Below the pieces are notes generated by a model that worked only from the letters and a program-made list of their open reading frames with translations, ran no database searches and was not told the DNA's origin. Both the position numbers and the translations under genes were made by a program. Of a stretch of DNA of 64,000 nt, positions 1 through 64,000 are shown one piece after another. Numbering within the stretch: the stretch's first letter is position 1; each line of letters begins with the position of its first letter. The DNA comes from Nitrospira sp. GTDB lineage: Bacteria > Nitrospirota > Nitrospiria > Nitrospirales > Nitrospiraceae. The DNA is taken from NCBI GenBank assembly GCA_024760545.1, contig CP060501.1:1339501-1403500 (forward strand). Reading direction: 5' to 3'.

Positions 1-884
1 TTTCCGGTTGCATCGAGGGGCATTGGGTACAGCTTTTTCACCGGATCGTCATAGACGATCACGCCGGGCATCGCTGCCAGCGCGGCACGCGCCTCGTTTG
101 AATTCAACGGACGTTCCAATTCAACATTGATCGCTTCAGAGTGGCAACGGAGTACGGGAACGCGCACCGTCGTCGCCGTAACCCGAAGGTTCGGTGTACC
201 GAGAATCTTTCGGGTCTCTTTCGCGATCTTGACTTCCTCCGAGCAGTCGCCTCCCTCATTGAACGAGCCGATGTGCGGCAACAGATTGAAGGCGATCTGA
301 TAGGGATAGACCTTGGTCGTGACGTCGCGAAATGCCAGCAAGTCTTTCGTTTGATCCATCAGTTCGTCCATGGCCGCGGTGCCGGTTCCGGACACCGATT
401 GAAAGGTCGTGACCACCACTCGCTTCACCCCCACCGCATCGTGAAGGGGCTTGAGCGCCATAACCAAGGGAGTGGTCGTACAGTTTGGAATCGAGACGAT
501 TCCCCGAGGCATTGAACGTAAGGCTGCGGCATTCACCTCCGGAACCACCAAAGGAACCTGATCATCCATACGGAATACGGCACTATCATCAATCACCGCA
601 ATGCCGGCCGCTCCCAATCGTTGACCGTATTCTTTGCTGATGGCGTCCGTCGCGGAGATAAACGCCAGATCCACCTCATCGAACGACGAGGATTCGGTCA
701 ACTCTTCAACCGTCCACTCCTTACCCTGGCAGGTCATTACCTCGCCGGCCGATCGCTTGGACGAAAAGAGCCTGAGTCCCGCCAGCGGAAATTTCCGTTC
801 TTCCAAGATGTCGAGCGTTTCCTTCCCCACCGCGCCGGTCGCGCCGAGGATTGCCACGATGTATCCGGGTTTCTTCTTGATCAT
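1..884 (-). CDS. asd: Aspartate-semialdehyde dehydrogenase (3' end outside window)
   Basis: NADPH-dependent enzyme that reduces aspartyl phosphate to aspartate semialdehyde, the branch point to lysine/diaminopimelate, threonine and methionine. Reading from the ATG at 884, the N-terminus has the glycine-rich nucleotide-binding stretch (IVAILGATGAVG). Further in is the catalytic-cysteine motif SIPNCTTTPLV, followed by the family's FQSVSGTG stretch. The C-terminus is cut by the window edge, leaving about 295 codons of a family usually near 340. It starts 7 bp after the stop of the NHL-repeat gene, so it is probably the last visible gene of the leuA-cupin-leuB-NHL-asd run. The assignment is firm. 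Confidence 0.95.
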   Translation of the reverse strand, partial: MIKKKPGYIVAILGATGAVGKETLDILEERKFPLAGLRLFSSKRSAGEVMTCQGKEWTVEELTESSSFDEVDLAFISATDAISKEYGQRLGAAGIAVIDDSAVFRMDDQVPLVVPEVNAAALRSMPRGIVSIPNCTTTPLVMALKPLHDAVGVKRVVVTTFQSVSGTGTAAMDELMDQTKDLLAFRDVTTKVYPYQIAFNLLPHIGSFNEGGDCSEEVKIAKETRKILGTPNLRVTATTVRVPVLRCHSEAINVELERPLNSNEARAALAAMPGVIVYDDPVKKLYPMPLDATG

Positions 885-891
885 GAGACGC

Positions 892-2094
892 TTACTCCAA
901 TGCCAACATGCGAATACGATGATTAAAGGTGTCCGCTACCAACAACGTTCCATCGCGACCAGTTGCAATACCGAACGGGTAACATAGACTTGCCTCTCGT
1001 GCGGCTGCCCCATCTCCCGAATAGGCAGGAATTCCAACACCCGCAACACAGAATGCCACCCCATCCGCCGAATCCCATTGCCGGATGAGGTGACTGTCGG
1101 AATCGGTCAGAAAGAGGTTTCCCTGATGATCGACGGCAATTCCCGTTGGGCGCGAAAGACTCGGCGACGGCGGATCCGACGGCGATTCGTACCGATAGGC
1201 TCCGCCATCACCCGCCACAGTGGAAATCAGACCAGATGAGAGTTGAACACATCGGATTCGGCCGTTGAAGGTATCGGCTATGTACAGTCGATCGGCCGCC
1301 AAGGCCAATCCACTGGGACCCGCAAGGGCTGCGTCAACAGCGTGCTGCCCATCTCCGTCGTACGTTGCTGTCCCGGTTCCCGCAACCGTGTGAATCACGC
1401 GAGTCTTAAGGTCTACCACACGCACACGATGATTGCTTTGATCGGCGATATAGAGCCTGCCTCCATCGTCGACGGCCAAGGCCGAGGGTTCATTGAGCGC
1501 AGCGTGATGCGCGGGACCGCCGTCGCCGGAAAAACGAGCCTGACCTGTCCCTGCCAGCGTCGAGATCATCCCGGTTGCCGTTTCCACCATCCGCACACGA
1601 TGATTCATCGTATCGGCGATATAGAGATTCCCCTCCCGGTCCACAGCCACCGCTGTGGGGAAGTTGAGATCCGCGCTCACCGCCGGCCCGCCGTCCCCAC
1701 CATACCGTTGTGAAGTGGGTGCCCCGTTGGTCCAATATCGGACGGTTCCGCTCAAATCCGCCTGCTGTGTAAATCTCTCCGTGGTGGTTCGACCACTATC
1801 AGCGAACGGGTCTTCATCCGTGGGCTGGACACCTGCTTCCCGTCGCACCGGTGCATGGGTCTGATCGTCGCTGGGTCTCCCGGCTACGGTCGAGATGATA
1901 CCGCTGACGCCATCGATTTTTCGAATGACCTGATTTTCTGAATCGGCCACATACACGTGTCCGCGATGATCGATCGTGACGCCTTTGGGTTCATTCAAAC
2001 AGGCCCGATCCGCCGATCCACCGTCTCCCGCAAAACCCGCCTCGCCGTTACCTGCGAGTGTTTTGATCATCCATGTGGAAAGAATGGTTGCCAT
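892..2094 (-). CDS. NHL-repeat beta-propeller protein
   Basis: The 400-residue product is built almost entirely of NHL repeats. The recurring pattern is AxDxxGNLYIADxxNHRVR followed by a linker such as ISTLAGTG or GDGGPA, seen about six times, which predicts a six-bladed beta-propeller. No catalytic motif, signal peptide or membrane segment is evident, so it would be a cytosolic binding or scaffold protein unless the start is wrong. An alternative ATG lies eight codons in, at MIKTLAGNGE. The gene sits 15 bp after leuB and 7 bp before asd, so it is probably cotranscribed with amino-acid biosynthesis genes, but nothing in the sequence gives it a role in that pathway. The function is unknown. 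Confidence 0.85.
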   Translation of the reverse strand: MATILSTWMIKTLAGNGEAGFAGDGGSADRACLNEPKGVTIDHRGHVYVADSENQVIRKIDGVSGIISTVAGRPSDDQTHAPVRREAGVQPTDEDPFADSGRTTTERFTQQADLSGTVRYWTNGAPTSQRYGGDGGPAVSADLNFPTAVAVDREGNLYIADTMNHRVRMVETATGMISTLAGTGQARFSGDGGPAHHAALNEPSALAVDDGGRLYIADQSNHRVRVVDLKTRVIHTVAGTGTATYDGDGQHAVDAALAGPSGLALAADRLYIADTFNGRIRCVQLSSGLISTVAGDGGAYRYESPSDPPSPSLSRPTGIAVDHQGNLFLTDSDSHLIRQWDSADGVAFCVAGVGIPAYSGDGAAAREASLCYPFGIATGRDGTLLVADTFNHRIRMLALE

Positions 2095-2109
2095 AGATCA
2101 GGCCGCTGA

Positions 2110-3186
2110 CTAGTTCAGATTTCTCACGATGGCCTCGCCCATCTCGACGGTCCCCACGATCCGCGCTCCGGGGCTCTGAATATCTTTCGTGCGATACCCG
2201 AGGTCGAGCGTTTTCACAATGGCTTGCTCGATGGCTTCAGCCTCTTTTTCAAGGTGAAATGCGTACGACAACATCATCGCAGCCGAGGCAATCGTGGCGA
2301 TAGGATTGGCGATATTCTTGCCTGCAATGTCAGGGGCGCTCCCATGAATCGGCTCGAAGAGCCCGACTTTCGCCCCGATGCTGGCTGACGGCAACATGCC
2401 GATCGAACCGGTCAGCATCGCTGCTTCATCGCTGAGAATGTCCCCGAACATGTTATTGCAGAGGAGCACGTCGAACTGTCGAGGGTTCCGCACCAGCTGC
2501 ATGGCGGCGTTATCGACGTAGATATGCCCCAGTTCAACATCCGGATAGGACGCGTGGACGTCGATGACGACCTTTCGCCACAGCTCCGAGGATTCCAACA
2601 CGTTCGCCTTATCGACCGAGGTCACCTTCTTGCGCCGTTTCCGCGCCGCTTCGAATGCGACCTTGGCGATGCGCCGAACTTCCTCCGTGGAATAGACCTC
2701 CGTATTGAATCCCCGTTCTTCGCCATTGGGCAGCTTTTCAATGCCCTTGGGTTTGCCGAAGTAGATTCCCCCGGTGAGTTCGCGAATCACGAGGATGTCG
2801 ATCCCCTCGACAACCTCACGCTTCAACGTGGACGCATCCACCAGATTGGAGTACAGCTTCGCCGGCCTCAAGTTGGCATAGAGCCCTAAGGCCTCTCGGA
2901 TTCCGAGCAGCGCGCGTTCTGGCCGCAGGCTGTACTCTAACCCTTCCCACTTGGGGCCACCGACGGCTCCCAGCAAGACCGCATCACTCTGCTTCGCGAG
3001 CGCCAATGTATCCTTCGGCAGCGGAACTCCGGCCTTATCGATCGCTTGACCGCCGATATCAGCCGCGGCAAATTCGAACGAATGCCCATATTTATCCGCG
3101 ATGACCTTGAGAACCTTCACAGCTTCAGGAACGATCTCGCGTCCGACGCCGTCACCGGCCAGCACTGCAATCTTGGCCTTCACCAT
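2110..3186 (-). CDS. leuB: 3-isopropylmalate dehydrogenase
   Basis: Oxidatively decarboxylates 3-isopropylmalate to 2-oxoisocaproate in leucine biosynthesis, using NAD+ and a divalent metal. The product is 358 residues, normal for the family. It starts with [16 protein letters not shown], contains the substrate-binding [10 protein letters not shown] segment and has the metal and NAD-binding region [12 protein letters not shown] with [14 protein letters not shown]. An AAAGGAG Shine-Dalgarno precedes the ATG. It follows leuA and a cupin gene on the same strand. leuC and leuD are not in the window, so the pathway is split across loci. The assignment is firm. Confidence 0.97.
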
Positions 3187-3217
3187 TGCTCCTTTCGATC
3201 TTCAATCCGCCCATGGT

Positions 3218-3580
3218 CTATTCCAACACGCGTTCATCTTCAACTCGCCAGGCCGGATCCACGAAACACAAGAATTCGATATCCGTCGTGCCGGTATTTT
3301 CGAGAAACTGTTGCCCTCCAGGGGGAACATAGACCGTCGTCCCGGCTTCGACCGGCGTGACGTGGTCATCGATCGTCAATCGGCCACAGCCCGATATGAA
3401 ATAATAGACCTCGGACGACGCCAAAACATGTCGCTTCGATCGTTGACCGGAAGGGAGAGTGCCGTGGGCAAGACTATAATTCAGCTTGAGCTGATGCTTT
3501 GCCGGGTGAAAAATCTCCCGCAAGCGAGTATGGTCGCCGGCTAGAAACTCGGGGCGATCCGCCAGCGTGACTTTGAACAC
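3218..3580 (-). CDS. Small single-domain cupin protein
   Basis: Product of about 120 residues with one conserved cupin barrel. Motif 1 is in the segment HVLASSEVYYFISGCGRLTI and motif 2 in VYVPPGGQQFLENTG. Histidines and glutamate typical of metal binding are partly present, so it may bind a metal and a small ligand, but the reaction cannot be read from sequence. The start is uncertain. I chose the GTG at 3580, which lies about 8 nt after a GAGGGGG ribosome-binding site; a TTG two codons upstream is also in frame but too close to that site. It lies between leuA and leuB, so it is likely part of the leucine operon. Confidence 0.8.
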   Translation of the reverse strand: MFKVTLADRPEFLAGDHTRLREIFHPAKHQLKLNYSLAHGTLPSGQRSKRHVLASSEVYYFISGCGRLTIDDHVTPVEAGTTVYVPPGGQQFLENTGTTDIEFLCFVDPAWRVEDERVLE

Positions 3581-3646
3581 GGACAAGCCCCCTCAACCTC
3601 AACACGCTAAGTCACGGAAATTGAGACTGTATCGTGGAGAGCGCCG

Positions 3647-5194
3647 TCAAATCAAGTTCACCTTCTGTTCCCCTTGAGCCTGCTTGGTCGCCAGATAGGC
3701 CAGCTTGTTCAATGCGCTTAAATAGGCCCGGGCAGAGGCCGTGATGATATCGGTATCGGCCCCGTGGCCCGTCACCGTCCGGCCGTCTTCCTGAACCCGC
3801 ACCGACACTTCGCCTTGCGCATCGGTCCCACCGGTAATGGCTTTCACGACATACATCAGTAACTTGCTCTTGGTCTGCGTCATCGCGGCAATGGTGCGAT
3901 AGACGGCGTCCACCGGCCCATCGCCTGTGCCGGTTTGAGCGATGGACTTCCCATCGATCTCCAGTTCGACCGTGGCCGTTGGGACCTGGTCCGTTCCGCT
4001 CGAGACGTGAAATGTTTTGAGCGCAATACGGTCGGCCATCTTCGACAACTCTTCCGAGACAATGACTTCGAGATCTTCCTCGAAAATCTCCTTCTTTTGG
4101 TCGGCGAGTTTCTTAAATCGCTCGAACGCGTGGTTGATCTCTTCCTCGCTGAGCGCGTAGCCCAGCTCTTCCAGGCGCTGCCGAAACGCATGACGCCCGG
4201 AGAGCTTGCCCATCACCATCTGGCTCTCGACCAATCCGATCGACTCCGGGCGCATGATTTCGTAGGTCGTCTTCTCTTTGAGCAATCCGTCTTGATGAAT
4301 GCCCGACGTATGGGCAAAGGCATTGGCTCCGACGATCGCCTTATTGGGCTGCACCACCATCCCCGTGATCTTGCTGACCAAGCGGCTGGTTTTCGCGATC
4401 TCTTCGGTTCTAATCCCGGTATCGGCTTGGTAGAAATCTCTCCTGGTCCGCAGGCCCATGACGATTTCTTCCAAAGAGGTATTACCCGCGCGCTCGCCGA
4501 TTCCGTTGATCGTGCACTCGACCTGGCCCGCCCCATTGATAATGGCCGACAGGCTATTGGCCACCGCGACACCCAAATCGTTGTGGCAGTGGACGGAAAT
4601 GACGGCTTGTTTCGCGTTAGGGACCTTGTCGCAAATTCCCTTGATCAGTGCGCCGAACTCTTGTGGGACCGCATACCCCACCGTGTCGGGAATATTGACG
4701 GTGCCGGCCCCGGCGGCGATGACCGCCTCGATCACTTCGTAGAGATATGACGGATCCGAACGGCTCGCATCCATCGGTGAAAACTCGACGTCATCGACAT
4801 ACCCACGCGCCAGCCGGACCATCTCCACCGCACGCTGTTTGGCCTGCTCGCGCGTCATCCGAAACTGGTGCTTCAGGTGAATATCCGACGTCGAGAGAAA
4901 GGTATGGATTCGGACCTTCGGCGCCCCTTTGAGCGCCTCCCAAGCCCGGGTGATATCTTCGGGACGGGCCCGCGCCAGGCTGCAGACCGTCGGCCCTTCG
5001 ACCTCCTGCGCAATGCGCCGCACTGCTTCGAAATCCCCGGGCGAGCTATAGGCAAACCCGGCCTCAATAATGTCCACGCCGAGCCGCGCCAGTTGTTTGG
5101 CCACCATGACCTTCTCTTCCACGTTCATGCTGGCGCCGGGCGATTGCTCACCGTCCCTCAGGGTCGTATCGAAAATTCTGATCATGCGTGCCAT
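3647..5194 (-). CDS. leuA: 2-isopropylmalate synthase
   Basis: First committed enzyme of leucine biosynthesis; condenses acetyl-CoA with 2-oxoisovalerate. The 515-residue product has the HMGL-like TIM-barrel start [16 protein letters not shown], the metal-binding [13 protein letters not shown] motif and the [18 protein letters not shown] signature. It ends in an allosteric LeuA-dimer domain ([21 protein letters not shown]), where leucine feedback is expected. The ATG at 5194 has a GGAGGTGA ribosome-binding site. Directly upstream are a 126-bp repeat and then a leucine T-box leader with its terminator, so expression is predicted to respond to uncharged tRNA-Leu. Confidence 0.97.
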
Positions 5195-5211
5195 GACTCA
5201 CCTCCGATTCA

Positions 5212-5337
5212 CAAGCTGCTCAAAAAGTCCTTCCGGCAAGGCCGCAAGGAGTGAGGACCCCGAGGCGTACGCGTGTTGGTACGCTGAGGGGTTCGAACGA
5301 CTGAGAACGCAGCGGGAAGGCTTTTTCAGCAGCTTGT
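5212..5337 (+). repeat. 126-bp palindrome-ended dispersed repeat, copy A
   Basis: The element is bounded by near-perfect inverted ends, CAAGCTGCTCAAAAAGTCC on the left and its complement-like GGCTTTTTCAGCAGCTTG on the right. The core (AAGGCCGCAAGGAGTGAGG, CGAGGCGTACG, then GAGAACGCAGCGGG) matches copy B at 5544-5669, which has the same length but lies in the opposite orientation. Copy A lies between the T-box terminator and the leuA ribosome-binding site, 17 nt before the start codon. It would therefore form a long hairpin in the leuA mRNA leader. No target-site duplication is visible. It carries no ORF, so it would be a non-autonomous (MITE- or REP-like) element. Confidence 0.85.
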
Positions 5338-5380
5338 AAAACAAAAGCCTTCATCCCATCGCAAACAGGGACGAAGGCTT
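5338..5380 (-). terminator. Intrinsic terminator of the leuA T-box
   Basis: The minus strand reads AAGCCTTCGTCCC, a short loop, GGGATGAAGGCTT, then TTGTTTTA. This GC-containing stem with a T-rich tail begins right after the T-box motif at 5389-5403. The 5' arm can alternatively pair with the T-box region to make the antiterminator, the standard T-box arrangement. Confidence 0.85.
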
Positions 5381-5543
5381 GACGCGCTCCGTGGTACCAC
5401 CCTGATTCAGCCTGAAGATGTTCAGGCCCTTCATTTGCCTCTTACGGAGACAAGACGGAATCTCCTACTTCATGTTCGGAGATTCGGCTCAGAGGCGAGT
5501 TCGGCGACGTTTAGGCTGGTTTGCACCATCCACCAGCTCTCTC

Positions 5544-5669
5544 CAGAATGTTGAAACCGGTTCCCCGCTTCGTTCTCGCATCGTTCAAAGGCTCAACGTA
5601 CATCTACAACCGTACGCCTCGTCTTTTCACTCACTGCGGCCTCGCTGGATAACCGCTTTTAACATTCTG
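5544..5669 (-). repeat. 126-bp dispersed repeat, copy B, inside T-box Stem I
   Basis: Read on the minus strand, the element begins CAGAATGTTAAAAGCGGTT and ends AACCGGTTTCAACATTCTG, so its ends are inverted and can pair. Its core (AGGCCGCAGTGAGTGA, CGAGGCGTACG, TTGAACGATGCGAGAACG) aligns with copy A and with the copy near 63.65 kb. It has exactly the same 126-bp length as copy A. It falls between the 5' strand and the apex of T-box Stem I. Because its ends pair, it could stack out as an extra hairpin without breaking the T-box core. Confidence 0.85.
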
Positions 5670-5748
5670 TTATTCTAGACTGCTCGCGTACTACTCCTCG
5701 TCTTAGCCGTTCATGAGAATTCCAGTTCCTCCCGTCGATTGTTCGCAG

Positions 5749-6555
5749 CTACGGTTTTGACTCGATCGGCGACGGCTCGACTTTCCCAATGTTCCTTTTT
5801 CCGCCGGCCGGGGCAACCAGCCAAAATACTTTTTCAGCCGGCCCCATCAATGCGTAACCGGCAAAGATGACAAATAACATAACCGCCGGCCAAGCTGCCA
5901 CCATCATCAGTGTGAGAATACCCCAAACCAGATAGGTAATCTGCCGGTGGCCTTTAAATTTCAGCTCCTTAAAGCTTCGATACTTGATCGTGCTGACCAT
6001 CAAGAACGAGAGGGCCAGCGTCATAAGCAGCACCACGATTGGCCGGGTCTCTGCTCCCATCTTCAGGAGGTAGTGATCAAAGACCACCAGAGAAGCGACG
6101 ACTCCGGCAGCCGCAGGAATAGCCAACCCGGTAAAATATTTGCCGTCAGACAAGGCGACCGTGGAGTTGAATCGCGCCAACCGCACGGCTCCCATGGCAA
6201 CGTAGGCGAACATAACCGCCACGCCAAATGTACCCTGTCCGCTCAACGCCCATGAATAGATCAGCAGACCCGGTGCGACACCGAACGAGACCACATCGGA
6301 CAGCGAATCGTACTCCAGACCGAATTGGCTCGTACTGTTGGTCAGGCGGGCCGATTTCCCGTCCAAGACGTCAAAAATCATCGCGACGAGGATTGCAATC
6401 GCCGCCTCCAAGTAGTTCGCGTTGAAGACGGACAGTATCGCGAAGATTCCGCAAAACAAATTACCGGTCGTGAAAAGATTGGGGATGAGATGCATGGCGG
6501 CTTTCCGCCGCTTCCCCTCTTTCCCGAACGAATTCCTGAAGCCTGCCGTTTTCAT
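5749..6555 (-). CDS. pssA: CDP-diacylglycerol-serine O-phosphatidyltransferase
   Basis: Integral membrane enzyme that makes phosphatidylserine from CDP-diacylglycerol and serine. The CDP-alcohol phosphotransferase signature DGKSARLTNSTSQFGLEYDSLSD is present with its conserved aspartates (DG..AR..G...D...D), surrounded by several hydrophobic helices. The start ATG overlaps the stop of psd by 4 bp (ATGA), so the two genes are translationally coupled and encode consecutive steps towards phosphatidylethanolamine. The family's more usual N-terminus would begin at an internal ATG (MHLIPNLFTTGNLF, codon 21); I kept the coupled start. The assignment is firm. Confidence 0.94.
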   Translation of the reverse strand: MKTAGFRNSFGKEGKRRKAAMHLIPNLFTTGNLFCGIFAILSVFNANYLEAAIAILVAMIFDVLDGKSARLTNSTSQFGLEYDSLSDVVSFGVAPGLLIYSWALSGQGTFGVAVMFAYVAMGAVRLARFNSTVALSDGKYFTGLAIPAAAGVVASLVVFDHYLLKMGAETRPIVVLLMTLALSFLMVSTIKYRSFKELKFKGHRQITYLVWGILTLMMVAAWPAVMLFVIFAGYALMGPAEKVFWLVAPAGGKRNIGKVEPSPIESKP

Positions 6556-7202
6556 GGCAATTCTCCTAGGATAGTTTCGCCACCCTTTACCCGTTGCCCG
6601 ACAGCCACCCGAAACGTGGTACCGATCGGGAGAAAGGTATCCATGCGCGACCCAAAACGGATCAACCCATACCGCTCACCTCGGACAGCCTGATCCCGTG
6701 GCGAGACCCAACACACAATGCGCCGGGCGATCAATCCGGCCACTTGCACGCACAAGACCTTGATGCCTTCAGGTGTCTTGATCATCAAGGCATTCTGTTC
6801 GTTCATGAACGTGGCTTCCGGCTTACTGGCCACCATGAAAAGGCCCGGTTGATACTGCACATTTTCGATCACGCCGTCACAGGGCATCCGATTGATGTGG
6901 ACGTCGAACACATTCAAAAAGATCGTGACCCTGACGCTGCGCTCTTTCAGGTATCTCGGCTCAAACTCTTCCTCGATCGCAATCACTTTTCCGTCACCGG
7001 GAGCGACCACAAGATTCGGACCTTGTGGGATAACTCTGTCCGGATTGCGAAAAAACCAGGCACAGAACAGCGTCGCAACGGCACCGACAAACGCGACGAC
7101 CGGCCAACCCAGCAATCCCGTCAACAGTGTAACGCCGGCGGGAACCGCAATGAAGGGAATTCCTTCTTTGGCAAAGGGAACGCCGACCGCACGATCTGCC
7201 AC
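6552..7202 (-). CDS. psd: Phosphatidylserine decarboxylase proenzyme (short type)
   Basis: Converts phosphatidylserine to phosphatidylethanolamine using a self-made pyruvoyl group. The 216-residue protein is the short archaeal-type form. It has an N-terminal membrane hairpin (about residues 15-50), the APGDGK motif, the DVHINRMPCDG motif and the RFGSRMD self-cleavage site, where the serine becomes the pyruvoyl group of the alpha chain. The start is a GTG preceded by GAGGTAA. It is coupled to pssA by a 4-bp overlap and lies downstream of ilvC, so phospholipid genes appear embedded in a branched-chain amino-acid run. Confidence 0.94.
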   Translation of the reverse strand: MADRAVGVPFAKEGIPFIAVPAGVTLLTGLLGWPVVAFVGAVATLFCAWFFRNPDRVIPQGPNLVVAPGDGKVIAIEEEFEPRYLKERSVRVTIFLNVFDVHINRMPCDGVIENVQYQPGLFMVASKPEATFMNEQNALMIKTPEGIKVLCVQVAGLIARRIVCWVSPRDQAVRGERYGLIRFGSRMDTFLPIGTTFRVAVGQRVKGGETILGELP

Positions 7203-7329
7203 GGAGTTACCTCAGTCTATGAAGGATGCCACGCCTCTCCGAAGAACTAAGGTCGCAGGGGAAAGGCGAGACGTATATGATCATTGTACGTCAAATCGTT
7301 GAACGATGCGAGACCAGAACCGGCAGTCC

Positions 7330-8379
<1,050 letters not shown>

Positions 8380-8390
8380 TCAGCAGGACG

Positions 8391-8909
8391 TTACTCGCGG
8401 GCCACTTTCTTCGTCTGGACCGCCGCAGATCGGACCGGTTCTCGTGCGACGGCCACCCGGCCGGTGCGTACCAAATCCTTGATTCCAAGAGGTTGTAATA
8501 AGTTGATGATCGCTTCGATTTTCTTGGGATCTCCGGAGACTTCGATCGTGTAGGTACTCGGCGTCGAATCGATCACGTTCGCCCGAAAGATATCCACGAT
8601 TCTGAGCGCCTCGGCCCGATCCTCATCCTTTGTATGGACCTTGATGATCGCGGTCTCTCGTGAGACAAACTCCGTCTCATTCAAGTCCACGACTTTGATC
8701 ACGTCGATGAGTTTATTCAACTGCTTCACGATCTGCTCGATGATCCGTTCATCACCCGTGGTCACAATCGTCATCTGCGACATGGACGGATCAAGCGTCG
8801 GCGCAACCGACAAACTTTCAATATTGAACCCCCGACCGCTGAATAGCCCCGCGACCCTTGACAGAACCCCGAACTTATTTTCAACCGTTACCGAGATGAT
8901 ATGTTCCAT
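8391..8909 (-). CDS. ilvN: Acetolactate synthase small (regulatory) subunit
   Basis: Regulatory subunit that binds valine and activates the IlvB catalytic subunit. The N-terminal ACT domain is clear (ISVTVENKFGVLSRVAGLFSGRGFNIESL), followed by the ALS small-subunit C-terminal domain. The ATG at 8909 gives the usual family start MEHIISV; an in-frame extension to 8954 is possible but encodes residues foreign to the family. The gap to ilvB upstream is about 80 nt. The basic tail after VRTGRVAVARE is a short lineage-specific extension. Confidence 0.93.
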   Translation of the reverse strand: MEHIISVTVENKFGVLSRVAGLFSGRGFNIESLSVAPTLDPSMSQMTIVTTGDERIIEQIVKQLNKLIDVIKVVDLNETEFVSRETAIIKVHTKDEDRAEALRIVDIFRANVIDSTPSTYTIEVSGDPKKIEAIINLLQPLGIKDLVRTGRVAVAREPVRSAAVQTKKVARE

Positions 8910-8987
8910 CTTTTTCAGTGCTGAGACTCGAGTACCGAGAGCTGAGCCGACCACCCAACACTAAGCACCCACCACTCAGACCTTCCT

Positions 8988-10763
8988 TTAAGCCGTGAGC
9001 ACCGTATCTTTATCTTCCGGCGTCACTTTCGCCGCACCGGATTGTTTCTTCTTCAACTCCGGCGGATCTTCCAAAATCATTTCATGATTACACCCGCCGG
9101 CCGGAATCATCGGATAGCAGTTCTCAAACGGATACGTCGGAACATCCACAATGACCGGTTTATCCGTAGACAAGGCTTCTTTCAGCACGGCATCGAGATC
9201 GTCGGCTTTCTTGACCCGCAATCCCACCGCTCCATAGGCATCCGCCAGTTTGACAAAATCCGGAGTCGTATCCAGATAACTCGACGCGTAGCGCCCTTCG
9301 TAGAATAGATCCTGCCATTGCCGGACCATACCGTGAAATCCGTTGTTCAAGATGATGATCTTCACCGGCAGTTTGCTCACCACGGCCGTCGCCATTTCCT
9401 GCATATTCATCTGGATGCTGCCGTCTCCCGCAATACAAAGCACCAGACGATCCCGGAAGGCGGCCTGAGCACCCATCGCGGCAGGGAAGCCAAAGCCCAT
9501 CGTTCCAAGTCCCCCCGAGGTCAACCACCGGTTCGGCTTCGCCAATTTGAAATACTGCGCGGCCCACATCTGGTGCTGTCCGACATCGGTCGAGACGATC
9601 GGATCCCTATCCTTAGTCAGTTCATACAACCGCTTGACCACTTGCTGTGGCTTGATCGGCCCGTCCTTGTCTTGGTGATACATCAACGGATGGGCCTGTT
9701 GCCATTCTCGGATCTGATCCCACCACGGCTTCCGCAGTTCTTTCTGCTCGCCGTTTACCGTCGCACGCAAGATTTGGTTCAGCTCGCGAAGGACCGCCTT
9801 GCAATCGCCGACGATCGGAATGTCGACGTGTATATTTTTTCGAATGGACGTCGGGTCGATATCGATATGGATCACTTTCGCATAGGGACAGAACTCCGAC
9901 ACCTTCCCCGTCACTCGGTCGTCGAACCGAGCGCCGACCGCGATCACAAGGTCGGAGTAATGGACAGCCATGTTGGCCTGATAGGTCCCGTGCATCCCCA
10001 TCATGCCCATGGAGAGAGAATGTTCTCCGGGAAATGCACCCAAGCCCATCAGCGTCATGTCTACTGGAATCTGTGTCATCTCGGCCAGTTCGAGCAGTTC
10101 TTGCGAGGCTCCTGAAAAAACCACGCCGCCGCCGACATAGAGAATCGGCTTTTTGGCCTTCATGATGGCTTCGGCCGCCTGCTTGATCTGCCATTTGTTC
10201 CCTTCGTATGTCGGGTTGTAGCCTCGGATCGAGACAGAATTCGGATAGGTGAATTCCGCTTTGGCCATCGACACATCTTTTGGGATATCGACGAGAACAG
10301 GCCCGGGACGGCCGGTGGTCGCGATATAAAATGCCTCTTTGATCGTAGCCGCCAAGTCGTTCACATCTTTCACGAGAAAATTGTACTTCGTACAGGGTCG
10401 GCTCAAGCCCACATTGTCCGCTTCCTGAAAGGCATCGTTCCCGATCAAACTGGTCGGGACTTGGCCGCTAAAACAGACCAATGGGACGGAATCCATATAG
10501 GCATCGGCTAACGCCGTAATCACGTTGGTCATACCGGGACCGGAAGTGACCAGGCACACGCCGGCCTTCCCGGTGGCCTTGGCATAGCCTTCTGCCATGT
10601 GCCCCGCGCCCTGTTCATGGCGCGTCAAGATCACCTCAACATCTTTCTGTTGATGGAGCGTATCGAAAATCTTCAAGACCACTCCACCGGGAAGCGCAAA
10701 GACCGTTCTGACTCCCTCTCGCTTCAGGCATTCGATGAAGATTTCAGCACCGGTGAGTTTCAT
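8988..10763 (-). CDS. ilvB: Acetolactate synthase large (catalytic) subunit
   Basis: Thiamine-diphosphate enzyme that condenses pyruvate with pyruvate or 2-oxobutyrate. The 591-residue product has the N-terminal pyrimidine-binding domain with the catalytic-type glutamate in VILTRHEQGAGHMAEGYA. A central FAD-binding domain follows, and the C-terminal TPP motif is GDGSIQMNMQEMATAV ending ILNNG. The ATG has a GGGAGGG ribosome-binding site. A sigma-70-like promoter lies about 120 nt upstream. It is the first gene of the ilvBNC-psd-pssA run. Confidence 0.97.
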   Translation of the reverse strand: MKLTGAEIFIECLKREGVRTVFALPGGVVLKIFDTLHQQKDVEVILTRHEQGAGHMAEGYAKATGKAGVCLVTSGPGMTNVITALADAYMDSVPLVCFSGQVPTSLIGNDAFQEADNVGLSRPCTKYNFLVKDVNDLAATIKEAFYIATTGRPGPVLVDIPKDVSMAKAEFTYPNSVSIRGYNPTYEGNKWQIKQAAEAIMKAKKPILYVGGGVVFSGASQELLELAEMTQIPVDMTLMGLGAFPGEHSLSMGMMGMHGTYQANMAVHYSDLVIAVGARFDDRVTGKVSEFCPYAKVIHIDIDPTSIRKNIHVDIPIVGDCKAVLRELNQILRATVNGEQKELRKPWWDQIREWQQAHPLMYHQDKDGPIKPQQVVKRLYELTKDRDPIVSTDVGQHQMWAAQYFKLAKPNRWLTSGGLGTMGFGFPAAMGAQAAFRDRLVLCIAGDGSIQMNMQEMATAVVSKLPVKIIILNNGFHGMVRQWQDLFYEGRYASSYLDTTPDFVKLADAYGAVGLRVKKADDLDAVLKEALSTDKPVIVDVPTYPFENCYPMIPAGGCNHEMILEDPPELKKKQSGAAKVTPEDKDTVLTA

Positions 10764-10887
10764 GACAACCCTCCCTACGACCGCAAGATCCGGTCTGCCG
10801 TCAAAGGATCAGACCTCAAAAGACACGCCTTGCGAAAGACGCATCATCGTGCACAAATGTGTTTGAAATCAAGGGGAAAGATTCGAG

Positions 10888-10916
10888 ATCCTAGCATCCT
10901 CAAGGACGACCGTCAA
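10888..10916 (-). promoter_or_regulatory. Predicted sigma-70 promoter of ilvB
   Basis: On the minus strand TTGACG (10911-10916) and TAGGAT (10888-10893) are separated by 17 nt. Transcription would start near 10880, giving a leader of about 120 nt before ilvB. I see no T-box motif in that leader, unlike leuA. Confidence 0.6.
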
Positions 10917-10987
10917 TACGAGGCCCCACGGAACGCCCGGAGGAAGAGACTTGAGATCGTCCGGAAGATATGGCGTTCGCCCCAAAA

Positions 10988-11427
10988 GGGCGTGGGCGGA
11001 GAACCTGTAAGCCGGATTCTGTCCCGCAAAGAAGTTTCCCCTTTGCCTGGATGATCATTTCTCTGGGATTCGAGTTACCTCGAACCTCAAGCGACCTACC
11101 CGAAGACCTCGACCGGGCCAGTCGGTGTGCAACAGTCCGCGAGGAGCGCTGCACATGTCTTCCTATTTGGCCTTGCACCGGGCGACGCTTACCATGCCGG
11201 TGATGTCACCACCACCGCGGTGGGCTCTTACCCCACCGTTTCACCCTTACCTGTGCCTCAGCGACCAGATGGGATCCATTCGCCTTGGCCATCGGCGGTT
11301 TGATTTCTGTGGTGCCGGTGTCGGATTACTCCGCCTGGGAATTACCCAGCGCCCTGCCCATGGAGTCCGGACTTTCCTCCCGATACCAACAAGCACCGAG
11401 CGACCATCCAGTCCTCCACCCACGCGG
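10988..11427 (-). ncRNA. rnpB: RNase P RNA (bacterial type A)
   Basis: Catalytic RNA that trims tRNA 5' leaders. On the minus strand the universal core GAGGAAAGTCCGGACTCC lies near the 5' end, and the matching 3' core ACAGAATCCGGCTTACAGG lies near the 3' end. GCGTGGG (11419-11425) pairs with CCCACGC (10990-10996) to form P1, which sets the ends. The length of about 440 nt is slightly long for type A. It has its own promoter immediately upstream. Confidence 0.96.
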
Positions 11428-11431
11428 GTTC

Positions 11432-11460
11432 AGTATACGAAAGGCCGTAGGCGGAAACAA
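11432..11460 (-). promoter_or_regulatory. Predicted sigma-70 promoter of rnpB
   Basis: On the minus strand TTGTTT (11455-11460) and TATACT (11432-11437) are spaced by 17 nt. The expected start, six to seven nt further on, coincides with the first base pairs of RNase P helix P1. Confidence 0.75.
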
Positions 11461-11509
11461 GGAGAGCTGTGGATACCATGTGCGATTGGGTCGACGGAAC
11501 TCGCGCCGA

Positions 11510-12376
11510 CTATCGCCCACTTACCTCCGGCAACGGTACAGCGGGCACCGGAGTTCGTTTCTGATAGAGGGCCATGGCTTCCGGCATCCAACTCTTCAAT
11601 TGGTCAATTCTGGTCTCGTGGCCGGGATGGGTGGATAAAAATTCAGCCGGTCCGCCCCCTCCCGAGGACTGTGCCATCCGCTCCCAAAGGGCAACCGACT
11701 CACGCGGGTCATACCCCGCATCAGCGGCCAAGAGAATGCCTATGTAATCCGCCTCCGATTCATGTTTTCGGCTGAAGGGAAGGAGAACGCCGACCTGCGC
11801 TCCCACTCCAAGCGCCGCCATGGTAGCCTGACCAAGCATAGGGTTCCCGCCGCTCATTCCAATCGCCGCACCGGCAGCTTGTAACCCGATATTCGTCAGC
11901 TGCCCTTGACTCATGCGTTCCGCACCATGGCGAGCCAACGCATGCACGACCTCATGCCCCATGACGGCTGCCAAGCCCGCTTCCGTCTTGGCCATGGGGA
12001 AAATACCCGTGTAGACCGCCATTTTTCCACCAGGCAGCGCAAACGCATTGGCCGTTTTGTCATCTTTGATCACGGACACTTCCCACTGAAACTGCTTGGC
12101 CATCTCGGCATATTTTGAGCGTTTCGCGGCTTCGACGATCCGAGCGGCCACTCGTTTCACCGGTTCGATTTCACGGGGATCTTGGGACAGTTTCATCTTC
12201 GGATCGGTTTTGATCTGATTATACGCCTGCGCCCCCATTTGCATCTCTTGACCGACCGACGACATCAACAACTGCGACCGGCCTGTGTAGGGGTTGGTCT
12301 CGCACCCTGCCACGCCGAACCCAGCCACCACGAGACATGCGATCATGGTCCTTTGCCTCAATAGCGGGGCGTGCAT
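11510..12376 (-). CDS. M48-family zinc metalloprotease lipoprotein
   Basis: Predicted membrane-anchored, BepA/LoiP-like peptidase involved in envelope quality control. From the ATG at 12376, which has GGAGG seven nt upstream, the protein has a signal peptide with lipobox VAGC (Cys25). The zinc motif HEVVH is at residues 141-145, and the third zinc ligand lies in the segment ESEADYIG. This start is preferred over the longer frame, which would bury the signal peptide. The usual partner TPR domain is absent. It is divergently placed from RNase HIII. Confidence 0.9.
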   Translation of the reverse strand: MHAPLLRQRTMIACLVVAGFGVAGCETNPYTGRSQLLMSSVGQEMQMGAQAYNQIKTDPKMKLSQDPREIEPVKRVAARIVEAAKRSKYAEMAKQFQWEVSVIKDDKTANAFALPGGKMAVYTGIFPMAKTEAGLAAVMGHEVVHALARHGAERMSQGQLTNIGLQAAGAAIGMSGGNPMLGQATMAALGVGAQVGVLLPFSRKHESEADYIGILLAADAGYDPRESVALWERMAQSSGGGGPAEFLSTHPGHETRIDQLKSWMPEAMALYQKRTPVPAVPLPEVSGR

Positions 12377-12422
12377 CATACATCCTCCAACCACATGCGT
12401 CTTCTGGATCCGTCGTACTTGA

Positions 12423-12451
12423 TTGACCACCCTGCATTCCATTGGTAGATT
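12423..12451 (+). promoter_or_regulatory. Predicted promoter of the RNase HIII gene
   Basis: TTGACC (12423-12428) and TAGATT (12446-12451) are separated by 17 nt. This overlaps the upstream in-frame start at 12442 and so supports translation starting at 12493. Confidence 0.5.
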
Positions 12452-12492
12452 ACGCCGCCCTAGACAGGATTTCCAGAGGGGAGAACAGCCTC

Positions 12493-13161
12493 ATGTCAGC
12501 GCGACATCCCCACAGCACAAGTTCAATTGAGCGCATCGGCATCGACGAATCCGGGAAAGGCGACTACTTCGGTCCGCTCGTCATCGCCGCCGTCTTTGTC
12601 GACGCCACGACACAAGGCGAGCTCGCGCTCATGCAGGTCCGAGATAGCAAAAAAATCTCCGACGGGCGCATTCTCGAAATGGCTCCCGACATCAAGACTA
12701 TTTGCCCACACAGCGTCATCGCCATTGGACCGAAGAAATACAACGAGCTCTATGGGAAGATTCGCAACCTCAATCGTCTGCTTGCCTGGGGCCATGCCAA
12801 GGCGCTCGAGACCTTGCTTGAACGCGTGACATGCGAGCGAGCCATCTCCGACCAGTTCGGAGACGAGCGATTAATCCTCAACGTGCTGCAGGAAAAGGGC
12901 CGGAAGATCGTGCTTGAACAACGGACGAAAGCGGAATCGGATCTTGCCGTCGCTGCAGCGTCTATCCTGGCTCGGGCCGAATTTCTATTCCGATTGAAGC
13001 GATTGTCAGGCGAAGTCGGCACCACCCTACCGAAAGGCGCCTCCCCGGCCGTCGAACTCGCCGCGAAGATGATCATCAAGAAACACGGGCGGGAACGGCT
13101 GGACTCAGTGGCAAAGCTCCACTTCAAAACCACCCAAGCCATCCTGGCGGGACTACCCTAG
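12493..13161 (+). CDS. rnhC: Ribonuclease HIII-type RNase H2 superfamily protein
   Basis: Removes RNA from RNA-DNA hybrids. The N-terminal motif GIDESGKGDYFGPLVIAAV is the type 2 RNase H active site in its RNase HIII form (DESGKG rather than DEVGRG). Further acidic catalytic residues follow in the DSKKIS and SDLAVAAASILARAEF segments. The protein is only about 223 residues and lacks the N-terminal TBP-like domain of Bacillus RNase HIII, so it is a short form. The chosen start follows an AGGGGAG site. It converges with the zinc-ribbon gene, and the two stop codons share one CTAG. Confidence 0.85.
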   Translation: MSARHPHSTSSIERIGIDESGKGDYFGPLVIAAVFVDATTQGELALMQVRDSKKISDGRILEMAPDIKTICPHSVIAIGPKKYNELYGKIRNLNRLLAWGHAKALETLLERVTCERAISDQFGDERLILNVLQEKGRKIVLEQRTKAESDLAVAAASILARAEFLFRLKRLSGEVGTTLPKGASPAVELAAKMIIKKHGRERLDSVAKLHFKTTQAILAGLP

Positions 13162-13931
13162 ACCGATTCTCCCACTTCGAGGTCCGATGGCTTCCCTCCT
13201 GGCACTGAGGGAGCTTCTGCGGCCGGCTCGCCTTCCCAGTACAAGATACGACGGCAGTAGGGGCAGAAGTGTAAATTGTCGGAGCGTTTGACTTGCGCAA
13301 TGAGCTGCGGCGGGATCTGAAGGCGGCACCCGAGACAGATGCCGTCACGCACCGCGGCAAGCGGCTGATCCTTCCTCGAGGCCTTGACCTGGGTGTAGCG
13401 ATCAAGCAGGGACTTCTCAACCCGAGCCGATGCTTCGCGATGGTGCGTTTCGAGTTGAGCCAGTTCCACAGCGAGTTCCTTGTCCTGCGTATCCAGCCTT
13501 TCCTTCTCTTGGACAAAAACCTTCTCGAGTGCACGATGTTTCTCTTGAAGCTCTTTTGCGGTCCTCTGAAGCTCGTCGATCTTCTCCATCGACAACAGAA
13601 TCTTTTCCTCGAAATCTCCCCGCTTCTTGTTCGCCAGCTCCAGCTCGAATAAATGTGCCTGATATTCTTTGTTGGTCTTCAGACTTGCCGCATGCGACTT
13701 CATCTTCTCGGTCTGTGCCTCATGAGCTTCGAGATCTTTTTCGTGGGAACGCCGCTCCTTGGTGGCAGCTTCAACGGCTGCCTTCGTATCATTCAGGAGC
13801 TGAGCTGCTTCTCGGAGCGGAGATTCGGCGGCATGGAGACGTTCAGGGATTTTTCTGCGGATCTCAGTGACCTCCATGATACGGAGATCGAGCTTTTGCA
13901 GTTCGATGAGTGGGGAGAGTTTTTGATTCAA
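13158..13931 (-). CDS. Coiled-coil protein with C-terminal C4 zinc ribbon
   Basis: The 257-residue protein has about 170 residues of heptad-rich, charged helix (for example LEAHEAQTEKMKSHAASLKT). A zinc ribbon follows with two Cys pairs, CLGCRLQIPPQL and FCPYCRRILY. This is the CT398-like zinc-ribbon family, conserved in many bacteria; members are proposed to interact with RNA polymerase or flagellar factors, but the role is not established. It lies just downstream of tRNA-Ile on the same strand. Confidence 0.85.
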   Translation of the reverse strand: MNQKLSPLIELQKLDLRIMEVTEIRRKIPERLHAAESPLREAAQLLNDTKAAVEAATKERRSHEKDLEAHEAQTEKMKSHAASLKTNKEYQAHLFELELANKKRGDFEEKILLSMEKIDELQRTAKELQEKHRALEKVFVQEKERLDTQDKELAVELAQLETHHREASARVEKSLLDRYTQVKASRKDQPLAAVRDGICLGCRLQIPPQLIAQVKRSDNLHFCPYCRRILYWEGEPAAEAPSVPGGKPSDLEVGESV

Positions 13932-13984
13932 CGTGTCCTTTCCATCACGACTGGCGCCCTGAAGGCATCAGGCGCGCTTCCGGC

Positions 13985-14061
13985 TGGTGGGCCCACTAGG
14001 ACTTGAACCTAGGACCAGCTGATTATGAGTCAGCCGCTCTAACCACCTGAGCTATGGGCCC
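13985..14061 (-). tRNA. tRNA-Ile2 with CAT anticodon
   Basis: The minus strand folds into a cloverleaf. The acceptor GGGCCCA pairs with TGGGCCC, the D-arm contains AGCTCAG, the anticodon loop is CTCATAA, the T-loop is GGTTCAAGTCC, and CCA is encoded. The CAT anticodon in a CTCATAA loop and the overall sequence resemble tRNA-Ile2, which reads AUA after lysidine modification, more than elongator or initiator tRNA-Met. Identity as Ile is inferred. Confidence 0.9.
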
Positions 14062-14161
14062 GATCGGAAAGGGTTCGAGCTCAGGCTGACGTCTGAGTGA
14101 GCACTTGCGCCTGACGACTTCGTCGTCCTCAATCTCGGTATTTGCATCAACCTGAACCTGG

Positions 14162-14191
14162 ATTCTAGGCCGTCCCTCCGAATAGAGTCAA
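14162..14191 (-). promoter_or_regulatory. Predicted promoter upstream of tRNA-Ile
   Basis: On the minus strand TTGACT (14186-14191) and TAGAAT (14162-14167) are separated by 18 nt. This lies between the rpoD stop and the tRNA, leaving a precursor leader of about 95 nt. Confidence 0.5.
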
Positions 14192-14216
14192 ATCAGACCA
14201 CCGTGAGATTGGCCCC

Positions 14217-16031
14217 CTAGAGACTCTCGACAAAACTCCTCAGCTTCTTACTGCGGCTCGGATGCCGCAATTTCCTCAGGGCCTTGGCTTCGATTTGTCT
14301 GATACGTTCGCGTGTCACTTCGAAATCCTGGCCGACTTCTTCCAACGTATGGTCGGTCGCTTCTCCGATACCGAACCGCTTTCGCAAGACTTTCTCCTCA
14401 CGCGGGGTCAGGGTTTCCAAGGCACTGTTGATCTGCCGCTGCAAGTCGTAACGAATCGCGGCTTCCAACGGAGACACCGCCTTCTTGTCTTCGATGAAAT
14501 CACCGAGATGGCTGTCTTCCTCTTCTCCGATGGGAGTCTCGAGTGAGATGGGTTCGCGGGCGATCTTGAGAATCTTCCGAACTTTGTCCAACGGCAAATC
14601 CATGCGCTCGGCGATCTCTTCGGGAAGCGGTTCCCGCCCCAGTTTCTGCACGAGATGCCTGGAGGTCCGAATGAGTTTATTGATCGTTTCGATCATGTGT
14701 ACCGGGATCCGGATCGTTCGCGCCTGATCGGCAATGGCCCGGGTAATCGCCTGCCGAATCCACCAGGTGGCATAGGTACTGAACTTGTACCCGCGCTTAT
14801 ACTCGAATTTGTCCACCGCCTTCATGAGCCCGATATTGCCTTCCTGGATGAGATCGAGGAACTGCAGGCCCCGGTTGGTGTACTTCTTGGCGATGCTGAC
14901 CACGAGACGCAGATTCGCTTCGACCAACTCCGCCTTCCCGCGCTTGACCTTCTCTTCGGCAATGTCCAGATGTTTGACCGCGTCCTTGATTTCTTCCGCC
15001 GGGACAAGCGCTTCTTCCGTTTCGAGTTGGCGGACCTTCCCTTTGGCGGCTTGATAGACTTTCCGAATCTCCAGCAGGGTCTCTTCCGACACTCCGGTTT
15101 TCCGTTTGACCGCCAAGAAATCTTGACGACTCCGGCACATCTTTCTCAGAAGCTCGGCCCCGGCCTCTCCACCCACCCCAATGCGGCGCTGGCAACTGAC
15201 CGCCTCCCGTTCCGCCACCCTGATCTGAACCGCGAGATCCCGAACGCGCTGGACCATCCGGTCTTTCAAGACACCATGGAGGTTCACCGATTCAATCTTG
15301 TTCACCACTTGCTGGCGGATTGCATCGAATTGCTTCTTGTACTTCTTTTGTTTAACCGGATCACTGCCGATATGCTTGCCCTTCTCCGCCAGCGCCTTGA
15401 GCGCAAGCGAGACCTTCCGAACGGAGTTCAATGCCTCCAGCGTCTTCACCCGCAGCTCTTCGTAATCCCGCTCCACCGGTTGCTGCTCTTCCTCAAAATC
15501 CTCCTCGGTCTCTTGAACCGGCACGATTTCGCGCACATCGATCTTGGCGTTCTTGAGCTGATCCCGAAGAGCCAGGACGAACTCGATGGTCATCGGCATA
15601 CCGTAGATCACCGAGGCGATATCTTTTTTGCCCTCTTCAATTCGCTTGGCGATTTCGATCTCGCCTTCACGGCTGAGCAGCGCCACGCTCCCCATTTCTT
15701 TGAGATACAGCCGCACAGGGTCGTCAGTACGGCTGAGTGCGCCAGGCGTCAGATCGATCGCCTTATCGTTCTCTTCCTCGGCCTCCGCCTCGACGTCCTC
15801 CACATCCTCGCCCACCTCGCCTTCAGATCGTTTCTGAAGCCGCTCCCCCTCCGCTCCTTCGACGATTTCGATGTCCATTTCACCGAACATCGCCATAATG
15901 CTGCCGAACTGGTCCGAAGACACCACTTCAGCGGGCAAAGTGCTATTGAGCTCGTCATATGTCAGGAAACCTTTTTCCTTCCCGATCGTAATCAGCTTCT
16001 TCACCTCACCGAGCAACTCTTGTTTCGGCAT
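14217..16031 (-). CDS. rpoD: RNA polymerase primary sigma factor (sigma-70)
   Basis: Directs core RNA polymerase to housekeeping promoters. From the ATG at 16031 the protein has region 1.1, an acidic spacer (residues about 80-110), region 1.2 ([21 protein letters not shown]) and a non-conserved region. Region 2 follows with [17 protein letters not shown], then region 3 ([13 protein letters not shown]) and a region 4 helix-turn-helix ending [20 protein letters not shown]. About 604 residues is normal. It starts 3 nt from the dnaG stop, the classic dnaG-rpoD pair. A longer in-frame extension to 16220 would overlap dnaG and is not used. Confidence 0.97.
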
Positions 16032-16033
16032 GA

Positions 16034-17857
16034 CTACTCCTTCACCAATGAAACCACACCGGCGGTCTGCGTGCCGGCTTTCCGCATCCGTACTTCGTTG
16101 ATCTTCACGTTCAGCAGACGCGCATCGTCCACCCGACCTTCGCGTTCGGCCGTTTTCAGTCCCGCAATGAGTTCCCTCAGCGCCTGTTCCGATCGCTTCC
16201 GGTCCAGACGATCCAGACAATCGTTAATGTGAGCCGGCACGTCGTCGAAATGATCATCACGAAGCGACAGCTCCGTGGCCAAGGTCCCGCAATCGGGGTC
16301 TTCCACTGACTCATCCAATACCGGCTGGATCTGGATGCGTCCGTCGCGGCCCACGTGGGTCAACGCCAGCTCCACAAGCTTGCGACAGGCTTCGACTGTA
16401 AACTTCTCAGGCTGCAGCCGCCGGACATCAGTCGCCGAGAGCTTGCCACCCAACATGAGGAGCACCAAGTCCCGCTCTTCCGGCATACCTTTGAATAGGA
16501 AATCTACCGTTTTACCGGTACCCCCCGGTCGCGCTGTCCCGGAATCCTGCCTCTGCCGGACAATGAGTGCCGGATAGCGTTCGATCAAACGCGACTGATT
16601 GATTCCCAACCGTTCGGCCGCAACTTTGAGGCGCTCCTCCCGCTCGATCGGATGTTCGCTCCTCTGTAGAATACGGAGGATCTCATCCACGCTGCGGATT
16701 CTGCCCTCGATCGTACTCGCTTCCGTCGCCTTGAGACTATGCTCCAACGCGAAGTCCAGTAGACTCGGCGCCTGTTCCTCCAAACGTACGAACGAGTCGG
16801 GACCATGTTTTCGAACATACGTGTCGGGATCCTCGCCTGCCGGTAACGTGACGACTTTGACCCCCAACCCGCTGTTCACGAACAAATCCAACCCTCTCAA
16901 GGCTGCTCGCACACCTGCTGCGTCCGGATCGAAGAGCAGAACGACATTGTCGGCAAAGCGCCGCATGATTTGTACATGTTCAGGGGTCAAGGCGGTGCCC
17001 AGCGTGGCGACGGTATGTGCAATGCCGGCTTGATGCAGCGCAATCGCGTCAAAATATCCCTCGACCACAATCACCGTTTTCGTTCGGCCGACGGCGTCAC
17101 GCGCATGGTCGAACGCAAAGAGCGTCTGGCTCTTCTTGAACAGAGGGGTGTCCGGTGAATTAAGGTACTTGGGCATGCCCTCGCCCAGCACGCGCCCGCC
17201 GAACCCCACCACGCGCTTGCGAAGATCAGTAATCGCAAACATCACTCGACCATGAAATTTGTCGCAATAGCCGGAGCCATTTTTTCTGGGACTGATCAAT
17301 CCGGCGGTAAGAAGTTCGGCGGTTGAAAAGCCTCGCTTCGTCAATGCTCTGAGCAAGCCATCCCATTCCGACGAGCCGACGCCGATCAGAAAGCGATCAA
17401 TAGTAGCTTGTTGAATTCCACGGGCTTCCAAATACTGGCGTCCACCGGTCCCGATTCGACCGTCCCGCAGGTTTTGCTGGAACCAGAGCGCCGCCGCCTG
17501 ATTCAGCTGCTCAAGCCGTTGTAGCTGTGACATCTGAGCCTGGGCATGCGGAGAAGCCTCCTGAACCTCGATCCCCACCTTTCGTCCAAGATCCCGAACC
17601 ACGTCCGGGAAACTTTCACCGGTCAGCCTGGTCAGAAATGTAAAGACGTTCCCACCTGCGCCACAGGCAAAGCAGTGAAAAATTTGCTTGGAAGGACTCA
17701 CCGTGAAAGAGGGATTTTTGTCCGCATGGAACGGGCAGAGCCCTTTGAGATTCTGTCCGGTTCTGGTGAGGGAGATATGCTGTCCGACGACATCGGCAAT
17801 GTCGACGCGATCCCTGATCCGGTTAATCACATCTTCAGAAATCAAACCTCTACCCAC
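16034..17857 (-). CDS. dnaG: DNA primase
   Basis: Makes RNA primers at the replication fork. The N-terminal CHC2 zinc finger is complete (CPFH near residue 41 and CFAC near residue 64). The Toprim core follows with [15 protein letters not shown] and [13 protein letters not shown], and the C-terminal region would bind helicase. The 607-residue length is usual. It is the upstream member of the dnaG-rpoD operon and has tight spacing to rpoD. Confidence 0.97.
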
Positions 17858-18004
17858 GAGAGCCGGGCTCCTTCATGCCGTCTCGCACGACCGGACGGAA
17901 CGGTTGCTAAATGACTAGAATAATTGACCGAGTAGACTAACAGACGAAAACGAAAGGTGTCAATTGACTGAGAACGAAGCCGGCGGGCATTTTCACCATC
18001 GGGT

Positions 18005-18349
18005 TCAGCCTGGAGGCCAACTCATGTGCCGCCCGCCGAGCACGTGGAAATGGAGATGAAAGACCGTCTGCCCTGCATCTCTCCCGGTATTCGTCACCAG
18101 CCGATAGCCGGACTCCTGAAGCCCTTTAAGGGCTGCGACTTTTGTACAACTCATCAGCAATCGCGCCAGCAGGGACTCATCGCCAGCCCCTAGATCCTGA
18201 ATGGCCGACACATGCCGTTTGGGGATCACCAGCGTATGGACGGGCGCTTGAGGATGAATGTCGTCAAAGGCCACAGTGTGTTCATCCTCTTGGACCAGCT
18301 TCGCCGGGATCTTCTTTTCCACGATCTTACAAAAGAGACAATCGCTCAT
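18005..18349 (-). CDS. HIT-family nucleotide hydrolase (HinT-like)
   Basis: Small histidine-triad protein that probably hydrolyses nucleoside phosphoramidates. The 114-residue product begins CLFCKIVEKKIPAKLV and carries the catalytic triad HLHFHVLGG. The ATG at 18349 has GAGGT upstream and matches the family start; the 21-codon in-frame extension does not. It lies at the end of the his run, about 90 nt after hisIE. Confidence 0.93.
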   Translation of the reverse strand: MSDCLFCKIVEKKIPAKLVQEDEHTVAFDDIHPQAPVHTLVIPKRHVSAIQDLGAGDESLLARLLMSCTKVAALKGLQESGYRLVTNTGRDAGQTVFHLHFHVLGGRHMSWPPG

Positions 18350-18439
18350 ATCGACCTCATGAAGCAGGTTTCTTTTTCCAATATGGGATGCCTGATCCAA
18401 CCATCGAACCAAGCAGCGCTCGTCGAGGATGACCGATGC

Positions 18440-19108
18440 CTACTTCTCGAACCGCAAGCCCGACTTCCCAAATCTTCGTCCCAACTCTCCATAAATGTCC
18501 TGTAACGAGATATCGTGGTACCCCAAGACCATCAGCGTATGGAAAAACAGATCGGCGATCTCGTACACGATCTCCTCTTTCTTACCGCCTTTCGACGCCA
18601 ACAGGACTTCCCCGGCTTCTTCGGCCACCTTTTTGAGAATTTTGTCATGCCCCCCCTCGAATAGCTTCGAGGTATAAGAGCCTGCCTGCGGAGTGGAGCG
18701 GCGATCTTTGATGGTCCGGAGAACACTTTCAAGAATTCCACCCTGGGCATCTTGTGAGTTCGGACGAACGACGCAGCCTTCTTCATCTAATCTCGAAAAA
18801 AAACAGGCCCGTTCCCCTGTATGACAGGTCGGCCCGGCCGGTTGAGCTTTCACGAGAATGGTGTCATCGTCGCAGTCAATGAAGAGCTCTTTCACATGAA
18901 GCGTATGACCGGACGTTTCCCCCTTCTCCCATAGCTTGTTTCTGGACCGGCTCCAAAAATACACCCTTCTTGTGGCAACCGTCTTGGCAAGCGCTTCTTG
19001 ATTCATATACCCAAGCATCAACACCGTCCCATCGAGCCAATCCTGAATCACCGCCGGGAGAAGGCCTTGCTCGTTAAATTTAAAGCGATCAACCGCTATT
19101 TGGTTCAT
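18440..19108 (-). CDS. hisI: Bifunctional phosphoribosyl-AMP cyclohydrolase / phosphoribosyl-ATP pyrophosphatase
   Basis: Catalyses steps 2 and 3 of histidine synthesis (HisIE fusion). The N-terminal cyclohydrolase has the metal-binding set DCDDDTILVKAQPAGPTCHTG and KTVATRRVYFWSRSRNKLWEKGE. The C-terminal MazG-like pyrophosphatase has EEAGEVLLASKGG and YEIADLFFHTLMVL. The ATG at 19108 gives 222 residues. It follows hisF with only 4 nt between stop and start. Confidence 0.96.
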   Translation of the reverse strand: MNQIAVDRFKFNEQGLLPAVIQDWLDGTVLMLGYMNQEALAKTVATRRVYFWSRSRNKLWEKGETSGHTLHVKELFIDCDDDTILVKAQPAGPTCHTGERACFFSRLDEEGCVVRPNSQDAQGGILESVLRTIKDRRSTPQAGSYTSKLFEGGHDKILKKVAEEAGEVLLASKGGKKEEIVYEIADLFFHTLMVLGYHDISLQDIYGELGRRFGKSGLRFEK

Positions 19109-19112
19109 TCGA

Positions 19113-19895
19113 TCACGCGACTCGAGCGATATTATGATTGATGCGGACTGGGACACCACGTTCCTCTAGATAGGCCTTTGCTTGGGAGATGGTATAGGTC
19201 CGAAAATGAAAAATGGAGGCGGCCAAGACCGCGTCCGCTTTTCCCTTCACAAAACCATCGTAGAGATGGTCGAGCGTCCCCACTCCACCCGACGCAATCA
19301 CAGGAATCGGGAGGGCTCCCGATACGGCGGCTGTCAGGTCCAAATCGTACCCGGTCTGCCGGCCATCCTGATCCATGCTGGTCAATAGGATCTCACCGGC
19401 GCCGTACTGTTCCATCCGTTTTGCCCACTCGACCACATCGAGTCCGGTCGGTTGCCGACCGCCGTGGGTGTAGACTTCCCAGTGACCGCCCGTTGCTTGC
19501 TTTGCGTCGATGGCCACGACGATGCATTGCGTGCCGAACCGCTGAGCGGCCTCTTGCACGAACTCAGGCCGTCGGACTGCTGCGGTATTGATGCTCACTT
19601 TATCTGCCCCTGCATTCAGTAAGGCCCGAATATCGTCAAGCGTTCCCACGCCGCCGCCGACCGTCACCGGCATGAATACACGGGCCGCCGTCCGCTCGAC
19701 GACGTCGATGATCGTCTTCCGATTTTCATGCGAGGCTGTGATATCCAAAAAACAGAGTTCATCCGCCCCTTCGTGATCATACCCCACAGCTGCTTCAACC
19801 GGATCACCGGCATCGCGGAGATTCACGAAGCTGACACCCTTGACCACCCGGCCCTCTTTGACATCAAGACAGGGAATGATGCGCTTGGTCAGCAT
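19113..19895 (-). CDS. hisF: Imidazole glycerol phosphate synthase, cyclase subunit
   Basis: Works with HisH to form imidazole glycerol phosphate and AICAR. The (beta/alpha)8 barrel starts [20 protein letters not shown], with the catalytic aspartate in that segment. The second catalytic aspartate is in [16 protein letters not shown], and phosphate-binding loops appear in VGGGV and ASGGVG. The start at 19895 follows the hisA stop by 1 nt; the upstream in-frame extension lies inside hisA and is rejected. Confidence 0.97.
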
Positions 19896-19896
19896 G

Positions 19897-20634
19897 TCAC
19901 CCGGCGATGGGGTTGTGAGTAAGAGCGGCGACTGCGGCCCGATAGTCCAGCTTGCCATCGTAGAGTGCCTTGCCGACAATCGCTCCCTCAATTTTGGGAC
20001 CAAGCGACTGGACCGCACGAAGATCCTCTAGGCGAGCAATTCCTCCCGAGGCGATCACCGGAAATGGCGAGGCCTCCACGATGTCTTTCAAGGCAGACAG
20101 ATTCGGCCCGCTCAGCATGCCGTCCCGCGCAATGTCGGTATAGATCACCGCCCCAATCGCACAACTCGAGAGGTCTTTCAGGAGTTCGATCGCCTTGACG
20201 TCCGACACGGCTGTCCAGCCCTTGACCGCCACTCGGCCGTCCCGCGCATCGAGCCCAAGCACGATTCGCTGTGGAAATTCACGGCAAGCCTGATCGAGAA
20301 AGGCCCGATCCATAAGCGCGGCCGTGCCGAGCACCACGCGTGAGACGCCGGCACTCAGATACTGCCGAACCGTTTCCAGAGTTCTGATGCCGCCACCGAC
20401 CTGGATTGATGCACGGACCGACCTCATGACGCATTGGATCTGCGGCAGATTCTTGGGCTCACCGTCGACCGCTCCGTTCAAATCCACGACGTGGATGAGA
20501 CTGGCTCCGCTCTGGTCCCACCTGCGTGCGACCTCCGCGACATCGTCAGAATAGATCGTTTCGGCAGCCATATCGCCTTGCCGGAGCCGTACGCAACGTC
20601 CGTCCTTCAGGTCGATGGCAGGAATAACCAACAT
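19897..20634 (-). CDS. hisA: ProFAR isomerase (HisA)
   Basis: Amadori-type isomerisation of ProFAR to PRFAR in histidine synthesis. The 245-residue barrel starts [21 protein letters not shown] with the catalytic aspartate. The second catalytic segment is [15 protein letters not shown], and phosphate loops are VGGGIR and ASGGIA. It is packed between an unrelated lipoprotein gene (2-nt gap) and hisF. Confidence 0.97.
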
Positions 20635-20636
20635 AA

Positions 20637-21377
20637 TTACTTGTCCTCGCCTGCGCCGAATGGAAACTCCTTCAGGATCTCATCGACGCCGTATTCTGCC
20701 AGTTCCTCCGCCGTGACGAAGGCCCATCGCTGTAAAAATCCCATGAGGTCTTCGGTCATGGGCCGTTGCCGCTCATAGTATCCCCCAGCCCAGAGCACTT
20801 GTCCGTCCGCCGCCACCACCTTGACATCGAAGCCGACGGTCGCCGGAGGATTGGCCCCTAATCGACTGCCGACCCGCTCTTGGTACACGGATACGAGACC
20901 TATCAGGGCGGCATCCGCATTCAGGCGTTTAGCAACTTCGGCTGCGGCATTTTCCGGCCTCATTCCAGCCAGCGCTCCATTACCCAAGGAAGCTCTCGCC
21001 GAATCGGCAGGAGACAGCACACGAACACCTTTTCGGTCTTGCAGGCGTCCCCAAAACAGCTCTGTCACCTTCTCAGCCGCGTATCCCGGCACAACCATCG
21101 TTTGCCTCGAAGGGGGTTGCGTATTCGGCGGAATTACCAAAGAAATATCGGATCGGCGGACGCTGTCGGGAGTTGGGAGATAGAGTTCGCCTTGATCGGG
21201 CGCTTGAGGCGTCGCAATCGATGTAAACGGTATGAAGGCGATGGATCGAATGGCATACCGCGAGAGTTCCTTGGATAACTTCGTCTCAACTTTTGGCCCG
21301 CTGCAGCCTATCTCAATGCCTCCCAGCGCCACGAGACCGATCGCCAGGATCATGCGGAACAGCCGGACATGCCGCAT
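20637..21377 (-). CDS. Exported lipoprotein embedded in the his operon
   Basis: The ATG at 21377 overlaps the hisH stop (TGATG), so translation is coupled. The 246-residue protein has a signal peptide ending in a lipobox (GIEIGC), then a soluble domain with the stretch GYAAEKVTELFWGRLQDRKGVRVLSP and a later ADAALIGLVSVYQERVGSR. This is compatible with GNA1162/LpoB-like envelope lipoproteins that assemble with a partner, but I cannot name the family with certainty. No histidine-pathway motif is present. A longer in-frame reading to 21599 lies inside hisH and is rejected. Confidence 0.8.
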   Translation of the reverse strand: MRHVRLFRMILAIGLVALGGIEIGCSGPKVETKLSKELSRYAIRSIAFIPFTSIATPQAPDQGELYLPTPDSVRRSDISLVIPPNTQPPSRQTMVVPGYAAEKVTELFWGRLQDRKGVRVLSPADSARASLGNGALAGMRPENAAAEVAKRLNADAALIGLVSVYQERVGSRLGANPPATVGFDVKVVAADGQVLWAGGYYERQRPMTEDLMGFLQRWAFVTAEELAEYGVDEILKEFPFGAGEDK

Positions 21378-21985
21378 CACTTCCATGCTCCAAAATTCTT
21401 GATCAGTTGCAGCCCTACCGCCTGACTCTTCTCCGGATGGAACTGGCACGCCACCACATTGTCCTTCCAGATACTCGACGTGAAGGGGACGCCGTATGTC
21501 GTCGTCGTGGCCGTGATCTGTTTGTCGCGTGGATCCACAAAAAACGAGTGGACGAAATACCAATCGGCCCCATCGGGGATATTCTCGAACACGGGACAAG
21601 GCCGTTCGATGTTCACCTGATTCCAGCCCATGTGAGGAACCTTGAGGGCGCGTTCCCTCGAAAAGGGTCGGACTTTCCCCGGAAGAATGTCGAGCCCCTC
21701 ATGAGTGCCGAACTCCTCACTTTCCGTAAACAGGAGCTGGAACCCCAGGCAGATTCCCAAAAACGGCTTTCCCGACTGAATCGTGGTCTTGATCGGCTCG
21801 ATCAAACCATACTGTCTTAAGTTCGCCATGCAGTCCCCGAACGCCCCGACACCCGGCAACACCACATGACTGGCATTCTGAATGGTCGATGAGTCACGGG
21901 TGACAATCGCCTGGTGTCCTACAGCCTCAAAGGCTTTCGAAACACTGCGCAAATTCCCCATCCCGTAGTCAATAATGGCAATCAT
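21377..21985 (-). CDS. hisH: Imidazole glycerol phosphate synthase, glutaminase subunit
   Basis: Supplies ammonia to HisF from glutamine. It is a class I amidotransferase of 202 residues starting IAIIDYGMGNLRSV. The nucleophile elbow is GICLGFQLLFTESEE (Cys), and the catalytic His/Glu pair lies in VACQFHPEKSQAVG. The ATG at 21985 matches the family. It is followed by a coupled lipoprotein gene and then hisA and hisF. Confidence 0.97.
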   Translation of the reverse strand: MIAIIDYGMGNLRSVSKAFEAVGHQAIVTRDSSTIQNASHVVLPGVGAFGDCMANLRQYGLIEPIKTTIQSGKPFLGICLGFQLLFTESEEFGTHEGLDILPGKVRPFSRERALKVPHMGWNQVNIERPCPVFENIPDGADWYFVHSFFVDPRDKQITATTTTYGVPFTSSIWKDNVVACQFHPEKSQAVGLQLIKNFGAWK

Positions 21986-22130
21986 GTCAGTCACAGGTAA
22001 GAGGTCGTAACAATACCGCAACTGGACGGTTCCTGCCACTTCGAATTGACCATGCCGACGTATGGATTTTCCGCATTCGCCCCTCTTGTCGAAGACTCAG
22101 GTGTCAGGTGCTCCCCACAACCAAAATAGC

Positions 22131-22163
22131 AAGGGGGCAACCTTGTGAGAAGGCTACCCCCTT
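22131..22163 (-). terminator. Hairpin between hisB and hisH, probable terminator
   Basis: On the minus strand AAGGGGGTAGCCTT, a short loop and AAGGTTGCCCCCTT form a strong stem followed by GCTATTTTGG. It lies 33 nt past the hisB stop, so hisGDB may end or attenuate here before hisH. The T-tract is weak. Confidence 0.5.
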
Positions 22164-22195
22164 ACAGGATGTCAGTTCTTATTCGCGTGAATGGA

Positions 22196-22804
22196 CTACA
22201 GCATACCCTTCGTCGAAAGTACCTTCCCGGCCAGCCGCTCCTCCAGCATCGTCGCTTGGTCGAGCGCCTTGGCCAGCGCCTTGAAGATCGCTTCCATGAT
22301 GTGGTGCGGGTTACGGCCATAGAGGAGATTCACATGGAGGTTTAGGCCGCCGTGGGTGACAAAAGCCTGAAAGAAATCCTCGAACAGGCCGAGATCGAAC
22401 GCCTTGATCTTTCGATCCGGCAGATTCACGTTGTAGACGAGGAATGGTCGGCCGCTGAGATCGACGGTGACTTGAGCCAATGTTTCATCGAGCGGCGCCG
22501 AGGCAAACCCAAATCGCTTGATGCCCGCCTTCTCGCCCAACGCCTGATGCAGCGCCTTCCCCATCACAATGCCGACATCTTCCACCGTGTGATGTTCGTC
22601 GATGTCGAGGTCACCCTTTGCCTGCACCGTCAGGTCGAAAAACCCATGTTTGGCCAGCAGCTCCAACATATGATCGAAAAATCGAATTCCGGTGTCGATC
22701 TTCCCCTGTCCGCTGCCGTCCAAGGTCCACTCGACACGGATGTCGGTCTCCTTGGTGGCGCGTTGGATGCTGGCTTGTCGCAGTGCCGACCCGTTTTTCT
22801 TCAT
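22196..22804 (-). CDS. hisB: Imidazoleglycerol-phosphate dehydratase
   Basis: Dehydrates IGP to imidazole acetol phosphate. The 202-residue monofunctional form has the two Mn-binding His-rich segments [17 protein letters not shown] and [17 protein letters not shown], and the C-terminal repeat [22 protein letters not shown]. There is no phosphatase domain. It overlaps the hisD stop by 4 nt. Confidence 0.97.
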
Positions 22805-24084
22805 GAGAACCTGATCTGTGCCGACTTGGCATGCGCGTCGAACCCTTCGATCTGCGCCAACCGGACCAACGGATCTTTGACCTTGGCCAGTTCTTGTTTC
22901 GTATAGTGTACGATGTTGCTGACCTTCACATAGTCGTTGACGGACAGCGGCGAAAAGAAGCGCGCCGTGCCACCAGTCGGCAAGACGTGATTCGGCCCCG
23001 CCACATAATCGGCGACCGCCGGGGGCGTATAACGCCCCAAGAACAATGCGCCGGCGTGACGGATCTTCTCCAAATAGTCGAATGGGTTATCCACTGAGAG
23101 CGTGAGATGTTCCGCCGCGATTTCGTTGGCTACCGCTATGGCTTCGTCCATGGTGGGCACGACAAACGCCACGGAATGATGCGCAATCGACTTTGACGCG
23201 ATCTTTTCTCGTTTGAGCCCTCTGAGTTGATCCTCGATCGATTTCGACACATCCTTGGCCAACCGCTCGGAGGTCGTGACAAGAAACACCTGCGCATCTT
23301 CGTCATGTTCGGCTTCACAGAGTAGATCGGCAGCCACATGAGCCGGTTTCGCGTCCTCGTCAGCCACTACCAGCAGTTCACTCGGACCGGCGACCATGTC
23401 GATTCCCACGGTGCCATAGAGCAGTCGTTTGGCTGTAGCCACGTAGATATTCCCAGGCCCGACGATCTTATCCACTCGCCCGATCGTGTTCGTCCCGTAG
23501 GCAAGGGCCGCGACTCCTTGAACGCCACCGACACGATAGATTTCCGTGACTCCGGCGATGTCGGCCGCAACCAGCAGATACGGGTTAATCCCGCCCTTTT
23601 GAGGCGGCGTGACCATCACGATGCGCGGCACACCGGCTACTTTGGCCGGAATCGCGCACATCAGCACAGACGACGGATAGACAGCCTTCCCTCCGGGCAC
23701 ATACACCCCGACGGCGTCGACCGGTCCGACGACTTGCCCGAGAGTGGCATCCCCGTCCTGATACATCCATGTTTTCGTCCGCTGCCGCTCATGGAAAGAG
23801 GTAATCCGTTGGGCTGCCAGACGCAGCGCGTCCCCTTCGTCTTTCCTGATGTGAAAGTAGGCGTTCTTGATCTCTTCCGGCGTCACACGTAGCGCGTCGG
23901 CTTTCAGCGCCACCTTATCGAATTGCTTGGTGTAACGAAGAACAGCTTTATCGCCCCCTCGCTCGACCGCTTGCAGGATTGTGCGCACGATCTTTTCAAC
24001 AGCCGCGCCGGTTGTTCGACCTCGAAGAGCGGCTTTCTTCAAGGACGGGAGGAAACTGCGATCTGCCTGCGTGACGATCTTCAT
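22801..24084 (-). CDS. hisD: Histidinol dehydrogenase
   Basis: Catalyses the last two oxidations of histidine synthesis with NAD+ and zinc. The 427-residue protein contains [23 protein letters not shown] and the zinc-ligand segment [17 protein letters not shown]. The catalytic His pair region is EHLTLSV, and [14 protein letters not shown] is near the end. It overlaps hisG upstream and hisB downstream by 4 nt each. Confidence 0.97.
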
Positions 24085-24779
24085 GAACGAACCATCTTTT
24101 TCCTCCGCGCGCCGACGGCCGATGGGCGACCGTTACCGGATGGAGAACGCTGGTTCGGCACCACGGCCCGAAGCTTGCGAATCAACGTCATCAGTGGTTC
24201 CTGCTTGAGTCGAAGGCTCGCCCGATTGACGATGAAACGAGCCGTCGATTGGGCAATGACTTCTACTTCGACAAGATCATGCGCCTTGAGTGTGCCGCCG
24301 GTCTCGACCAAATCCACGATTCGATCCGCCAGTCCCACCACCGGAGCCAACTCAATGGAGCCGTATAACTTGATGATTTCAACCGGAATCCCGCGCGTGT
24401 TGAAATAGCGCTCGGTGATCCGAGGGTATTTCGTGGCGATGCGAATCTTGGACGACAGACGATCATTCGATGCCTCTCCCTGGAGCGCGGCGACGGAGAT
24501 TCTACACGCTCCGAATCCCAAATCCAATGGTTCGTATACGTCACTATCCTGCTCCATCAAGACGTCTTTTCCGACAATTCCGGCATCGGCGCCCCCATAC
24601 TCCACATAGGTCGGCACATCGCTGGGGCGAACGATGAGAAACGTCATATCATTCTCCGGACTGACAAAGATCAGCCGGCGGCTCTCCCCTGACAATCCGG
24701 CAATTTTGTACCCGGCTCGGCGGAAGAGACCTAGTGCGGATTCTATGAGTTTTCCCTTGGACAGTGCGATCGTCAACAT
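24081..24779 (-). CDS. hisG: ATP phosphoribosyltransferase (short, HisZ-dependent type)
   Basis: First step of histidine synthesis. The product is 232 residues and lacks the C-terminal ACT-like regulatory domain of long HisG. It starts LTIALSKGKLIESAL and has the PRPP-binding motif DRIVDLVETGGTLKAHDL. Short HisG normally needs a HisZ regulatory partner, which is not in this window. The basic C-terminal tail (NQRSPSGNGRPSAVGARRKK) is an extra extension. First his gene, 9 nt after murA. Confidence 0.94.
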   Translation of the reverse strand: MLTIALSKGKLIESALGLFRRAGYKIAGLSGESRRLIFVSPENDMTFLIVRPSDVPTYVEYGGADAGIVGKDVLMEQDSDVYEPLDLGFGACRISVAALQGEASNDRLSSKIRIATKYPRITERYFNTRGIPVEIIKLYGSIELAPVVGLADRIVDLVETGGTLKAHDLVEVEVIAQSTARFIVNRASLRLKQEPLMTLIRKLRAVVPNQRSPSGNGRPSAVGARRKKMVRS

Positions 24780-24788
24780 GGACAGCCC

Positions 24789-26057
24789 CTAGTGAGTCTT
24801 CGCCGTAACCTGCCGGCGCCGAACGTCGGCCCCTAACGCTCCTAATTTCTCTTCGATCCGCTCATACCCTCGATCAAGGTGATAGACGCGTTGGACTTGA
24901 GTCGTCCCCTCTGCCGCCAAACCAGCGACAATCAGACCGGCACTGGCACGAAGGTCGGACGCCATGACCGGAGCGCCGGTGAGTTTCTTTCGCCCGGTCA
25001 CGACCAGTCGATTACCCTCCACACGGATATCAGCCCCCATCCGTCGCAATTCTTCTACATGCATGAACCGGCTCTCAAACACCGTTTCGGTTACCACACT
25101 TGTACCTTCGGCCAGGCTCATCAAGGCAACCATCTGAGCCTGCATATCGGTGGGAAACCCGGGAAACGGCAAGGTTTTCACGTCGGTTCCCCTCAGTTTG
25201 TCAGGCATGGTCAAACGCACCATGTCCTTCTCCTCCTGTACATCAGCCCCCATCTCGCGCAACTTCATCAGCACGGCCTCAAGGTGCCCCGGACGGCAGT
25301 GCCTAGCCGTCACATCGCCGTGGGTCATGGCAGCCGCAGCCAGGTAGGTGCCGGCCTCAATGCGATCAGGAATCACTTCGTGGTCTCCGCCATGGAGCTC
25401 ACGCACGCCTTCGATCGTTATCACGTCTGTTCCGGCCCCTTGGATTCTGGCGCCGCGCTTCACGAGAAAGTCGGCAAGGTCCACGATCTCCGGCTCCTTC
25501 GACGCATTTTCCAGTACAGTCACGCCTTCGGCCAGCGATGCCGCCATCATGATGTTTTCGGTGCCGGTTACCGTCGGTGTATCACAGTAGATGTGTCCAC
25601 CTCTCAATCGTTTCGCCTTGGCTGTGATATAGCCATGTTCGATCGCGATGTCAGCTCCTAATTTCGCCAATCCGGCCAAATGAAGATTCACCGGCCTGGA
25701 GCCAATCGCGCAACCTCCGGGAAGAGACACTTTGGCTTCGCCCCACCGGGCAACTAAGGGTCCAAGCACCAACACGGATGCGCGCATGGTCTTGACAAGA
25801 TCGTAGGGAGCCTCGGTCGATTCAATCGCACCGGCTTGGATGACCGCGCGATTCCCTTCGTGCGATACCTTGGCACCGAGAATTCCCAGGAGCTTTCCCA
25901 TTGTAAGCACGTCAACGACCCTTGGCACATTGGTGATCACACATTCACCGCCGCCCAGAATGGTTGAGGCCAGAATCGGGAGCGCGGAATTCTTTGCACC
26001 GCTGATGAGGACTTCCCCGTACAGCCGTTTGCCGCCGCTGATGAGAATTTCATCCAT
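24789..26057 (-). CDS. murA: UDP-N-acetylglucosamine 1-carboxyvinyltransferase
   Basis: First committed step of peptidoglycan synthesis; adds enolpyruvate to UDP-GlcNAc. The N-terminus is [26 protein letters not shown] with the conserved Lys-Asn. The fosfomycin-target cysteine is present in [15 protein letters not shown], and [10 protein letters not shown] is in the second half. The ATG at 26057 gives 422 residues; the in-frame extension to 26114 is not conserved. It lies between prmC and hisG. Confidence 0.97.
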
Positions 26058-26067
26058 ACAGTGGTTC

Positions 26068-26946
26068 CTACCCTGCCCGCCTCGCGATGAAGACTCGTTC
26101 AATGCCGGCCTCATCTTTCACAGTTTGAAGTCCCGTGTAGCCTCCGGCTTGTTCCGCCGCCTGTCGCACAAGCGATCCCTGTCCCAGACCAATTTCCATG
26201 ACGAGCAATCCATCCGGGACAAGGAATTCCTTCGAGTCTTGGAATAGCCGTTCGTGGACCTCCGTTCCTCGTGGTCCGGCAAGCAAGGCACCTCGAGGCT
26301 CGAAATTCCGCACCTCAGGTTGAAGTCGAACCCATTCCTCGTCAGAGATGTATGGAGGGTTGGAGACAATGACATCAACCGCTCTACCCACATCACGATC
26401 TCGAAGCGGCGATAAGAGATCCCCTTCTATCCAGGCAATCTTGTCACCCACTGCATGTCGCTCTGCATTACCCTTTGCGACCGTCAGCGCAGCAGCGGAA
26501 CAATCGAGAGCAAGAATTCGCACCCCCTCGAGAACGGTCGCGATCGTCACGGCGATACAACCGGATCCGGTACCAACATCAACAAGCGTCGCACCTGCGG
26601 CAAGCCCACCCTCCTTGAGAACAGCCTGGACCAGCAGTTCTGTCTCCGGTCGAGGAATCAGCACCGCTGGGTTCACACGAAACTCGAGCCCGCAAAACTC
26701 TTGCGTGCCTAAAATGTATTGCAAGGGTTCTCGTTTTATTCGCCTCGACACCAACGCTTCTGTCCGCGCCAGTTGATCGGGCGTCACCGGTTGTTCCACC
26801 CGGCTTGCCAACTGATGATGTTCCATGCTCAGAGCATGGGCCAACAGCCATACGGCTTCCTGTGCTGAGTTGGTTGTCCCGGAGTGATCCAATGCCTGGC
26901 GCGTCCACGCCATAAGCGTACCGACCGTCTTCAGCTCTGTATTCAT
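26068..26946 (-). CDS. prmC: Release factor glutamine N5-methyltransferase
   Basis: Methylates the GGQ glutamine of release factors using S-adenosylmethionine. The 292-residue product has the SAM-binding motif [15 protein letters not shown] and the catalytic NPPY in [14 protein letters not shown]. An N-terminal helical domain carries [15 protein letters not shown]. It directly follows its substrate gene prfA, with a 14-nt gap. Confidence 0.96.
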
Positions 26947-26960
26947 GGAGACTTCCGCAC

Positions 26961-28040
26961 CTATACCTTCGCCGTTTCAGCCTGCTGCTGTTGAGCCTTC
27001 AGTGCCTGAACGATCTCATCAAGGTCGCCTTCCATCACCAATTCCAGCTTGTGAAGCGTCATACCGACTCGGTGATCCGTGACCCGGTTCTGTGGAAAGT
27101 TGTATGTGCGAATCTTCTCGCTCCGTTCGCCGCTTCCCACCTGCGACTTTCTGTTCTGAGCGATCTCCGCATCTTGCTTTTCCCGTTCAGCCTCTACGAT
27201 CCTGGCACGCAAGGTCCGCATGGCCTTGGTCCGGTTTTTCAGCTGCGACCGCTCATCCTGGCAGGTCACGACGACACCGGTTGGAAGATGCGTGATTCGA
27301 ACGGCTGAATACGTCGTGTTTACGCTCTGCCCTCCCGCCCCAGATGAACAAAACGTATCGATTCGTAGATCCTTCGGATCAATCTGCACGTCCACTTCGT
27401 CGACCTCCGGCATGACTGCCACGGTCACGGTGGATGTGTGAATGCGGCCGCTCGCCTCCGTCACGGGGACCCGCTGCACTCGATGCACACCGGCTTCATA
27501 CTTGAAGTGGCTGTACGCTCCCTTGCCCTCGATCAAGGCAACAATGTTCTTGTAGCCGCCGATGCCCGTCTCGGATGCTTCAACGGTATCAACCTTAAAC
27601 CCTTTCTTTTCAGCATATTTGATGTACAGCCGAAACAGCTCGCCGGCGAACAATGCCGCCTCGTCTCCGCCGGTTCCGGCTCGAATTTCAAGCACCAAGC
27701 TCTTCTCGTCCCGTGGATCTTTTGGAATCAAGAATTCTCTGACTTGCCCTTCTATTTCCTCCCGTTGTCGCTCCAAGTCGGCTTTCTCTTCCACCGCGAG
27801 CTTATGCAACTCGCTGCCGGCAGAGGGGTCGGCAAGAATTTGCATCGCGTCTTCCAGTTGTTTCGCGTATTCGTGGTAAGTGCCCAAAAGTCTGACCGCC
27901 GGTTCGAGATCAGTCCTCTCCTTACTGAGCTTGTGTAACAAGGTCGGTTGGCTGACAACGGACGGATCCATGAGCTGATCGGTCAACTCCTGAAACCGTG
28001 ACGCGAGGCTCTCCCATTTCTTGAGTAACACCGCTTCCAT
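26961..28040 (-). CDS. prfA: Peptide chain release factor 1
   Basis: Terminates translation at UAA and UAG. The universal GGQ is in CSSGAGGQSVNTTYSAVRITH, and the PxT-type anticodon loop region lies in HRVQRVPVTEASGRIHTST. The ATG at 28040 gives 359 residues, typical of RF1; the 22-codon in-frame extension is rejected. A terminator separates it from rpmE upstream. Confidence 0.97.
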   Translation of the reverse strand: MEAVLLKKWESLASRFQELTDQLMDPSVVSQPTLLHKLSKERTDLEPAVRLLGTYHEYAKQLEDAMQILADPSAGSELHKLAVEEKADLERQREEIEGQVREFLIPKDPRDEKSLVLEIRAGTGGDEAALFAGELFRLYIKYAEKKGFKVDTVEASETGIGGYKNIVALIEGKGAYSHFKYEAGVHRVQRVPVTEASGRIHTSTVTVAVMPEVDEVDVQIDPKDLRIDTFCSSGAGGQSVNTTYSAVRITHLPTGVVVTCQDERSQLKNRTKAMRTLRARIVEAEREKQDAEIAQNRKSQVGSGERSEKIRTYNFPQNRVTDHRVGMTLHKLELVMEGDLDEIVQALKAQQQQAETAKV

Positions 28041-28078
28041 CGTTCCTACCTTTAATCTTACACGGTCACATCGAGGGA

Positions 28079-28120
28079 ATAAAAAAAGAGACCCTGCTTC
28101 GCTCACGAAGCAGGGTCTCT
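28079..28120 (-). terminator. Intrinsic terminator after rpmE
   Basis: The minus strand has AGAGACCCTGCTTC, a short loop, GAAGCAGGGTCTCT, then a run of eight or more T. This is a strong stem 18 nt past the rpmE stop, ending rho-rpmE transcription before prfA. Confidence 0.9.
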
Positions 28121-28138
28121 TTCATACCGGGTGCTGCG

Positions 28139-28345
28139 CTACTTGCCCGTCTTCGCGTACTTCTTTTTGAACCGCTCAACGCGTCCTTCAGTATCCACGA
28201 TCTTTTGCGTACCCGTGAAGAACGGGTGGCAATTGGAACAGATATCAACGCTGACGTCACCGATGGTAGTACGCGTCTTGAACGAGTTTCCACAGGCGCA
28301 GTGGACGGTCGCCTCACGATAGACCGGATGAATACCCTTCTGCAT
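28139..28345 (-). CDS. rpmE: 50S ribosomal protein L31 (zinc-binding form)
   Basis: Large-subunit protein at the intersubunit bridge. The 68-residue sequence starts [19 protein letters not shown] and keeps the zinc set CAC with CSNCHPF, so it is the zinc-containing (C+) form. It has a perfect AAGGAG ribosome-binding site. It is followed at once by a strong terminator and preceded by rho. Confidence 0.97.
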
Positions 28346-28441
28346 GACTTACGACTCCTTACCGAAAAATTTCAAACGCGAGTGCCCCATTCCTAAAAGG
28401 ACAATACTTTATCTGAAGGAAGCCCAAGAAACAAGCACCGC

Positions 28442-29689
28442 CTATCGGTTCATCGATTGGAGAAACTCTTGATTGCTCTTGGAGCCACTAATCTTATCCA
28501 TCAAGAATTCCATCGCTTCCATCGTGCCCAATGGGCTGAGCACTTTGCGCAGAATCCACATTTTATTGAGCCGATCCTTGTCCACCAACAATTCTTCCTT
28601 TCTCGTCCCGGACTGACTGATATCGATTGCGGGGAAGAGACGCTTGTCGGCCAGACGGCGATCCAAGTGAACTTCCATATTCCCGGTTCCCTTGAACTCT
28701 TCAAAGATAACGTCATCCATACGGCTGCCTGTATCCACAAGCGCGGTCGCCATGATGGTCAGGCTGCCGCCGTTCTCAATGTTGCGAGCCGCTCCGAAGA
28801 AGCGCTTCGGCCGTTGTAGCGCGTTGGAATCTAGACCGCCGGAGAGCACCTTCCCGCTGGGCGGCGCTATGGTGTTATAGGCACGAGCAAGGCGCGTGAT
28901 GCTGTCCAGGAGAATGACGACGTCCTTCTTGTGTTCAACAAGACGCTTTGCCTTCTCCAACACCATTTCAGCAACTTGGGCATGCCGCTGAGCCGGTTCA
29001 TCAAAGGTGGAACTGATGACTTCCGCCTTTACCTGTCGTTGCCAGTCGGTGACTTCCTCCGGTCGTTCGTCAATTAGCAAAACAATAAGAGTCACTTCCT
29101 TGTGATTCTTGAGGATCGCTCGGGCAATCGCCTGCAGCAGCATCGTCTTCCCGGTCCGGGGGGCCGCCACAATCAACCCCCGTTGGCCTTTACCGATCGG
29201 AGTGGTCAAATCCATCACGCGGGTACAATATTCCTCGCGGTCGAATTCCAGATTGAGTCGCTCTTCGGGATACAAGGGGGTGAGGTTATCGAATAGAATC
29301 TTATCCCGCGCGACTTCAGGGTCTTCGTAGTTGACCTTCTCGACCTTGAGCAGGGCGAAATATCGCTCGCTTTCTTTCGGGGGACGGATTTGGCCCGACA
29401 CAATGTCGCCTGTGCGAAGGTTGAACCGGCGTATCTGTGACGGCGAGATGTAAATGTCGTCGGGACCCGGCAGATAATTGGAGTCCGGTGCGCGGAGAAA
29501 ACCAAATCCATCGGGAAGAGTCTCCAGCACCCCTTCTCCGAAGACCACCCCATTTTTTTCGGTCTGAGCTTGGAGGATCGCAAAGATCAACTCCTGCTTT
29601 CTCAGATTGGCGGCTCCTTCGATTTTCAGTTCCCGAGCCACATCGTTCAGGTCGGCAATGGATTTCTGTTTTAACTCTGCAAGATGCAT
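28442..29689 (-). CDS. rho: Transcription termination factor Rho
   Basis: Hexameric RNA helicase that terminates transcription. From the ATG at 29689 (GGGGGGAAG site) the 415-residue protein has the N-terminal helical domain and the cold-shock RNA-binding domain ([20 protein letters not shown]). The P-loop is [11 protein letters not shown], Walker B is [16 protein letters not shown], and the Q/R-loop region is [20 protein letters not shown]. There is no large N-terminal insert. A 13-codon upstream extension is possible but not conserved. Confidence 0.97.
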
Positions 29690-30161
29690 TACTTCCCCCC
29701 TAGCTACTGACATACAACTCCTCTCCATCCTTGGCTCGGATACCGTCTAGAAGAATTCGCCCAAGCTGATTGGCCATGCAAAGCGCGTTTTGGTCTCGGC
29801 GATGAGCTTAATTAAGTTTTGGTTTGTCGGGTTGGAAGAACTCGTGGAAGTTCGTTGTCTATTTTTCTTCTCAGGAAACTATGGCTGCCCAAACAAAGTC
29901 TGCTGGTCGGCTTGCTGATGACTACACTCACACTGCTGCTAGGTTTGATTCGAGATAGGTTCCGGAATTGAATTCTAAATGGGAGAGAATCAGCTCGCTC
30001 TAGATCCTTTGGCAATGATACCCACGCACCAATCGGTTGTCAACTAGCATTTGGATTTTTGTTTCCTGCAAGAATTTTCCCGTCGCAGCCAATCGACATT
30101 ATCATATTCTCGACTTGTTCACAGAATGTAAAGTATGTTACACAGACAAGACGATTACCAT
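29690..30161 (+). other. Divergent intergenic region between rho and the DUF2203 gene
   Basis: About 470 bp, visibly richer in A+T than its flanks. It should hold the rho promoter and leader (minus) and the promoter of the plus-strand small genes. A possible -35 TTGTTC occurs at 30115-30120, but no convincing -10 follows at good spacing. A 67-codon minus-strand ORF here (29812-30015) has no family features and no ribosome-binding site. Confidence 0.5.
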
Positions 30162-30578
30162 ATGGCACGGGACGAAAACGAAACCAGCCCAGATCGGGTC
30201 TTCTCCCTCTTCGAGGCGAATCAGTTAATCCCTCAGCTCCAGGCGCACCTGTCGACCGTCCAAGAAAGTAAGGCCGTGCTTCTGCGAACCCGTGAGGAAG
30301 TGAGCAAAGCCTCGGCCAAGGCTTGTTTTGGAGGGGGGACACCCGCCGGAGTCCCGTATGTGAAAAGCCTCCAGGACATCAGCACCAACCTCCACGCTAT
30401 CCATGAGTTGGGAGTCGTTGTGAAGGACATCGACCTAGGGTTGTGCGACTTTCCGCATATCCGCAACGGCCGAATCGTCTACTTGTGCTGGAAACTCGGC
30501 GAAAAGGAAATCCGTTGGTGGCACGAAGTTACAACCGGATACAACGATCGTTGTCCCATTGAAGAAGAACCTACCTAG
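30162..30578 (+). CDS. DUF2203-family protein
   Basis: The 138-residue protein begins with the family-typical F-(S/T)-x-x-EAN-x-L-x-P-x-L pattern (VFSLFEANQLIPQLQAHLS). It has a helical N-terminal half and ends with KDIDLGLCDFPHIRNGRIVYLCWKLGE and a WWHE motif, all hallmarks of DUF2203. The function of the family is unknown. I start at the ATG at 30162; an ATG at 30135 is also in frame, and neither has a strong ribosome-binding site. It is followed by a YciI-like gene. Confidence 0.8.
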   Translation: MARDENETSPDRVFSLFEANQLIPQLQAHLSTVQESKAVLLRTREEVSKASAKACFGGGTPAGVPYVKSLQDISTNLHAIHELGVVVKDIDLGLCDFPHIRNGRIVYLCWKLGEKEIRWWHEVTTGYNDRCPIEEEPT

Positions 30579-30632
30579 TCCGATCCCTCGGCCCGATAGA
30601 ACAGGGACAAACCTGATCAGCAAACCAGTGAT

Positions 30633-30911
30633 ATGAAGTTCGTCATCATCGGTTACGATAGCCCAGAGGGAGAAGCCAAGCGGAAGGTGCATCGTCCTGC
30701 TCATTTGGCCAACCTCGAACCGCTGGATAAGGAAGGGCGAGTGGTTTTGGCCGGCCCCCTGACGGATAAAACCGGAAGCTTGCTGGTATTGGAGTTCGAG
30801 ACTCAGGCGGAGGCCGAAGAGTTCGCCCGCAATGACCCATATACGGTTCAAGGTGTCTTCGAAAGACTTGAAATTCACCCATTTATGCAGGTTTTTCCCA
30901 AACAAGCCTGA
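30633..30911 (+). CDS. YciI-like protein
   Basis: A 92-residue ferredoxin-fold protein of the YciI/YCII family. It starts MKFVIIGYDSPEGEAKRK, has the conserved His in VHRPAHLANL, a GRVVLAGPL strand-turn and AEEFARNDPYTVQGV. Members are small dimeric enzymes or dehydrochlorinase-like proteins, and the catalytic His-Asp pair appears to be kept. The substrate is unknown. It sits about 55 nt after the DUF2203 gene and is probably cotranscribed with it. Confidence 0.88.
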   Translation: MKFVIIGYDSPEGEAKRKVHRPAHLANLEPLDKEGRVVLAGPLTDKTGSLLVLEFETQAEAEEFARNDPYTVQGVFERLEIHPFMQVFPKQA

Positions 30912-30958
30912 CGCTCCCCTCGTGCGCTGTACAAGACTTGCCCTTCACTTTAGAAGCA

Positions 30959-30987
30959 TTGTCTGACCTGAACCCGAGCGGTATAGT
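30959..30987 (+). promoter_or_regulatory. Predicted promoter of the TPR-protein gene
   Basis: TTGTCT (30959-30964) and TATAGT (30982-30987) are 17 nt apart. The expected transcription start is at or next to the ATG at 30994, so the mRNA may be leaderless or use the inner ATG at 31009. Confidence 0.5.
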
Positions 30988-30993
30988 TGTGGC

Positions 30994-32265
30994 ATGACTT
31001 TTCGCCACATGTCGGGTGTGATTTCAATCATCACTGTCTCAGTACTCGCTCTGTATCAATACACGAATGCTTCGGAAACCACCATCGTGGCTGAAGGACA
31101 CTATGTGATGGGAGATGGTGACACGCTGGCCCTAGCTGAGGAACGAGTGCTCCAGCGAGCCCAACGTAGAGCGGTTGAAGAAGCAGGATTATACATTGAG
31201 TCAACCTTTCACGACCTAGAAAGAATCGAGGCCGGCACGAATTTCCAATCAAGTTCATTGGAGGTTCGCACTATTGCTGCCGCAATAACAAAAACCGAAA
31301 TTCTGGAGTCACGCCGCTCTTTCGTAAATGACCGGCCTAGTTTCTATACTCGTATTCGCGCGGTCGTCGACCTCGATAACCTTCAAGCAGCAGTTCAGCG
31401 ATGGCAGTCCGAACAGCGTTTGGCCGAACACTTTCGTCGTCTTCAGAAAGAGAATACCGAACTCAAAGCGCAGCTCGATGAGCTGAGGACCTCTCCTATT
31501 AGAGCGCGGACTCTTATTATCGAGCCCCTTGGCCGCACTAATAAGGCCCGTGAACAGGCTCGAACCTTGGTCGAGAAAGCAATTCTCGCTCAGCTTCTTC
31601 CCCAGAAGCTTGACTTGACCTCGCAGGCGGCTGCCTTGGACCCTCAATCCGTCGAACCTTTGATCGTACGCGGCCAAACATACTTGCGGCTCGCTTCCGC
31701 TGCATATTCCAATAGATCTAGGCCAAGCGAATATTCGGAATATGTCGATAATGCCCGGATGGATTTCGATCGTGCACTGCTCATGGATCCGAGAAATACC
31801 TGGGCTCTTCTTGGTCATGGCGACGTCAACACGTGGCTCAATCGTCCCGAGGAAGCCGCGCACTCGTTCGAGCAGGCCCTCGCGTTGGATCCCTTCTTTG
31901 ACCTGGCACGTCACCGGCTCATTGATTTGTACACCGCCGAGGCCCGAAAATTGGTCGCTCTCAAACAGTGGTCCGCTGCTCTAACAGTCTTGCACAAGTG
32001 CTTACCGCCTCGAATTCCTGACAGTTGGATTCCCCACCAGAAAGAGGCGTATTTTCTCAGGAGCACGGTCTATAGGAAGTTGGAAAAACCGATCCAGGCA
32101 ATCGACGACCTCAGCGCGATCCTACGAGCCGATCCCACCGATTTTCATATCTTGCTCGCAAGAGCAAAGCTTTATCAGGAAGGACTTGAAGGGCGCTCCG
32201 CAAAAGACGATTACGAGCGAGCTTGTATGCTCGGATCAACGGAGGCCTGCGAACAGCTCCCATAG
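30994..32265 (+). CDS. Secreted TPR-repeat protein
   Basis: The 423-residue product has an N-terminal hydrophobic signal segment (VISIITVSVLALYQYTNA). A domain with VAEGHYVMGDGDTLALAEERVLQRAQRRAVEEAG follows, resembling LPP20/FlgT-like exported domains. Then come a short coiled coil (QSEQRLAEHFRRLQKENTEL) and at least three TPR units (residues about 215-400). It is expected in the periplasm or envelope as a protein-interaction scaffold, but the partner is unknown. No ribosome-binding site is obvious at 30994. The neighbouring oxidoreductase operon starts from its own promoter. Confidence 0.78.
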   Translation: MTFRHMSGVISIITVSVLALYQYTNASETTIVAEGHYVMGDGDTLALAEERVLQRAQRRAVEEAGLYIESTFHDLERIEAGTNFQSSSLEVRTIAAAITKTEILESRRSFVNDRPSFYTRIRAVVDLDNLQAAVQRWQSEQRLAEHFRRLQKENTELKAQLDELRTSPIRARTLIIEPLGRTNKAREQARTLVEKAILAQLLPQKLDLTSQAAALDPQSVEPLIVRGQTYLRLASAAYSNRSRPSEYSEYVDNARMDFDRALLMDPRNTWALLGHGDVNTWLNRPEEAAHSFEQALALDPFFDLARHRLIDLYTAEARKLVALKQWSAALTVLHKCLPPRIPDSWIPHQKEAYFLRSTVYRKLEKPIQAIDDLSAILRADPTDFHILLARAKLYQEGLEGRSAKDDYERACMLGSTEACEQLP

Positions 32266-32340
32266 CGACTTTTCTTCGCTTGGGGGTTCCTTGGGGTCAC
32301 TGCGCAAGCCCTTGTTCCGGACCGGTCGTAGAACCCTCAT

Positions 32341-32370
32341 TTGACAATACAAAAGAGTGCTACCTATAAT
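32341..32370 (+). promoter_or_regulatory. Consensus sigma-70 promoter of the oxidoreductase operon
   Basis: TTGACA (32341-32346) and TATAAT (32365-32370) are both perfect consensus hexamers with an 18-nt spacer. No better promoter is seen in the window, consistent with a highly expressed central carbon operon. Confidence 0.85.
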
Positions 32371-32587
32371 GCGGCGGGCATTGTGCGCGACGGTCTGTGC
32401 TCCTTAACCTGCTTGGGACAAAGGGCCTAATTTGTCTAGCCGATAGTGGCCCGAAAGCTCGTTTCCGTGGGCCTTCTGCGATGTTGCGGAATGATTGAGA
32501 AACAGCTTAGAGTGTTTAGAGAATCAAGTGGCTGAAAAAACACCATTTCTTCCATCAACCCAATATTTTCCCGGAGTGTAGGTTGTG
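32371..32587 (+). other. Long 5' untranslated leader of the oxidoreductase operon
   Basis: About 210 nt separate the consensus promoter from the first start codon. There are short self-complementary segments (for example GGCCCGAAAGC with GTGGGCC near 32446-32475), but no riboswitch I can name. A leader this long may carry post-transcriptional control. Confidence 0.45.
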
Positions 32588-33220
32588 ATGAGTGATTATC
32601 GTGTGCTCCCAGGACCAGAACACTTTCTTCCACCAGCCGCTGCCAGCATGGGGATTCGACTACCGAATCCAGGAGAAGCCCACATCAACGGTGTGATCAC
32701 CTCGGAAGATCAAGCCTATGAAGAAGCAGCGCGTCAGTTCTTAATGGCGAAAGTCCCGACAATCTTCCCCGGGCCCTTGGTGCTGTGGGCATGGAACGAA
32801 AAGGCTGCAAAGAAAGCGACGGCCATTCGACATCTTTTTAACACGCTCAAGGAATGCGTTCAGCCGAGCCAAAAGCCGATGTTGATTCCAATGCCGGACT
32901 ACCGCCCCAAGTATCCAAAGATCAACCCAGAAGTCGAGATCAACCCGAATCATCCCAATTTGACGATCTGGCACAACAAGATCGACTGCTGCATATTTAT
33001 CGGCGTCCATTGTCACCAGGCTAATCTGTCGCTAAAAATCATTCGCGGTGGAACATCCTGTTATACTATCGCTATGTGTGCGCAGGCCGGCCATGAGGAT
33101 GCCATGCTTTCATTCCGCGATGCATCCGTCGACAAGATCATGCGATTGGCCGATACCGTAAAGCGATTGAAAGGGACCGTCCAGCCACGTTTGTCAGCCA
33201 AAAACGGGGCTTCGAATTAA
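32588..33220 (+). CDS. Accessory (epsilon-like) subunit of 2-oxoacid:ferredoxin oxidoreductase
   Basis: The 210-residue protein begins SDYRVLPGPEHFLPPAAASMG and has a core FLMAKVPTIFPGPLVLWAWNEKA. Cysteines appear in DCCIFIGVHCHQANL and SCYTIAMCAQ, with no classical ferredoxin motif. It is the first gene of the operon, directly before the alpha subunit. Its size and place fit the extra fifth subunit of the Hydrogenobacter/Nitrospira-type enzyme, sometimes annotated as a carbon monoxide dehydrogenase beta-subunit-like protein. The role is inferred from context. Start at ATG 32588; a GTG at 32585 is adjacent. Confidence 0.65.
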   Translation: MSDYRVLPGPEHFLPPAAASMGIRLPNPGEAHINGVITSEDQAYEEAARQFLMAKVPTIFPGPLVLWAWNEKAAKKATAIRHLFNTLKECVQPSQKPMLIPMPDYRPKYPKINPEVEINPNHPNLTIWHNKIDCCIFIGVHCHQANLSLKIIRGGTSCYTIAMCAQAGHEDAMLSFRDASVDKIMRLADTVKRLKGTVQPRLSAKNGASN

Positions 33221-33260
33221 CGATTTGAGACCCACGAGCGTGTGAAAGGAGGCCGAGTCC

Positions 33261-34472
33261 ATGGCAGAAACAAAATCAGTCATTGGAACGAAGAATAAAA
33301 AAGGGCAGACCTATACAGATACCTGGAAAATGATGAATGAGGCTCCGCGCACGCCTTCATTCTTCACGGGCAGCGAAGTCATCAAGGAAGCTCTGCGTCG
33401 GGCAAGTTGCGATGTCATGATCGCGTATCCGATCACACCACAGAGTGAAGCCGCCGCATTGATCGGCGAATTATTTGCGGAAGGCTATATCGGAGACTAT
33501 TTCCGAGGCGAGAGCGAATTTGCCGTCATGTCGCAATGTGCAGGGTCCGCGTTTGGCGGAGCTCGTGTGTTCACGACAACAGCAGGACCGGGCACCATGC
33601 GCGCCATGGAAAACTTTCCAATGTGGGCTGGGTCGAGGTTGCCAATCCAAATGATCGTAACCTGCCGGGGTATCAACTCCCCCTTGTCGATACAACCGGA
33701 CACTCTTGAGATTGCCTATTTGCTGAATACCGGCATGCTGGTGTGGCACGCAGAAACTGCTCAAGATTTCTTCGATTGGATTCTGAAGGGGTACATGGTT
33801 TCTGAAGAGCCGGATGTGCACCTCCCGCTCGCACTCTGCTGCGATGGATTCTTTGTTACACACACAAAAGATGTCGTGAATCTCACTCCTGCGGACATGT
33901 GCCTCCCGCCATATGATCCCTACCGATCCCCCGTACCGTGTATGGATATGGAATGTCCGCCTGTTCGCATGATGCGCGATCCATTTGTCATGAAGAGTAA
34001 CTATATCAGCTATGCAACCCATGCCAGTTGGCAGCAAGAGATTTGGGCTGCTGTCGAACGCTCGCGAAAACATTCGATCCATTGGCTGAATGGTCTGATC
34101 GACACGGAAAATACAGACGCAGATGTTGTGATCGTAGCTTCAGGCACTGCTGTTTCTCAGGGTCGAGAAGCGATCCGGTTGTTGGAGGACGAAGGCGTGC
34201 GATGTGGTCTAGTGAAGGTGAAAACATTACGCCCCTGGCCGGAAGAAGAAATTCGAGAGGCTACCAAGAACGCGAAACACATTTTTGTGCCAGAGTTCAA
34301 CGTGACCGGTTGGCTCGCCAAGGAAATCCGGGCGACGATCCCAAATCCTCATCGTGTTCATGCCGGTCCGCATGTCTGCGGCGGCATGACTATGCCACCC
34401 GAGATTATCGTATCGGAGATCAAGACAGCCCTCGGGATGAAGACCTTCTCCCTGGCTGGTCGTGGAAGCTGA
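33261..34472 (+). CDS. porA: 2-oxoacid:ferredoxin oxidoreductase, alpha subunit
   Basis: Binds part of the thiamine diphosphate site. In the reductive TCA cycle this enzyme carboxylates acetyl-CoA to pyruvate, or succinyl-CoA to 2-oxoglutarate. The 403-residue product has the alpha motif MIAYPITPQSEAAALIGELF. The GESEFAVMSQCAGSAFGGARVFTTTAGPG segment follows, then a C-terminal transketolase-like domain (VVIVASGTAVSQGREAIRLL). Pyruvate versus 2-oxoglutarate specificity cannot be decided here. A GGAGG site precedes the ATG. Confidence 0.92.
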   Translation: MAETKSVIGTKNKKGQTYTDTWKMMNEAPRTPSFFTGSEVIKEALRRASCDVMIAYPITPQSEAAALIGELFAEGYIGDYFRGESEFAVMSQCAGSAFGGARVFTTTAGPGTMRAMENFPMWAGSRLPIQMIVTCRGINSPLSIQPDTLEIAYLLNTGMLVWHAETAQDFFDWILKGYMVSEEPDVHLPLALCCDGFFVTHTKDVVNLTPADMCLPPYDPYRSPVPCMDMECPPVRMMRDPFVMKSNYISYATHASWQQEIWAAVERSRKHSIHWLNGLIDTENTDADVVIVASGTAVSQGREAIRLLEDEGVRCGLVKVKTLRPWPEEEIREATKNAKHIFVPEFNVTGWLAKEIRATIPNPHRVHAGPHVCGGMTMPPEIIVSEIKTALGMKTFSLAGRGS

Positions 34473-34527
34473 GTTGCACTGACTTCGAACCTGTTCGCTC
34501 TAGATGAGCGTACCTGAGGAGGCCATA

Positions 34528-35439
34528 ATGAGCAAAGAACGTATCCAAATTTCCGAAGCCCTGTACGACATCATGCCGTCGGACTACCAAGACCTTGTGA
34601 AAAGTGCGACCTACGGCAAGGAAGATCGGGGTTGGAAAGACATCGGGACATCCAAGGAATTGATTGAGCAGCACTCACTGTGTGCCGGCTGCCCTGAATC
34701 GATGGCCTTCCGTTACATCTTGGCCTCTCTCCCGAATCCAGAGGATACCGTCATGGTCGGTTCCACCGGCTGTACGAGCTTAGTATTTCCAATGGTCGCC
34801 GTTCATAACATCCACTCGTTGTTCGGGAACCAGAACGCAATCGCATCAGGTCTCAAGCGTGCCCTCAGTGTCCGGTTCCCCGATCGCGTGAAGGACGTCG
34901 TCGTCCTCGCTGGCGATGGCGCCACTGTCGACATCGGATTGGATATGACGCTGCAAGCGTGGTTCCGCCAAGAGAAATTCACGACAATTTGCTTCGACAA
35001 TGAGCTCTACGCCAACACCGGCGGCCAGGAGAGCGGGCTCATGCAAAAAGGCTTTGTCGCCAAGATGGCACCGGTCGGGAAGTTGTTCGATAAGGTGCGG
35101 TTGCCTGAGATCGCTCGCGAGTCCGGTTGTCACTATGTTGTGAACTGCACGGTCAGCAAGCCGTCGCTGGTTGAAAAGGTCATCCGCAACGCGGTCCATA
35201 TCGCCCGCGAAATCGGCCCCACTTATCTCCAGCTCTACACGCCATGCATTCTCGAAATCGGCAAGAACAGCATGGAAGGGTTGCAAGAAATGCGTGACTC
35301 TGAAAAGCCGACGGAGCGTTTCGCGTATAAGGAATACGTCAGCGAACCGGCAAAGCAACTCTTGGCTGAACTGGCCGCAAAGGACAAAGAGCGGAAAGCA
35401 GCGGCTAAACAATTGGCCGCACAAGCACAAGCGAATTAG
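34528..35439 (+). CDS. porB: 2-oxoacid:ferredoxin oxidoreductase, beta subunit
   Basis: Carries the thiamine-diphosphate pyrophosphate site and a cysteine set for an iron-sulfur cluster. The 303-residue product has HSLCAGCPESMAFRYI (Cys pair) and GSTGCTSLVFP. The TPP motif is AGDGATVDIGLDMTLQA with NELYANTGGQESG. A lysine/alanine-rich tail of about 25 residues ends the protein. ATG 34528 has GAGGAGG; the extension from 34504 is not conserved. It follows the alpha subunit. Confidence 0.93.
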   Translation: MSKERIQISEALYDIMPSDYQDLVKSATYGKEDRGWKDIGTSKELIEQHSLCAGCPESMAFRYILASLPNPEDTVMVGSTGCTSLVFPMVAVHNIHSLFGNQNAIASGLKRALSVRFPDRVKDVVVLAGDGATVDIGLDMTLQAWFRQEKFTTICFDNELYANTGGQESGLMQKGFVAKMAPVGKLFDKVRLPEIARESGCHYVVNCTVSKPSLVEKVIRNAVHIAREIGPTYLQLYTPCILEIGKNSMEGLQEMRDSEKPTERFAYKEYVSEPAKQLLAELAAKDKERKAAAKQLAAQAQAN

Positions 35440-35453
35440 ACCGGAGGCCATTC

Positions 35454-36161
35454 ATGATCAAGAAACGACTCAATATCCGGATGTCTGGCTTGGGCGGGCA
35501 GGGCGCCGTCACCGCCGCTCATGTCATGGCTATGGCTGCCAATCGGGATGGGAAATTCTCCATCTCAAACCCCTTCTTCGGCGCCGAGAAACGCATGGCA
35601 CCGGCAGAAAGCTATTGCCGTATCGGCATCGAACGGATCTATGATCGCGGCGAACTCGTATTCCCGGATGTGATCGAAGTATTCCATCCTCAGGTCATTA
35701 CGATGGGGAAAAGCTATACCATGCCGTTCTACTCAGGGATTAAGGAAGGCGGCGTCGTTATTATCAATTCCGGCCAACCTCTGTTGTCGGAAGAAGACGT
35801 CCAGCGCCTCGAAGACTTGAATGTGGCCGTCTTTTATATCGCGGGAACCGAGCTGGCAATCGAGACTGCGGGTACGGAATTGTCGACCAATATGACCATG
35901 ATCGGTTCAGTTGCCGGCATTACCAATTGCGTATCGATGGAAGCTTTAGATGGAGCCCTCCAAGAAAGATTCGGCAAGAAGTTTGTCGCTTCCGGTGGAA
36001 CCGCCTCACTGGACGAAGCGATCAAGAAGAAGTTCGCCAAGAAAGAAATGCTCCTGGCGAAAAATCTGGCGACCGTGAAGCGTGCTTACGAAATCGCCGG
36101 AGAATGGGCCGAGAAGAACAAGATCGAGCTGCGAGTCGGTAATCCGGCCGTCGCTGCGTAA
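35454..36161 (+). CDS. porG: 2-oxoacid:ferredoxin oxidoreductase, gamma subunit
   Basis: The 235-residue gamma (domain III) subunit is recognised by the N-terminal RMSGLGGQGAVTAAHVMAMA and the SNPFFGAEKRMAPAESYCRI loop, which contribute to the CoA and substrate site. The C-terminal 50 residues are a helical extension with many lysines. A GGAGGCC site precedes the ATG, 12 nt after the beta-subunit stop. Confidence 0.93.
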   Translation: MIKKRLNIRMSGLGGQGAVTAAHVMAMAANRDGKFSISNPFFGAEKRMAPAESYCRIGIERIYDRGELVFPDVIEVFHPQVITMGKSYTMPFYSGIKEGGVVIINSGQPLLSEEDVQRLEDLNVAVFYIAGTELAIETAGTELSTNMTMIGSVAGITNCVSMEALDGALQERFGKKFVASGGTASLDEAIKKKFAKKEMLLAKNLATVKRAYEIAGEWAEKNKIELRVGNPAVAA

Positions 36162-36179
36162 CAGAAGGAATCACGTTGC

Positions 36180-36458
36180 ATGTATAATGTCGCGCAAGTC
36201 ATTGATGAAAAATGCACGGCCAAGAAAGGCTGTCGGCTGTGCATCATGTACTGTCCAGAGGCCAACTGTTTAGATTTGAACACCAGCAAGATGGTAGCCG
36301 AAGTTATTATCGACCGCTGCAAAGGCTGCGAACTATGTGTCGTCGTCTGCAACGCCGCCAAGCACGAAGCCATCACAATGCAGGCTGTTAGCGCTACCGG
36401 ACAGTTGATGTCGAAAAAGGGTGAATCCGCAGCCTTGGGGCAAGCCTACCAGGGCTAA
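36180..36458 (+). CDS. porD: 2-oxoacid:ferredoxin oxidoreductase, delta (2x[4Fe-4S]) subunit
   Basis: The 92-residue ferredoxin-like subunit has two cluster motifs, CTAKKGCRLCIMYCPE and CKGCELCVVVCN. The first has an expanded first spacing (C-x5-C instead of C-x2-C). It passes electrons between the TPP site and ferredoxin. It is the last subunit gene before a strong intrinsic terminator. Confidence 0.93.
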   Translation: MYNVAQVIDEKCTAKKGCRLCIMYCPEANCLDLNTSKMVAEVIIDRCKGCELCVVVCNAAKHEAITMQAVSATGQLMSKKGESAALGQAYQG

Positions 36459-36477
36459 ACCGATTCGATTCGAATTG

Positions 36478-36513
36478 AAAGCCCCATAGCGTCAGCGCTA
36501 TGGGGCTTTTTCT
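36478..36513 (+). terminator. Intrinsic terminator after the oxidoreductase operon
   Basis: GCCCCATAGCG, a three-base loop and CGCTATGGGGC are followed by TTTTTCTT. It starts 20 nt after the delta-subunit stop. It could also be partly read through into the 89-residue ORF that begins only about 20 nt further on. Confidence 0.92.
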
Positions 36514-36533
36514 TGCTGATCAGTGAGGCACCT

Positions 36534-36803
36534 ATGGAAAATGAAGACAACGTGATTGATGAGTTGCTCGGGGAAATTGCCGGCTTGGTCAACGAATATC
36601 CAAAGGCGATCGAGCGACGGGCAGCGGTCATCCAATCCACGGGCAAGGACCCGGAACTCGTCGAAAAACTCGTTAAAGCAGCCGACACCATGCGCGATAG
36701 CGGCAATCTCTATCTCACATGGGCCAAACATTATGCCGCACTGGCCAAAGGCAACACCGACGCTTTATCGGATGAAGACGAGACCGAAGATTTCGACGTC
36801 TAA
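36534..36803 (+). CDS. Small conserved-looking acidic protein of unknown function
   Basis: The 89-residue, strongly acidic, predicted all-helical protein starts MENEDNVIDELLGEIAGLV and ends in an Asp/Glu-rich tail (SDEDETEDFDV). It has no signal, metal motif or known domain. The ATG at 36534 has GTGAGG upstream. It lies just after the oxidoreductase terminator and before tRNA-Asn. It might be a read-through member of the operon, but no evidence links its function to it. Confidence 0.65.
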   Translation: MENEDNVIDELLGEIAGLVNEYPKAIERRAAVIQSTGKDPELVEKLVKAADTMRDSGNLYLTWAKHYAALAKGNTDALSDEDETEDFDV

Positions 36804-36815
36804 AAAATCTCCCTA

Positions 36816-36844
36816 TTGCACAAAAAGTTTTGCTAGAATATCAC
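36816..36844 (+). promoter_or_regulatory. Predicted promoter of tRNA-Asn
   Basis: TTGCAC (36816-36821) and TATCAC (36839-36844) are 17 nt apart, and the tRNA begins 22 nt after the -10 element. Confidence 0.55.
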
Positions 36845-36866
36845 TTTCTTTCACTTGAAACTCTGT

Positions 36867-36942
36867 TCCCCGGTAGCTCAGTTGGTAGAGCAGCCGGCTG
36901 TTAACCGGCTGGTCGCAGGTTCGAGTCCTGCCCGGGGAGCCA
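36867..36942 (+). tRNA. tRNA-Asn (GTT)
   Basis: A 76-nt cloverleaf. Acceptor TCCCCGG pairs with CCGGGGA, the D-arm contains AGCTCAGTTGG, the anticodon loop is CTGTTAA (GTT, asparagine), the T-arm is GCAGGTTCGAGTCCTGC, and CCA is encoded. Confidence 0.97.
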
Positions 36943-37253
36943 ATTTATCTTGTGTCGGATTGCCCTTCGTTGAGATTCCTCCCTGTAGCGGCTTTCTCTC
37001 CCCCTGCAATGTCGACAATCCGGCCGGCGATTCAGTGCTCGCTTCTTCATACCATATGGCCATCTCTTGTCGGAATCCAACCCTGCTCACAGCAAATCCT
37101 CATGACTTCACCGATAGCCGAAGCACAATTCCTCTATTAGAATGGTGGTGTGGTTCCGAAAACGATGCTTCTCATGGGGCGCATATGGTATGAGGAAAAC
37201 CGGCAGCAAGGTCCACTCCCCATCGAAAAGCCTGGCGCACCATACTGCAGCGT
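36943..37253 (+). other. Intergenic region after tRNA-Asn
   Basis: About 310 bp with no convincing gene, terminator or promoter. The reading frames here lack ribosome-binding sites and family features. Confidence 0.4.
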
Positions 37254-38255
37254 ATGATCAATCACACGATACTTGATATTGCCTCGTCCTTTCAGCCTCC
37301 GGCCCCCCTTCGGAACGCTCATCTCATGACCCTCGTCCCTCGCTACCTGCCGCGGGACACATCCTTGGCCAGATTGCCTCAAGAGTCGCGCTTCTTTTCC
37401 GTCGAACCGCATGCGCAACTCCAAGGATTCTGCCATTGGCAAGACAATCGCGAGACGTCTCCCACCGTGATCTTGGTCCATGGGCTTGAAGGCTGCAGCG
37501 ATTCTCGCTACATGCGCGGCATCGCGGCAAAGGCCTATCGCTCGGGTTTCAACGTCGTTCGCATGAATCAACGAACTTGTGGCGGGACCGAACATCTCTC
37601 CTCAACTCTTTATAACAGCGGCTTGAGCGGAGATTACCGCGCGATCATCAGCGAATTGGTTCATCGAGACGGATTGGACGACATCTGGTTGGTCGGCTAT
37701 TCCATGGGAGGGAATCTGGTGCTCAAGGCAGCCGGTGAGCTCGGCCAAGTCGAGCCGGCGCTCGCGGGAGTTGCAGCAGTATGCCCGAATATCGACCCGA
37801 CCGTGTGTGCGCGCGCGTTGGAGGAATCGCGCAATTGGATCTACCATCGCCATTTTCTGACGAGGTTGAAATCACGCCTTCGGCGCAAAGCGGCGCTGTT
37901 GCCTGGGAAGTGGGATCTGTCGGCACTCGATCGGATCGCCACGATCAGTGAATTTGACGATCGTTACACCGCTGGAGACGGGGGATATCGGGACGGCGCC
38001 GATTACTATGATCGGGCGGGAGCACGCCATGTGCTCGAAAACATCACCGTTCCTACCCTCATCATTACGGCACAAGACGACCCCTTCATTCCCTACCCGA
38101 TGTTCACTGTGCCGAAGATTCAACGGCATCCCAGAATTCGCATGATCGCTCCTCGCTACGGAGGTCATTGCGGATTTTTTCATCGAGGTCGGAACGGAGA
38201 GGATCCCTACTGGGCGGAGAATCGAATCGTAGACTTTTTAACGAGACGGATCTAA
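37254..38255 (+). CDS. YheT-type alpha/beta hydrolase
   Basis: The 333-residue protein belongs to the YheT/ABHD1-3 group. It has the family N-terminal FQPPAPLRNAHLMTLVPRYL and VILVHGLEGCSDSRYMRG (oxyanion region). The nucleophile elbow is GYSMGGNLVLK with Ser, and an acid (DDPFIP) and the catalytic His in GGHCGFF come near the end. It is probably an esterase or lipase of unknown substrate. The start is uncertain because no ribosome-binding site is clear, but the conserved residues extend to near the chosen ATG. Confidence 0.88.
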   Translation: MINHTILDIASSFQPPAPLRNAHLMTLVPRYLPRDTSLARLPQESRFFSVEPHAQLQGFCHWQDNRETSPTVILVHGLEGCSDSRYMRGIAAKAYRSGFNVVRMNQRTCGGTEHLSSTLYNSGLSGDYRAIISELVHRDGLDDIWLVGYSMGGNLVLKAAGELGQVEPALAGVAAVCPNIDPTVCARALEESRNWIYHRHFLTRLKSRLRRKAALLPGKWDLSALDRIATISEFDDRYTAGDGGYRDGADYYDRAGARHVLENITVPTLIITAQDDPFIPYPMFTVPKIQRHPRIRMIAPRYGGHCGFFHRGRNGEDPYWAENRIVDFLTRRI

Positions 38256-38287
38256 CAAAGCCACGCCAGGGTCGCGGCCGAATCGGA

Positions 38288-38746
38288 CTATGCCGCCTTG
38301 TCCAGTTTATGAGGCTTTGTCGATGAAACGAGCGGAACGCATTTTCGAATCCAACTCAGGATCAGCCACACGCTGTCGGCAACGATGGCCACAATGAAGA
38401 CCCAGTTGTACATCACTCTTCCCGGCTTCCCGAGAAACGGCTCCAGGAGATAGAGCAACACACCATAGGCGATGCCGAGCGCCAGCAGCGTTGCGAACGG
38501 CAGAATCACTCCTTGAAATGGCGCGATCCATTTCCATTCCGCCGGCGGATCGACAGACAATTCACGTGCGCCCAGCCACGCAATCACTAATGATCCACCA
38601 TAACCTGCGAACTGGACGAGGTCCGACGCCCGAAGCTTGCCCACCGAGGTTTCCCGGAACAACGGAATCTCGCTAAGAATGATCGTCAGGAGGGACGCCA
38701 CACCCGTTGCCACGCCATACTCCATCATCCACCTGCGCGTTCTCAT
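38288..38746 (-). CDS. Four-helix membrane protein of unknown family
   Basis: The 152-residue protein has about four hydrophobic helices. Examples are GVATGVASLLTIILS, VQFAGYGGSLVIAWLG, GVILPFATLLALGIAYGVLL and WVFIVAIVADSVWLIL. I do not recognise a domain. It has a good GGAGATAGG site. It converges with the hydrolase gene and lies downstream of pafA on the same strand, with about 115 nt between. Confidence 0.7.
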   Translation of the reverse strand: MRTRRWMMEYGVATGVASLLTIILSEIPLFRETSVGKLRASDLVQFAGYGGSLVIAWLGARELSVDPPAEWKWIAPFQGVILPFATLLALGIAYGVLLYLLEPFLGKPGRVMYNWVFIVAIVADSVWLILSWIRKCVPLVSSTKPHKLDKAA

Positions 38747-38862
38747 GACCTATCTCCAGTCCGGAGTCCTTCGTGCTGACACGCCGTCCCACATTCGGAC
38801 AAAAGCTTAGCACGGGGGAATCTCTGCTGGAAAACAAACTGCTATTAATGAAATTGGACGAC

Positions 38863-40350
38863 TTAGACGATCACGTTCTCGAGATGTGCTCGTACGTCTT
38901 CGAAATAGGTCTTGAAGGGGTCCGGCATGGGAAACGGCGTACGACCGCGCAGTTGAAAGATCGACCAGTTGATGACATAGGGAGGGAACAACCCGTCGGA
39001 ATCCGTGAGATGATCCGCCTCGGTGGCAGGCCACATATTCAAGAGGTGTTTTACCAGCGCGCTGCGGCCATACGCACGCGTATTCTTGGGCGCTTCTTCC
39101 ATCGCCAGATGGATCAACGCGTCGGTCGTCAAGCGAGGCACACGCCCTTCTTCCAATAATCCATAGTACAGCCCTTTTTCTTGATTCAGATTGTGATACT
39201 CCAGATCCAAGCTCTTCAGCATGGGATCAGTCCATGCGACATGTTCCGCTTCTCGGAAGCATTCGAGCAACCAAAGCTTGGACGCCCAATCGACTCGCCC
39301 GACCAGTTTCTGGTAATCGCCGCGCAGATCGTGGAGAACCGATGCCCATTGGGCAAGGACCCAATCGGTTTCCTCATCCTGCCCCTTGCAATGCTGCACG
39401 GCACACTCCAGAAAACGCTCTTGAATGTCCAGAGCCGACATCGTTCTGTGAGGCCGCAGCTGGATCAACCAGTTCCGCTCCTGATCCTGAGAGATCTCCT
39501 GCAACGCTTCCACCGGTTCGTCGATCTCCAAATCTTGAGGCGCATGGCCTTCGTCAATCAGCTGCAACACCAACCCTGTCGTTCCCAGCTTCAGCGCAGT
39601 AGCATATTCAGCCATGTTGGAATCGCCCAACAGCAGATGAATCCTCCGGTATTGATTGGGGTCGGCCAACGGCTCGTCTCTCGTATTCACGATCGCCCGA
39701 TTGTGCTGAACCCATTCGAAGAAATCATTCACAATATGGTCGGTGCGTTGGGAGATTTGAAACGGTAGTTCCGAGCCATGACGAGCACCGACGCCCGACC
39801 GTGGAACAATCAACCGATCCACCTGAATCCAAGCCTCCTGTGGACCAGCGGAGCCGATCCGCCCGGCACCGGTAAAAATCTGCCTCGTCACGAGAAACGT
39901 CACGAGCGGAGCCATCCCACGCCTCGAAAACGGAAACCGCCGCGAAACGAGGTAATTCTCATGGGACCCGAATGTCGCATCCGTCTCATGATCGATGTTG
40001 TTCTTGATCAAGGACACTCGATCTGAGAAACCGAGGTCTTCGATGGCCCGCTGCAGCAAAAGATCCCCGGCGCGGTCTGATGCCACCACATCGGCCAGAG
40101 AATGGCATTCCGGGGAGGCATATTCCAAATGCCCCATATCGAGGTAGATTCGTCCGGCGTTGGTGAGAAATCCCCCATTACCAGGAGCCTCGTCATGCCC
40201 TCGGTGGTGGAGATCGAGCACGCCGCGGCGCAAGACGTGGAACAGATGGTCACGGATCCGATGGGCAAACCAGGTCGGCGTGTGGCTGGGGCGATCTTCG
40301 TGAATCAAAAGCCCGTACTCGGTCTCCAAGCCAAAAATTCGGTTCAGCAT
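38863..40350 (-). CDS. pafA: PafA-type ligase (UBact/Pup ligase)
   Basis: Glutamine-synthetase-fold ligase that joins the C-terminal glutamate of the Pup-like modifier to substrate lysines. The 495-residue protein starts MLNRIFGLETEYGLL. It has the catalytic-Asp segment GRIYLDMGHLEYASPEC, nucleotide and Mg-binding KNNIDHETDATFGSHENYLVSR, then NTRDEPLADPNQYRRIHLLLGDSNM. The second paralogue at 42234 has the Dop-specific insertion, so this one is assigned PafA. ATG 40350 follows the prcA stop by 4 nt. It is the last gene of the proteasome run. Confidence 0.92.
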   Translation of the reverse strand: MLNRIFGLETEYGLLIHEDRPSHTPTWFAHRIRDHLFHVLRRGVLDLHHRGHDEAPGNGGFLTNAGRIYLDMGHLEYASPECHSLADVVASDRAGDLLLQRAIEDLGFSDRVSLIKNNIDHETDATFGSHENYLVSRRFPFSRRGMAPLVTFLVTRQIFTGAGRIGSAGPQEAWIQVDRLIVPRSGVGARHGSELPFQISQRTDHIVNDFFEWVQHNRAIVNTRDEPLADPNQYRRIHLLLGDSNMAEYATALKLGTTGLVLQLIDEGHAPQDLEIDEPVEALQEISQDQERNWLIQLRPHRTMSALDIQERFLECAVQHCKGQDEETDWVLAQWASVLHDLRGDYQKLVGRVDWASKLWLLECFREAEHVAWTDPMLKSLDLEYHNLNQEKGLYYGLLEEGRVPRLTTDALIHLAMEEAPKNTRAYGRSALVKHLLNMWPATEADHLTDSDGLFPPYVINWSIFQLRGRTPFPMPDPFKTYFEDVRAHLENVIV

Positions 40351-40354
40351 GAGA

Positions 40355-41164
40355 TCACGTGAGCGGGGTAACCAGGTGCCCTGGGAGCGCTCTTCCCAAC
40401 TCATCGATACTGATCGTTCGATATTTGGAAGGGCCCGGCATTTGGCGATCCAGCAGGGCGCATTCAATCGTTTTGTCGGCAAGGCATTGGCGCATATGGG
40501 CATATAGCGTCTCGGAGTCGACCGGCTGCTGATCGGAACCCGTCCGAGCTTCGCCATGTTCTCCGCCATTTTCGAGCGCGTGACGCTGAGCACGATCCCC
40601 AAGTGCCAACGTGCGTATGGCCGAACCGATGGCCTCTTCGAGCGAGGCTATCGGTTGCTGTTTCAGGTACGCAGTCATCTCCTGTTCGATGGCCGATGAA
40701 GCCGCCACCACAGCATGCCGAATCTTTTCGTCAAACGTCCCGTCGTAGTCGATCGTCAAGAAACTATCTTTCCCGGGTCTCTGACCTAACTCGACCAGCA
40801 CAATTTTTACGATGAAGGGGGCTTTGAACACCTCTTCGAACGCCTGTTTGATCATCGGCGCAATGCCGTATTTCACCATCCGACCGCCCGTCACATCGGA
40901 CGGTGAGCGATTGAATCCTTCGACATGCGCCATCTCCAATAGATTGAAGCGCAGCTTCTCTAAATCGGCCGGATGTCCCATCCCACCCAACGCGAGACGA
41001 TCGTAAATCTCATACAACTTCGGCGTCCCCTTGCTCATCGTCATGAGCAGAATACCGGTCTCGTACGCGACGCCGACGACCGGGCTTCCTTGCTTAAACT
41101 GTTCGTCGAGATATTGCCGGCGATTCCCGACCGCCTCGACCCATCGATACGGCTCTTCATACAT
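40355..41164 (-). CDS. prcA: 20S proteasome alpha subunit
   Basis: The 269-residue non-catalytic subunit forms the outer gated rings of the core particle. The alpha-type N-terminus (YEEPYRWVEAVGNRRQYLDEQF) is followed by the Ntn-hydrolase fold (GVAYETGILLMTMSKGTPKLYEIYDRLALGG). There is no N-terminal catalytic threonine, as expected. It follows prcB by 12 nt. The C-terminal 50 residues are variable, as in actinobacterial PrcA. Confidence 0.93.
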   Translation of the reverse strand: MYEEPYRWVEAVGNRRQYLDEQFKQGSPVVGVAYETGILLMTMSKGTPKLYEIYDRLALGGMGHPADLEKLRFNLLEMAHVEGFNRSPSDVTGGRMVKYGIAPMIKQAFEEVFKAPFIVKIVLVELGQRPGKDSFLTIDYDGTFDEKIRHAVVAASSAIEQEMTAYLKQQPIASLEEAIGSAIRTLALGDRAQRHALENGGEHGEARTGSDQQPVDSETLYAHMRQCLADKTIECALLDRQMPGPSKYRTISIDELGRALPGHLVTPLT

Positions 41165-41176
41165 AGGGCATGATCC

Positions 41177-42001
41177 TTACAGGCTTCGAGAAACGTTTGC
41201 TTCGAACAACGATCGGAGTTGAGGATCCGACATCGTTCTCACACCGCCGGCAGTGATGAACTTGACGACCGGATAGAGCCCGGCTTCTCGGTTGACTCCA
41301 CCGGTCGCGCTGTCGAATTCCGCGGCGCTCGTCAGTAACCGCAATGCCTGAATAGTAGCCAGTTCCTCCGGCATTACATTCAGCGGCTGTTCTCCCCATG
41401 TGTTCAAGTAATGAAGGATTCCACGAATGGTCGGCGATCCGGACCCCGAAACGGCGTATTCCACTCCCTCGAACTCCGCGCCGAGAATGTCGTAGAAGTA
41501 GATTTTCGCCGTTTCTTGCTCGGCATCGTACCCCGCAAAGATCGGGACCACAGCTCCTGTCCCCGCCAAGGCCGCGGCGACGTTATCCTTCAGTAATTTG
41601 GAGAGTGCGCGGAGCTTGCCCTCGAAGCTGAGCTCCTGAAGCTGGGTCCGCCGGTAGTACTTGAAAGAATGTTCGAGAATACGCGCCATCTCATACGCTG
41701 TGGCAGGCACTCCGGCGATGGCCATGACACTATGCCGGTCGATCTCCAACACTTTGTCGGTGCGGTCGTACATCACCATATTGCCGGCGGTGGCGCGACG
41801 GTCCCCTGCCACGAGAACACCATCACGGTACTTGAACGCGAGGATCGTCGTAGCTGTCGTCAATTCCTGACCGGCTCCGGCCTGCCCCGGAACTCCAAAG
41901 ACATAGCCCTGTTCCTTCAAGAGTTGATAGAAATCGCCCTGCATGCCCATCTCATCACCGATCCTCAATGAATAGTGTCGACTTCCAAGCGACGGCTTCA
42001 A
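41177..42001 (-). CDS. prcB: 20S proteasome beta subunit (catalytic, with propeptide)
   Basis: The Ntn-hydrolase catalytic subunit. Maturation should occur before the first Thr of TTILAFKYRDGVLVAGDRRA; relative to Thr1, Asp17 and Lys33 are in place, so it should be active. I start at the TTG at 42001, which has a good GAGGGAG ribosome-binding site and gives a 50-residue propeptide. The ATG at 41950 would give 33 residues and has no clear site. It lies 41 nt after UBact and 12 nt before prcA. Confidence 0.92.
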   Translation of the reverse strand: MKPSLGSRHYSLRIGDEMGMQGDFYQLLKEQGYVFGVPGQAGAGQELTTATTILAFKYRDGVLVAGDRRATAGNMVMYDRTDKVLEIDRHSVMAIAGVPATAYEMARILEHSFKYYRRTQLQELSFEGKLRALSKLLKDNVAAALAGTGAVVPIFAGYDAEQETAKIYFYDILGAEFEGVEYAVSGSGSPTIRGILHYLNTWGEQPLNVMPEELATIQALRLLTSAAEFDSATGGVNREAGLYPVVKFITAGGVRTMSDPQLRSLFEANVSRSL

Positions 42002-42042
42002 TTCGCTTCTCCCTCAAATACTCTCCACTCCGTGTTTCTCCA

Positions 42043-42237
42043 TTACTCACCCGTTCGCTGCCGATATCGTTCCGCCTGTTTCGGGTCAACTTTTCGCATC
42101 CGCTTCATAAGGCTATCCTTATCCGGCGATCCGGTATCAGGGCGTCGCGGGCCACCTCCTTCGTCTTGAGGACGAGGCGCTTTGGGCATCGGATCGACCG
42201 GACCTTCCCGCCGTTCCAGCGTCATGATGTGTTTCAT
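42043..42237 (-). CDS. ubact: UBact, Pup-like protein modifier
   Basis: A 64-residue, Pro/Gly- and charge-rich, probably disordered protein. Its C-terminal part DPKQAERYRQRTGE is the conserved UBact/Pup-like tail. It ends in Gly-Glu, the form ready for ligation by PafA without prior deamidation. Its ATG overlaps the Dop stop codon (ATGA), so translation is coupled, and prcB follows. A longer frame to 42264 would only add residues inside dop. UBact was described in Nitrospirae as a Pup homologue; the assignment rests on length, C-terminus and neighbours. Confidence 0.93.
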   Translation of the reverse strand: MKHIMTLERREGPVDPMPKAPRPQDEGGGPRRPDTGSPDKDSLMKRMRKVDPKQAERYRQRTGE

Positions 42238-43760
42238 ATCCCTGTATCCTTTCTGTGACGCCACGTCGCCAGTGCGTCAGCCGGAGAATGGGCACGTTGG
42301 AAGACGTTCATACATCGTCGCACTTCTTGTGGATCGAACAGATCTCCCATGTCCAGATGGTGGGCTCGAATCCCACCGGCAAATTGGATGCGTTCCCATT
42401 GCACCGACGTAATTTGATGAGAAAACCGCTGTACACAGACTCCACGCAGCCCGCCGCGCGTATCGCCTGGCCCGTTCCGAATCGCCTCTTCAATCAGTTC
42501 ATCGGTCGTCATTCGCCAAGCTTTCCCTTCGGCTTCTAACCCGAGGTAGAGCCCTTGTTCAGGGTTCACATTGTGATATTCCAGGTCCAAACTAGCCAAC
42601 CACGGATCATCCCAACCGAGCCGTTCTTCCTGAATGAAGGTCTCGAGCAACCACTGTTTGGTGACCCAATCCAACTTCCCGATCAACTGTGAGCGGTCTC
42701 GCGTCAGCAGATGCAAGGTCTCGCCCCATTCCTTCAACAACCAATCTGATTCTTCATCGGAACCCGTCAACTCTCGTGAAGCCGCCTCATAATACCGTTC
42801 TTGAATCGCCAAAGCAGAAAGTGTGCGGCCCTCTTTTGTTCTGACCAGAGCTTTGAGGTCCGGATCACGCGACACCTGTTTCAGAGCGACCACGGGCTGA
42901 TCCAGCTCTACACAAGGTGCGGCGCCCCGCTCGATGAGTTCGAGAACCAGCCGTGTTGTTCCGACCTTGAGCGCAGTCGCATACTCGCACATGTTGGCAT
43001 CGCCGATGATGAGATGGAGTCGTCGATATTTCCGGCGATCCGCATGGGGCTCGTCCCTGGTGTTGAGAATCGGGCGGTCATGCATCGTATCAACACCCAA
43101 CTCCGCTTCCATGAAGTCTGCGCGCTGCGAGAGCTGATAGCCCCCTGGAACATATCTCGATTCCTGCGCTTCAGTTCCGACCTTTCCCGCGCCTGCGATG
43201 ACTTGTCGGCTCACCAGGAACGGCACCAGGCCTGCCACAAGAGAGGAAAAGGGAACGGCCCGTGGGACGAGATAGTTGTCATGACAACCGTAACTGTGGC
43301 CATGGAAATCCGTGTTGTTCTTGTACAGCCGGACCCGCGCGCCGCCGAGCGCCTGGTTACGCCGATGGGCGGCTCGCAGCACGATACGTTCTCCCGCGCG
43401 ATCCTGAGCCAGGAGATCTCGAAGCGTCCGACACTCAGGAGTGGAATACTCCGGATGTGTGTGGTCGTTGTAGAATCGCGCGCCGTTCGGCAATACAAGG
43501 TCGCTTTTCATCTCGTGGAATGAAAAGGGGCGACGAGCATCGACCTTGGCGAACTCATCTTCTTCCTTATCCTGCTGCAAGCCGGACGCGCGAAAGCCCC
43601 GAGCATCTTCGTGCGGATCTTCGCCGCCATAATCCCACCGTCGTTCGAAGGAGGCCGTCAGATATGCCCGCACCAATTCCATTGATTCGACGACCGGATC
43701 CATCTCCGGCACATCATCCCTGGTAATCCCATACTCTGTTTCGATACCGAAGAGAGACAT
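42234..43760 (-). CDS. dop: Dop-type deamidase/depupylase
   Basis: Paralogue of PafA that removes the Pup-like tag, and in actinobacteria also deamidates Pup-Gln. The 508-residue protein starts MSLFGIETEYGI and carries the Dop-specific N-terminal insertion (RWDYGGEDPHEDARGF and a charged loop). The catalytic Asp segment is YNDHTHPEYSTPEC, followed by KNNTDFHGHSYGCHDNYLVPR. Since UBact here ends in Glu, its main job may be tag removal. ATG 43760 was chosen; a TTG two codons upstream is also in frame. Confidence 0.92.
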   Translation of the reverse strand: MSLFGIETEYGITRDDVPEMDPVVESMELVRAYLTASFERRWDYGGEDPHEDARGFRASGLQQDKEEDEFAKVDARRPFSFHEMKSDLVLPNGARFYNDHTHPEYSTPECRTLRDLLAQDRAGERIVLRAAHRRNQALGGARVRLYKNNTDFHGHSYGCHDNYLVPRAVPFSSLVAGLVPFLVSRQVIAGAGKVGTEAQESRYVPGGYQLSQRADFMEAELGVDTMHDRPILNTRDEPHADRRKYRRLHLIIGDANMCEYATALKVGTTRLVLELIERGAAPCVELDQPVVALKQVSRDPDLKALVRTKEGRTLSALAIQERYYEAASRELTGSDEESDWLLKEWGETLHLLTRDRSQLIGKLDWVTKQWLLETFIQEERLGWDDPWLASLDLEYHNVNPEQGLYLGLEAEGKAWRMTTDELIEEAIRNGPGDTRGGLRGVCVQRFSHQITSVQWERIQFAGGIRAHHLDMGDLFDPQEVRRCMNVFQRAHSPADALATWRHRKDTGI

Positions 43761-43844
43761 AATCAATCAGGCATCACACCCCAGGGGGAAGGTACGAGAT
43801 AATCACAATCGAGGCTCTTACCTCTCCCCAGGCTCTTTCTCTTT

Positions 43845-45581
43845 TCAAATAATTTGATTCACGAGACGCTCTTCAGTCTGGCGGCCTCGCCGGAATGAGG
43901 AAACGCCTACGACCTGTTCCGGATGATGGTCGAGTAATTTCAGCCATTCTTCGGCCGCATCGTCCGGCGGCAACATTTCGCCTTCTCTGAACTCTTCCGA
44001 GACCGCGTCCAATAAATCCTGAGCCACTAATCCCGCCGGCTGTCCTGCCCGAATCATGCGGTCGATCGCCTTTTCCTTGGCGCGTTGGACAATCGAGGCC
44101 AAGATCGCTCCGCTCACGAGATCACCCCGATAGAGCACCTTGCTTTGACCGTTCCTAAGTCGGATGGACAGAAGCCGGTTTTCTTCCGTCCGCCGAAAGA
44201 TCGCCTCAATGACATCTTGAACGAGCGATGTAACAACCTGCCCTTGCTCGCCGCCTCGTTCTTTCACCACCGCCGGATCCAGCGGGAGGTCTGCAGTCAC
44301 GTACACTTTCAAGATCTCTTCCGACGCCTCCCTACTCGGGCGACCAACTTTGATCTTTCGATCGATGCGGCCGGGACGCAGCACCGCCGGATCGATCAAG
44401 TCCGGCCGGTTGGAGGCCAGAATAATGACCACATCCCGGAGCGACTCGATCCCGTCCATTTCACTGCAAAACATCGGGACGAGCGTGTTCGAGATATTGA
44501 AAGACCGCATCGCGCGCCGTGTTCCTAAAATCGACTCGGCTTCATCGATAAAAATAAACGGTAAGGCGCCGTCTTTGCGCCGCGCACGAGCCTGTTCGAA
44601 GAGGTCACGGACCATCCTCTCCGATTCCCCAAGCCACATGTTGAGGATTTCAGGCCCTTTCACGTGGAGAAATGCACCGCTCGTCACCGGGGGGCGTGTG
44701 TCCGTATCAGCAGCGCGCTCCGCTGTGGATTCGCCGACCAGTTTGGCAAGGCTGCCCGCCGCCGCCTGTCCAATGAGCGTTTTTCCGCATCCCGGCGGGC
44801 CATAAAGAAGAAAGCCTTTCGGTTGGGAGAACTTGAAGCGTTCGAATGTCTCGGCATGCAACAGGGGGTACTCGATCGCCTTTCTGATGGCGTCGATCGC
44901 CTCGTGCTGCCCGCCGATTTGCGCCCACGTGACCGCAGGGACTTCGTCGAGGAGATGCTGGCTTGCCTTGCGGTCTACCATTTTCTCGATCGCCACGCGG
45001 TGACTGGGATCGATGCGAATTTCATCGCCCGCCTTGAGGTCCACACCGAGAAGATCGGTCGACCGCTGTAGGATCAATGATTGTCGGCCCATCTCCTGCT
45101 CGAACCGTAATCGACCGTCCGGCATGGCTTCGGTCAGTTTCAAAATAGGGCCGTTTCGATCATACCCCAGCGTTTTAATGACGGCGTAGGCTTCGTTGAC
45201 GAGAATTTGGGTTCCGATCTTCAGGTCGGACTGAGGCACACGAGGATCAACGTTGGCATAATACTCGGCCCCGCCGACGACGATACGTGCGAGTCCCTCT
45301 CCCGGGACCTCGAGTAAGGTGCCGATACGATTCGCCGGTGCCGTCAGTTTGGCGACGACCTCGCTGACCTTTTTGAATTCCAGCTCACGTTGTTGAGTGG
45401 TGGCTTGAGACAGCATCACGGCGTGACGCAACTTATACAGCAGCTTTTGTCGCGGATCACCGTCGGGGAAAGAGGCCAGGCACTCCTCGATCAACTCGAT
45501 CGGATCGGTCCCGGTCTTCAACGGCGGCTCATCGCTGCGATCTTTTGGCACATCCTGATCGGGAGATCTGCGATCACTCAT
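43845..45581 (-). CDS. arc: Proteasome-associated AAA ATPase (ARC/Mpa type)
   Basis: Ring ATPase that recognises the tag, unfolds substrates and feeds them into the 20S core. The 578-residue protein has an N-terminal helical segment and OB domains (residues about 85-200), and one AAA+ module. Walker A is GPPGCGKTLIG, Walker B is FIFIDEAES, and the arginine-finger region is NRPDLIDPAVLRPGRIDRK. The C-terminus is LVNQII and lacks the Tyr-x gate-opening ending of mycobacterial Mpa (QYL). It lies 84 nt before dop. Confidence 0.92.
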   Translation of the reverse strand: MSDRRSPDQDVPKDRSDEPPLKTGTDPIELIEECLASFPDGDPRQKLLYKLRHAVMLSQATTQQRELEFKKVSEVVAKLTAPANRIGTLLEVPGEGLARIVVGGAEYYANVDPRVPQSDLKIGTQILVNEAYAVIKTLGYDRNGPILKLTEAMPDGRLRFEQEMGRQSLILQRSTDLLGVDLKAGDEIRIDPSHRVAIEKMVDRKASQHLLDEVPAVTWAQIGGQHEAIDAIRKAIEYPLLHAETFERFKFSQPKGFLLYGPPGCGKTLIGQAAAGSLAKLVGESTAERAADTDTRPPVTSGAFLHVKGPEILNMWLGESERMVRDLFEQARARRKDGALPFIFIDEAESILGTRRAMRSFNISNTLVPMFCSEMDGIESLRDVVIILASNRPDLIDPAVLRPGRIDRKIKVGRPSREASEEILKVYVTADLPLDPAVVKERGGEQGQVVTSLVQDVIEAIFRRTEENRLLSIRLRNGQSKVLYRGDLVSGAILASIVQRAKEKAIDRMIRAGQPAGLVAQDLLDAVSEEFREGEMLPPDDAAEEWLKLLDHHPEQVVGVSSFRRGRQTEERLVNQII

Positions 45582-45646
45582 TGGTGGCCCTCCACAACAC
45601 TCGACCGAATGATCCTACCATACGCATGTCTTGAAATGCCGTCCCA

Positions 45647-46765
45647 CTAATTGACGGCCTGAAGGATCACCGAAACCTTTTCACGCCGATTCCCGCGTAG
45701 AATCTCCACACTCACCTGGTCGCCGACTTTATGCTCTTCCATCACATCCATCAGATCATCGGCGGTGGCGACGGGCTTTCCGCCAACCGACACCACGATG
45801 TCGCCGAGTTGGATCTGCCCGGCAACGGTTTCACGTGCCCCCTTGAGACCTGCGCGATCGGCGGCACCGCCACGCGTCACCTTGCCGATAATTAATCCCT
45901 TGATCCCCCATCGCTTTGCAATCGCATCCGGCACAAGAGAAACGCCCAACCCGGGACGAATGAGCTTTCCATGCTTGATGAGTTCCGGAACGATGCGGTT
46001 CACCGTATCGGCCGGAACAGCGAAACCAATTCCGGCGTAGGCTCCGCTCGGACTGACGATTTGCGTATTCACGCCGATCAACCGGCCGGCGCCGTCCAGC
46101 AACGGTCCGCCCGAGTTGCCGGGATTGATCGCCGCATCGGTTTGGATCACCCCTTCGATCGTCCGGTTGGACAGTGACTTGATCGTCCGTCCCAACGCAC
46201 TCACGATCCCGGTCGTCAAGGTATGATCGAGCCCGAAAGGATTTCCGATCGCCAGCACCTTTTGTCCGACGCGCAAGTCATGAGAGGAACCGATGGCCAG
46301 CGGCTCGAGGTGACCATCCGGCACCTGAATTTGCAGCACCACCAGATCATGATCGGGATCGGCGCCGACCAGCTTGGCCTGGTGTTCGCTTCGGTCGGCC
46401 AAGGTGACCTTGATCGTGTCGGCCCCATAGATGACGTGAAAGTTGGTGACGATGTGGCCCTGCTTGCTCCACACAAAACCGGATCCTGAACCCTGCGGCA
46501 CTTCCATGACATTGAGCGACCAGATGTCCTGTTGGATTGCCGTGTTGGCAATGAAGACCACCGACTTGGCCGCTCGCTCAAACACCCCAATGGTCGATCG
46601 TTCGTCAGCGCTGAGTTCCGCGGTCGAGGGTGTCACCGGGCGCGGCTTGCCTTCAGGACCGTCATAAGCGGCACCCAGCGGCTTGCCCCATTCCGCGGCG
46701 TTGACCGAGGAGCCGAGCATTGCGGCGGCGAGGAGGAGCACGATGGATCGGATCTCGTTACTCAC
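45647..46765 (-). CDS. HtrA/DegP-like serine protease with one PDZ domain
   Basis: Exported trypsin-like protease of the HtrA family. From a GTG at 46765 the 372-residue protein has a signal segment (SIVLLLAAAMLGSSVNA). The triad is His in VTNFHVIYG, Asp in DPDHDLVVLQ and Ser in NPGNSGGPLL. One C-terminal PDZ domain follows (LGDIVVSVGGKPV). The GTG overlaps the yjbQ stop; the much longer open frame to 47023 lies antiparallel to nothing but inside yjbQ, so it is rejected. It sits directly upstream of arc, so it may be cotranscribed with the proteasome. Confidence 0.88.
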   Translation of the reverse strand: MSNEIRSIVLLLAAAMLGSSVNAAEWGKPLGAAYDGPEGKPRPVTPSTAELSADERSTIGVFERAAKSVVFIANTAIQQDIWSLNVMEVPQGSGSGFVWSKQGHIVTNFHVIYGADTIKVTLADRSEHQAKLVGADPDHDLVVLQIQVPDGHLEPLAIGSSHDLRVGQKVLAIGNPFGLDHTLTTGIVSALGRTIKSLSNRTIEGVIQTDAAINPGNSGGPLLDGAGRLIGVNTQIVSPSGAYAGIGFAVPADTVNRIVPELIKHGKLIRPGLGVSLVPDAIAKRWGIKGLIIGKVTRGGAADRAGLKGARETVAGQIQLGDIVVSVGGKPVATADDLMDVMEEHKVGDQVSVEILRGNRREKVSVILQAVN

Positions 46766-47180
46766 CCAGGACCTGCACAACAAGCTCACGGGTTCTGGCG
46801 CGAGTGTCAAAATCGACAAGCACGATTTGCTGCCACGTTCCCAGCAGCAGGGCGCCGGCCGTGAACGGAATGGTGATGGAAGGCCCCTGGAGTTGCCCTC
46901 GAAGGTGGCTGTGGCCGTTGTCTTCCCCAGGATTGACGGTGTTGTGCTGCCAGCCAGGATCGGGAGGAATGAGGCGATCCCAAAACATTTTCGTGTCGGC
47001 CCGAATCCCCGGTTCATCCTCAATAATCATGACGGAGGCAGTGGTGTGTTTGACAAAGACCGTCACGATCCCGGCCCGGAGAGTCGATCCGGCCACGGCA
47101 TCGGCGACGAATTTCGTGATATTCTCGAGCTGCGTGCCACCCTCCATGCGAATCGCCAGCGGCACCGTTTGGACAGCCAT
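46758..47180 (-). CDS. YjbQ (UPF0047) family protein
   Basis: The 140-residue protein has the family motifs VTVFVKHTTASVMIIEDEPG, HSHLRGQLQGPS and GTWQQIVLVDFD, with conserved His residues thought to bind metal. Some members have weak thiamine-phosphate-synthase activity, but the physiological role is unsettled. The ATG overlaps the HD-protein stop (TGATG), and its stop overlaps the HtrA start. This is a tightly coupled trio. Confidence 0.92.
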   Translation of the reverse strand: MAVQTVPLAIRMEGGTQLENITKFVADAVAGSTLRAGIVTVFVKHTTASVMIIEDEPGIRADTKMFWDRLIPPDPGWQHNTVNPGEDNGHSHLRGQLQGPSITIPFTAGALLLGTWQQIVLVDFDTRARTRELVVQVLGE

Positions 47181-48061
47181 CAGATTTTCCCACTCATAAG
47201 ATTGCGAAGGTAGCGGTGGTCGTTTCGCGTCAGCGGTTCGCCCCGTGCCTCTTCCAGTACGGCGTCGAACGCGCCTTCAGCCGTCAGCGTCCGTACAACA
47301 TTCAGGACCTCGCTGCCGAGGATGCCTTCCCGCTCCAGCTTATCGAGATACGCAAAGGCCTCCGACAAGCTTTCCTTGCTCCTCACATAATAATCACGAC
47401 CCCGTCGCTGGTTGCTATAGGCCTCAAATTGCTCGCAGGCGACGAGAATCTCGGCCAATTGCTTCACCCAGGCCTTCGCCTTTGCCAACCGTTCGGGGTA
47501 ATAGTAATACAACATCACCAGTCGCATCCAAGGCTGCCAGCCGACGCCAAGTTTCCTCAAGGTCGGCTTCACCGCCCGCAATCGCCTGGCAAGACGCCGG
47601 GCATAGCCCAACCGCATCTCGATCTGTTCGACAGCCCACTTGTCCATAGGCACGCCGGAAGCCACAAGATCGCGGCGATACGAGGAAACGAACGCTTCCG
47701 TCTCCCGGCCATACGTCGTCTCCGGATGAATGGCCCGCCATTCACGAGGTCTCGTCGGAATACCCCGTTGCTTGGCCCAAGACCAAATAGATCCAAAGAG
47801 TTGCCGATCAAGGCCGGCACGGCCCAGGTCATGCAAAAGACAGGCAACGTGATAGAGCCGGACCCGATCGCGAGGATGTCCCAAACGATTGGCGACCGCA
47901 ACACACATCGTTGCCGTCCGCACGGCATGCGGCCGATCGTAGCCGTGAATAACTCGCCCGCGTTTGAGAGGATGCGGATAGTCGTAGAGTTTCATCAGGG
48001 CATTCACGAGGGCGCGGGAGATCTCCGGGACCTTTAGTCGGTGAGGGGCTGACAGCGTCAT
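47180..48061 (-). CDS. HD-domain phosphohydrolase-like protein
   Basis: The 293-residue protein has an HD signature: H in RAVNALMK..RVIHGYDRPHAVRTA and HD in VACLLHDLGRAGLD. This is the metal-binding pattern of HD phosphohydrolases. The C-terminal helical half (RLGYARRLARRLRAVKPTLRK) shows no known domain. The substrate (nucleotide or cyclic dinucleotide) cannot be inferred. ATG 48061 gives MTLSAPHRLKV; the extension upstream crosses a probable leader. It is the first gene of the run leading into the proteasome genes. Confidence 0.78.
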   Translation of the reverse strand: MTLSAPHRLKVPEISRALVNALMKLYDYPHPLKRGRVIHGYDRPHAVRTATMCVAVANRLGHPRDRVRLYHVACLLHDLGRAGLDRQLFGSIWSWAKQRGIPTRPREWRAIHPETTYGRETEAFVSSYRRDLVASGVPMDKWAVEQIEMRLGYARRLARRLRAVKPTLRKLGVGWQPWMRLVMLYYYYPERLAKAKAWVKQLAEILVACEQFEAYSNQRRGRDYYVRSKESLSEAFAYLDKLEREGILGSEVLNVVRTLTAEGAFDAVLEEARGEPLTRNDHRYLRNLMSGKI

Positions 48062-48218
48062 AGGTAATAGAGAGCCCTGAATAACCACGCAAACCGGCGC
48101 GAAGAATATCGTCGGCGGAATTGGTGTGTCAAGGCGACATGCGCGGGATTGCTCGCCGAATGCTTTCAAGTTTGCTATGCTGCCATTCGGCAAATCACGT
48201 TAGGATGATACCTCTATC

Positions 48219-48860
48219 ATGATGGCCTGGCTCAGAGTGTGCTACCTCCTCGTCGGAGCGCTTGCCGTCGCGGAGCTGGAGACCAGTATCGCAGGATCAC
48301 TGGATCAGCTGACAGATTTCACCGGGAAAGTGCAGACGATTGTGACCTTGAAGAGTCGTGACAACTTCACCAGTGAATACCGCTATGACGTGAGTGTCAG
48401 GAACCTCTCACCGGATGCGATCACCGGCGATTCCTTGGTGATCGTGCTGGAGAAGATTACCAATTTGGCCGGCGAAGACCGGGAGGGGCTGACAGGCGAA
48501 TCCTTCCTGAAACGGTTCGAGGTGCTGGACCAAGATGGTCATACCAACGACGGAAAACCCTACTTTCACATCCCAGCGGGGCCTGCTCTGGACCTCTCGC
48601 CGCAAACCGATAGTCTTCCTGCCGTTGTTCGGATCAGGAACCGGGACTATGTGGCCGTCTTCACGCCGTCGTTCAGAGTGTTGGGGCAGAAGCGGCCCCC
48701 TCCTGACCCAAAGCGTGCCGAATCTCCGGCATCTCCCGGCTCGCCGGCCGCGGAGCCACTTGCGGCCGCCAATCGCAATACAGTCGATAAGTTGATTCAG
48801 CTGTTGATCAAAAAGGGCATCCTGACAGAAGCAGAGTGGCGCAAGGCCAATCAGCCATGA
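48219..48860 (+). CDS. Exported protein of unknown function
   Basis: The 213-residue protein has an N-terminal hydrophobic signal (VCYLLVGALAVAELETSIAG). A beta-rich domain follows, including IVTLKSRDNFTSEYRYDVSV and AVVRIRNRDYVAVFTPSF. A Pro/Ala-rich linker leads to a short C-terminal helix with the SHOCT-like pattern LIQLLIKKGILTEAEWRKA. No family name is certain. Its stop overlaps the start of the HIT gene (ATGA). Confidence 0.75.
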   Translation: MMAWLRVCYLLVGALAVAELETSIAGSLDQLTDFTGKVQTIVTLKSRDNFTSEYRYDVSVRNLSPDAITGDSLVIVLEKITNLAGEDREGLTGESFLKRFEVLDQDGHTNDGKPYFHIPAGPALDLSPQTDSLPAVVRIRNRDYVAVFTPSFRVLGQKRPPPDPKRAESPASPGSPAAEPLAAANRNTVDKLIQLLIKKGILTEAEWRKANQP

Positions 48861-49285
48861 AAGATGCGACATGCAAAGCCTGCATGGGAAGCTGGCCCCG
48901 ACAGGACCACCTCATCGCAGATCTCGGATTGTCGAAGGCCTATCTCCACGATGACCAATTCTTCCCTGGCTGGACAGTCGTGGTCTTTCAGCGCCACGCC
49001 ACCGAGTTATTCCAGCTGGCGCCCACTGAACGCTTTCAGCTGATCGAAGAGGTGAATCGCGTGGCCAAGGCCTTAGCCGAAGTGTATCAAGCCAAGAAGA
49101 TAAACTATGAACTTCTCGGCAACCAGCTCCCTCATATCCATTGGCACGTGATCCCACGACGTGCCGGTGATCCCGCCCCCATGGAACCGGTCTGGCGGGT
49201 GCCGCATGAGCCCGTCCTTCTCTCAGGATCGGTTCTCCAAGAAACCATCGACCGGCTGGCCCATTCCCTTCAAAACGCTGGGTAG
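48857..49285 (+). CDS. HIT-family protein (second copy)
   Basis: The 142-residue histidine-triad protein begins with a Cys pair (CKACMG) and has the triad HIHWHVIPR. The N-terminal half differs from the HinT-type copy at 18 kb, and it resembles diadenosine-polyphosphate hydrolase-like branches. The start overlaps the preceding stop by 4 nt, so the two are coupled. Confidence 0.88.
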   Translation: MKDATCKACMGSWPRQDHLIADLGLSKAYLHDDQFFPGWTVVVFQRHATELFQLAPTERFQLIEEVNRVAKALAEVYQAKKINYELLGNQLPHIHWHVIPRRAGDPAPMEPVWRVPHEPVLLSGSVLQETIDRLAHSLQNAG

Positions 49286-49364
49286 ACCCCGTTCGTGCAG
49301 TCTCTTCTCGGATGGTATACTTTAAGGCTGATGTGCCTGGCTCTCGACGTATGAAAGTTATCCA

Positions 49365-50585
49365 ATGCGTCTCGGATTGATCCTGTTGTCCCTCACCGTC
49401 GCCGCGCTCGTTTTCTCGCCGTTTCCTGCTTTCTCACATGCACCAGGAGAGCATAATTCATCAGGCGACGGAGAGGCCGCTGAGTCATCAGGGTCAGTTC
49501 CCGAACTGGGGTTCAACGAGCGACCTGATGCGGTGACAGCCCTCGAAGCGTTGCGGCGGACCGTTCGCCTTTTGCCGGATGTCCCGGATTACCGGTTGAA
49601 ACTAGCCGAGGCGCTTCTTCGCATCGGCGATCTGGACGCCGCCATCGAAGAATGTCACTCCGCCATCATGCTGCAGCAGGATGACGGAAACGCACATCTC
49701 CAACTTGGGCTCCTCCTCACGGCAAAACAAGACTGGCGTGCAGCTGCCTCCGCGCTGAAAGAGGCGATCAGGCTGGAACCGGCCTCGCCTCATGCCCATT
49801 ACAGCCTGGGAGGTGTCCACTACTCGCTCGGCAATATAACTGCGGCCGTTCAGTCCTATCGACGGGCGCTCGAACTGCGTCCCCACTTTCTCGATGCCCA
49901 TTACCGCTTAGCGCTGCTGCTGAAAGTCACTGGACAGACGCGAGAAGCCGCGCAACATCTGGAGACGGCGGCGGTCGGCGGTGTGCCGCAGGCTCGGTTG
50001 TTTCTCGGCAACGCCTATAAGAATGGGCAGGGAGTTGAGAAAAACCTGGAGCTGGCGATTTTTTGGTGGATGCAAGCCGCTGATCTCGGCCAACAAGCTG
50101 CCGCTGATGCGTTGTCCAAGGCGAGACGCCAAGCGCTGTCTTCGGAGTCGACGAAACAGCGCCGAATGGAATGGCAGAAAGCCTTGCGGGGCTATCGCAA
50201 TGTACTATGGAACGAATTTCCCGATATCAGTCGTCCGACAGAACAGCAATCGTTGGGAAAGATTCTCCTTGAGCAAAGCCGGGCAGAAGATGCAATTCCG
50301 GTACTGCTGAAGGAATGTTTTGCGCTGAGCGAAGAGGCGCAAGCTCAATTGGCTACACTCTATGAAACGGGATGGGACCAATACCTGAAGCCGTTCGACA
50401 AGAACATTCTCACCTGCTTCGAATTCACCTCATCGGACGGTTTCATCCCGGCGAAGAAAGCCCTGACTCGCATCTATGCAAAAGGACTCGGGCTCGATGC
50501 CGATGTCGCAAAAGCCAAAGCGACTCTCAAAGGCATCCCGAAACAAGAAGCACAATCTCTGCTCGATGAGCTAGGCGTCCGCTAG
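49365..50585 (+). CDS. Secreted TPR/Sel1-repeat protein
   Basis: The 406-residue protein has a signal peptide (LILLSLTVAALVFSPFPAFS). About four TPR units follow at residues 65-200 (for example NAHLQLGLLLTAKQDWRAAAS and HAHYSLGGVHYSLGNITAAV). Sel1-type repeats come after (ARLFLGNAYKNGQGVEKNLELAIFWW and a second set near the C-terminus). It is a protein-interaction scaffold in the envelope. It lies 5 nt before a sensor-regulator gene, so it may be part of that signalling unit. Confidence 0.85.
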   Translation: MRLGLILLSLTVAALVFSPFPAFSHAPGEHNSSGDGEAAESSGSVPELGFNERPDAVTALEALRRTVRLLPDVPDYRLKLAEALLRIGDLDAAIEECHSAIMLQQDDGNAHLQLGLLLTAKQDWRAAASALKEAIRLEPASPHAHYSLGGVHYSLGNITAAVQSYRRALELRPHFLDAHYRLALLLKVTGQTREAAQHLETAAVGGVPQARLFLGNAYKNGQGVEKNLELAIFWWMQAADLGQQAAADALSKARRQALSSESTKQRRMEWQKALRGYRNVLWNEFPDISRPTEQQSLGKILLEQSRAEDAIPVLLKECFALSEEAQAQLATLYETGWDQYLKPFDKNILTCFEFTSSDGFIPAKKALTRIYAKGLGLDADVAKAKATLKGIPKQEAQSLLDELGVR

Positions 50586-50590
50586 TTCAT

Positions 50591-53245
50591 ATGCGTGATC
50601 CTAAAAAACTTTGGCGTCTGTTTCTCGCGTCCGTTCCTCTGCAAGCGCTTGGCATAGGCGTACTGGCCACGCTCCTCTCAACGCTGCTGTGGTCCGCCGC
50701 CCCTGCGACCTTTACGGCGCTGGATTATGCCACCTATGACACCTGGCTTCGCCACCGCACAACCATCGGTATGAATCCTTCTTTGGCCGTTGTTGTTCGG
50801 GACGCAGCCAGTGAGGAACGCTTCGGCTCGGGCCCGTGGGACCGCGCCATCCTGGCACAGCTGATTGTCGCGCTACATGAAGCCGGTGCTGCCTCGATCG
50901 GCATCGACCATCGGCTGGATCATGCGAGTCCTGCCCAGCGCGGAGGAGCCGCAAGCGATACGCTCTTGCTGGAAGCTCTTCGCACGGCTTCACCCGTGGT
51001 CCTGATGTTTGATACCGACTCATTTCTTCAGTCTGAGGCTGTAATCGTCGGACACGTGGCAGTCGGGAGCGATCTTGATCACGTCTCCCGTCGCATCCCG
51101 CTGTCTATCAGGGTTGGAACTCAAACCGTACCGGCCTTCGGTTCGATACTGCACGAGGTATTTCGCCGGCAAGCCGCAGCGCCCGCACAGTTGGGTTCCG
51201 GCAATCCTGATGCGACGGTGCTGCTCAACATCGTCGGGGATGGATCACTCGCTGCTCTTCAGCCCATTCAACTGTCATCGGTCTGGGAGACGATCCAACG
51301 CCATGATGAGCAGCAACTGGAGACCTGGTTCAAAGACAAAGTCGTCGTGTTTCGATCGAGCCCATCAAGCCCGGAAACATGGCTCTTGCCGTCCAACGCT
51401 TCGGTCGACGGCATGACCGCCCACCTCCATCACTTGAATGCCTTGCTCAACCATGAACAAATCCGCGCTCTCGATTGGTTCGGCAACTTCATCATCACCC
51501 TATTGGTGGCGTCGCTTGTCGCGTGGTGCCTCTTGCACCACCGCGGAACGATCGGCCTCCTGCTTGCCGGTGCTGTCGTCGTGCTTTATGGCATACTCAG
51601 CGTCATCATCTTGAGCACGATATCGCTCGTGACACCGGTCGCACTCCCGCTGGCGACCTCCCTGTTCGTCTTCATCGGCACGACGGCCTGGGCGAATCTG
51701 ACGGCAAGCACACGCCTGATCTTGCTCGAGCGAGACATGATCCGCGTCGAGCAAGAATCCGCGGCCGTCAGAGAAGCACTTCTTCTCCGCGAGGACCGAG
51801 CCGAAGCACTTCAGGAAGATTTGGAGACGGCCAAGGCGACAATCGCCTCTTCCGCCGGCCAACAGGAAGCGTTGGCCAGAACGACAGAGGCACTACGACT
51901 CCAAATCGCGGAGACCCAAAGCCAGGAGCAGGAGGCTCGCCGATACCTGCGGGACCTGGAAGGACGGCTCGCCGATCTCCAAGCGGCAAGCACCGTACCC
52001 AATACCATCGGCGATACGGAACTCACGCGGCTTCAAGCCGAATCCGGCCATTTTGGAATCATCACACAGGATCGCGCTTTGCTTCGCTTGTTTCACGACC
52101 TCAAGAAGAGCGCCAAGTCTCCGCTGACCGTCCTGCTCCTCGGGGAACCGGGAACCGGCAAGGAGCTCTTTGCCCGTGCCGTCCATCGGCTCAGCCTCCG
52201 ATCAGGGAACACCTTCGTCGCCGTCAACATGGCGGCGATCTCTCCGGAGTTGTTTGAAAGTGAACTCTTCGGCCATATGAAGGGGAGTTTCACCGGCGCG
52301 ACGGCTGATCGCCGTGGCTATTTCGGACTCGCCGACCACGGCACGATCTTTTTGGACGAAATCGGCGATCTCCGGATGGATCATCAGAGTAAGCTGCTCC
52401 GGGTGCTGCAAGACAAGTCATTCTATCGAGTCGGCGCCACCTCACCGACCACAGTGGATGTTCGCATCGTGGCCGCGACCAACCGCGACCTACGGAAGGG
52501 TGTATCGGAGGGATGGTTTCGCGAGGACTTGTACTTCAGGCTGAACGGGATGGTCTTCCACCTCCCGCCGCTGCGCCAACGTATTGGAGACATTCCGCTT
52601 CTCGCCGACACCTTCTTGAGCCAGATCGCTGAACAACTCAGGAGGCCGGTCCCGAAGCTGACGAATGAGGCGCTTCGCGCGTTGTCCGAGCATGAATGGC
52701 GGGGGAACGTGCGCGAACTCCGCCACTGTTTGGAACAGGCCGTGACTCTGAGCGACGGCCCGGTCTTGACCAGGGAGTCCCTGAGACTAGGCGACGAGCG
52801 TGAGCGGTTGACGGAGCGCGTGAAGCAGATTTTCCCCGATCCCGCCGGCGATGCTGCGGTCCTGAACTGTCTGAGGGAGCACGGCTTCGACATGCAGGCC
52901 ACCGCCACCACCCTTGGTTGGGACCGCAGCACCGTCACACAACGTTTGAAGGGGCTCTGTTTCCAGGCGCTGGTAGAATCCGAGGGCGACCAGGCGAAAG
53001 CCGCGCTGACCATTGCCGGTGATTCGAGCCACCTACGAACCGCTGAGGTGAAGCTCAGAGACTACTATGGCCATCTGCAGTCCGTGATTGAACCGTTCCT
53101 CACCGCTGAAGACGCTCTTGCCGATTGCCGACGCCGTTTCAAGAATCTTCCCGAACGCCACTTCACAGCCGTGGAGGCGCTGGTGCGACGATATTTTCTT
53201 AACGCAAAAGCCTCTTCCCTTTGCACGACTAACGAACGCTCCTGA
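50591..53245 (+). CDS. CHASE2-sensor sigma-54 interaction AAA+ regulator
   Basis: The 884-residue single-chain transcription activator has a first membrane helix (about residues 10-37), an extracytoplasmic CHASE2 domain, and three more membrane helices near 295-375. A coiled coil spans about 375-470, and a sigma-54 AAA+ module follows with Walker A GEPGTGKE (near 518) and Walker B GTIFLDEIGDL. A Fis-like HTH comes near 780 and a helical tail ends the protein. The sigma-54 contact loop reads GSFTGA rather than the usual GAFTGA. It has no receiver domain and no kinase, so it should sense a signal and activate transcription directly. Confidence 0.9.
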   Translation: MRDPKKLWRLFLASVPLQALGIGVLATLLSTLLWSAAPATFTALDYATYDTWLRHRTTIGMNPSLAVVVRDAASEERFGSGPWDRAILAQLIVALHEAGAASIGIDHRLDHASPAQRGGAASDTLLLEALRTASPVVLMFDTDSFLQSEAVIVGHVAVGSDLDHVSRRIPLSIRVGTQTVPAFGSILHEVFRRQAAAPAQLGSGNPDATVLLNIVGDGSLAALQPIQLSSVWETIQRHDEQQLETWFKDKVVVFRSSPSSPETWLLPSNASVDGMTAHLHHLNALLNHEQIRALDWFGNFIITLLVASLVAWCLLHHRGTIGLLLAGAVVVLYGILSVIILSTISLVTPVALPLATSLFVFIGTTAWANLTASTRLILLERDMIRVEQESAAVREALLLREDRAEALQEDLETAKATIASSAGQQEALARTTEALRLQIAETQSQEQEARRYLRDLEGRLADLQAASTVPNTIGDTELTRLQAESGHFGIITQDRALLRLFHDLKKSAKSPLTVLLLGEPGTGKELFARAVHRLSLRSGNTFVAVNMAAISPELFESELFGHMKGSFTGATADRRGYFGLADHGTIFLDEIGDLRMDHQSKLLRVLQDKSFYRVGATSPTTVDVRIVAATNRDLRKGVSEGWFREDLYFRLNGMVFHLPPLRQRIGDIPLLADTFLSQIAEQLRRPVPKLTNEALRALSEHEWRGNVRELRHCLEQAVTLSDGPVLTRESLRLGDERERLTERVKQIFPDPAGDAAVLNCLREHGFDMQATATTLGWDRSTVTQRLKGLCFQALVESEGDQAKAALTIAGDSSHLRTAEVKLRDYYGHLQSVIEPFLTAEDALADCRRRFKNLPERHFTAVEALVRRYFLNAKASSLCTTNERS

Positions 53246-53314
53246 CAATCGCGAATGACCAGCTATTTGAGTGGGAAGCGGAACGGGAGCTCGGATGGTT
53301 CTTGGCTACCCCTG

Positions 53315-54238
53315 CTACCCCCAGCTTTGAGGCACGAAATGTTGGTTGGCATAACGATCGAGCTTATCCAGAAGTTTATCAACTTCCATGACTTGGTTAC
53401 TGGCGAACTTAGCAGGTCCATATTGTGCTTGCCACTGCTGTTCGTGAGGCACAGCACGCCTCCATGCTGCTCGTAAAGCATTCAGCTCTTTGTAACGCTC
53501 CCGCCACCATCGTTCAGGACGTCCGCCCGGCCAGTTCGGATTGGGCTCGATTTCTTCGAAGATCACGACGTGCTTGACCGAATCAATCTTGAATGAGTAC
53601 TTGGACATGAAATCCATGCCAACGAGCCCTTCAAAGGCAGACGATACTGAGCGAGTGACGGTCGCAGGAATGAAGATATCGCTGGCTTCCCCGATCTGAA
53701 CCTTATCAATGAATGTCCGGATAGCAGTAACCGAACCGCCGATACCACCGGCTTGCACTTCCACCTTTCCTTCGTCGCCACTAAATAGACCGAGCTGGTT
53801 GGCCAGCTTGGGAGAGATCACGAGGCCCGGGGCGCCTGTATCGAGAGCCATGGGCACCGTCACGGAATCGTTAAACTTGACGGACACGATCACCCGTTGA
53901 GCTGTGCCCTCATAAGCTTCGAATGGAACTTCATAACTATTGAGCTTCGGCTTGTCTTTGAACGGCTCAGATGCCGGCTCCACAGCGCGGATCTCTTGAG
54001 CCTTGGTGAGGTTTCGACCGGAACGAGACTCTTTCGGTACTTCTTCCTCCTTGAGCTTCTCCAACTTGATCTGGCCACGATACCGTGGTGGCACGTTCGC
54101 CAAAGAATCAGAAAAATGGAGAACACCATTCTCGTCTGTCCATCGAACCAGATCTCCGGCTGAGACCGGGGGCAACGAGCCGGCAACGAGGACACCGATG
54201 AACGGTAGCACACAAAGCGTGATATGCCAGTTATGCAT
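53315..54238 (-). CDS. Retropepsin-like aspartyl protease with DUF4124 domain
   Basis: The 307-residue exported protein has a signal peptide (CVLPFIGVLVAGSLPPVSA). A DUF4124 motif follows (LVRWTDENGVLHFSDSLANV), then a single clan AA aspartic-protease domain with MALDTGAPGLVISPKLANQLGL, where the DTG triad is intact. Such proteins dimerise to form the active site. The C-terminal 90 residues have no recognised domain. It converges with the sensor-regulator gene. Confidence 0.85.
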   Translation of the reverse strand: MHNWHITLCVLPFIGVLVAGSLPPVSAGDLVRWTDENGVLHFSDSLANVPPRYRGQIKLEKLKEEEVPKESRSGRNLTKAQEIRAVEPASEPFKDKPKLNSYEVPFEAYEGTAQRVIVSVKFNDSVTVPMALDTGAPGLVISPKLANQLGLFSGDEGKVEVQAGGIGGSVTAIRTFIDKVQIGEASDIFIPATVTRSVSSAFEGLVGMDFMSKYSFKIDSVKHVVIFEEIEPNPNWPGGRPERWWRERYKELNALRAAWRRAVPHEQQWQAQYGPAKFASNQVMEVDKLLDKLDRYANQHFVPQSWG

Positions 54239-54362
54239 GCCGGACAGTCTAACAAACACTGGACATATAACTAAGCAAAAACACAGAAACCGCGAGCAAC
54301 TTCACTGACAAGAGTTTCGATTCGCACGTCTTTCCATCAACGCACAATCCGGTGGGTGAGCA

Positions 54363-54824
54363 CTAGAGAGATTTGCAGGCATGGGATCTGACACGGAGCA
54401 CGGCCTCTTGCTGGAAACGCATCTTGTAGGACGCGACAATCTCCTGAACGGCCTTGTTCAGCATGGCCTCGTCCGAATGGACGAGGCTCAGGACGTAGGA
54501 CGGCTCCCGAATGACTTCGCCTGAAGCCGCTCGCCATTGGCCGGCGGCTTGCCACGCTGAAAGCCCTTCCGGAAACCGTGGAGTCACTGTATCGCTCAGA
54601 AATTTCGCCCAATCTTCCGGAGTGACATGCCCGGAGGGCGTTTCGGTTCCGAAGTACAACAACTCTTGGACTGCAAGCTGCCCATCACCACAGGGAGTGA
54701 CATTCATGGTGGCGCAGCCCACGGCCGAGACGAGAAGCAGCAGAGAACCCAACACACTCCGAAGCACGCTGCGAGGAGCTATCTGTGCCGCGACGTGTCT
54801 GGGAACAATGGAATCTATCCGCAT
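54363..54824 (-). CDS. DUF3574 lipoprotein
   Basis: The 153-residue protein begins with a signal peptide and lipobox (VSAVGC). The DUF3574 body has ELLYFGTETPSGHVTPEDW, VTPRFPEGLSAWQAAGQW and EPSYVLSLVH. The function of the family is unknown. ATG 54824 has AGAGGTC upstream. Confidence 0.85.
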   Translation of the reverse strand: MRIDSIVPRHVAAQIAPRSVLRSVLGSLLLLVSAVGCATMNVTPCGDGQLAVQELLYFGTETPSGHVTPEDWAKFLSDTVTPRFPEGLSAWQAAGQWRAASGEVIREPSYVLSLVHSDEAMLNKAVQEIVASYKMRFQQEAVLRVRSHACKSL

Positions 54825-54965
54825 GAAAATTGGACCTCTGTGATGTCCGATGAATGGGCACATGAAGCAACGACAGAGTCCACTGCACCCTCTCACGTTT
54901 GAAGGCCCGACCATAAAGAAATGCGGCCAGGCTCACTATTCATTTTCTCCAGACCATGACCCGCT

Positions 54966-55991
54966 CTATCGCGAAACACGGACTGGGAACCGCCTGGCCG
55001 GCCACTCGCTTCCATCGACAAACACCAGTTTGACCTCAACATAGGCGGAGGACATCGGAATTTCGACATAGGTCTCATCATCCTCCCCTATTCCTGGAGC
55101 GCCTGGGCCGGACCAGTCCGGTGTAAATCGAACACGTTGAGACAAGGATTGATCGTCGACAGAATAGTGAATGTATTTCAGACCATTCTTATAGGACACC
55201 AGGTGGGTAAAGTAGAGGAGCATCCTCTTCTCCGAATACTCCCTGAACGATACCCATGCGCTTTCGGTTGCTTCCAAGTCTGCCTTGGTCTCGGCTGCAA
55301 TATACTGAACAGCATCGACAACCAGTGTATAGGGGCCATAGCTGCCCCCCGTGGACGTTGTGTACTTCACAAACAGAGTCCGCGTGCCGGTAAAGAGCGG
55401 AACTTCTAGGTACCATTTCGGTTGAGGAAGCCCGGTCCTTCGGTCACGCACTTGAGAGAATCCGGTGCTCCTGAATACATTCTCCTCCGCAAACCGATAG
55501 AAAATTTCCGTGACCGGCTCATGAGTCAGGATTTCGAGAGTCCACATCCAGCCCGAATTGGTGAGGCTGCTGATGATCTTGATGGGCTCAGCAACGAGGA
55601 GACGAAGGCGGCTGACTGCGACGACTACGTCGGCCACGAGATCGCCTTGCGGTCGCAGGACCGTAACCGCATTGAGGGAGGGAGGGAGCAAATCGGGGTC
55701 GAGATCTGAGGTCATCACCGGGAGAATTCGACCGGATGGATTAACCCACTTCTGTTGAGCGATCCCTAATTCTGTGAGCGCATAACTGCCCGATGACACC
55801 GCGTCATGGCTGACGAGAAAGATAAACAGCTGACACTCGTCGATCGCGCTTCGGATGCGTGCATGATAGCCTTCCCCGGAAGGGAGGGAAGTCCGGTCAA
55901 AAAACACCGAATCGCCCTCATTCCGCAGGCCATAAGCGATCCGCTCGGCGAGTTCACGATCGGATGACGAATAGGACAGAAATATGTTCAT
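54966..55991 (-). CDS. TIR-domain protein with a beta-rich C-terminal domain
   Basis: The 341-residue cytosolic protein has an N-terminal TIR domain (residues 1-135): MNIFLSYSSSDRELAERIAYGLRNEGDSVFF with a catalytic-type Glu74 in SYALTELGIAQQ. That fits an NAD-consuming or signalling TIR. The C-terminal 200 residues contain two similar segments of aromatic-rich strands (WYLEVPLFTGTRTLFVKYTT; YVEVKLVFVDGSEWPARRFP) resembling exported sugar- or ligand-binding beta domains, of unknown family. There is no neighbouring sensor or effector partner that would make a known defence system. Confidence 0.82.
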   Translation of the reverse strand: MNIFLSYSSSDRELAERIAYGLRNEGDSVFFDRTSLPSGEGYHARIRSAIDECQLFIFLVSHDAVSSGSYALTELGIAQQKWVNPSGRILPVMTSDLDPDLLPPSLNAVTVLRPQGDLVADVVVAVSRLRLLVAEPIKIISSLTNSGWMWTLEILTHEPVTEIFYRFAEENVFRSTGFSQVRDRRTGLPQPKWYLEVPLFTGTRTLFVKYTTSTGGSYGPYTLVVDAVQYIAAETKADLEATESAWVSFREYSEKRMLLYFTHLVSYKNGLKYIHYSVDDQSLSQRVRFTPDWSGPGAPGIGEDDETYVEIPMSSAYVEVKLVFVDGSEWPARRFPVRVSR

Positions 55992-56236
55992 GGGTGCTCA
56001 GTGTAATGCGTCTTGACACGTGAGCGAAAGCCAAGCGTCCCACCCAATTCGAATTCACCCGCGACAGCGCACTCAATAAACGAACATAAAACAGGCGAGA
56101 AGTAGTGCCGCTATCCATCGGTGTCGAGAGCACCATAATCGCCCAAAAGAGATACGGCTTTGATCCCTGCGTTGTCGTGGGGTATAGAACCAAGCTCAAG
56201 GATGCCTGATCTCTTGGATCTTTACCCTCTGTGAAG

Positions 56237-56512
56237 TCAGGAACAACCTTGTGAAGCTAGGGCTCGCTCGGCTTGTGCGATCGCCTCCCGTAATGTCTTC
56301 AGCGCTTTCTCGGTTTTCCTCGCTTTCGGCAGACTATTCACGAACCGAGAAGCCGCTTCCGTCAAGGTTTGCAACGTCTCTCTCGTATCATCCGGCTTGT
56401 TCAATTCCCCCGATGCCGACGCGCGCGCCATGGCCAGCCGTCGGCGTGGGCCCACGTATGGTTCGGGAGCAATCGGATTATCTTTTTCGAGTTCCGGCCG
56501 TCTGAATATCAT
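56237..56512 (-). CDS. Small hypothetical protein
   Basis: The 91-residue protein starts MIFRRPELEKDNPIAPEPYVG and is otherwise helical, with two amphipathic helices (ETLQTLTEAASRFVNSL; EKALKTLREAIAQAERAL). It has a strong GGAGGAAG ribosome-binding site at good spacing, which supports it as real. No domain is recognised. An 11-codon extension upstream has no such site. Confidence 0.65.
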   Translation of the reverse strand: MIFRRPELEKDNPIAPEPYVGPRRRLAMARASASGELNKPDDTRETLQTLTEAASRFVNSLPKARKTEKALKTLREAIAQAERALASQGCS

Positions 56513-56609
56513 GTGCTTCCTCCATGAAAGCAGGCACCGTACCATAGCTCGCGGACAGTTTACATCGTTCCTCCTATGTCCCAGCCTCTCGAATCAAGAC
56601 CCCATATTA

Positions 56610-56843
56610 GGGATTCCACAAGAAAGCCTCACAACAACGTGTGACATCTCTGCTGCGCTTCAGACGGCCCCTGCAAATCCCCCTGCCGTCCCGCTGACTA
56701 AGCTGCATTGGAATGAATGGACGTGTCCCCTTGGGATGGTCCTGACCGGAGCCGCTATCGGACACATCCCGGATGGCAAAGGGAAGGACACGCGACCGAT
56801 CTACATACTGGCGGAATGTCGGCGGTTACTCCATAACCCGTAG
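56610..56843 (+). pseudogene. Possible gene fragment between two small genes
   Basis: The frame ending at 56843 has a protein-like C-terminal part (KLHWNEWTCPLGMVLTGAAI, then HIPDGKGKDTRPIYILAECRRLL) with plausible coding composition. It has no start codon with a ribosome-binding site, and its upstream residues are low-complexity. It may be the end of a decayed or displaced gene, or noise. Confidence 0.3.
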
Positions 56844-56877
56844 ACGCTGAATCCGCGACCTCGTTGCCCAAATCAAT

Positions 56878-56911
56878 GCGGAGACCCGCCGGCAGGATGC
56901 CGTGCGGGTCT
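56878..56911. terminator. Hairpin between convergent genes
   Basis: GGAGACCCGC and GCGGGTCTCC form a 10-bp stem with a 14-nt loop. It lies downstream of both flanking genes. There is no T-tract, so this may be a bidirectional but weak terminator. Confidence 0.45.
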
Positions 56912-56948
56912 CCGGCTGAACCTCGTTGGTTGCTTCGGGCCTGGCGGT

Positions 56949-57812
56949 TTACGGCTCGACTTGACGAAGGGTCGGCGCGCGCAAGGACCGCAAGCCGGCC
57001 GCGATGGCTTCGAGTTCAGAGCGGGCACCGCTCCGGCGCATCGCCTCATCGAGTGTCGAGCGGAGATCGGTTCGGACGTCAGGCAAGCGCGTGACACGGA
57101 ACGTGAAACTGTAGTCCGGACCGTATGTCACGTCGCACACACTCTCGCCGCCGCTGCAAGGATTCAGTACGACGGTCTCGATATATTCATCGCCGACGTT
57201 GCGCAGGACCGCTTCAAGTTGCTGTACGGACAGATCAACCTGGGCGCTGCCGATGAAGTCATCACCATAGCCATCGTCCGCGCAATGCGGCCCACCATGC
57301 ATGGAGGGCCCTCCCGTCAGGCATTTCTTAGGGAATCCGAACATACTAAAGTCCTTCTCCCACATCTCGACCCGAAACTCCAGCGGGGCGGGCTCGCCGG
57401 TATCGTTGCATACCGAGGTCTTCCCAAGCACCACGATCCCGGCACGAACAGAAATGACGCAACTCCTAGCCGGCTCAAGCTTATGCGTTTCACCCGAATC
57501 GACACTGCCGATCTCATCGGAGACGGTCCAGCCTTTGGCATCGTCGGTACGGATCATGACCTCGTCCGAGCCCAGCCAGTCGATACCGCTCTCGTCCCGT
57601 GCCTTGAAGCCTAGCGCCTCTACCTTATAGCGCCGCTCGACCCACTCGATCGTGTCCCAGGCAATGTTACTCGACACTTGCTCCGAGGACGGGCCATCCG
57701 AACCGGCCGGCTGCGGGCTTGCCTGGGGCTCGTGCGCAGACACGACTGCAGAGCCCCAACACCAGATCGCCAAACTGAAACAACAGGCCATGAAACGCAT
57801 AGTGAATGTCAT
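56949..57812 (-). CDS. Exported hypothetical protein
   Basis: The 287-residue protein has a signal peptide (RFMACCFSLAIWCWGSAVVS). A low-complexity Ser/Pro stretch is followed by a soluble domain with repeated phrases WLGSDEVMIRTDDAKGW and DDGYGDDFIGSAQVDL, which suggest metal-dependent C2-like or beta-sandwich folds. Four Cys (CVISV, CND, CLTGG, CAD) may form disulfides. ATG 57812 has AGGAGA upstream; the extended frame upstream lacks a site. Confidence 0.7.
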   Translation of the reverse strand: MTFTMRFMACCFSLAIWCWGSAVVSAHEPQASPQPAGSDGPSSEQVSSNIAWDTIEWVERRYKVEALGFKARDESGIDWLGSDEVMIRTDDAKGWTVSDEIGSVDSGETHKLEPARSCVISVRAGIVVLGKTSVCNDTGEPAPLEFRVEMWEKDFSMFGFPKKCLTGGPSMHGGPHCADDGYGDDFIGSAQVDLSVQQLEAVLRNVGDEYIETVVLNPCSGGESVCDVTYGPDYSFTFRVTRLPDVRTDLRSTLDEAMRRSGARSELEAIAAGLRSLRAPTLRQVEP

Positions 57813-58086
57813 CGCCAATCTCCTTTTGTCGGAAACGACTATTGAGAGAGCTGCATGCTCCGGTTCTCCGTGCTCGATAGCCAAATCTCTCCGCCGGTTT
57901 GCGAGGGCAATTTCCCATCCCTGCTGGAAGGGGGGCAAGTCTACCGAAAAGCTCCTGACGACTCCAGTATGGAGGGTTGAGGAAAGCTAGGAATGCTTAT
58001 AGAAAGAGAGGACTCGATACGTCCGCATGAACAATCGATCACCGATTCTCATGCAGTTCACACCGAATGGCGTCCTGACATTCATC

Positions 58087-58758
58087 TCATCGGCCGCCGG
58101 GCCTATCATCCTCTGGTTCTCGGACCCGCTTCCTCCCTAATGGGAAAAAGCCCGGTGTGACCGCCGCATACTTCTCATAGGCTTCGGCGAATACCTCGCG
58201 GGCCTCCGCCTCTTCTGTATAAGCAAGATGGACGTACAATCCCGCAAGCACAGGGAACATGAACAATGTCGGTAATGTCGGCCACTGAAGCAGGAAGCCG
58301 AGCATGATCATGATGAATGCCGTGTACTGAGGATGTCTCATCCAGGCATAGGGCCCGGTCACAGCCAGGGTCCGGGCTCGTTGCGCCCAATACAAGATGC
58401 GCCATGAAACCGCCAGCAGGATCAGTCCCACAAAGACCAGCACTTCGCTGAAAATGTGCAACGGATCGGAATGTGCAGGACCTTCTCTACCGAGCAGCGT
58501 GTGCCAGAAATGGCCGGTATCGTGAGCAAACGGATCGACCTCGGGATAGTGGTTCGCAAGCCATCCTGAGAGGAGATACATGCTCAGGGGAAATCCATAC
58601 ATCTCTGCAAACAGGGCCACGATAAATGCGGAGAAGGCGCCGAGCGATCGCCAATCGCGCCCTGTCCGCGGGCGCGTGAAACTGAGCGCGAAAAGAATAA
58701 AGAAGACGGAGTTGACGAGAACCAGCCACCACACGCCATAGGCTGCATTGCTGTCCAT
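58087..58758 (-). CDS. ICMT-like integral membrane methyltransferase
   Basis: The 223-residue protein has about five membrane helices and the isoprenylcysteine/phospholipid methyltransferase signature. This is GPYAWMRHPQYTAFIMIMLGFLLQ followed by the conserved EEAEAREVFAEAYEKYAAVTPGFFP. It would methylate a lipid or prenylated thiol with S-adenosylmethionine, but the substrate is unknown. The AGAGGCC site supports the ATG at 58758. Confidence 0.85.
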   Translation of the reverse strand: MDSNAAYGVWWLVLVNSVFFILFALSFTRPRTGRDWRSLGAFSAFIVALFAEMYGFPLSMYLLSGWLANHYPEVDPFAHDTGHFWHTLLGREGPAHSDPLHIFSEVLVFVGLILLAVSWRILYWAQRARTLAVTGPYAWMRHPQYTAFIMIMLGFLLQWPTLPTLFMFPVLAGLYVHLAYTEEAEAREVFAEAYEKYAAVTPGFFPLGRKRVREPEDDRPGGR

Positions 58759-58952
58759 ACAAATGGCCTCTGATAATGCGTTGTAGGCTCAGAACTGCTC
58801 CACGTCCTCCACACGATACCAAACCACCAACATACTATCCGAATAGTCAGTCGGTCGTGGTCGATCGTCTCCTCACTATCCGGGCATATCCAGACGAGAA
58901 GGGGCTCCCAGCTCGCTTGCCCACCCTTGCCGGAGGGAGTATAGTTATTCGT

Positions 58953-59246
58953 ATGAGTGGAATTGGCTTAAAACGATTCTCCATTTCACTCCGGGGGACC
59001 AACTTGGCACTTTGGGTCCTCTTCGCGTGTCTCTGCGTATTGGCGCAAATGATGGGAACGCCGGTCACGCTGATCGGACTGCTCGCGTCGGATATCTCCG
59101 TGGAATCTGTCTCTGAAGACTTTTCAATTCCTCCGATCACGCCTGAGTTGGGACCTGCAAGCCATCCCCGTCTACACGAGAAGAGCGAACCCATGCTGCA
59201 CCTTCCGATCTTCGTGACCTCGGTCTTTCATCCTCCTCAAGCATAA
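58953..59246 (+). CDS. Small protein with one N-terminal membrane helix
   Basis: The 97-residue protein has a single hydrophobic segment (NLALWVLFACLCVLAQMMGTPVTLIGLLA) and a C-terminal part rich in Pro and His. There is a GGAGGGAG about 14 nt upstream of the ATG, which is a little far. It is a possible signal-anchored or secreted peptide; no homologue is recognised. The longer frame from 58776 has no site and is rejected. Confidence 0.5.
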   Translation: MSGIGLKRFSISLRGTNLALWVLFACLCVLAQMMGTPVTLIGLLASDISVESVSEDFSIPPITPELGPASHPRLHEKSEPMLHLPIFVTSVFHPPQA

Positions 59247-59415
59247 TCCTTCTTCTCATCACATCAGCGCGAATATTGGTGCTCCGATAGGCGAGCCGTG
59301 AAAGCGTCGGGCTTGGTGTTCCGACCAAGCGACCTAATGAGGCTCACTGCGGACAACCGATGCGCTGAATGAGCTGAAAAGCATCAAATCGACCCAGCCA
59401 AGGAGGTGAATGCAT

Positions 59416-59505
59416 ATGCCTGGCATGAACGATGCGCTTTCGTACTTCTTTTTGGGCATCTTTGTTTTCGCGGTCATTGTGTTTGCCATGATGACGGCGG
59501 GCTAA
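59416..59505 (+). CDS. 29-residue single-pass membrane peptide
   Basis: A very short gene: ATG 59416, stop at 59503-59505. The ribosome-binding site AAGGAGGTGA is perfect and 6-8 nt upstream. The peptide has a soluble start (MPGMNDALSYF) and one membrane helix (FFLGIFVFAVIVFAMMTAG). Its size and layout resemble small subunits or regulators of membrane complexes such as the cytochrome bd accessory CydX, but no partner is next to it. A bend of strong dyad follows at 59519-59573. Confidence 0.7.
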   Translation: MPGMNDALSYFFLGIFVFAVIVFAMMTAG

Positions 59506-59518
59506 AATTGGCGACTGA

Positions 59519-59573
59519 CTCCCTCCGAGCATCATGCTCCTCCCAACGAGGAGCATGATGAAGTCGGAGGGAG
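59519..59573 (+). terminator. Strong hairpin after the small membrane peptide
   Basis: CTCCCTCCGA and TCGGAGGGAG flank an inner stem, CATCATGCTCCTC with GAGGAGCATGATG, around a CCAAC loop. The stem is very stable. It starts 13 nt after the peptide's stop and probably ends its transcript, although a T-run is lacking. Confidence 0.6.
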
Positions 59574-59599
59574 GCAGCATGACAGAAATGTCGGTACGA

Positions 59600-59720
59600 A
59601 GGGCTGTGCGGCGGCCTTCTTTTAGGTTTGTGCCGGAGAAGGCCGCCGCAATTGAAGAAGCGAGGCGTACGTTGTTCGGTGTGTCGAGTTTCTGAGTAAT
59701 GCGGGAACGAAACCGAAGGA
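59600..59720 (+). repeat. Degenerate copy of the dispersed repeat, copy D
   Basis: The segment GAAGCGAGGCGTACGTTG and the later GAGTTTCTGAGTAATGCGGGAACGAA match the repeat core of copies A-C. The left arm is replaced by a 13-bp inverted repeat (GCGGCGGCCTTCT at 59608-59620 and its complement at 59637-59649). It lies in the short space after a lipoprotein gene on the opposite strand. Confidence 0.6.
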
Positions 59721-59735
59721 TCGTTCAATGCCCTG

Positions 59736-60275
59736 CTAGAATTTGCAGGCGTCCTCTGTGATCTCCGGACCTGGGATCGGATGTTGGCGAACCTGCTTCA
59801 CATAGTTGCGGCAATCCATCTCGGCGCCTTCCTTCGTCGATTTGCCTTCGCTGATCAAGCGACGCCATTGGGCGCTCCGATCGGCAAACGGGTCGTACAC
59901 ACAGGCATCTTTCCCAGAGGGTTTCCCGGACAGTTGTTTACACTTGGTCACCCAAAGTTCCGGTGTCAGCGCTCCGCTTTCCGTGGACCTGGTCAATTCG
60001 TAGAGTTTGTCGGCAAATGACCCGAATTCGCAGATGGCAGGATCCACCGGTGGCGGCGCCGCGTGATTCCGATCGACCGTATTCAGCATCTGGCGACAGC
60101 TGGTTTCCCCGGCCTCCTTCGAAATCAGCCCCTTCTCGATCTGCTGTTTGGTTTCCGTCCGCCGCTCATCGAACTCGGATTTGGACAGAAGGGCCGGGGC
60201 TCCGACAAACAAAGCCGTCGTGGTCGGACATCCGGCCAGCACCAAGGGTAAGAGAGCAAGTAGGAGTCGTCGCAT
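59736..60275 (-). CDS. Lipoprotein with an internal repeat
   Basis: The 179-residue protein begins MRRLLLALLPLVLAGC with a lipobox. The body holds two similar segments: one with EKGLISKEAGETSCRQMLN and one with SEGKSTKEGAEMDCRNYVKQ, each followed by a proline-rich stretch and an acidic Cys-containing end (DPAICEFGSFADK; DACVYDPFADRS; TEDACKF). Repeated Cys suggest disulfides. The family is unknown. GAGGTTG precedes the ATG. Confidence 0.7.
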   Translation of the reverse strand: MRRLLLALLPLVLAGCPTTTALFVGAPALLSKSEFDERRTETKQQIEKGLISKEAGETSCRQMLNTVDRNHAAPPPVDPAICEFGSFADKLYELTRSTESGALTPELWVTKCKQLSGKPSGKDACVYDPFADRSAQWRRLISEGKSTKEGAEMDCRNYVKQVRQHPIPGPEITEDACKF

Positions 60276-60524
60276 CGTCAACCTCGCTTCAAAGACAGAA
60301 CAGGTCACGCCGCTGGCTAGTGCGCGCGATCATACGGCCCGCGTTCGTCGAGATCAAGAGTCTGGAGGGATTAGGGCGCAGCCGAGCGCGAGCAGAGGGC
60401 GGGTTCAGCCGTCCTAACCGTCTATCACAGCGTGCATCGCCCTCTGCCGACGAAAACTCTGGGACGGTCTCAGCATCACGGTGGGTGCGAGCGCAATACG
60501 CGGCCTTCTCATATTGAGGCTTGG

Positions 60525-60959
60525 CTACTCCCCCTTGTGACAGTCTCTGGTGCGCTTGCCATCGAGTTTCATAGTGACCGCTGTGCCTTTCCCCGATTTC
60601 GCCTTTGTCGTGCGCACGATAGAAAACTCGGAACTGGACACAGTCCCCTCGACATGCGTCGTCGTAAAGGAGGTCTCGACGTCATAGCTGATCGCACCCC
60701 CTTGCGACGCGTAGTTGATGACCTTATGGTCAGGCAAGGGCTTATATGGTTTCGCGAATGCATAATTAAAGACGCTATCCGGGTCAGCGACGTGTTCGAC
60801 GGTCACACAGCGCTTACGTGTCTGGGTCCCACCCCCGGGCGCACCGGACACTACCACCTCATAGTATCCCGGTGTGAGCGGCACCGTTTCTGCCGGCGCC
60901 GGTCCCGCCCAAGCCGCCAATGCCGCGGTCATCGTGAGCCTCACAAACAATACATTCAC
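60525..60959 (-). CDS. DUF3617-like exported protein
   Basis: The 144-residue protein has an N-terminal signal (LFVRLTMTAALAAWAGPAPA), then LTPGYYEVVVSGAPGG and a Cys pair (RCVTVEH; RDCHKGE). This fits DUF3617, a small periplasmic family of unknown function. The start is a GTG with an AAGGAGG site. Confidence 0.72.
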   Translation of the reverse strand: MNVLFVRLTMTAALAAWAGPAPAETVPLTPGYYEVVVSGAPGGGTQTRKRCVTVEHVADPDSVFNYAFAKPYKPLPDHKVINYASQGGAISYDVETSFTTTHVEGTVSSSEFSIVRTTKAKSGKGTAVTMKLDGKRTRDCHKGE

Positions 60960-61093
60960 GTGCCTGCCTCCTTATCCGTTGAAGATAAAAGACCCTACTC
61001 TCCCCGTCTCTCCTCCCACGCCGCGGTGCGGATGGTCGTGCGGTAGAACTCATCCGCCACCGTCTTGTCTCCAGCGCGCCGCCCGCCCCTTCT

Positions 61094-61633
61094 TCAGGGA
61101 ACGTGCGCAGCCGCCTTGTCCAAAAGCGCTTTCGCCTGATCAATGGTGAGCGCCTTGGTCGGGCTCATGAACTGTATCGAAAGGCCATGGCCCTTCACCC
61201 CGCCCGCACAGGTGGACAGGTACATGCCATCCTTGGCGGAGGCCGGAGGTGACAGGGTCGAACACGAGGCATGGGGAAAATCCTTTGAAACCTCCTTGTA
61301 GTTCGCCTTCTTGAGATTGTTGACTCCTACGTTATCTTTAGACATCTTGAGCAATTGGTCGATCTCTTGATCGGTGATGGGTCCGACGTACCAGCCGATA
61401 GAGACTTGTCCTGTGTGAGTGGGGACGCTCAGCAGACAGCCCAGCGTTTTGATCACCCTGTTCGGGCCTGCCGGAACATCGTCAAATTTTAATGGCTGGG
61501 TGGCGCGCAATTGGCCACCGATGACACTTTCGACGTCGCCGGAGGTCAGCAAAGAGCACGCCGATTGTTCTTCAGCAGCAGCGGGCGAGGTCATTGCCGC
61601 CGCCAGAATCAAGGCCAGGCTTAATGGCAGCAT
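61094..61633 (-). CDS. Exported hypothetical protein
   Basis: The 179-residue protein has a signal peptide (LPLSLALILAAAMTSPAAA), then SACSLLTSGDVESVIGGQL, a phrase seen in several small secreted families. Four conserved-looking Cys (CSLL, CLLSV, CSTL, CAGGV) suggest two disulfides. The AAGGAG site supports the ATG at 61633. The role is unknown. Confidence 0.7.
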   Translation of the reverse strand: MLPLSLALILAAAMTSPAAAEEQSACSLLTSGDVESVIGGQLRATQPLKFDDVPAGPNRVIKTLGCLLSVPTHTGQVSIGWYVGPITDQEIDQLLKMSKDNVGVNNLKKANYKEVSKDFPHASCSTLSPPASAKDGMYLSTCAGGVKGHGLSIQFMSPTKALTIDQAKALLDKAAAHVP

Positions 61634-61709
61634 GGAAGACTCCTTAACTCAGATTTCGCGAGGCCGCGTCGCCCGTAGATGCTTAGTAACCCGCAAGGAC
61701 AACGACTCC

Positions 61710-61943
61710 CTAATCAAACTGAGTCATGCCATCCAATATTTTCCTGGCTTGGTTGGTATGGATCTCTGATGATGTCACCAAGACCGGCGTGGAATAAGAG
61801 TTTCTATCGAAATCTACGGCGACCATTATGCCACGCATGTAAGAATGTTTCCCCGGTATCACATTACTTAATACGGCATGCCACTCTTCTTCATGCTTGA
61901 CACCTGAGAAGTTCAACAGGACATACCCCTTTTCATAGCTCAT
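61710..61943 (-). CDS. Small hypothetical protein
   Basis: The frame from ATG 61943 encodes 77 residues (MSYEKGYVLLNFSGVKHEEE; the end is KILDGMTQFD) with protein-like composition. The ribosome-binding site is poor, and an in-frame extension reaches 62024. The region is lower in GC than its neighbours, so it may be recently acquired. It is weakly supported. Confidence 0.4.
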   Translation of the reverse strand: MSYEKGYVLLNFSGVKHEEEWHAVLSNVIPGKHSYMRGIMVAVDFDRNSYSTPVLVTSSEIHTNQARKILDGMTQFD

Positions 61944-62024
61944 GTTCTTGTCGGTTCTTAGATACGCTCTCCGTGAGGCTCGAATCATCGACACTGGTCG
62001 TGATCTTTGCGCGTGCCGAATCAC

Positions 62025-62385
62025 GTCAATTAAGACGTCTCTACCTACCCAATTGGAGAGGAAGTCTAACGTAAAGTCACCCCGATATCTAGTTATACAT
62101 TATTAGGTTATTGAAGCTAGCTATTGAACCGCTCATTTGGCTGCAATGATCTCGCCAAGATTTGCGTTCACCTTTGTTCTTAAGGGTGGGCTGAACCGGT
62201 CCTCTACCAAATTTTGGAGGGGCCTCGATCAACCAAAGATCGTTCGACCCGAAGATTCTGAGCGAACGGGCAACAGACGGGAAAGAAGGGTCGGCGCGAG
62301 CCCCGGAGAGCCCATCGGCATGATCAGCGTTGATCGGGAAGCCTCCGCCCGCAAGTGAAGTAGGCGGGGCTTACAGCCCTGGAAA
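62025..62385. other. Intergenic region with a hairpin near the NTPase gene
   Basis: About 360 bp with no convincing gene. The part near 62080-62130 is AT-rich. At 62339-62372 the arms AAGCCTCCGCC and GGCGGGGCTT form a hairpin 13 bp past the NTPase stop on the minus strand, a possible terminator without a T-run. Confidence 0.45.
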
Positions 62386-62919
62386 TCAAACCATTCGGTG
62401 GGGAAGGCGCTCCAAGACTTGCTGGACCCGTCCTTCTCTCGTGCCTGTGACTTCAAGCACGACCATCTCAAGGTCGAACGTATTGTCGAGGAGAATCTCG
62501 CGAAGCTTTTCATCGACCGCGATCCTGAACTCATCGTCTTCGGACAAGGGAACGGGGATCCGGTTCTCTATGGGTAAGAAGACGATCAAGCCGAGGGCGC
62601 TCACTGCCTCACGGAGTTGCGGTAACCAGACACGCACATTGAATGAGTCAGAATCTGCCGAGCAAAGAGCATAGGCCACGAAATCCAGGGGGCATCGGTC
62701 AAGAATGACATTATGGCGCTGTTCACGAACCAATTGGAGGGAACGGGTGAGTTGCGCTTCGAAATCTTCAAGCGTCGGCACCTCTCCAAAATCATACCCC
62801 TCTTCTTCCAGCACATAATACGGTTCCGCTATCGATTCCCAATGTGGCAATCGTTCAATCAAATCATCCACAAGGGTGGATTTGCCTGCGCAGTGCGTAC
62901 CGGAAATAGCGATTTGCAT
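62386..62919 (-). CDS. Orphan P-loop NTPase of the AAA/NadR-like kinase type
   Basis: The 177-residue protein starts at its Walker A: MQIAISGTHCAGKSTLVDDL (GxxxxGKST with Cys in the loop). It has a Walker B-like strand with RCPLDFVAYALC (ILDRCPLDF) and a C-terminal beta-strand VVLEVTGTREGRVQQVLERL. This is the kind of small nucleotide kinase or AAA ATPase found as single genes. The start could also be 62934. The substrate is unknown and no partner lies nearby. Confidence 0.78.
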   Translation of the reverse strand: MQIAISGTHCAGKSTLVDDLIERLPHWESIAEPYYVLEEEGYDFGEVPTLEDFEAQLTRSLQLVREQRHNVILDRCPLDFVAYALCSADSDSFNVRVWLPQLREAVSALGLIVFLPIENRIPVPLSEDDEFRIAVDEKLREILLDNTFDLEMVVLEVTGTREGRVQQVLERLPHRMV

Positions 62920-63189
62920 CAGAGGAGAAGGCATCCTGTGGTTCAGCAAGAATATCAGATCTTGGATCGGGATCTTTGACGACCCGACAATAATCTATGA
63001 AAGAACTGGGAGCTGACCCCATAAACCTCTCTCCCCGAGCAGTTCTACGTATCGACCGCCGCATTGACAGAGGCGCTTACGAAAGTGCAACATGCGTATC
63101 TCGCCATCAAGAGTGCGTTGCGGGACATAAGGCGATAAAGAGGACGTGCGACGCTGTGTTAAATCTCAGACAATAAGGAGGCCAGGATT

Positions 63190-63537
63190 ATGGCACTGCT
63201 GATTACCGAGGAATGTATCAACTGTGGCGCCTGCCTGCCGGAATGTCCTAACGAGGCCATCTTCGAAACTCGCGGTGATGCGGAGGCGAAGGGCAATCAT
63301 GTGGGCGACGGCCAGGGAGTGGGGGACAGCATTTACGTGATTACGCATGATCGGTGTACCGAGTGTGTCGGCCATTTTGACGAACCTCAATGTGCGGCAG
63401 TCTGTCCGGTCGATAATTGCTGTATTTCTGATCCAGCGTATCCGGAGGGGACCGATGTCCTGCTGGAAAAGGCGAGGACACTCAACCCTGACAAGCCTAT
63501 CGATCCGGCAAAGGTTTGGAGCGGCGTGCGGAACTGA
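63190..63537 (+). CDS. YfhL-type 2x[4Fe-4S] ferredoxin
   Basis: The 115-residue ferredoxin has motifs CINCGACLPECP and, after an insertion typical of the YfhL group, CTECVGHFDEPQCAAVCP. The second cluster motif has the long insertion between its second and third Cys. The AAGGAGG site is perfect. It is a soluble electron carrier, possibly one of the ferredoxins serving 2-oxoacid oxidoreductases, though no gene pairing shows this. Confidence 0.92.
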   Translation: MALLITEECINCGACLPECPNEAIFETRGDAEAKGNHVGDGQGVGDSIYVITHDRCTECVGHFDEPQCAAVCPVDNCCISDPAYPEGTDVLLEKARTLNPDKPIDPAKVWSGVRN

Positions 63538-63570
63538 CCGTTTCCACATTGAGGTTCCGTGCTACTCCAG

Positions 63571-63754
63571 CAAGCTGCGAAAAAGCTATTTGGTGCTGTC
63601 AGAGATGTACAACCATAGAAAGTCTAGAGCCGACTCACGAAGGGCCGCATCGAGCGAAGAGGCGAGGCGTACTCCGGGCTGTACGTTGAGCCTCTGAGCG
63701 ACGCGAGAACGAAGCTGGCAGGACTTTTTCAGCATCCTGCCAGGATGCTGAAAA
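63571..63754 (+). repeat. Dispersed repeat, copy C, with an adjoining palindrome
   Basis: The left end resembles AGCAAGCTGCGAAAAAGC. The core at about 63645-63715 (GGGCCGCATCGAGCGAAG, GGCGAGGCGTACTC, GAGCGACGCGAGAACGAAGC) matches copies A and B. The right end GGACTTTTTCAGCATCCTG is directly followed by its own complement, CCAGGATGCTGAAAA (palindrome 63726-63754), as if a second terminal end abuts it. It is longer than copies A and B. Confidence 0.7.
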
Positions 63755-63803
63755 CGCGGCCAGTACAATCACGGTTGCCTTGGCTTAACCGAAACGATTA
63801 GTC

Positions 63804-64000
63804 ATGGCTGATAAAGTTCCAAGGTTTTTGACCAATGCAACCGTCATCAAGGTGTTGGCGAAAGTATTTGCGTTCCAAGCCATCGAGATTAACCTCTTGC
63901 GTTCCCATGCTGGAATATCCGATGCGAATTGGAAAACCCTGAAGCGGGAAGCATTTAAGAAAACCTACGCGAAGCAACGGGCTTTTTATGAGGATCGCTT
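63804..64000 (+). CDS. Partial hypothetical protein (3' end outside window)
   Basis: The frame opens at ATG 63804 (MADKVPRFLTNATVIKVLAK) and stays open to the window edge, about 65 codons. It is rich in Lys and Phe. No motif or ribosome-binding site is convincing. It starts 50 bp after the repeat copy C. Confidence 0.4.
   Translation, partial: MADKVPRFLTNATVIKVLAKVFAFQAIEINLLRSHAGISDANWKTLKREAFKKTYAKQRAFYEDR

Follow-up and report, generated by a model that had tools for sequence, protein, structure and literature searches.

A typical T-box upstream of leuA was reported for Geobacter and Pelobacter in a 2008 survey (PMC2494555). A review gives AGAGA and UGxRA as the consensus sequences of the two T-loops that make up the tRNA-elbow platform of T-boxes, and it describes every domain of the T-box as subject to curious insertions whose structure and function are unknown (PMC7583486). 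In pneumococci, the two T-boxes of the trp leader have a BOX repeat between them, and RNA-seq is consistent with continued function (PMC3049150). This is the nearest precedent found for the locus described here: the literature search, in which coverage of subscription journals was mostly lacking, yielded no published case of a dispersed repeat lying in T-box Stem I, in line with the initial annotation of this DNA, which knew of no mobile-like repeat in a T-box stem. The same search gave nothing on T-boxes in connection with Nitrospira and nothing relevant on repeats inside riboswitches.

In the window, that is, the whole 64,000-nucleotide stretch of Nitrospira sp. DNA that was analysed, the gene order on the minus strand is pssA (6555-5749), the leuA leader and leuA (5194-3647), the last being a 515-aa ORF for 2-isopropylmalate synthase located downstream of the T-box and found in 76 of 79 genomes of the genus (E <= 1e-150). 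Among named records sharing this leuA protein, the nearest is the metagenome assembly Nitrospira sp. BO4. The leader begins with Stem I and ends in the U-run of its intrinsic terminator (5338-5720, minus strand, as are all leader features below), as delimited by the match to Rfam family RF00230, the minimum free energy (MFE) fold and the sequence. In the MFE fold of the whole leader, the 5' strand of Stem I (5670-5708, linker included) pairs with 5514-5486; it comprises GGCU (5708-5705, paired with AGCC at 5489-5486), the AGUA side of the specifier loop (5695-5689), the GUCUAG helix (5680-5675) and, next to it, the AAUAA linker. The specifier codon CUC (Leu; 5497-5499) is embedded in GAACUC, which is present in all 99 leaders compared, and the cognate tRNA-Leu(GAG) gene is encoded in the same genome (G000:C1:2431766-2431846). 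Sequence and published consensus (PMC7583486) assign AGAGA (5538-5542) as the first T-loop of the elbow platform. The apical hairpin GCUGG...CCAGC (5515-5537), recognised from the sequence, the RF00230 alignment and the same source, carries in its loop UGCAA (5525-5521), which fits the second consensus, UGxRA. Further downstream are the T-box sequence AGGGUGGUACCACG of the antiterminator (5390-5403; RF00230 alignment, 98 of 99 leaders) and the intrinsic terminator AAGCCUUCGUCCC...GGGAUGAAGGCUUUUGUUUU (5338-5380; sequence and fold). Taking into account the covariance-model match, the specifier with its cognate tRNA and the presence of both T-loops, the leader is a leucine T-box, an RNA switch of the type that senses uncharged tRNA-Leu; a search of the genome found no other. 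The T-box core of L042 (and L078) has UGGUAACAC in place of UGGUACCAC, which is possibly an assembly error or an altered antiterminator.

Exactly 126 bp (5544-5669) interrupt Stem I of this leader between the GUCUAG/CUAAAC helix with its five-base linker and the AGAGA T-loop, which lies 1 nt 3' of the insert. The insert starts with CAGAATGTT at 5669 and stops with AACATTCTG at 5544; its assignment as an inserted hairpin repeat is based on a 122-bit match to the repeat model R1 described below and on graded alleles in relatives. Its ends pair, and the 126 nt folded alone form a single hairpin of -46.3 kcal/mol (z -4.6), a stability reached by 1 of 200 shuffles. The initial annotation had described a 126-bp element with pairing ends lodged inside Stem I, and its coordinates proved exact on the minus strand, as did the position and the pairing of the ends. 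A chance inverted repeat is ruled out by the dispersed copies, the hairpin stability relative to shuffles and the pairing within the family.

The RF00230 match itself (5574-5364, minus strand) scores 83.2 bits (E 1.6e-18) and falls short of the gathering score (93); the reason is that the model aligns the 3' arm of the insert (5574-5544) as the 5' strand of Stem I, whereas the true 5' strand (GGCUAAGACGAGGAGUAGUACGCGAGCAGUCUAG) lies upstream of the match, at 5708-5675. In relatives lacking the full element, leader scores range from 80 to 102 bits and lie on either side of the gathering score. The reduced score of the full form could be taken as a sign that the insertion has broken the T-box and left leuA either constitutive or terminated. 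This is very unlikely, since the low score is an alignment effect, the specifier, both T-loops, the antiterminator and the terminator are intact in all nine full leaders, and full leaders persist in species with up to about 19% divergence in leuA DNA.

The predicted fold of the leader contains 43 pairs within the element and none between the element and the T-box. Stem I is drawn around the element, with a base helix, the specifier loop, the GUCUAG/CUAAAC helix and a junction from which the repeat arm and the apical hairpin emerge. The fold of L034 is similar save for four crossing pairs, while in L043 Stem I is non-canonical both with and without the element, the removal of which keeps all pairs outside it. 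In the window's own leader, by contrast, the rest of the predicted structure changes when the element is taken out (32 of 81 pairs are shared), and Stem I is accordingly not fixed by the energy model on its own. GGUG is also intact in 9 of 9 full leaders, and the same is true of AGUA, AGAGA and the T-box core, motifs that also served to locate the leaders. On this basis, Stem I is predicted to form a three-way junction in which the GUCUAG/CUAAAC helix is the lower limb and the elbow-binding hairpin the upper one, while the repeat arm branches off on the 5' side. The modelled arm would leave the tRNA contacts free, as anticipated by the initial annotation, which had suggested an extra hairpin sparing the contact sites. 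Since both T-loops (AGAGA and UGCAA), CUC, the antiterminator and the terminator are intact, recognition of tRNA-Leu(GAG) by the switch is most likely preserved.

The insert belongs to a family of dispersed repeats. BLAST locates 25 insert-like copies in the 4.81-Mb genome (E <= 1e-3), and a family covariance model (R1), built from 14 copies and giving rough E-values, yields at least 34 matches at E <= 1e-5, with 60 candidates scored per genome. Between 7 and 60 R1 matches are present per sampled genome of the genus, in all but two, and members also occur elsewhere in the order, in further genera and families. Their length is about 122-127 bp. Among 41 members from other sites, 95.2% of the cells are standard pairs and 24 of the 41 pairs display changes on both sides; this maintained pairing indicates that the hairpin belongs to the repeat family as such. 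The flanks tend to have CCCG before and YTAG after the element. Target duplication is absent in 28 of 32 copies, the remaining ones having 2 or 4 bp, and the repeat matches no Rfam family. A Y1 transposase (PF01797) was searched for in the window's own genome without a match, controls giving matches in 5 of 14; mobilisation by a REP/RAYT system was consequently rejected. Dispersed copies, terminal inverted repeats and the lack of coding sequence, which are features of a MITE, are all present. Owing to the missing target duplication (28 of 32 copies) and Y1 transposase, the element is nevertheless termed a dispersed palindromic repeat and filed neither as a MITE nor as a REP. Of the earlier designation as a mobile-like repeat, the dispersed character is thus borne out by the copy counts, whereas mobility is only inferred: neither a target duplication, in 28 of 32 copies, nor a Y1 transposase was found.

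A second family member with different arms lies in the opposite orientation (5212-5336, plus strand; R1 98.4 bits, E 2.3e-20), past the T-box terminator and ahead of the ribosome-binding site of leuA. The copy of G012 at this site is 95% identical and other copies 74-82%. Elsewhere in the window, R1 matches further members at 63616-63739 (68.4 bits) and 59639-59711 (46.4 bits). In L159, L160 and L161 (genomes G088, G028 and G062), a repeat copy is situated about 1.5-1.9 kb upstream of leuA on the opposite strand, 83-87% identical to the leuA element; it apparently represents one shared site and exhibits compensatory arm changes between species.

The same position was compared in 99 distinct leuA leaders of the genus, most of the genomes being metagenome assemblies. 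The site is empty in 57 leaders, where three to six bases separate the helix from GAGAGAG; 28 leaders carry a hairpin of about 19 nt, five an insert of intermediate size (60-77 nt) and nine the full element (about 126 bp). The initial annotation had pointed to sister genomes as the place to look for an empty-site allele, and the 57 such alleles rule out a regular leader component shared by all relatives; nor is the insert devoid of copies elsewhere. On the leuA DNA tree, one group of 41 rows and 41 species (SH-aLRT 93) has no empty member and comprises the 28 short, the nine full and four of the five intermediate forms. The insert is therefore more than a one-species curiosity, being present in full, shortened or hairpin-only form across this group. 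Full forms are found in single-contig or near-complete genomes (G000, G024, G018). One clade of four leaders, with strong support, unites the full forms L034 and L138 with L075, which retains 69 nt, and L074, a 20-nt form made up of just the two ends (CAGAATGGGCAACATTCTG); this is a direct reduction series. The fifth intermediate form, L090, falls outside the 41-species group as sister to 14 empty leaders; its shortened element occupies the same Stem I spot in an otherwise empty lineage and possibly reflects an independent insertion.

The short insert is almost constant in length, with a 7-bp stem and a 5-nt loop, and in many species its 3' half is the element end (AACATTCTG). Across 24 sequences, 89.3% of the cells pair, versus 33-56% with a slid partner. 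Both-side changes affect four of the seven pairs, a number reached by 23 of 500 shuffles, and nine cells, compared with 2.8 in shuffles and a value as high in 1 of 500. The covariation of the short hairpin is real but moderate.

With regard to history, the divergence of the short inserts tracks that of the fourfold-degenerate sites of leuA (0.10 rising to 0.53). Full copies differ by 0.02-0.17 substitutions per site versus 0.32-1.17 at fourfold sites (ratio 0.05-0.28), and two close full-copy pairs, on which the argument from full-copy rates rests, give ratios of 0.74 and 3.1 (3 and 8 differences), about the neutral rate. No base pair with both-side changes occurs among the nine full copies at the leuA site. 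Full and short forms are interspersed on the leuA tree, and they remain so on the tree of the T-box flanks, which agrees with it; leader-wide recombination of full alleles is consequently unsupported, and no donor or exchange tract was directly seen. In a 23-row subclade, an upstream T accompanies five of five full alleles versus three of 18 others (Fisher p 0.0017), and this linked base hints at a short exchange tract. L035 and L079, distant on the leuA tree, have flank and element variants in common.

These data are probably best explained by an order-wide repeat that has become an arm of Stem I through an old insertion, a kept hairpin and a later exchange of full alleles. The main alternative, constrained vertical inheritance, is rather doubtful: it holds that the full element descends from one ancestral insertion and has been maintained by purifying selection because it functions within the T-box, the short forms being repeated, independent deletions. 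In its favour, the full leuA copies are each other's closest relatives and in several pairs are more conserved than the surrounding T-box, and a real reduction is seen within the L074/L075/L034/L138 clade. It would require, however, 14 independent reductions on the leuA tree, most of them converging on about 19 nt with shared derived bases such as CAGGG, versus seven acquisitions if the short form is ancestral, and the two close pairs evolve at about the fourfold-site rate rather than under constraint. An active repeat that transposed afresh and independently, each time into a preferred site, would account for the shallow, star-like divergence of the full copies and for the copy of L090 at the same spot outside the group. 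This is nonetheless improbable, and transposition from other genomic copies is disfavoured, because genomes with a full leuA copy hold no other copy above about 82-87% identity; the window's own genome also has no Y1 transposase, and 28 of the 32 copies lack a target duplication.

The alternatives overlap, since the arm could be neutral under either history. It is possible, although we consider it unlikely, that the repeat is a hitchhiker: the junction would point away from the tRNA, so that extra sequence is tolerated, and neither hairpin nor repeat would have a role. The motifs and the predicted fold are indeed unaffected, and insert sizes differ widely in close relatives (e.g., L043 full, L044 short). 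Against this stand the total absence of empty sites in the 41-species group and the stem pairing maintained as the sequence changes, although avoidance of misfolding could also explain the latter.

In the favoured explanation, a repeat would have inserted near the base of the 41-species group, shrunk to the hairpin of about 19 nt and been inherited in this form, kept as a stem through compensatory changes. Full-size alleles would later have returned in several lineages, having spread or been regained at this one position; related leaders probably exchanged short tracts, rather than the element transposing afresh from elsewhere in the genome. Old insertion, reduction and regain of full alleles are here inferred from comparison of present-day alleles. 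At the RNA level, the repeat would constitute an autonomous third arm of Stem I. A bolder version can be put forward only tentatively: the repeat was built in as a new structural arm whose reduced form, the hairpin, is subject to selection in dozens of species and adjusts tRNA binding or folding, and full copies were repeatedly restored at this very junction by exchange between species.

Collectively, the leuA leaders provide a natural series within one riboswitch, from empty sites through inserts of about 19 and 60-77 nt to about 126 nt. This makes the acquisition of peripheral domains by structured RNAs, and the question of whether repeats supply them, directly testable and offers one concrete origin for unexplained T-box insertions; it also implies that Rfam thresholds can miss repeat-interrupted switches. 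For the insertions mentioned in the T-box review (PMC7583486), neither a dispersed-repeat origin nor an allelic series turned up in the literature consulted. MITEs and REP-like palindromes (PMC10969869, PMC3733652) have in common with the Nitrospira repeat that they are short, non-coding and dispersed, with inverted-repeat ends and a strong hairpin; the latter differs in being a palindrome over its whole length, absent from Rfam, mostly without target duplication and without a Y1 transposase. With the T-box of Geobacter and Pelobacter (RF00230) the leader shares a full Stem I with AGUA, CUC and the AGAGA and UGxRA T-loops, as well as Stem III, the antiterminator and the intrinsic terminator, to which Nitrospira adds a repeat-derived arm at a three-way junction just 5' of AGAGA. 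As in the pneumococcal leader, where the switch is thought to be still working, the T-box RNA is transcribed together with a dispersed repeat that forms a hairpin; whereas BOX lies between two complete T-boxes, the Nitrospira repeat is located inside Stem I itself.
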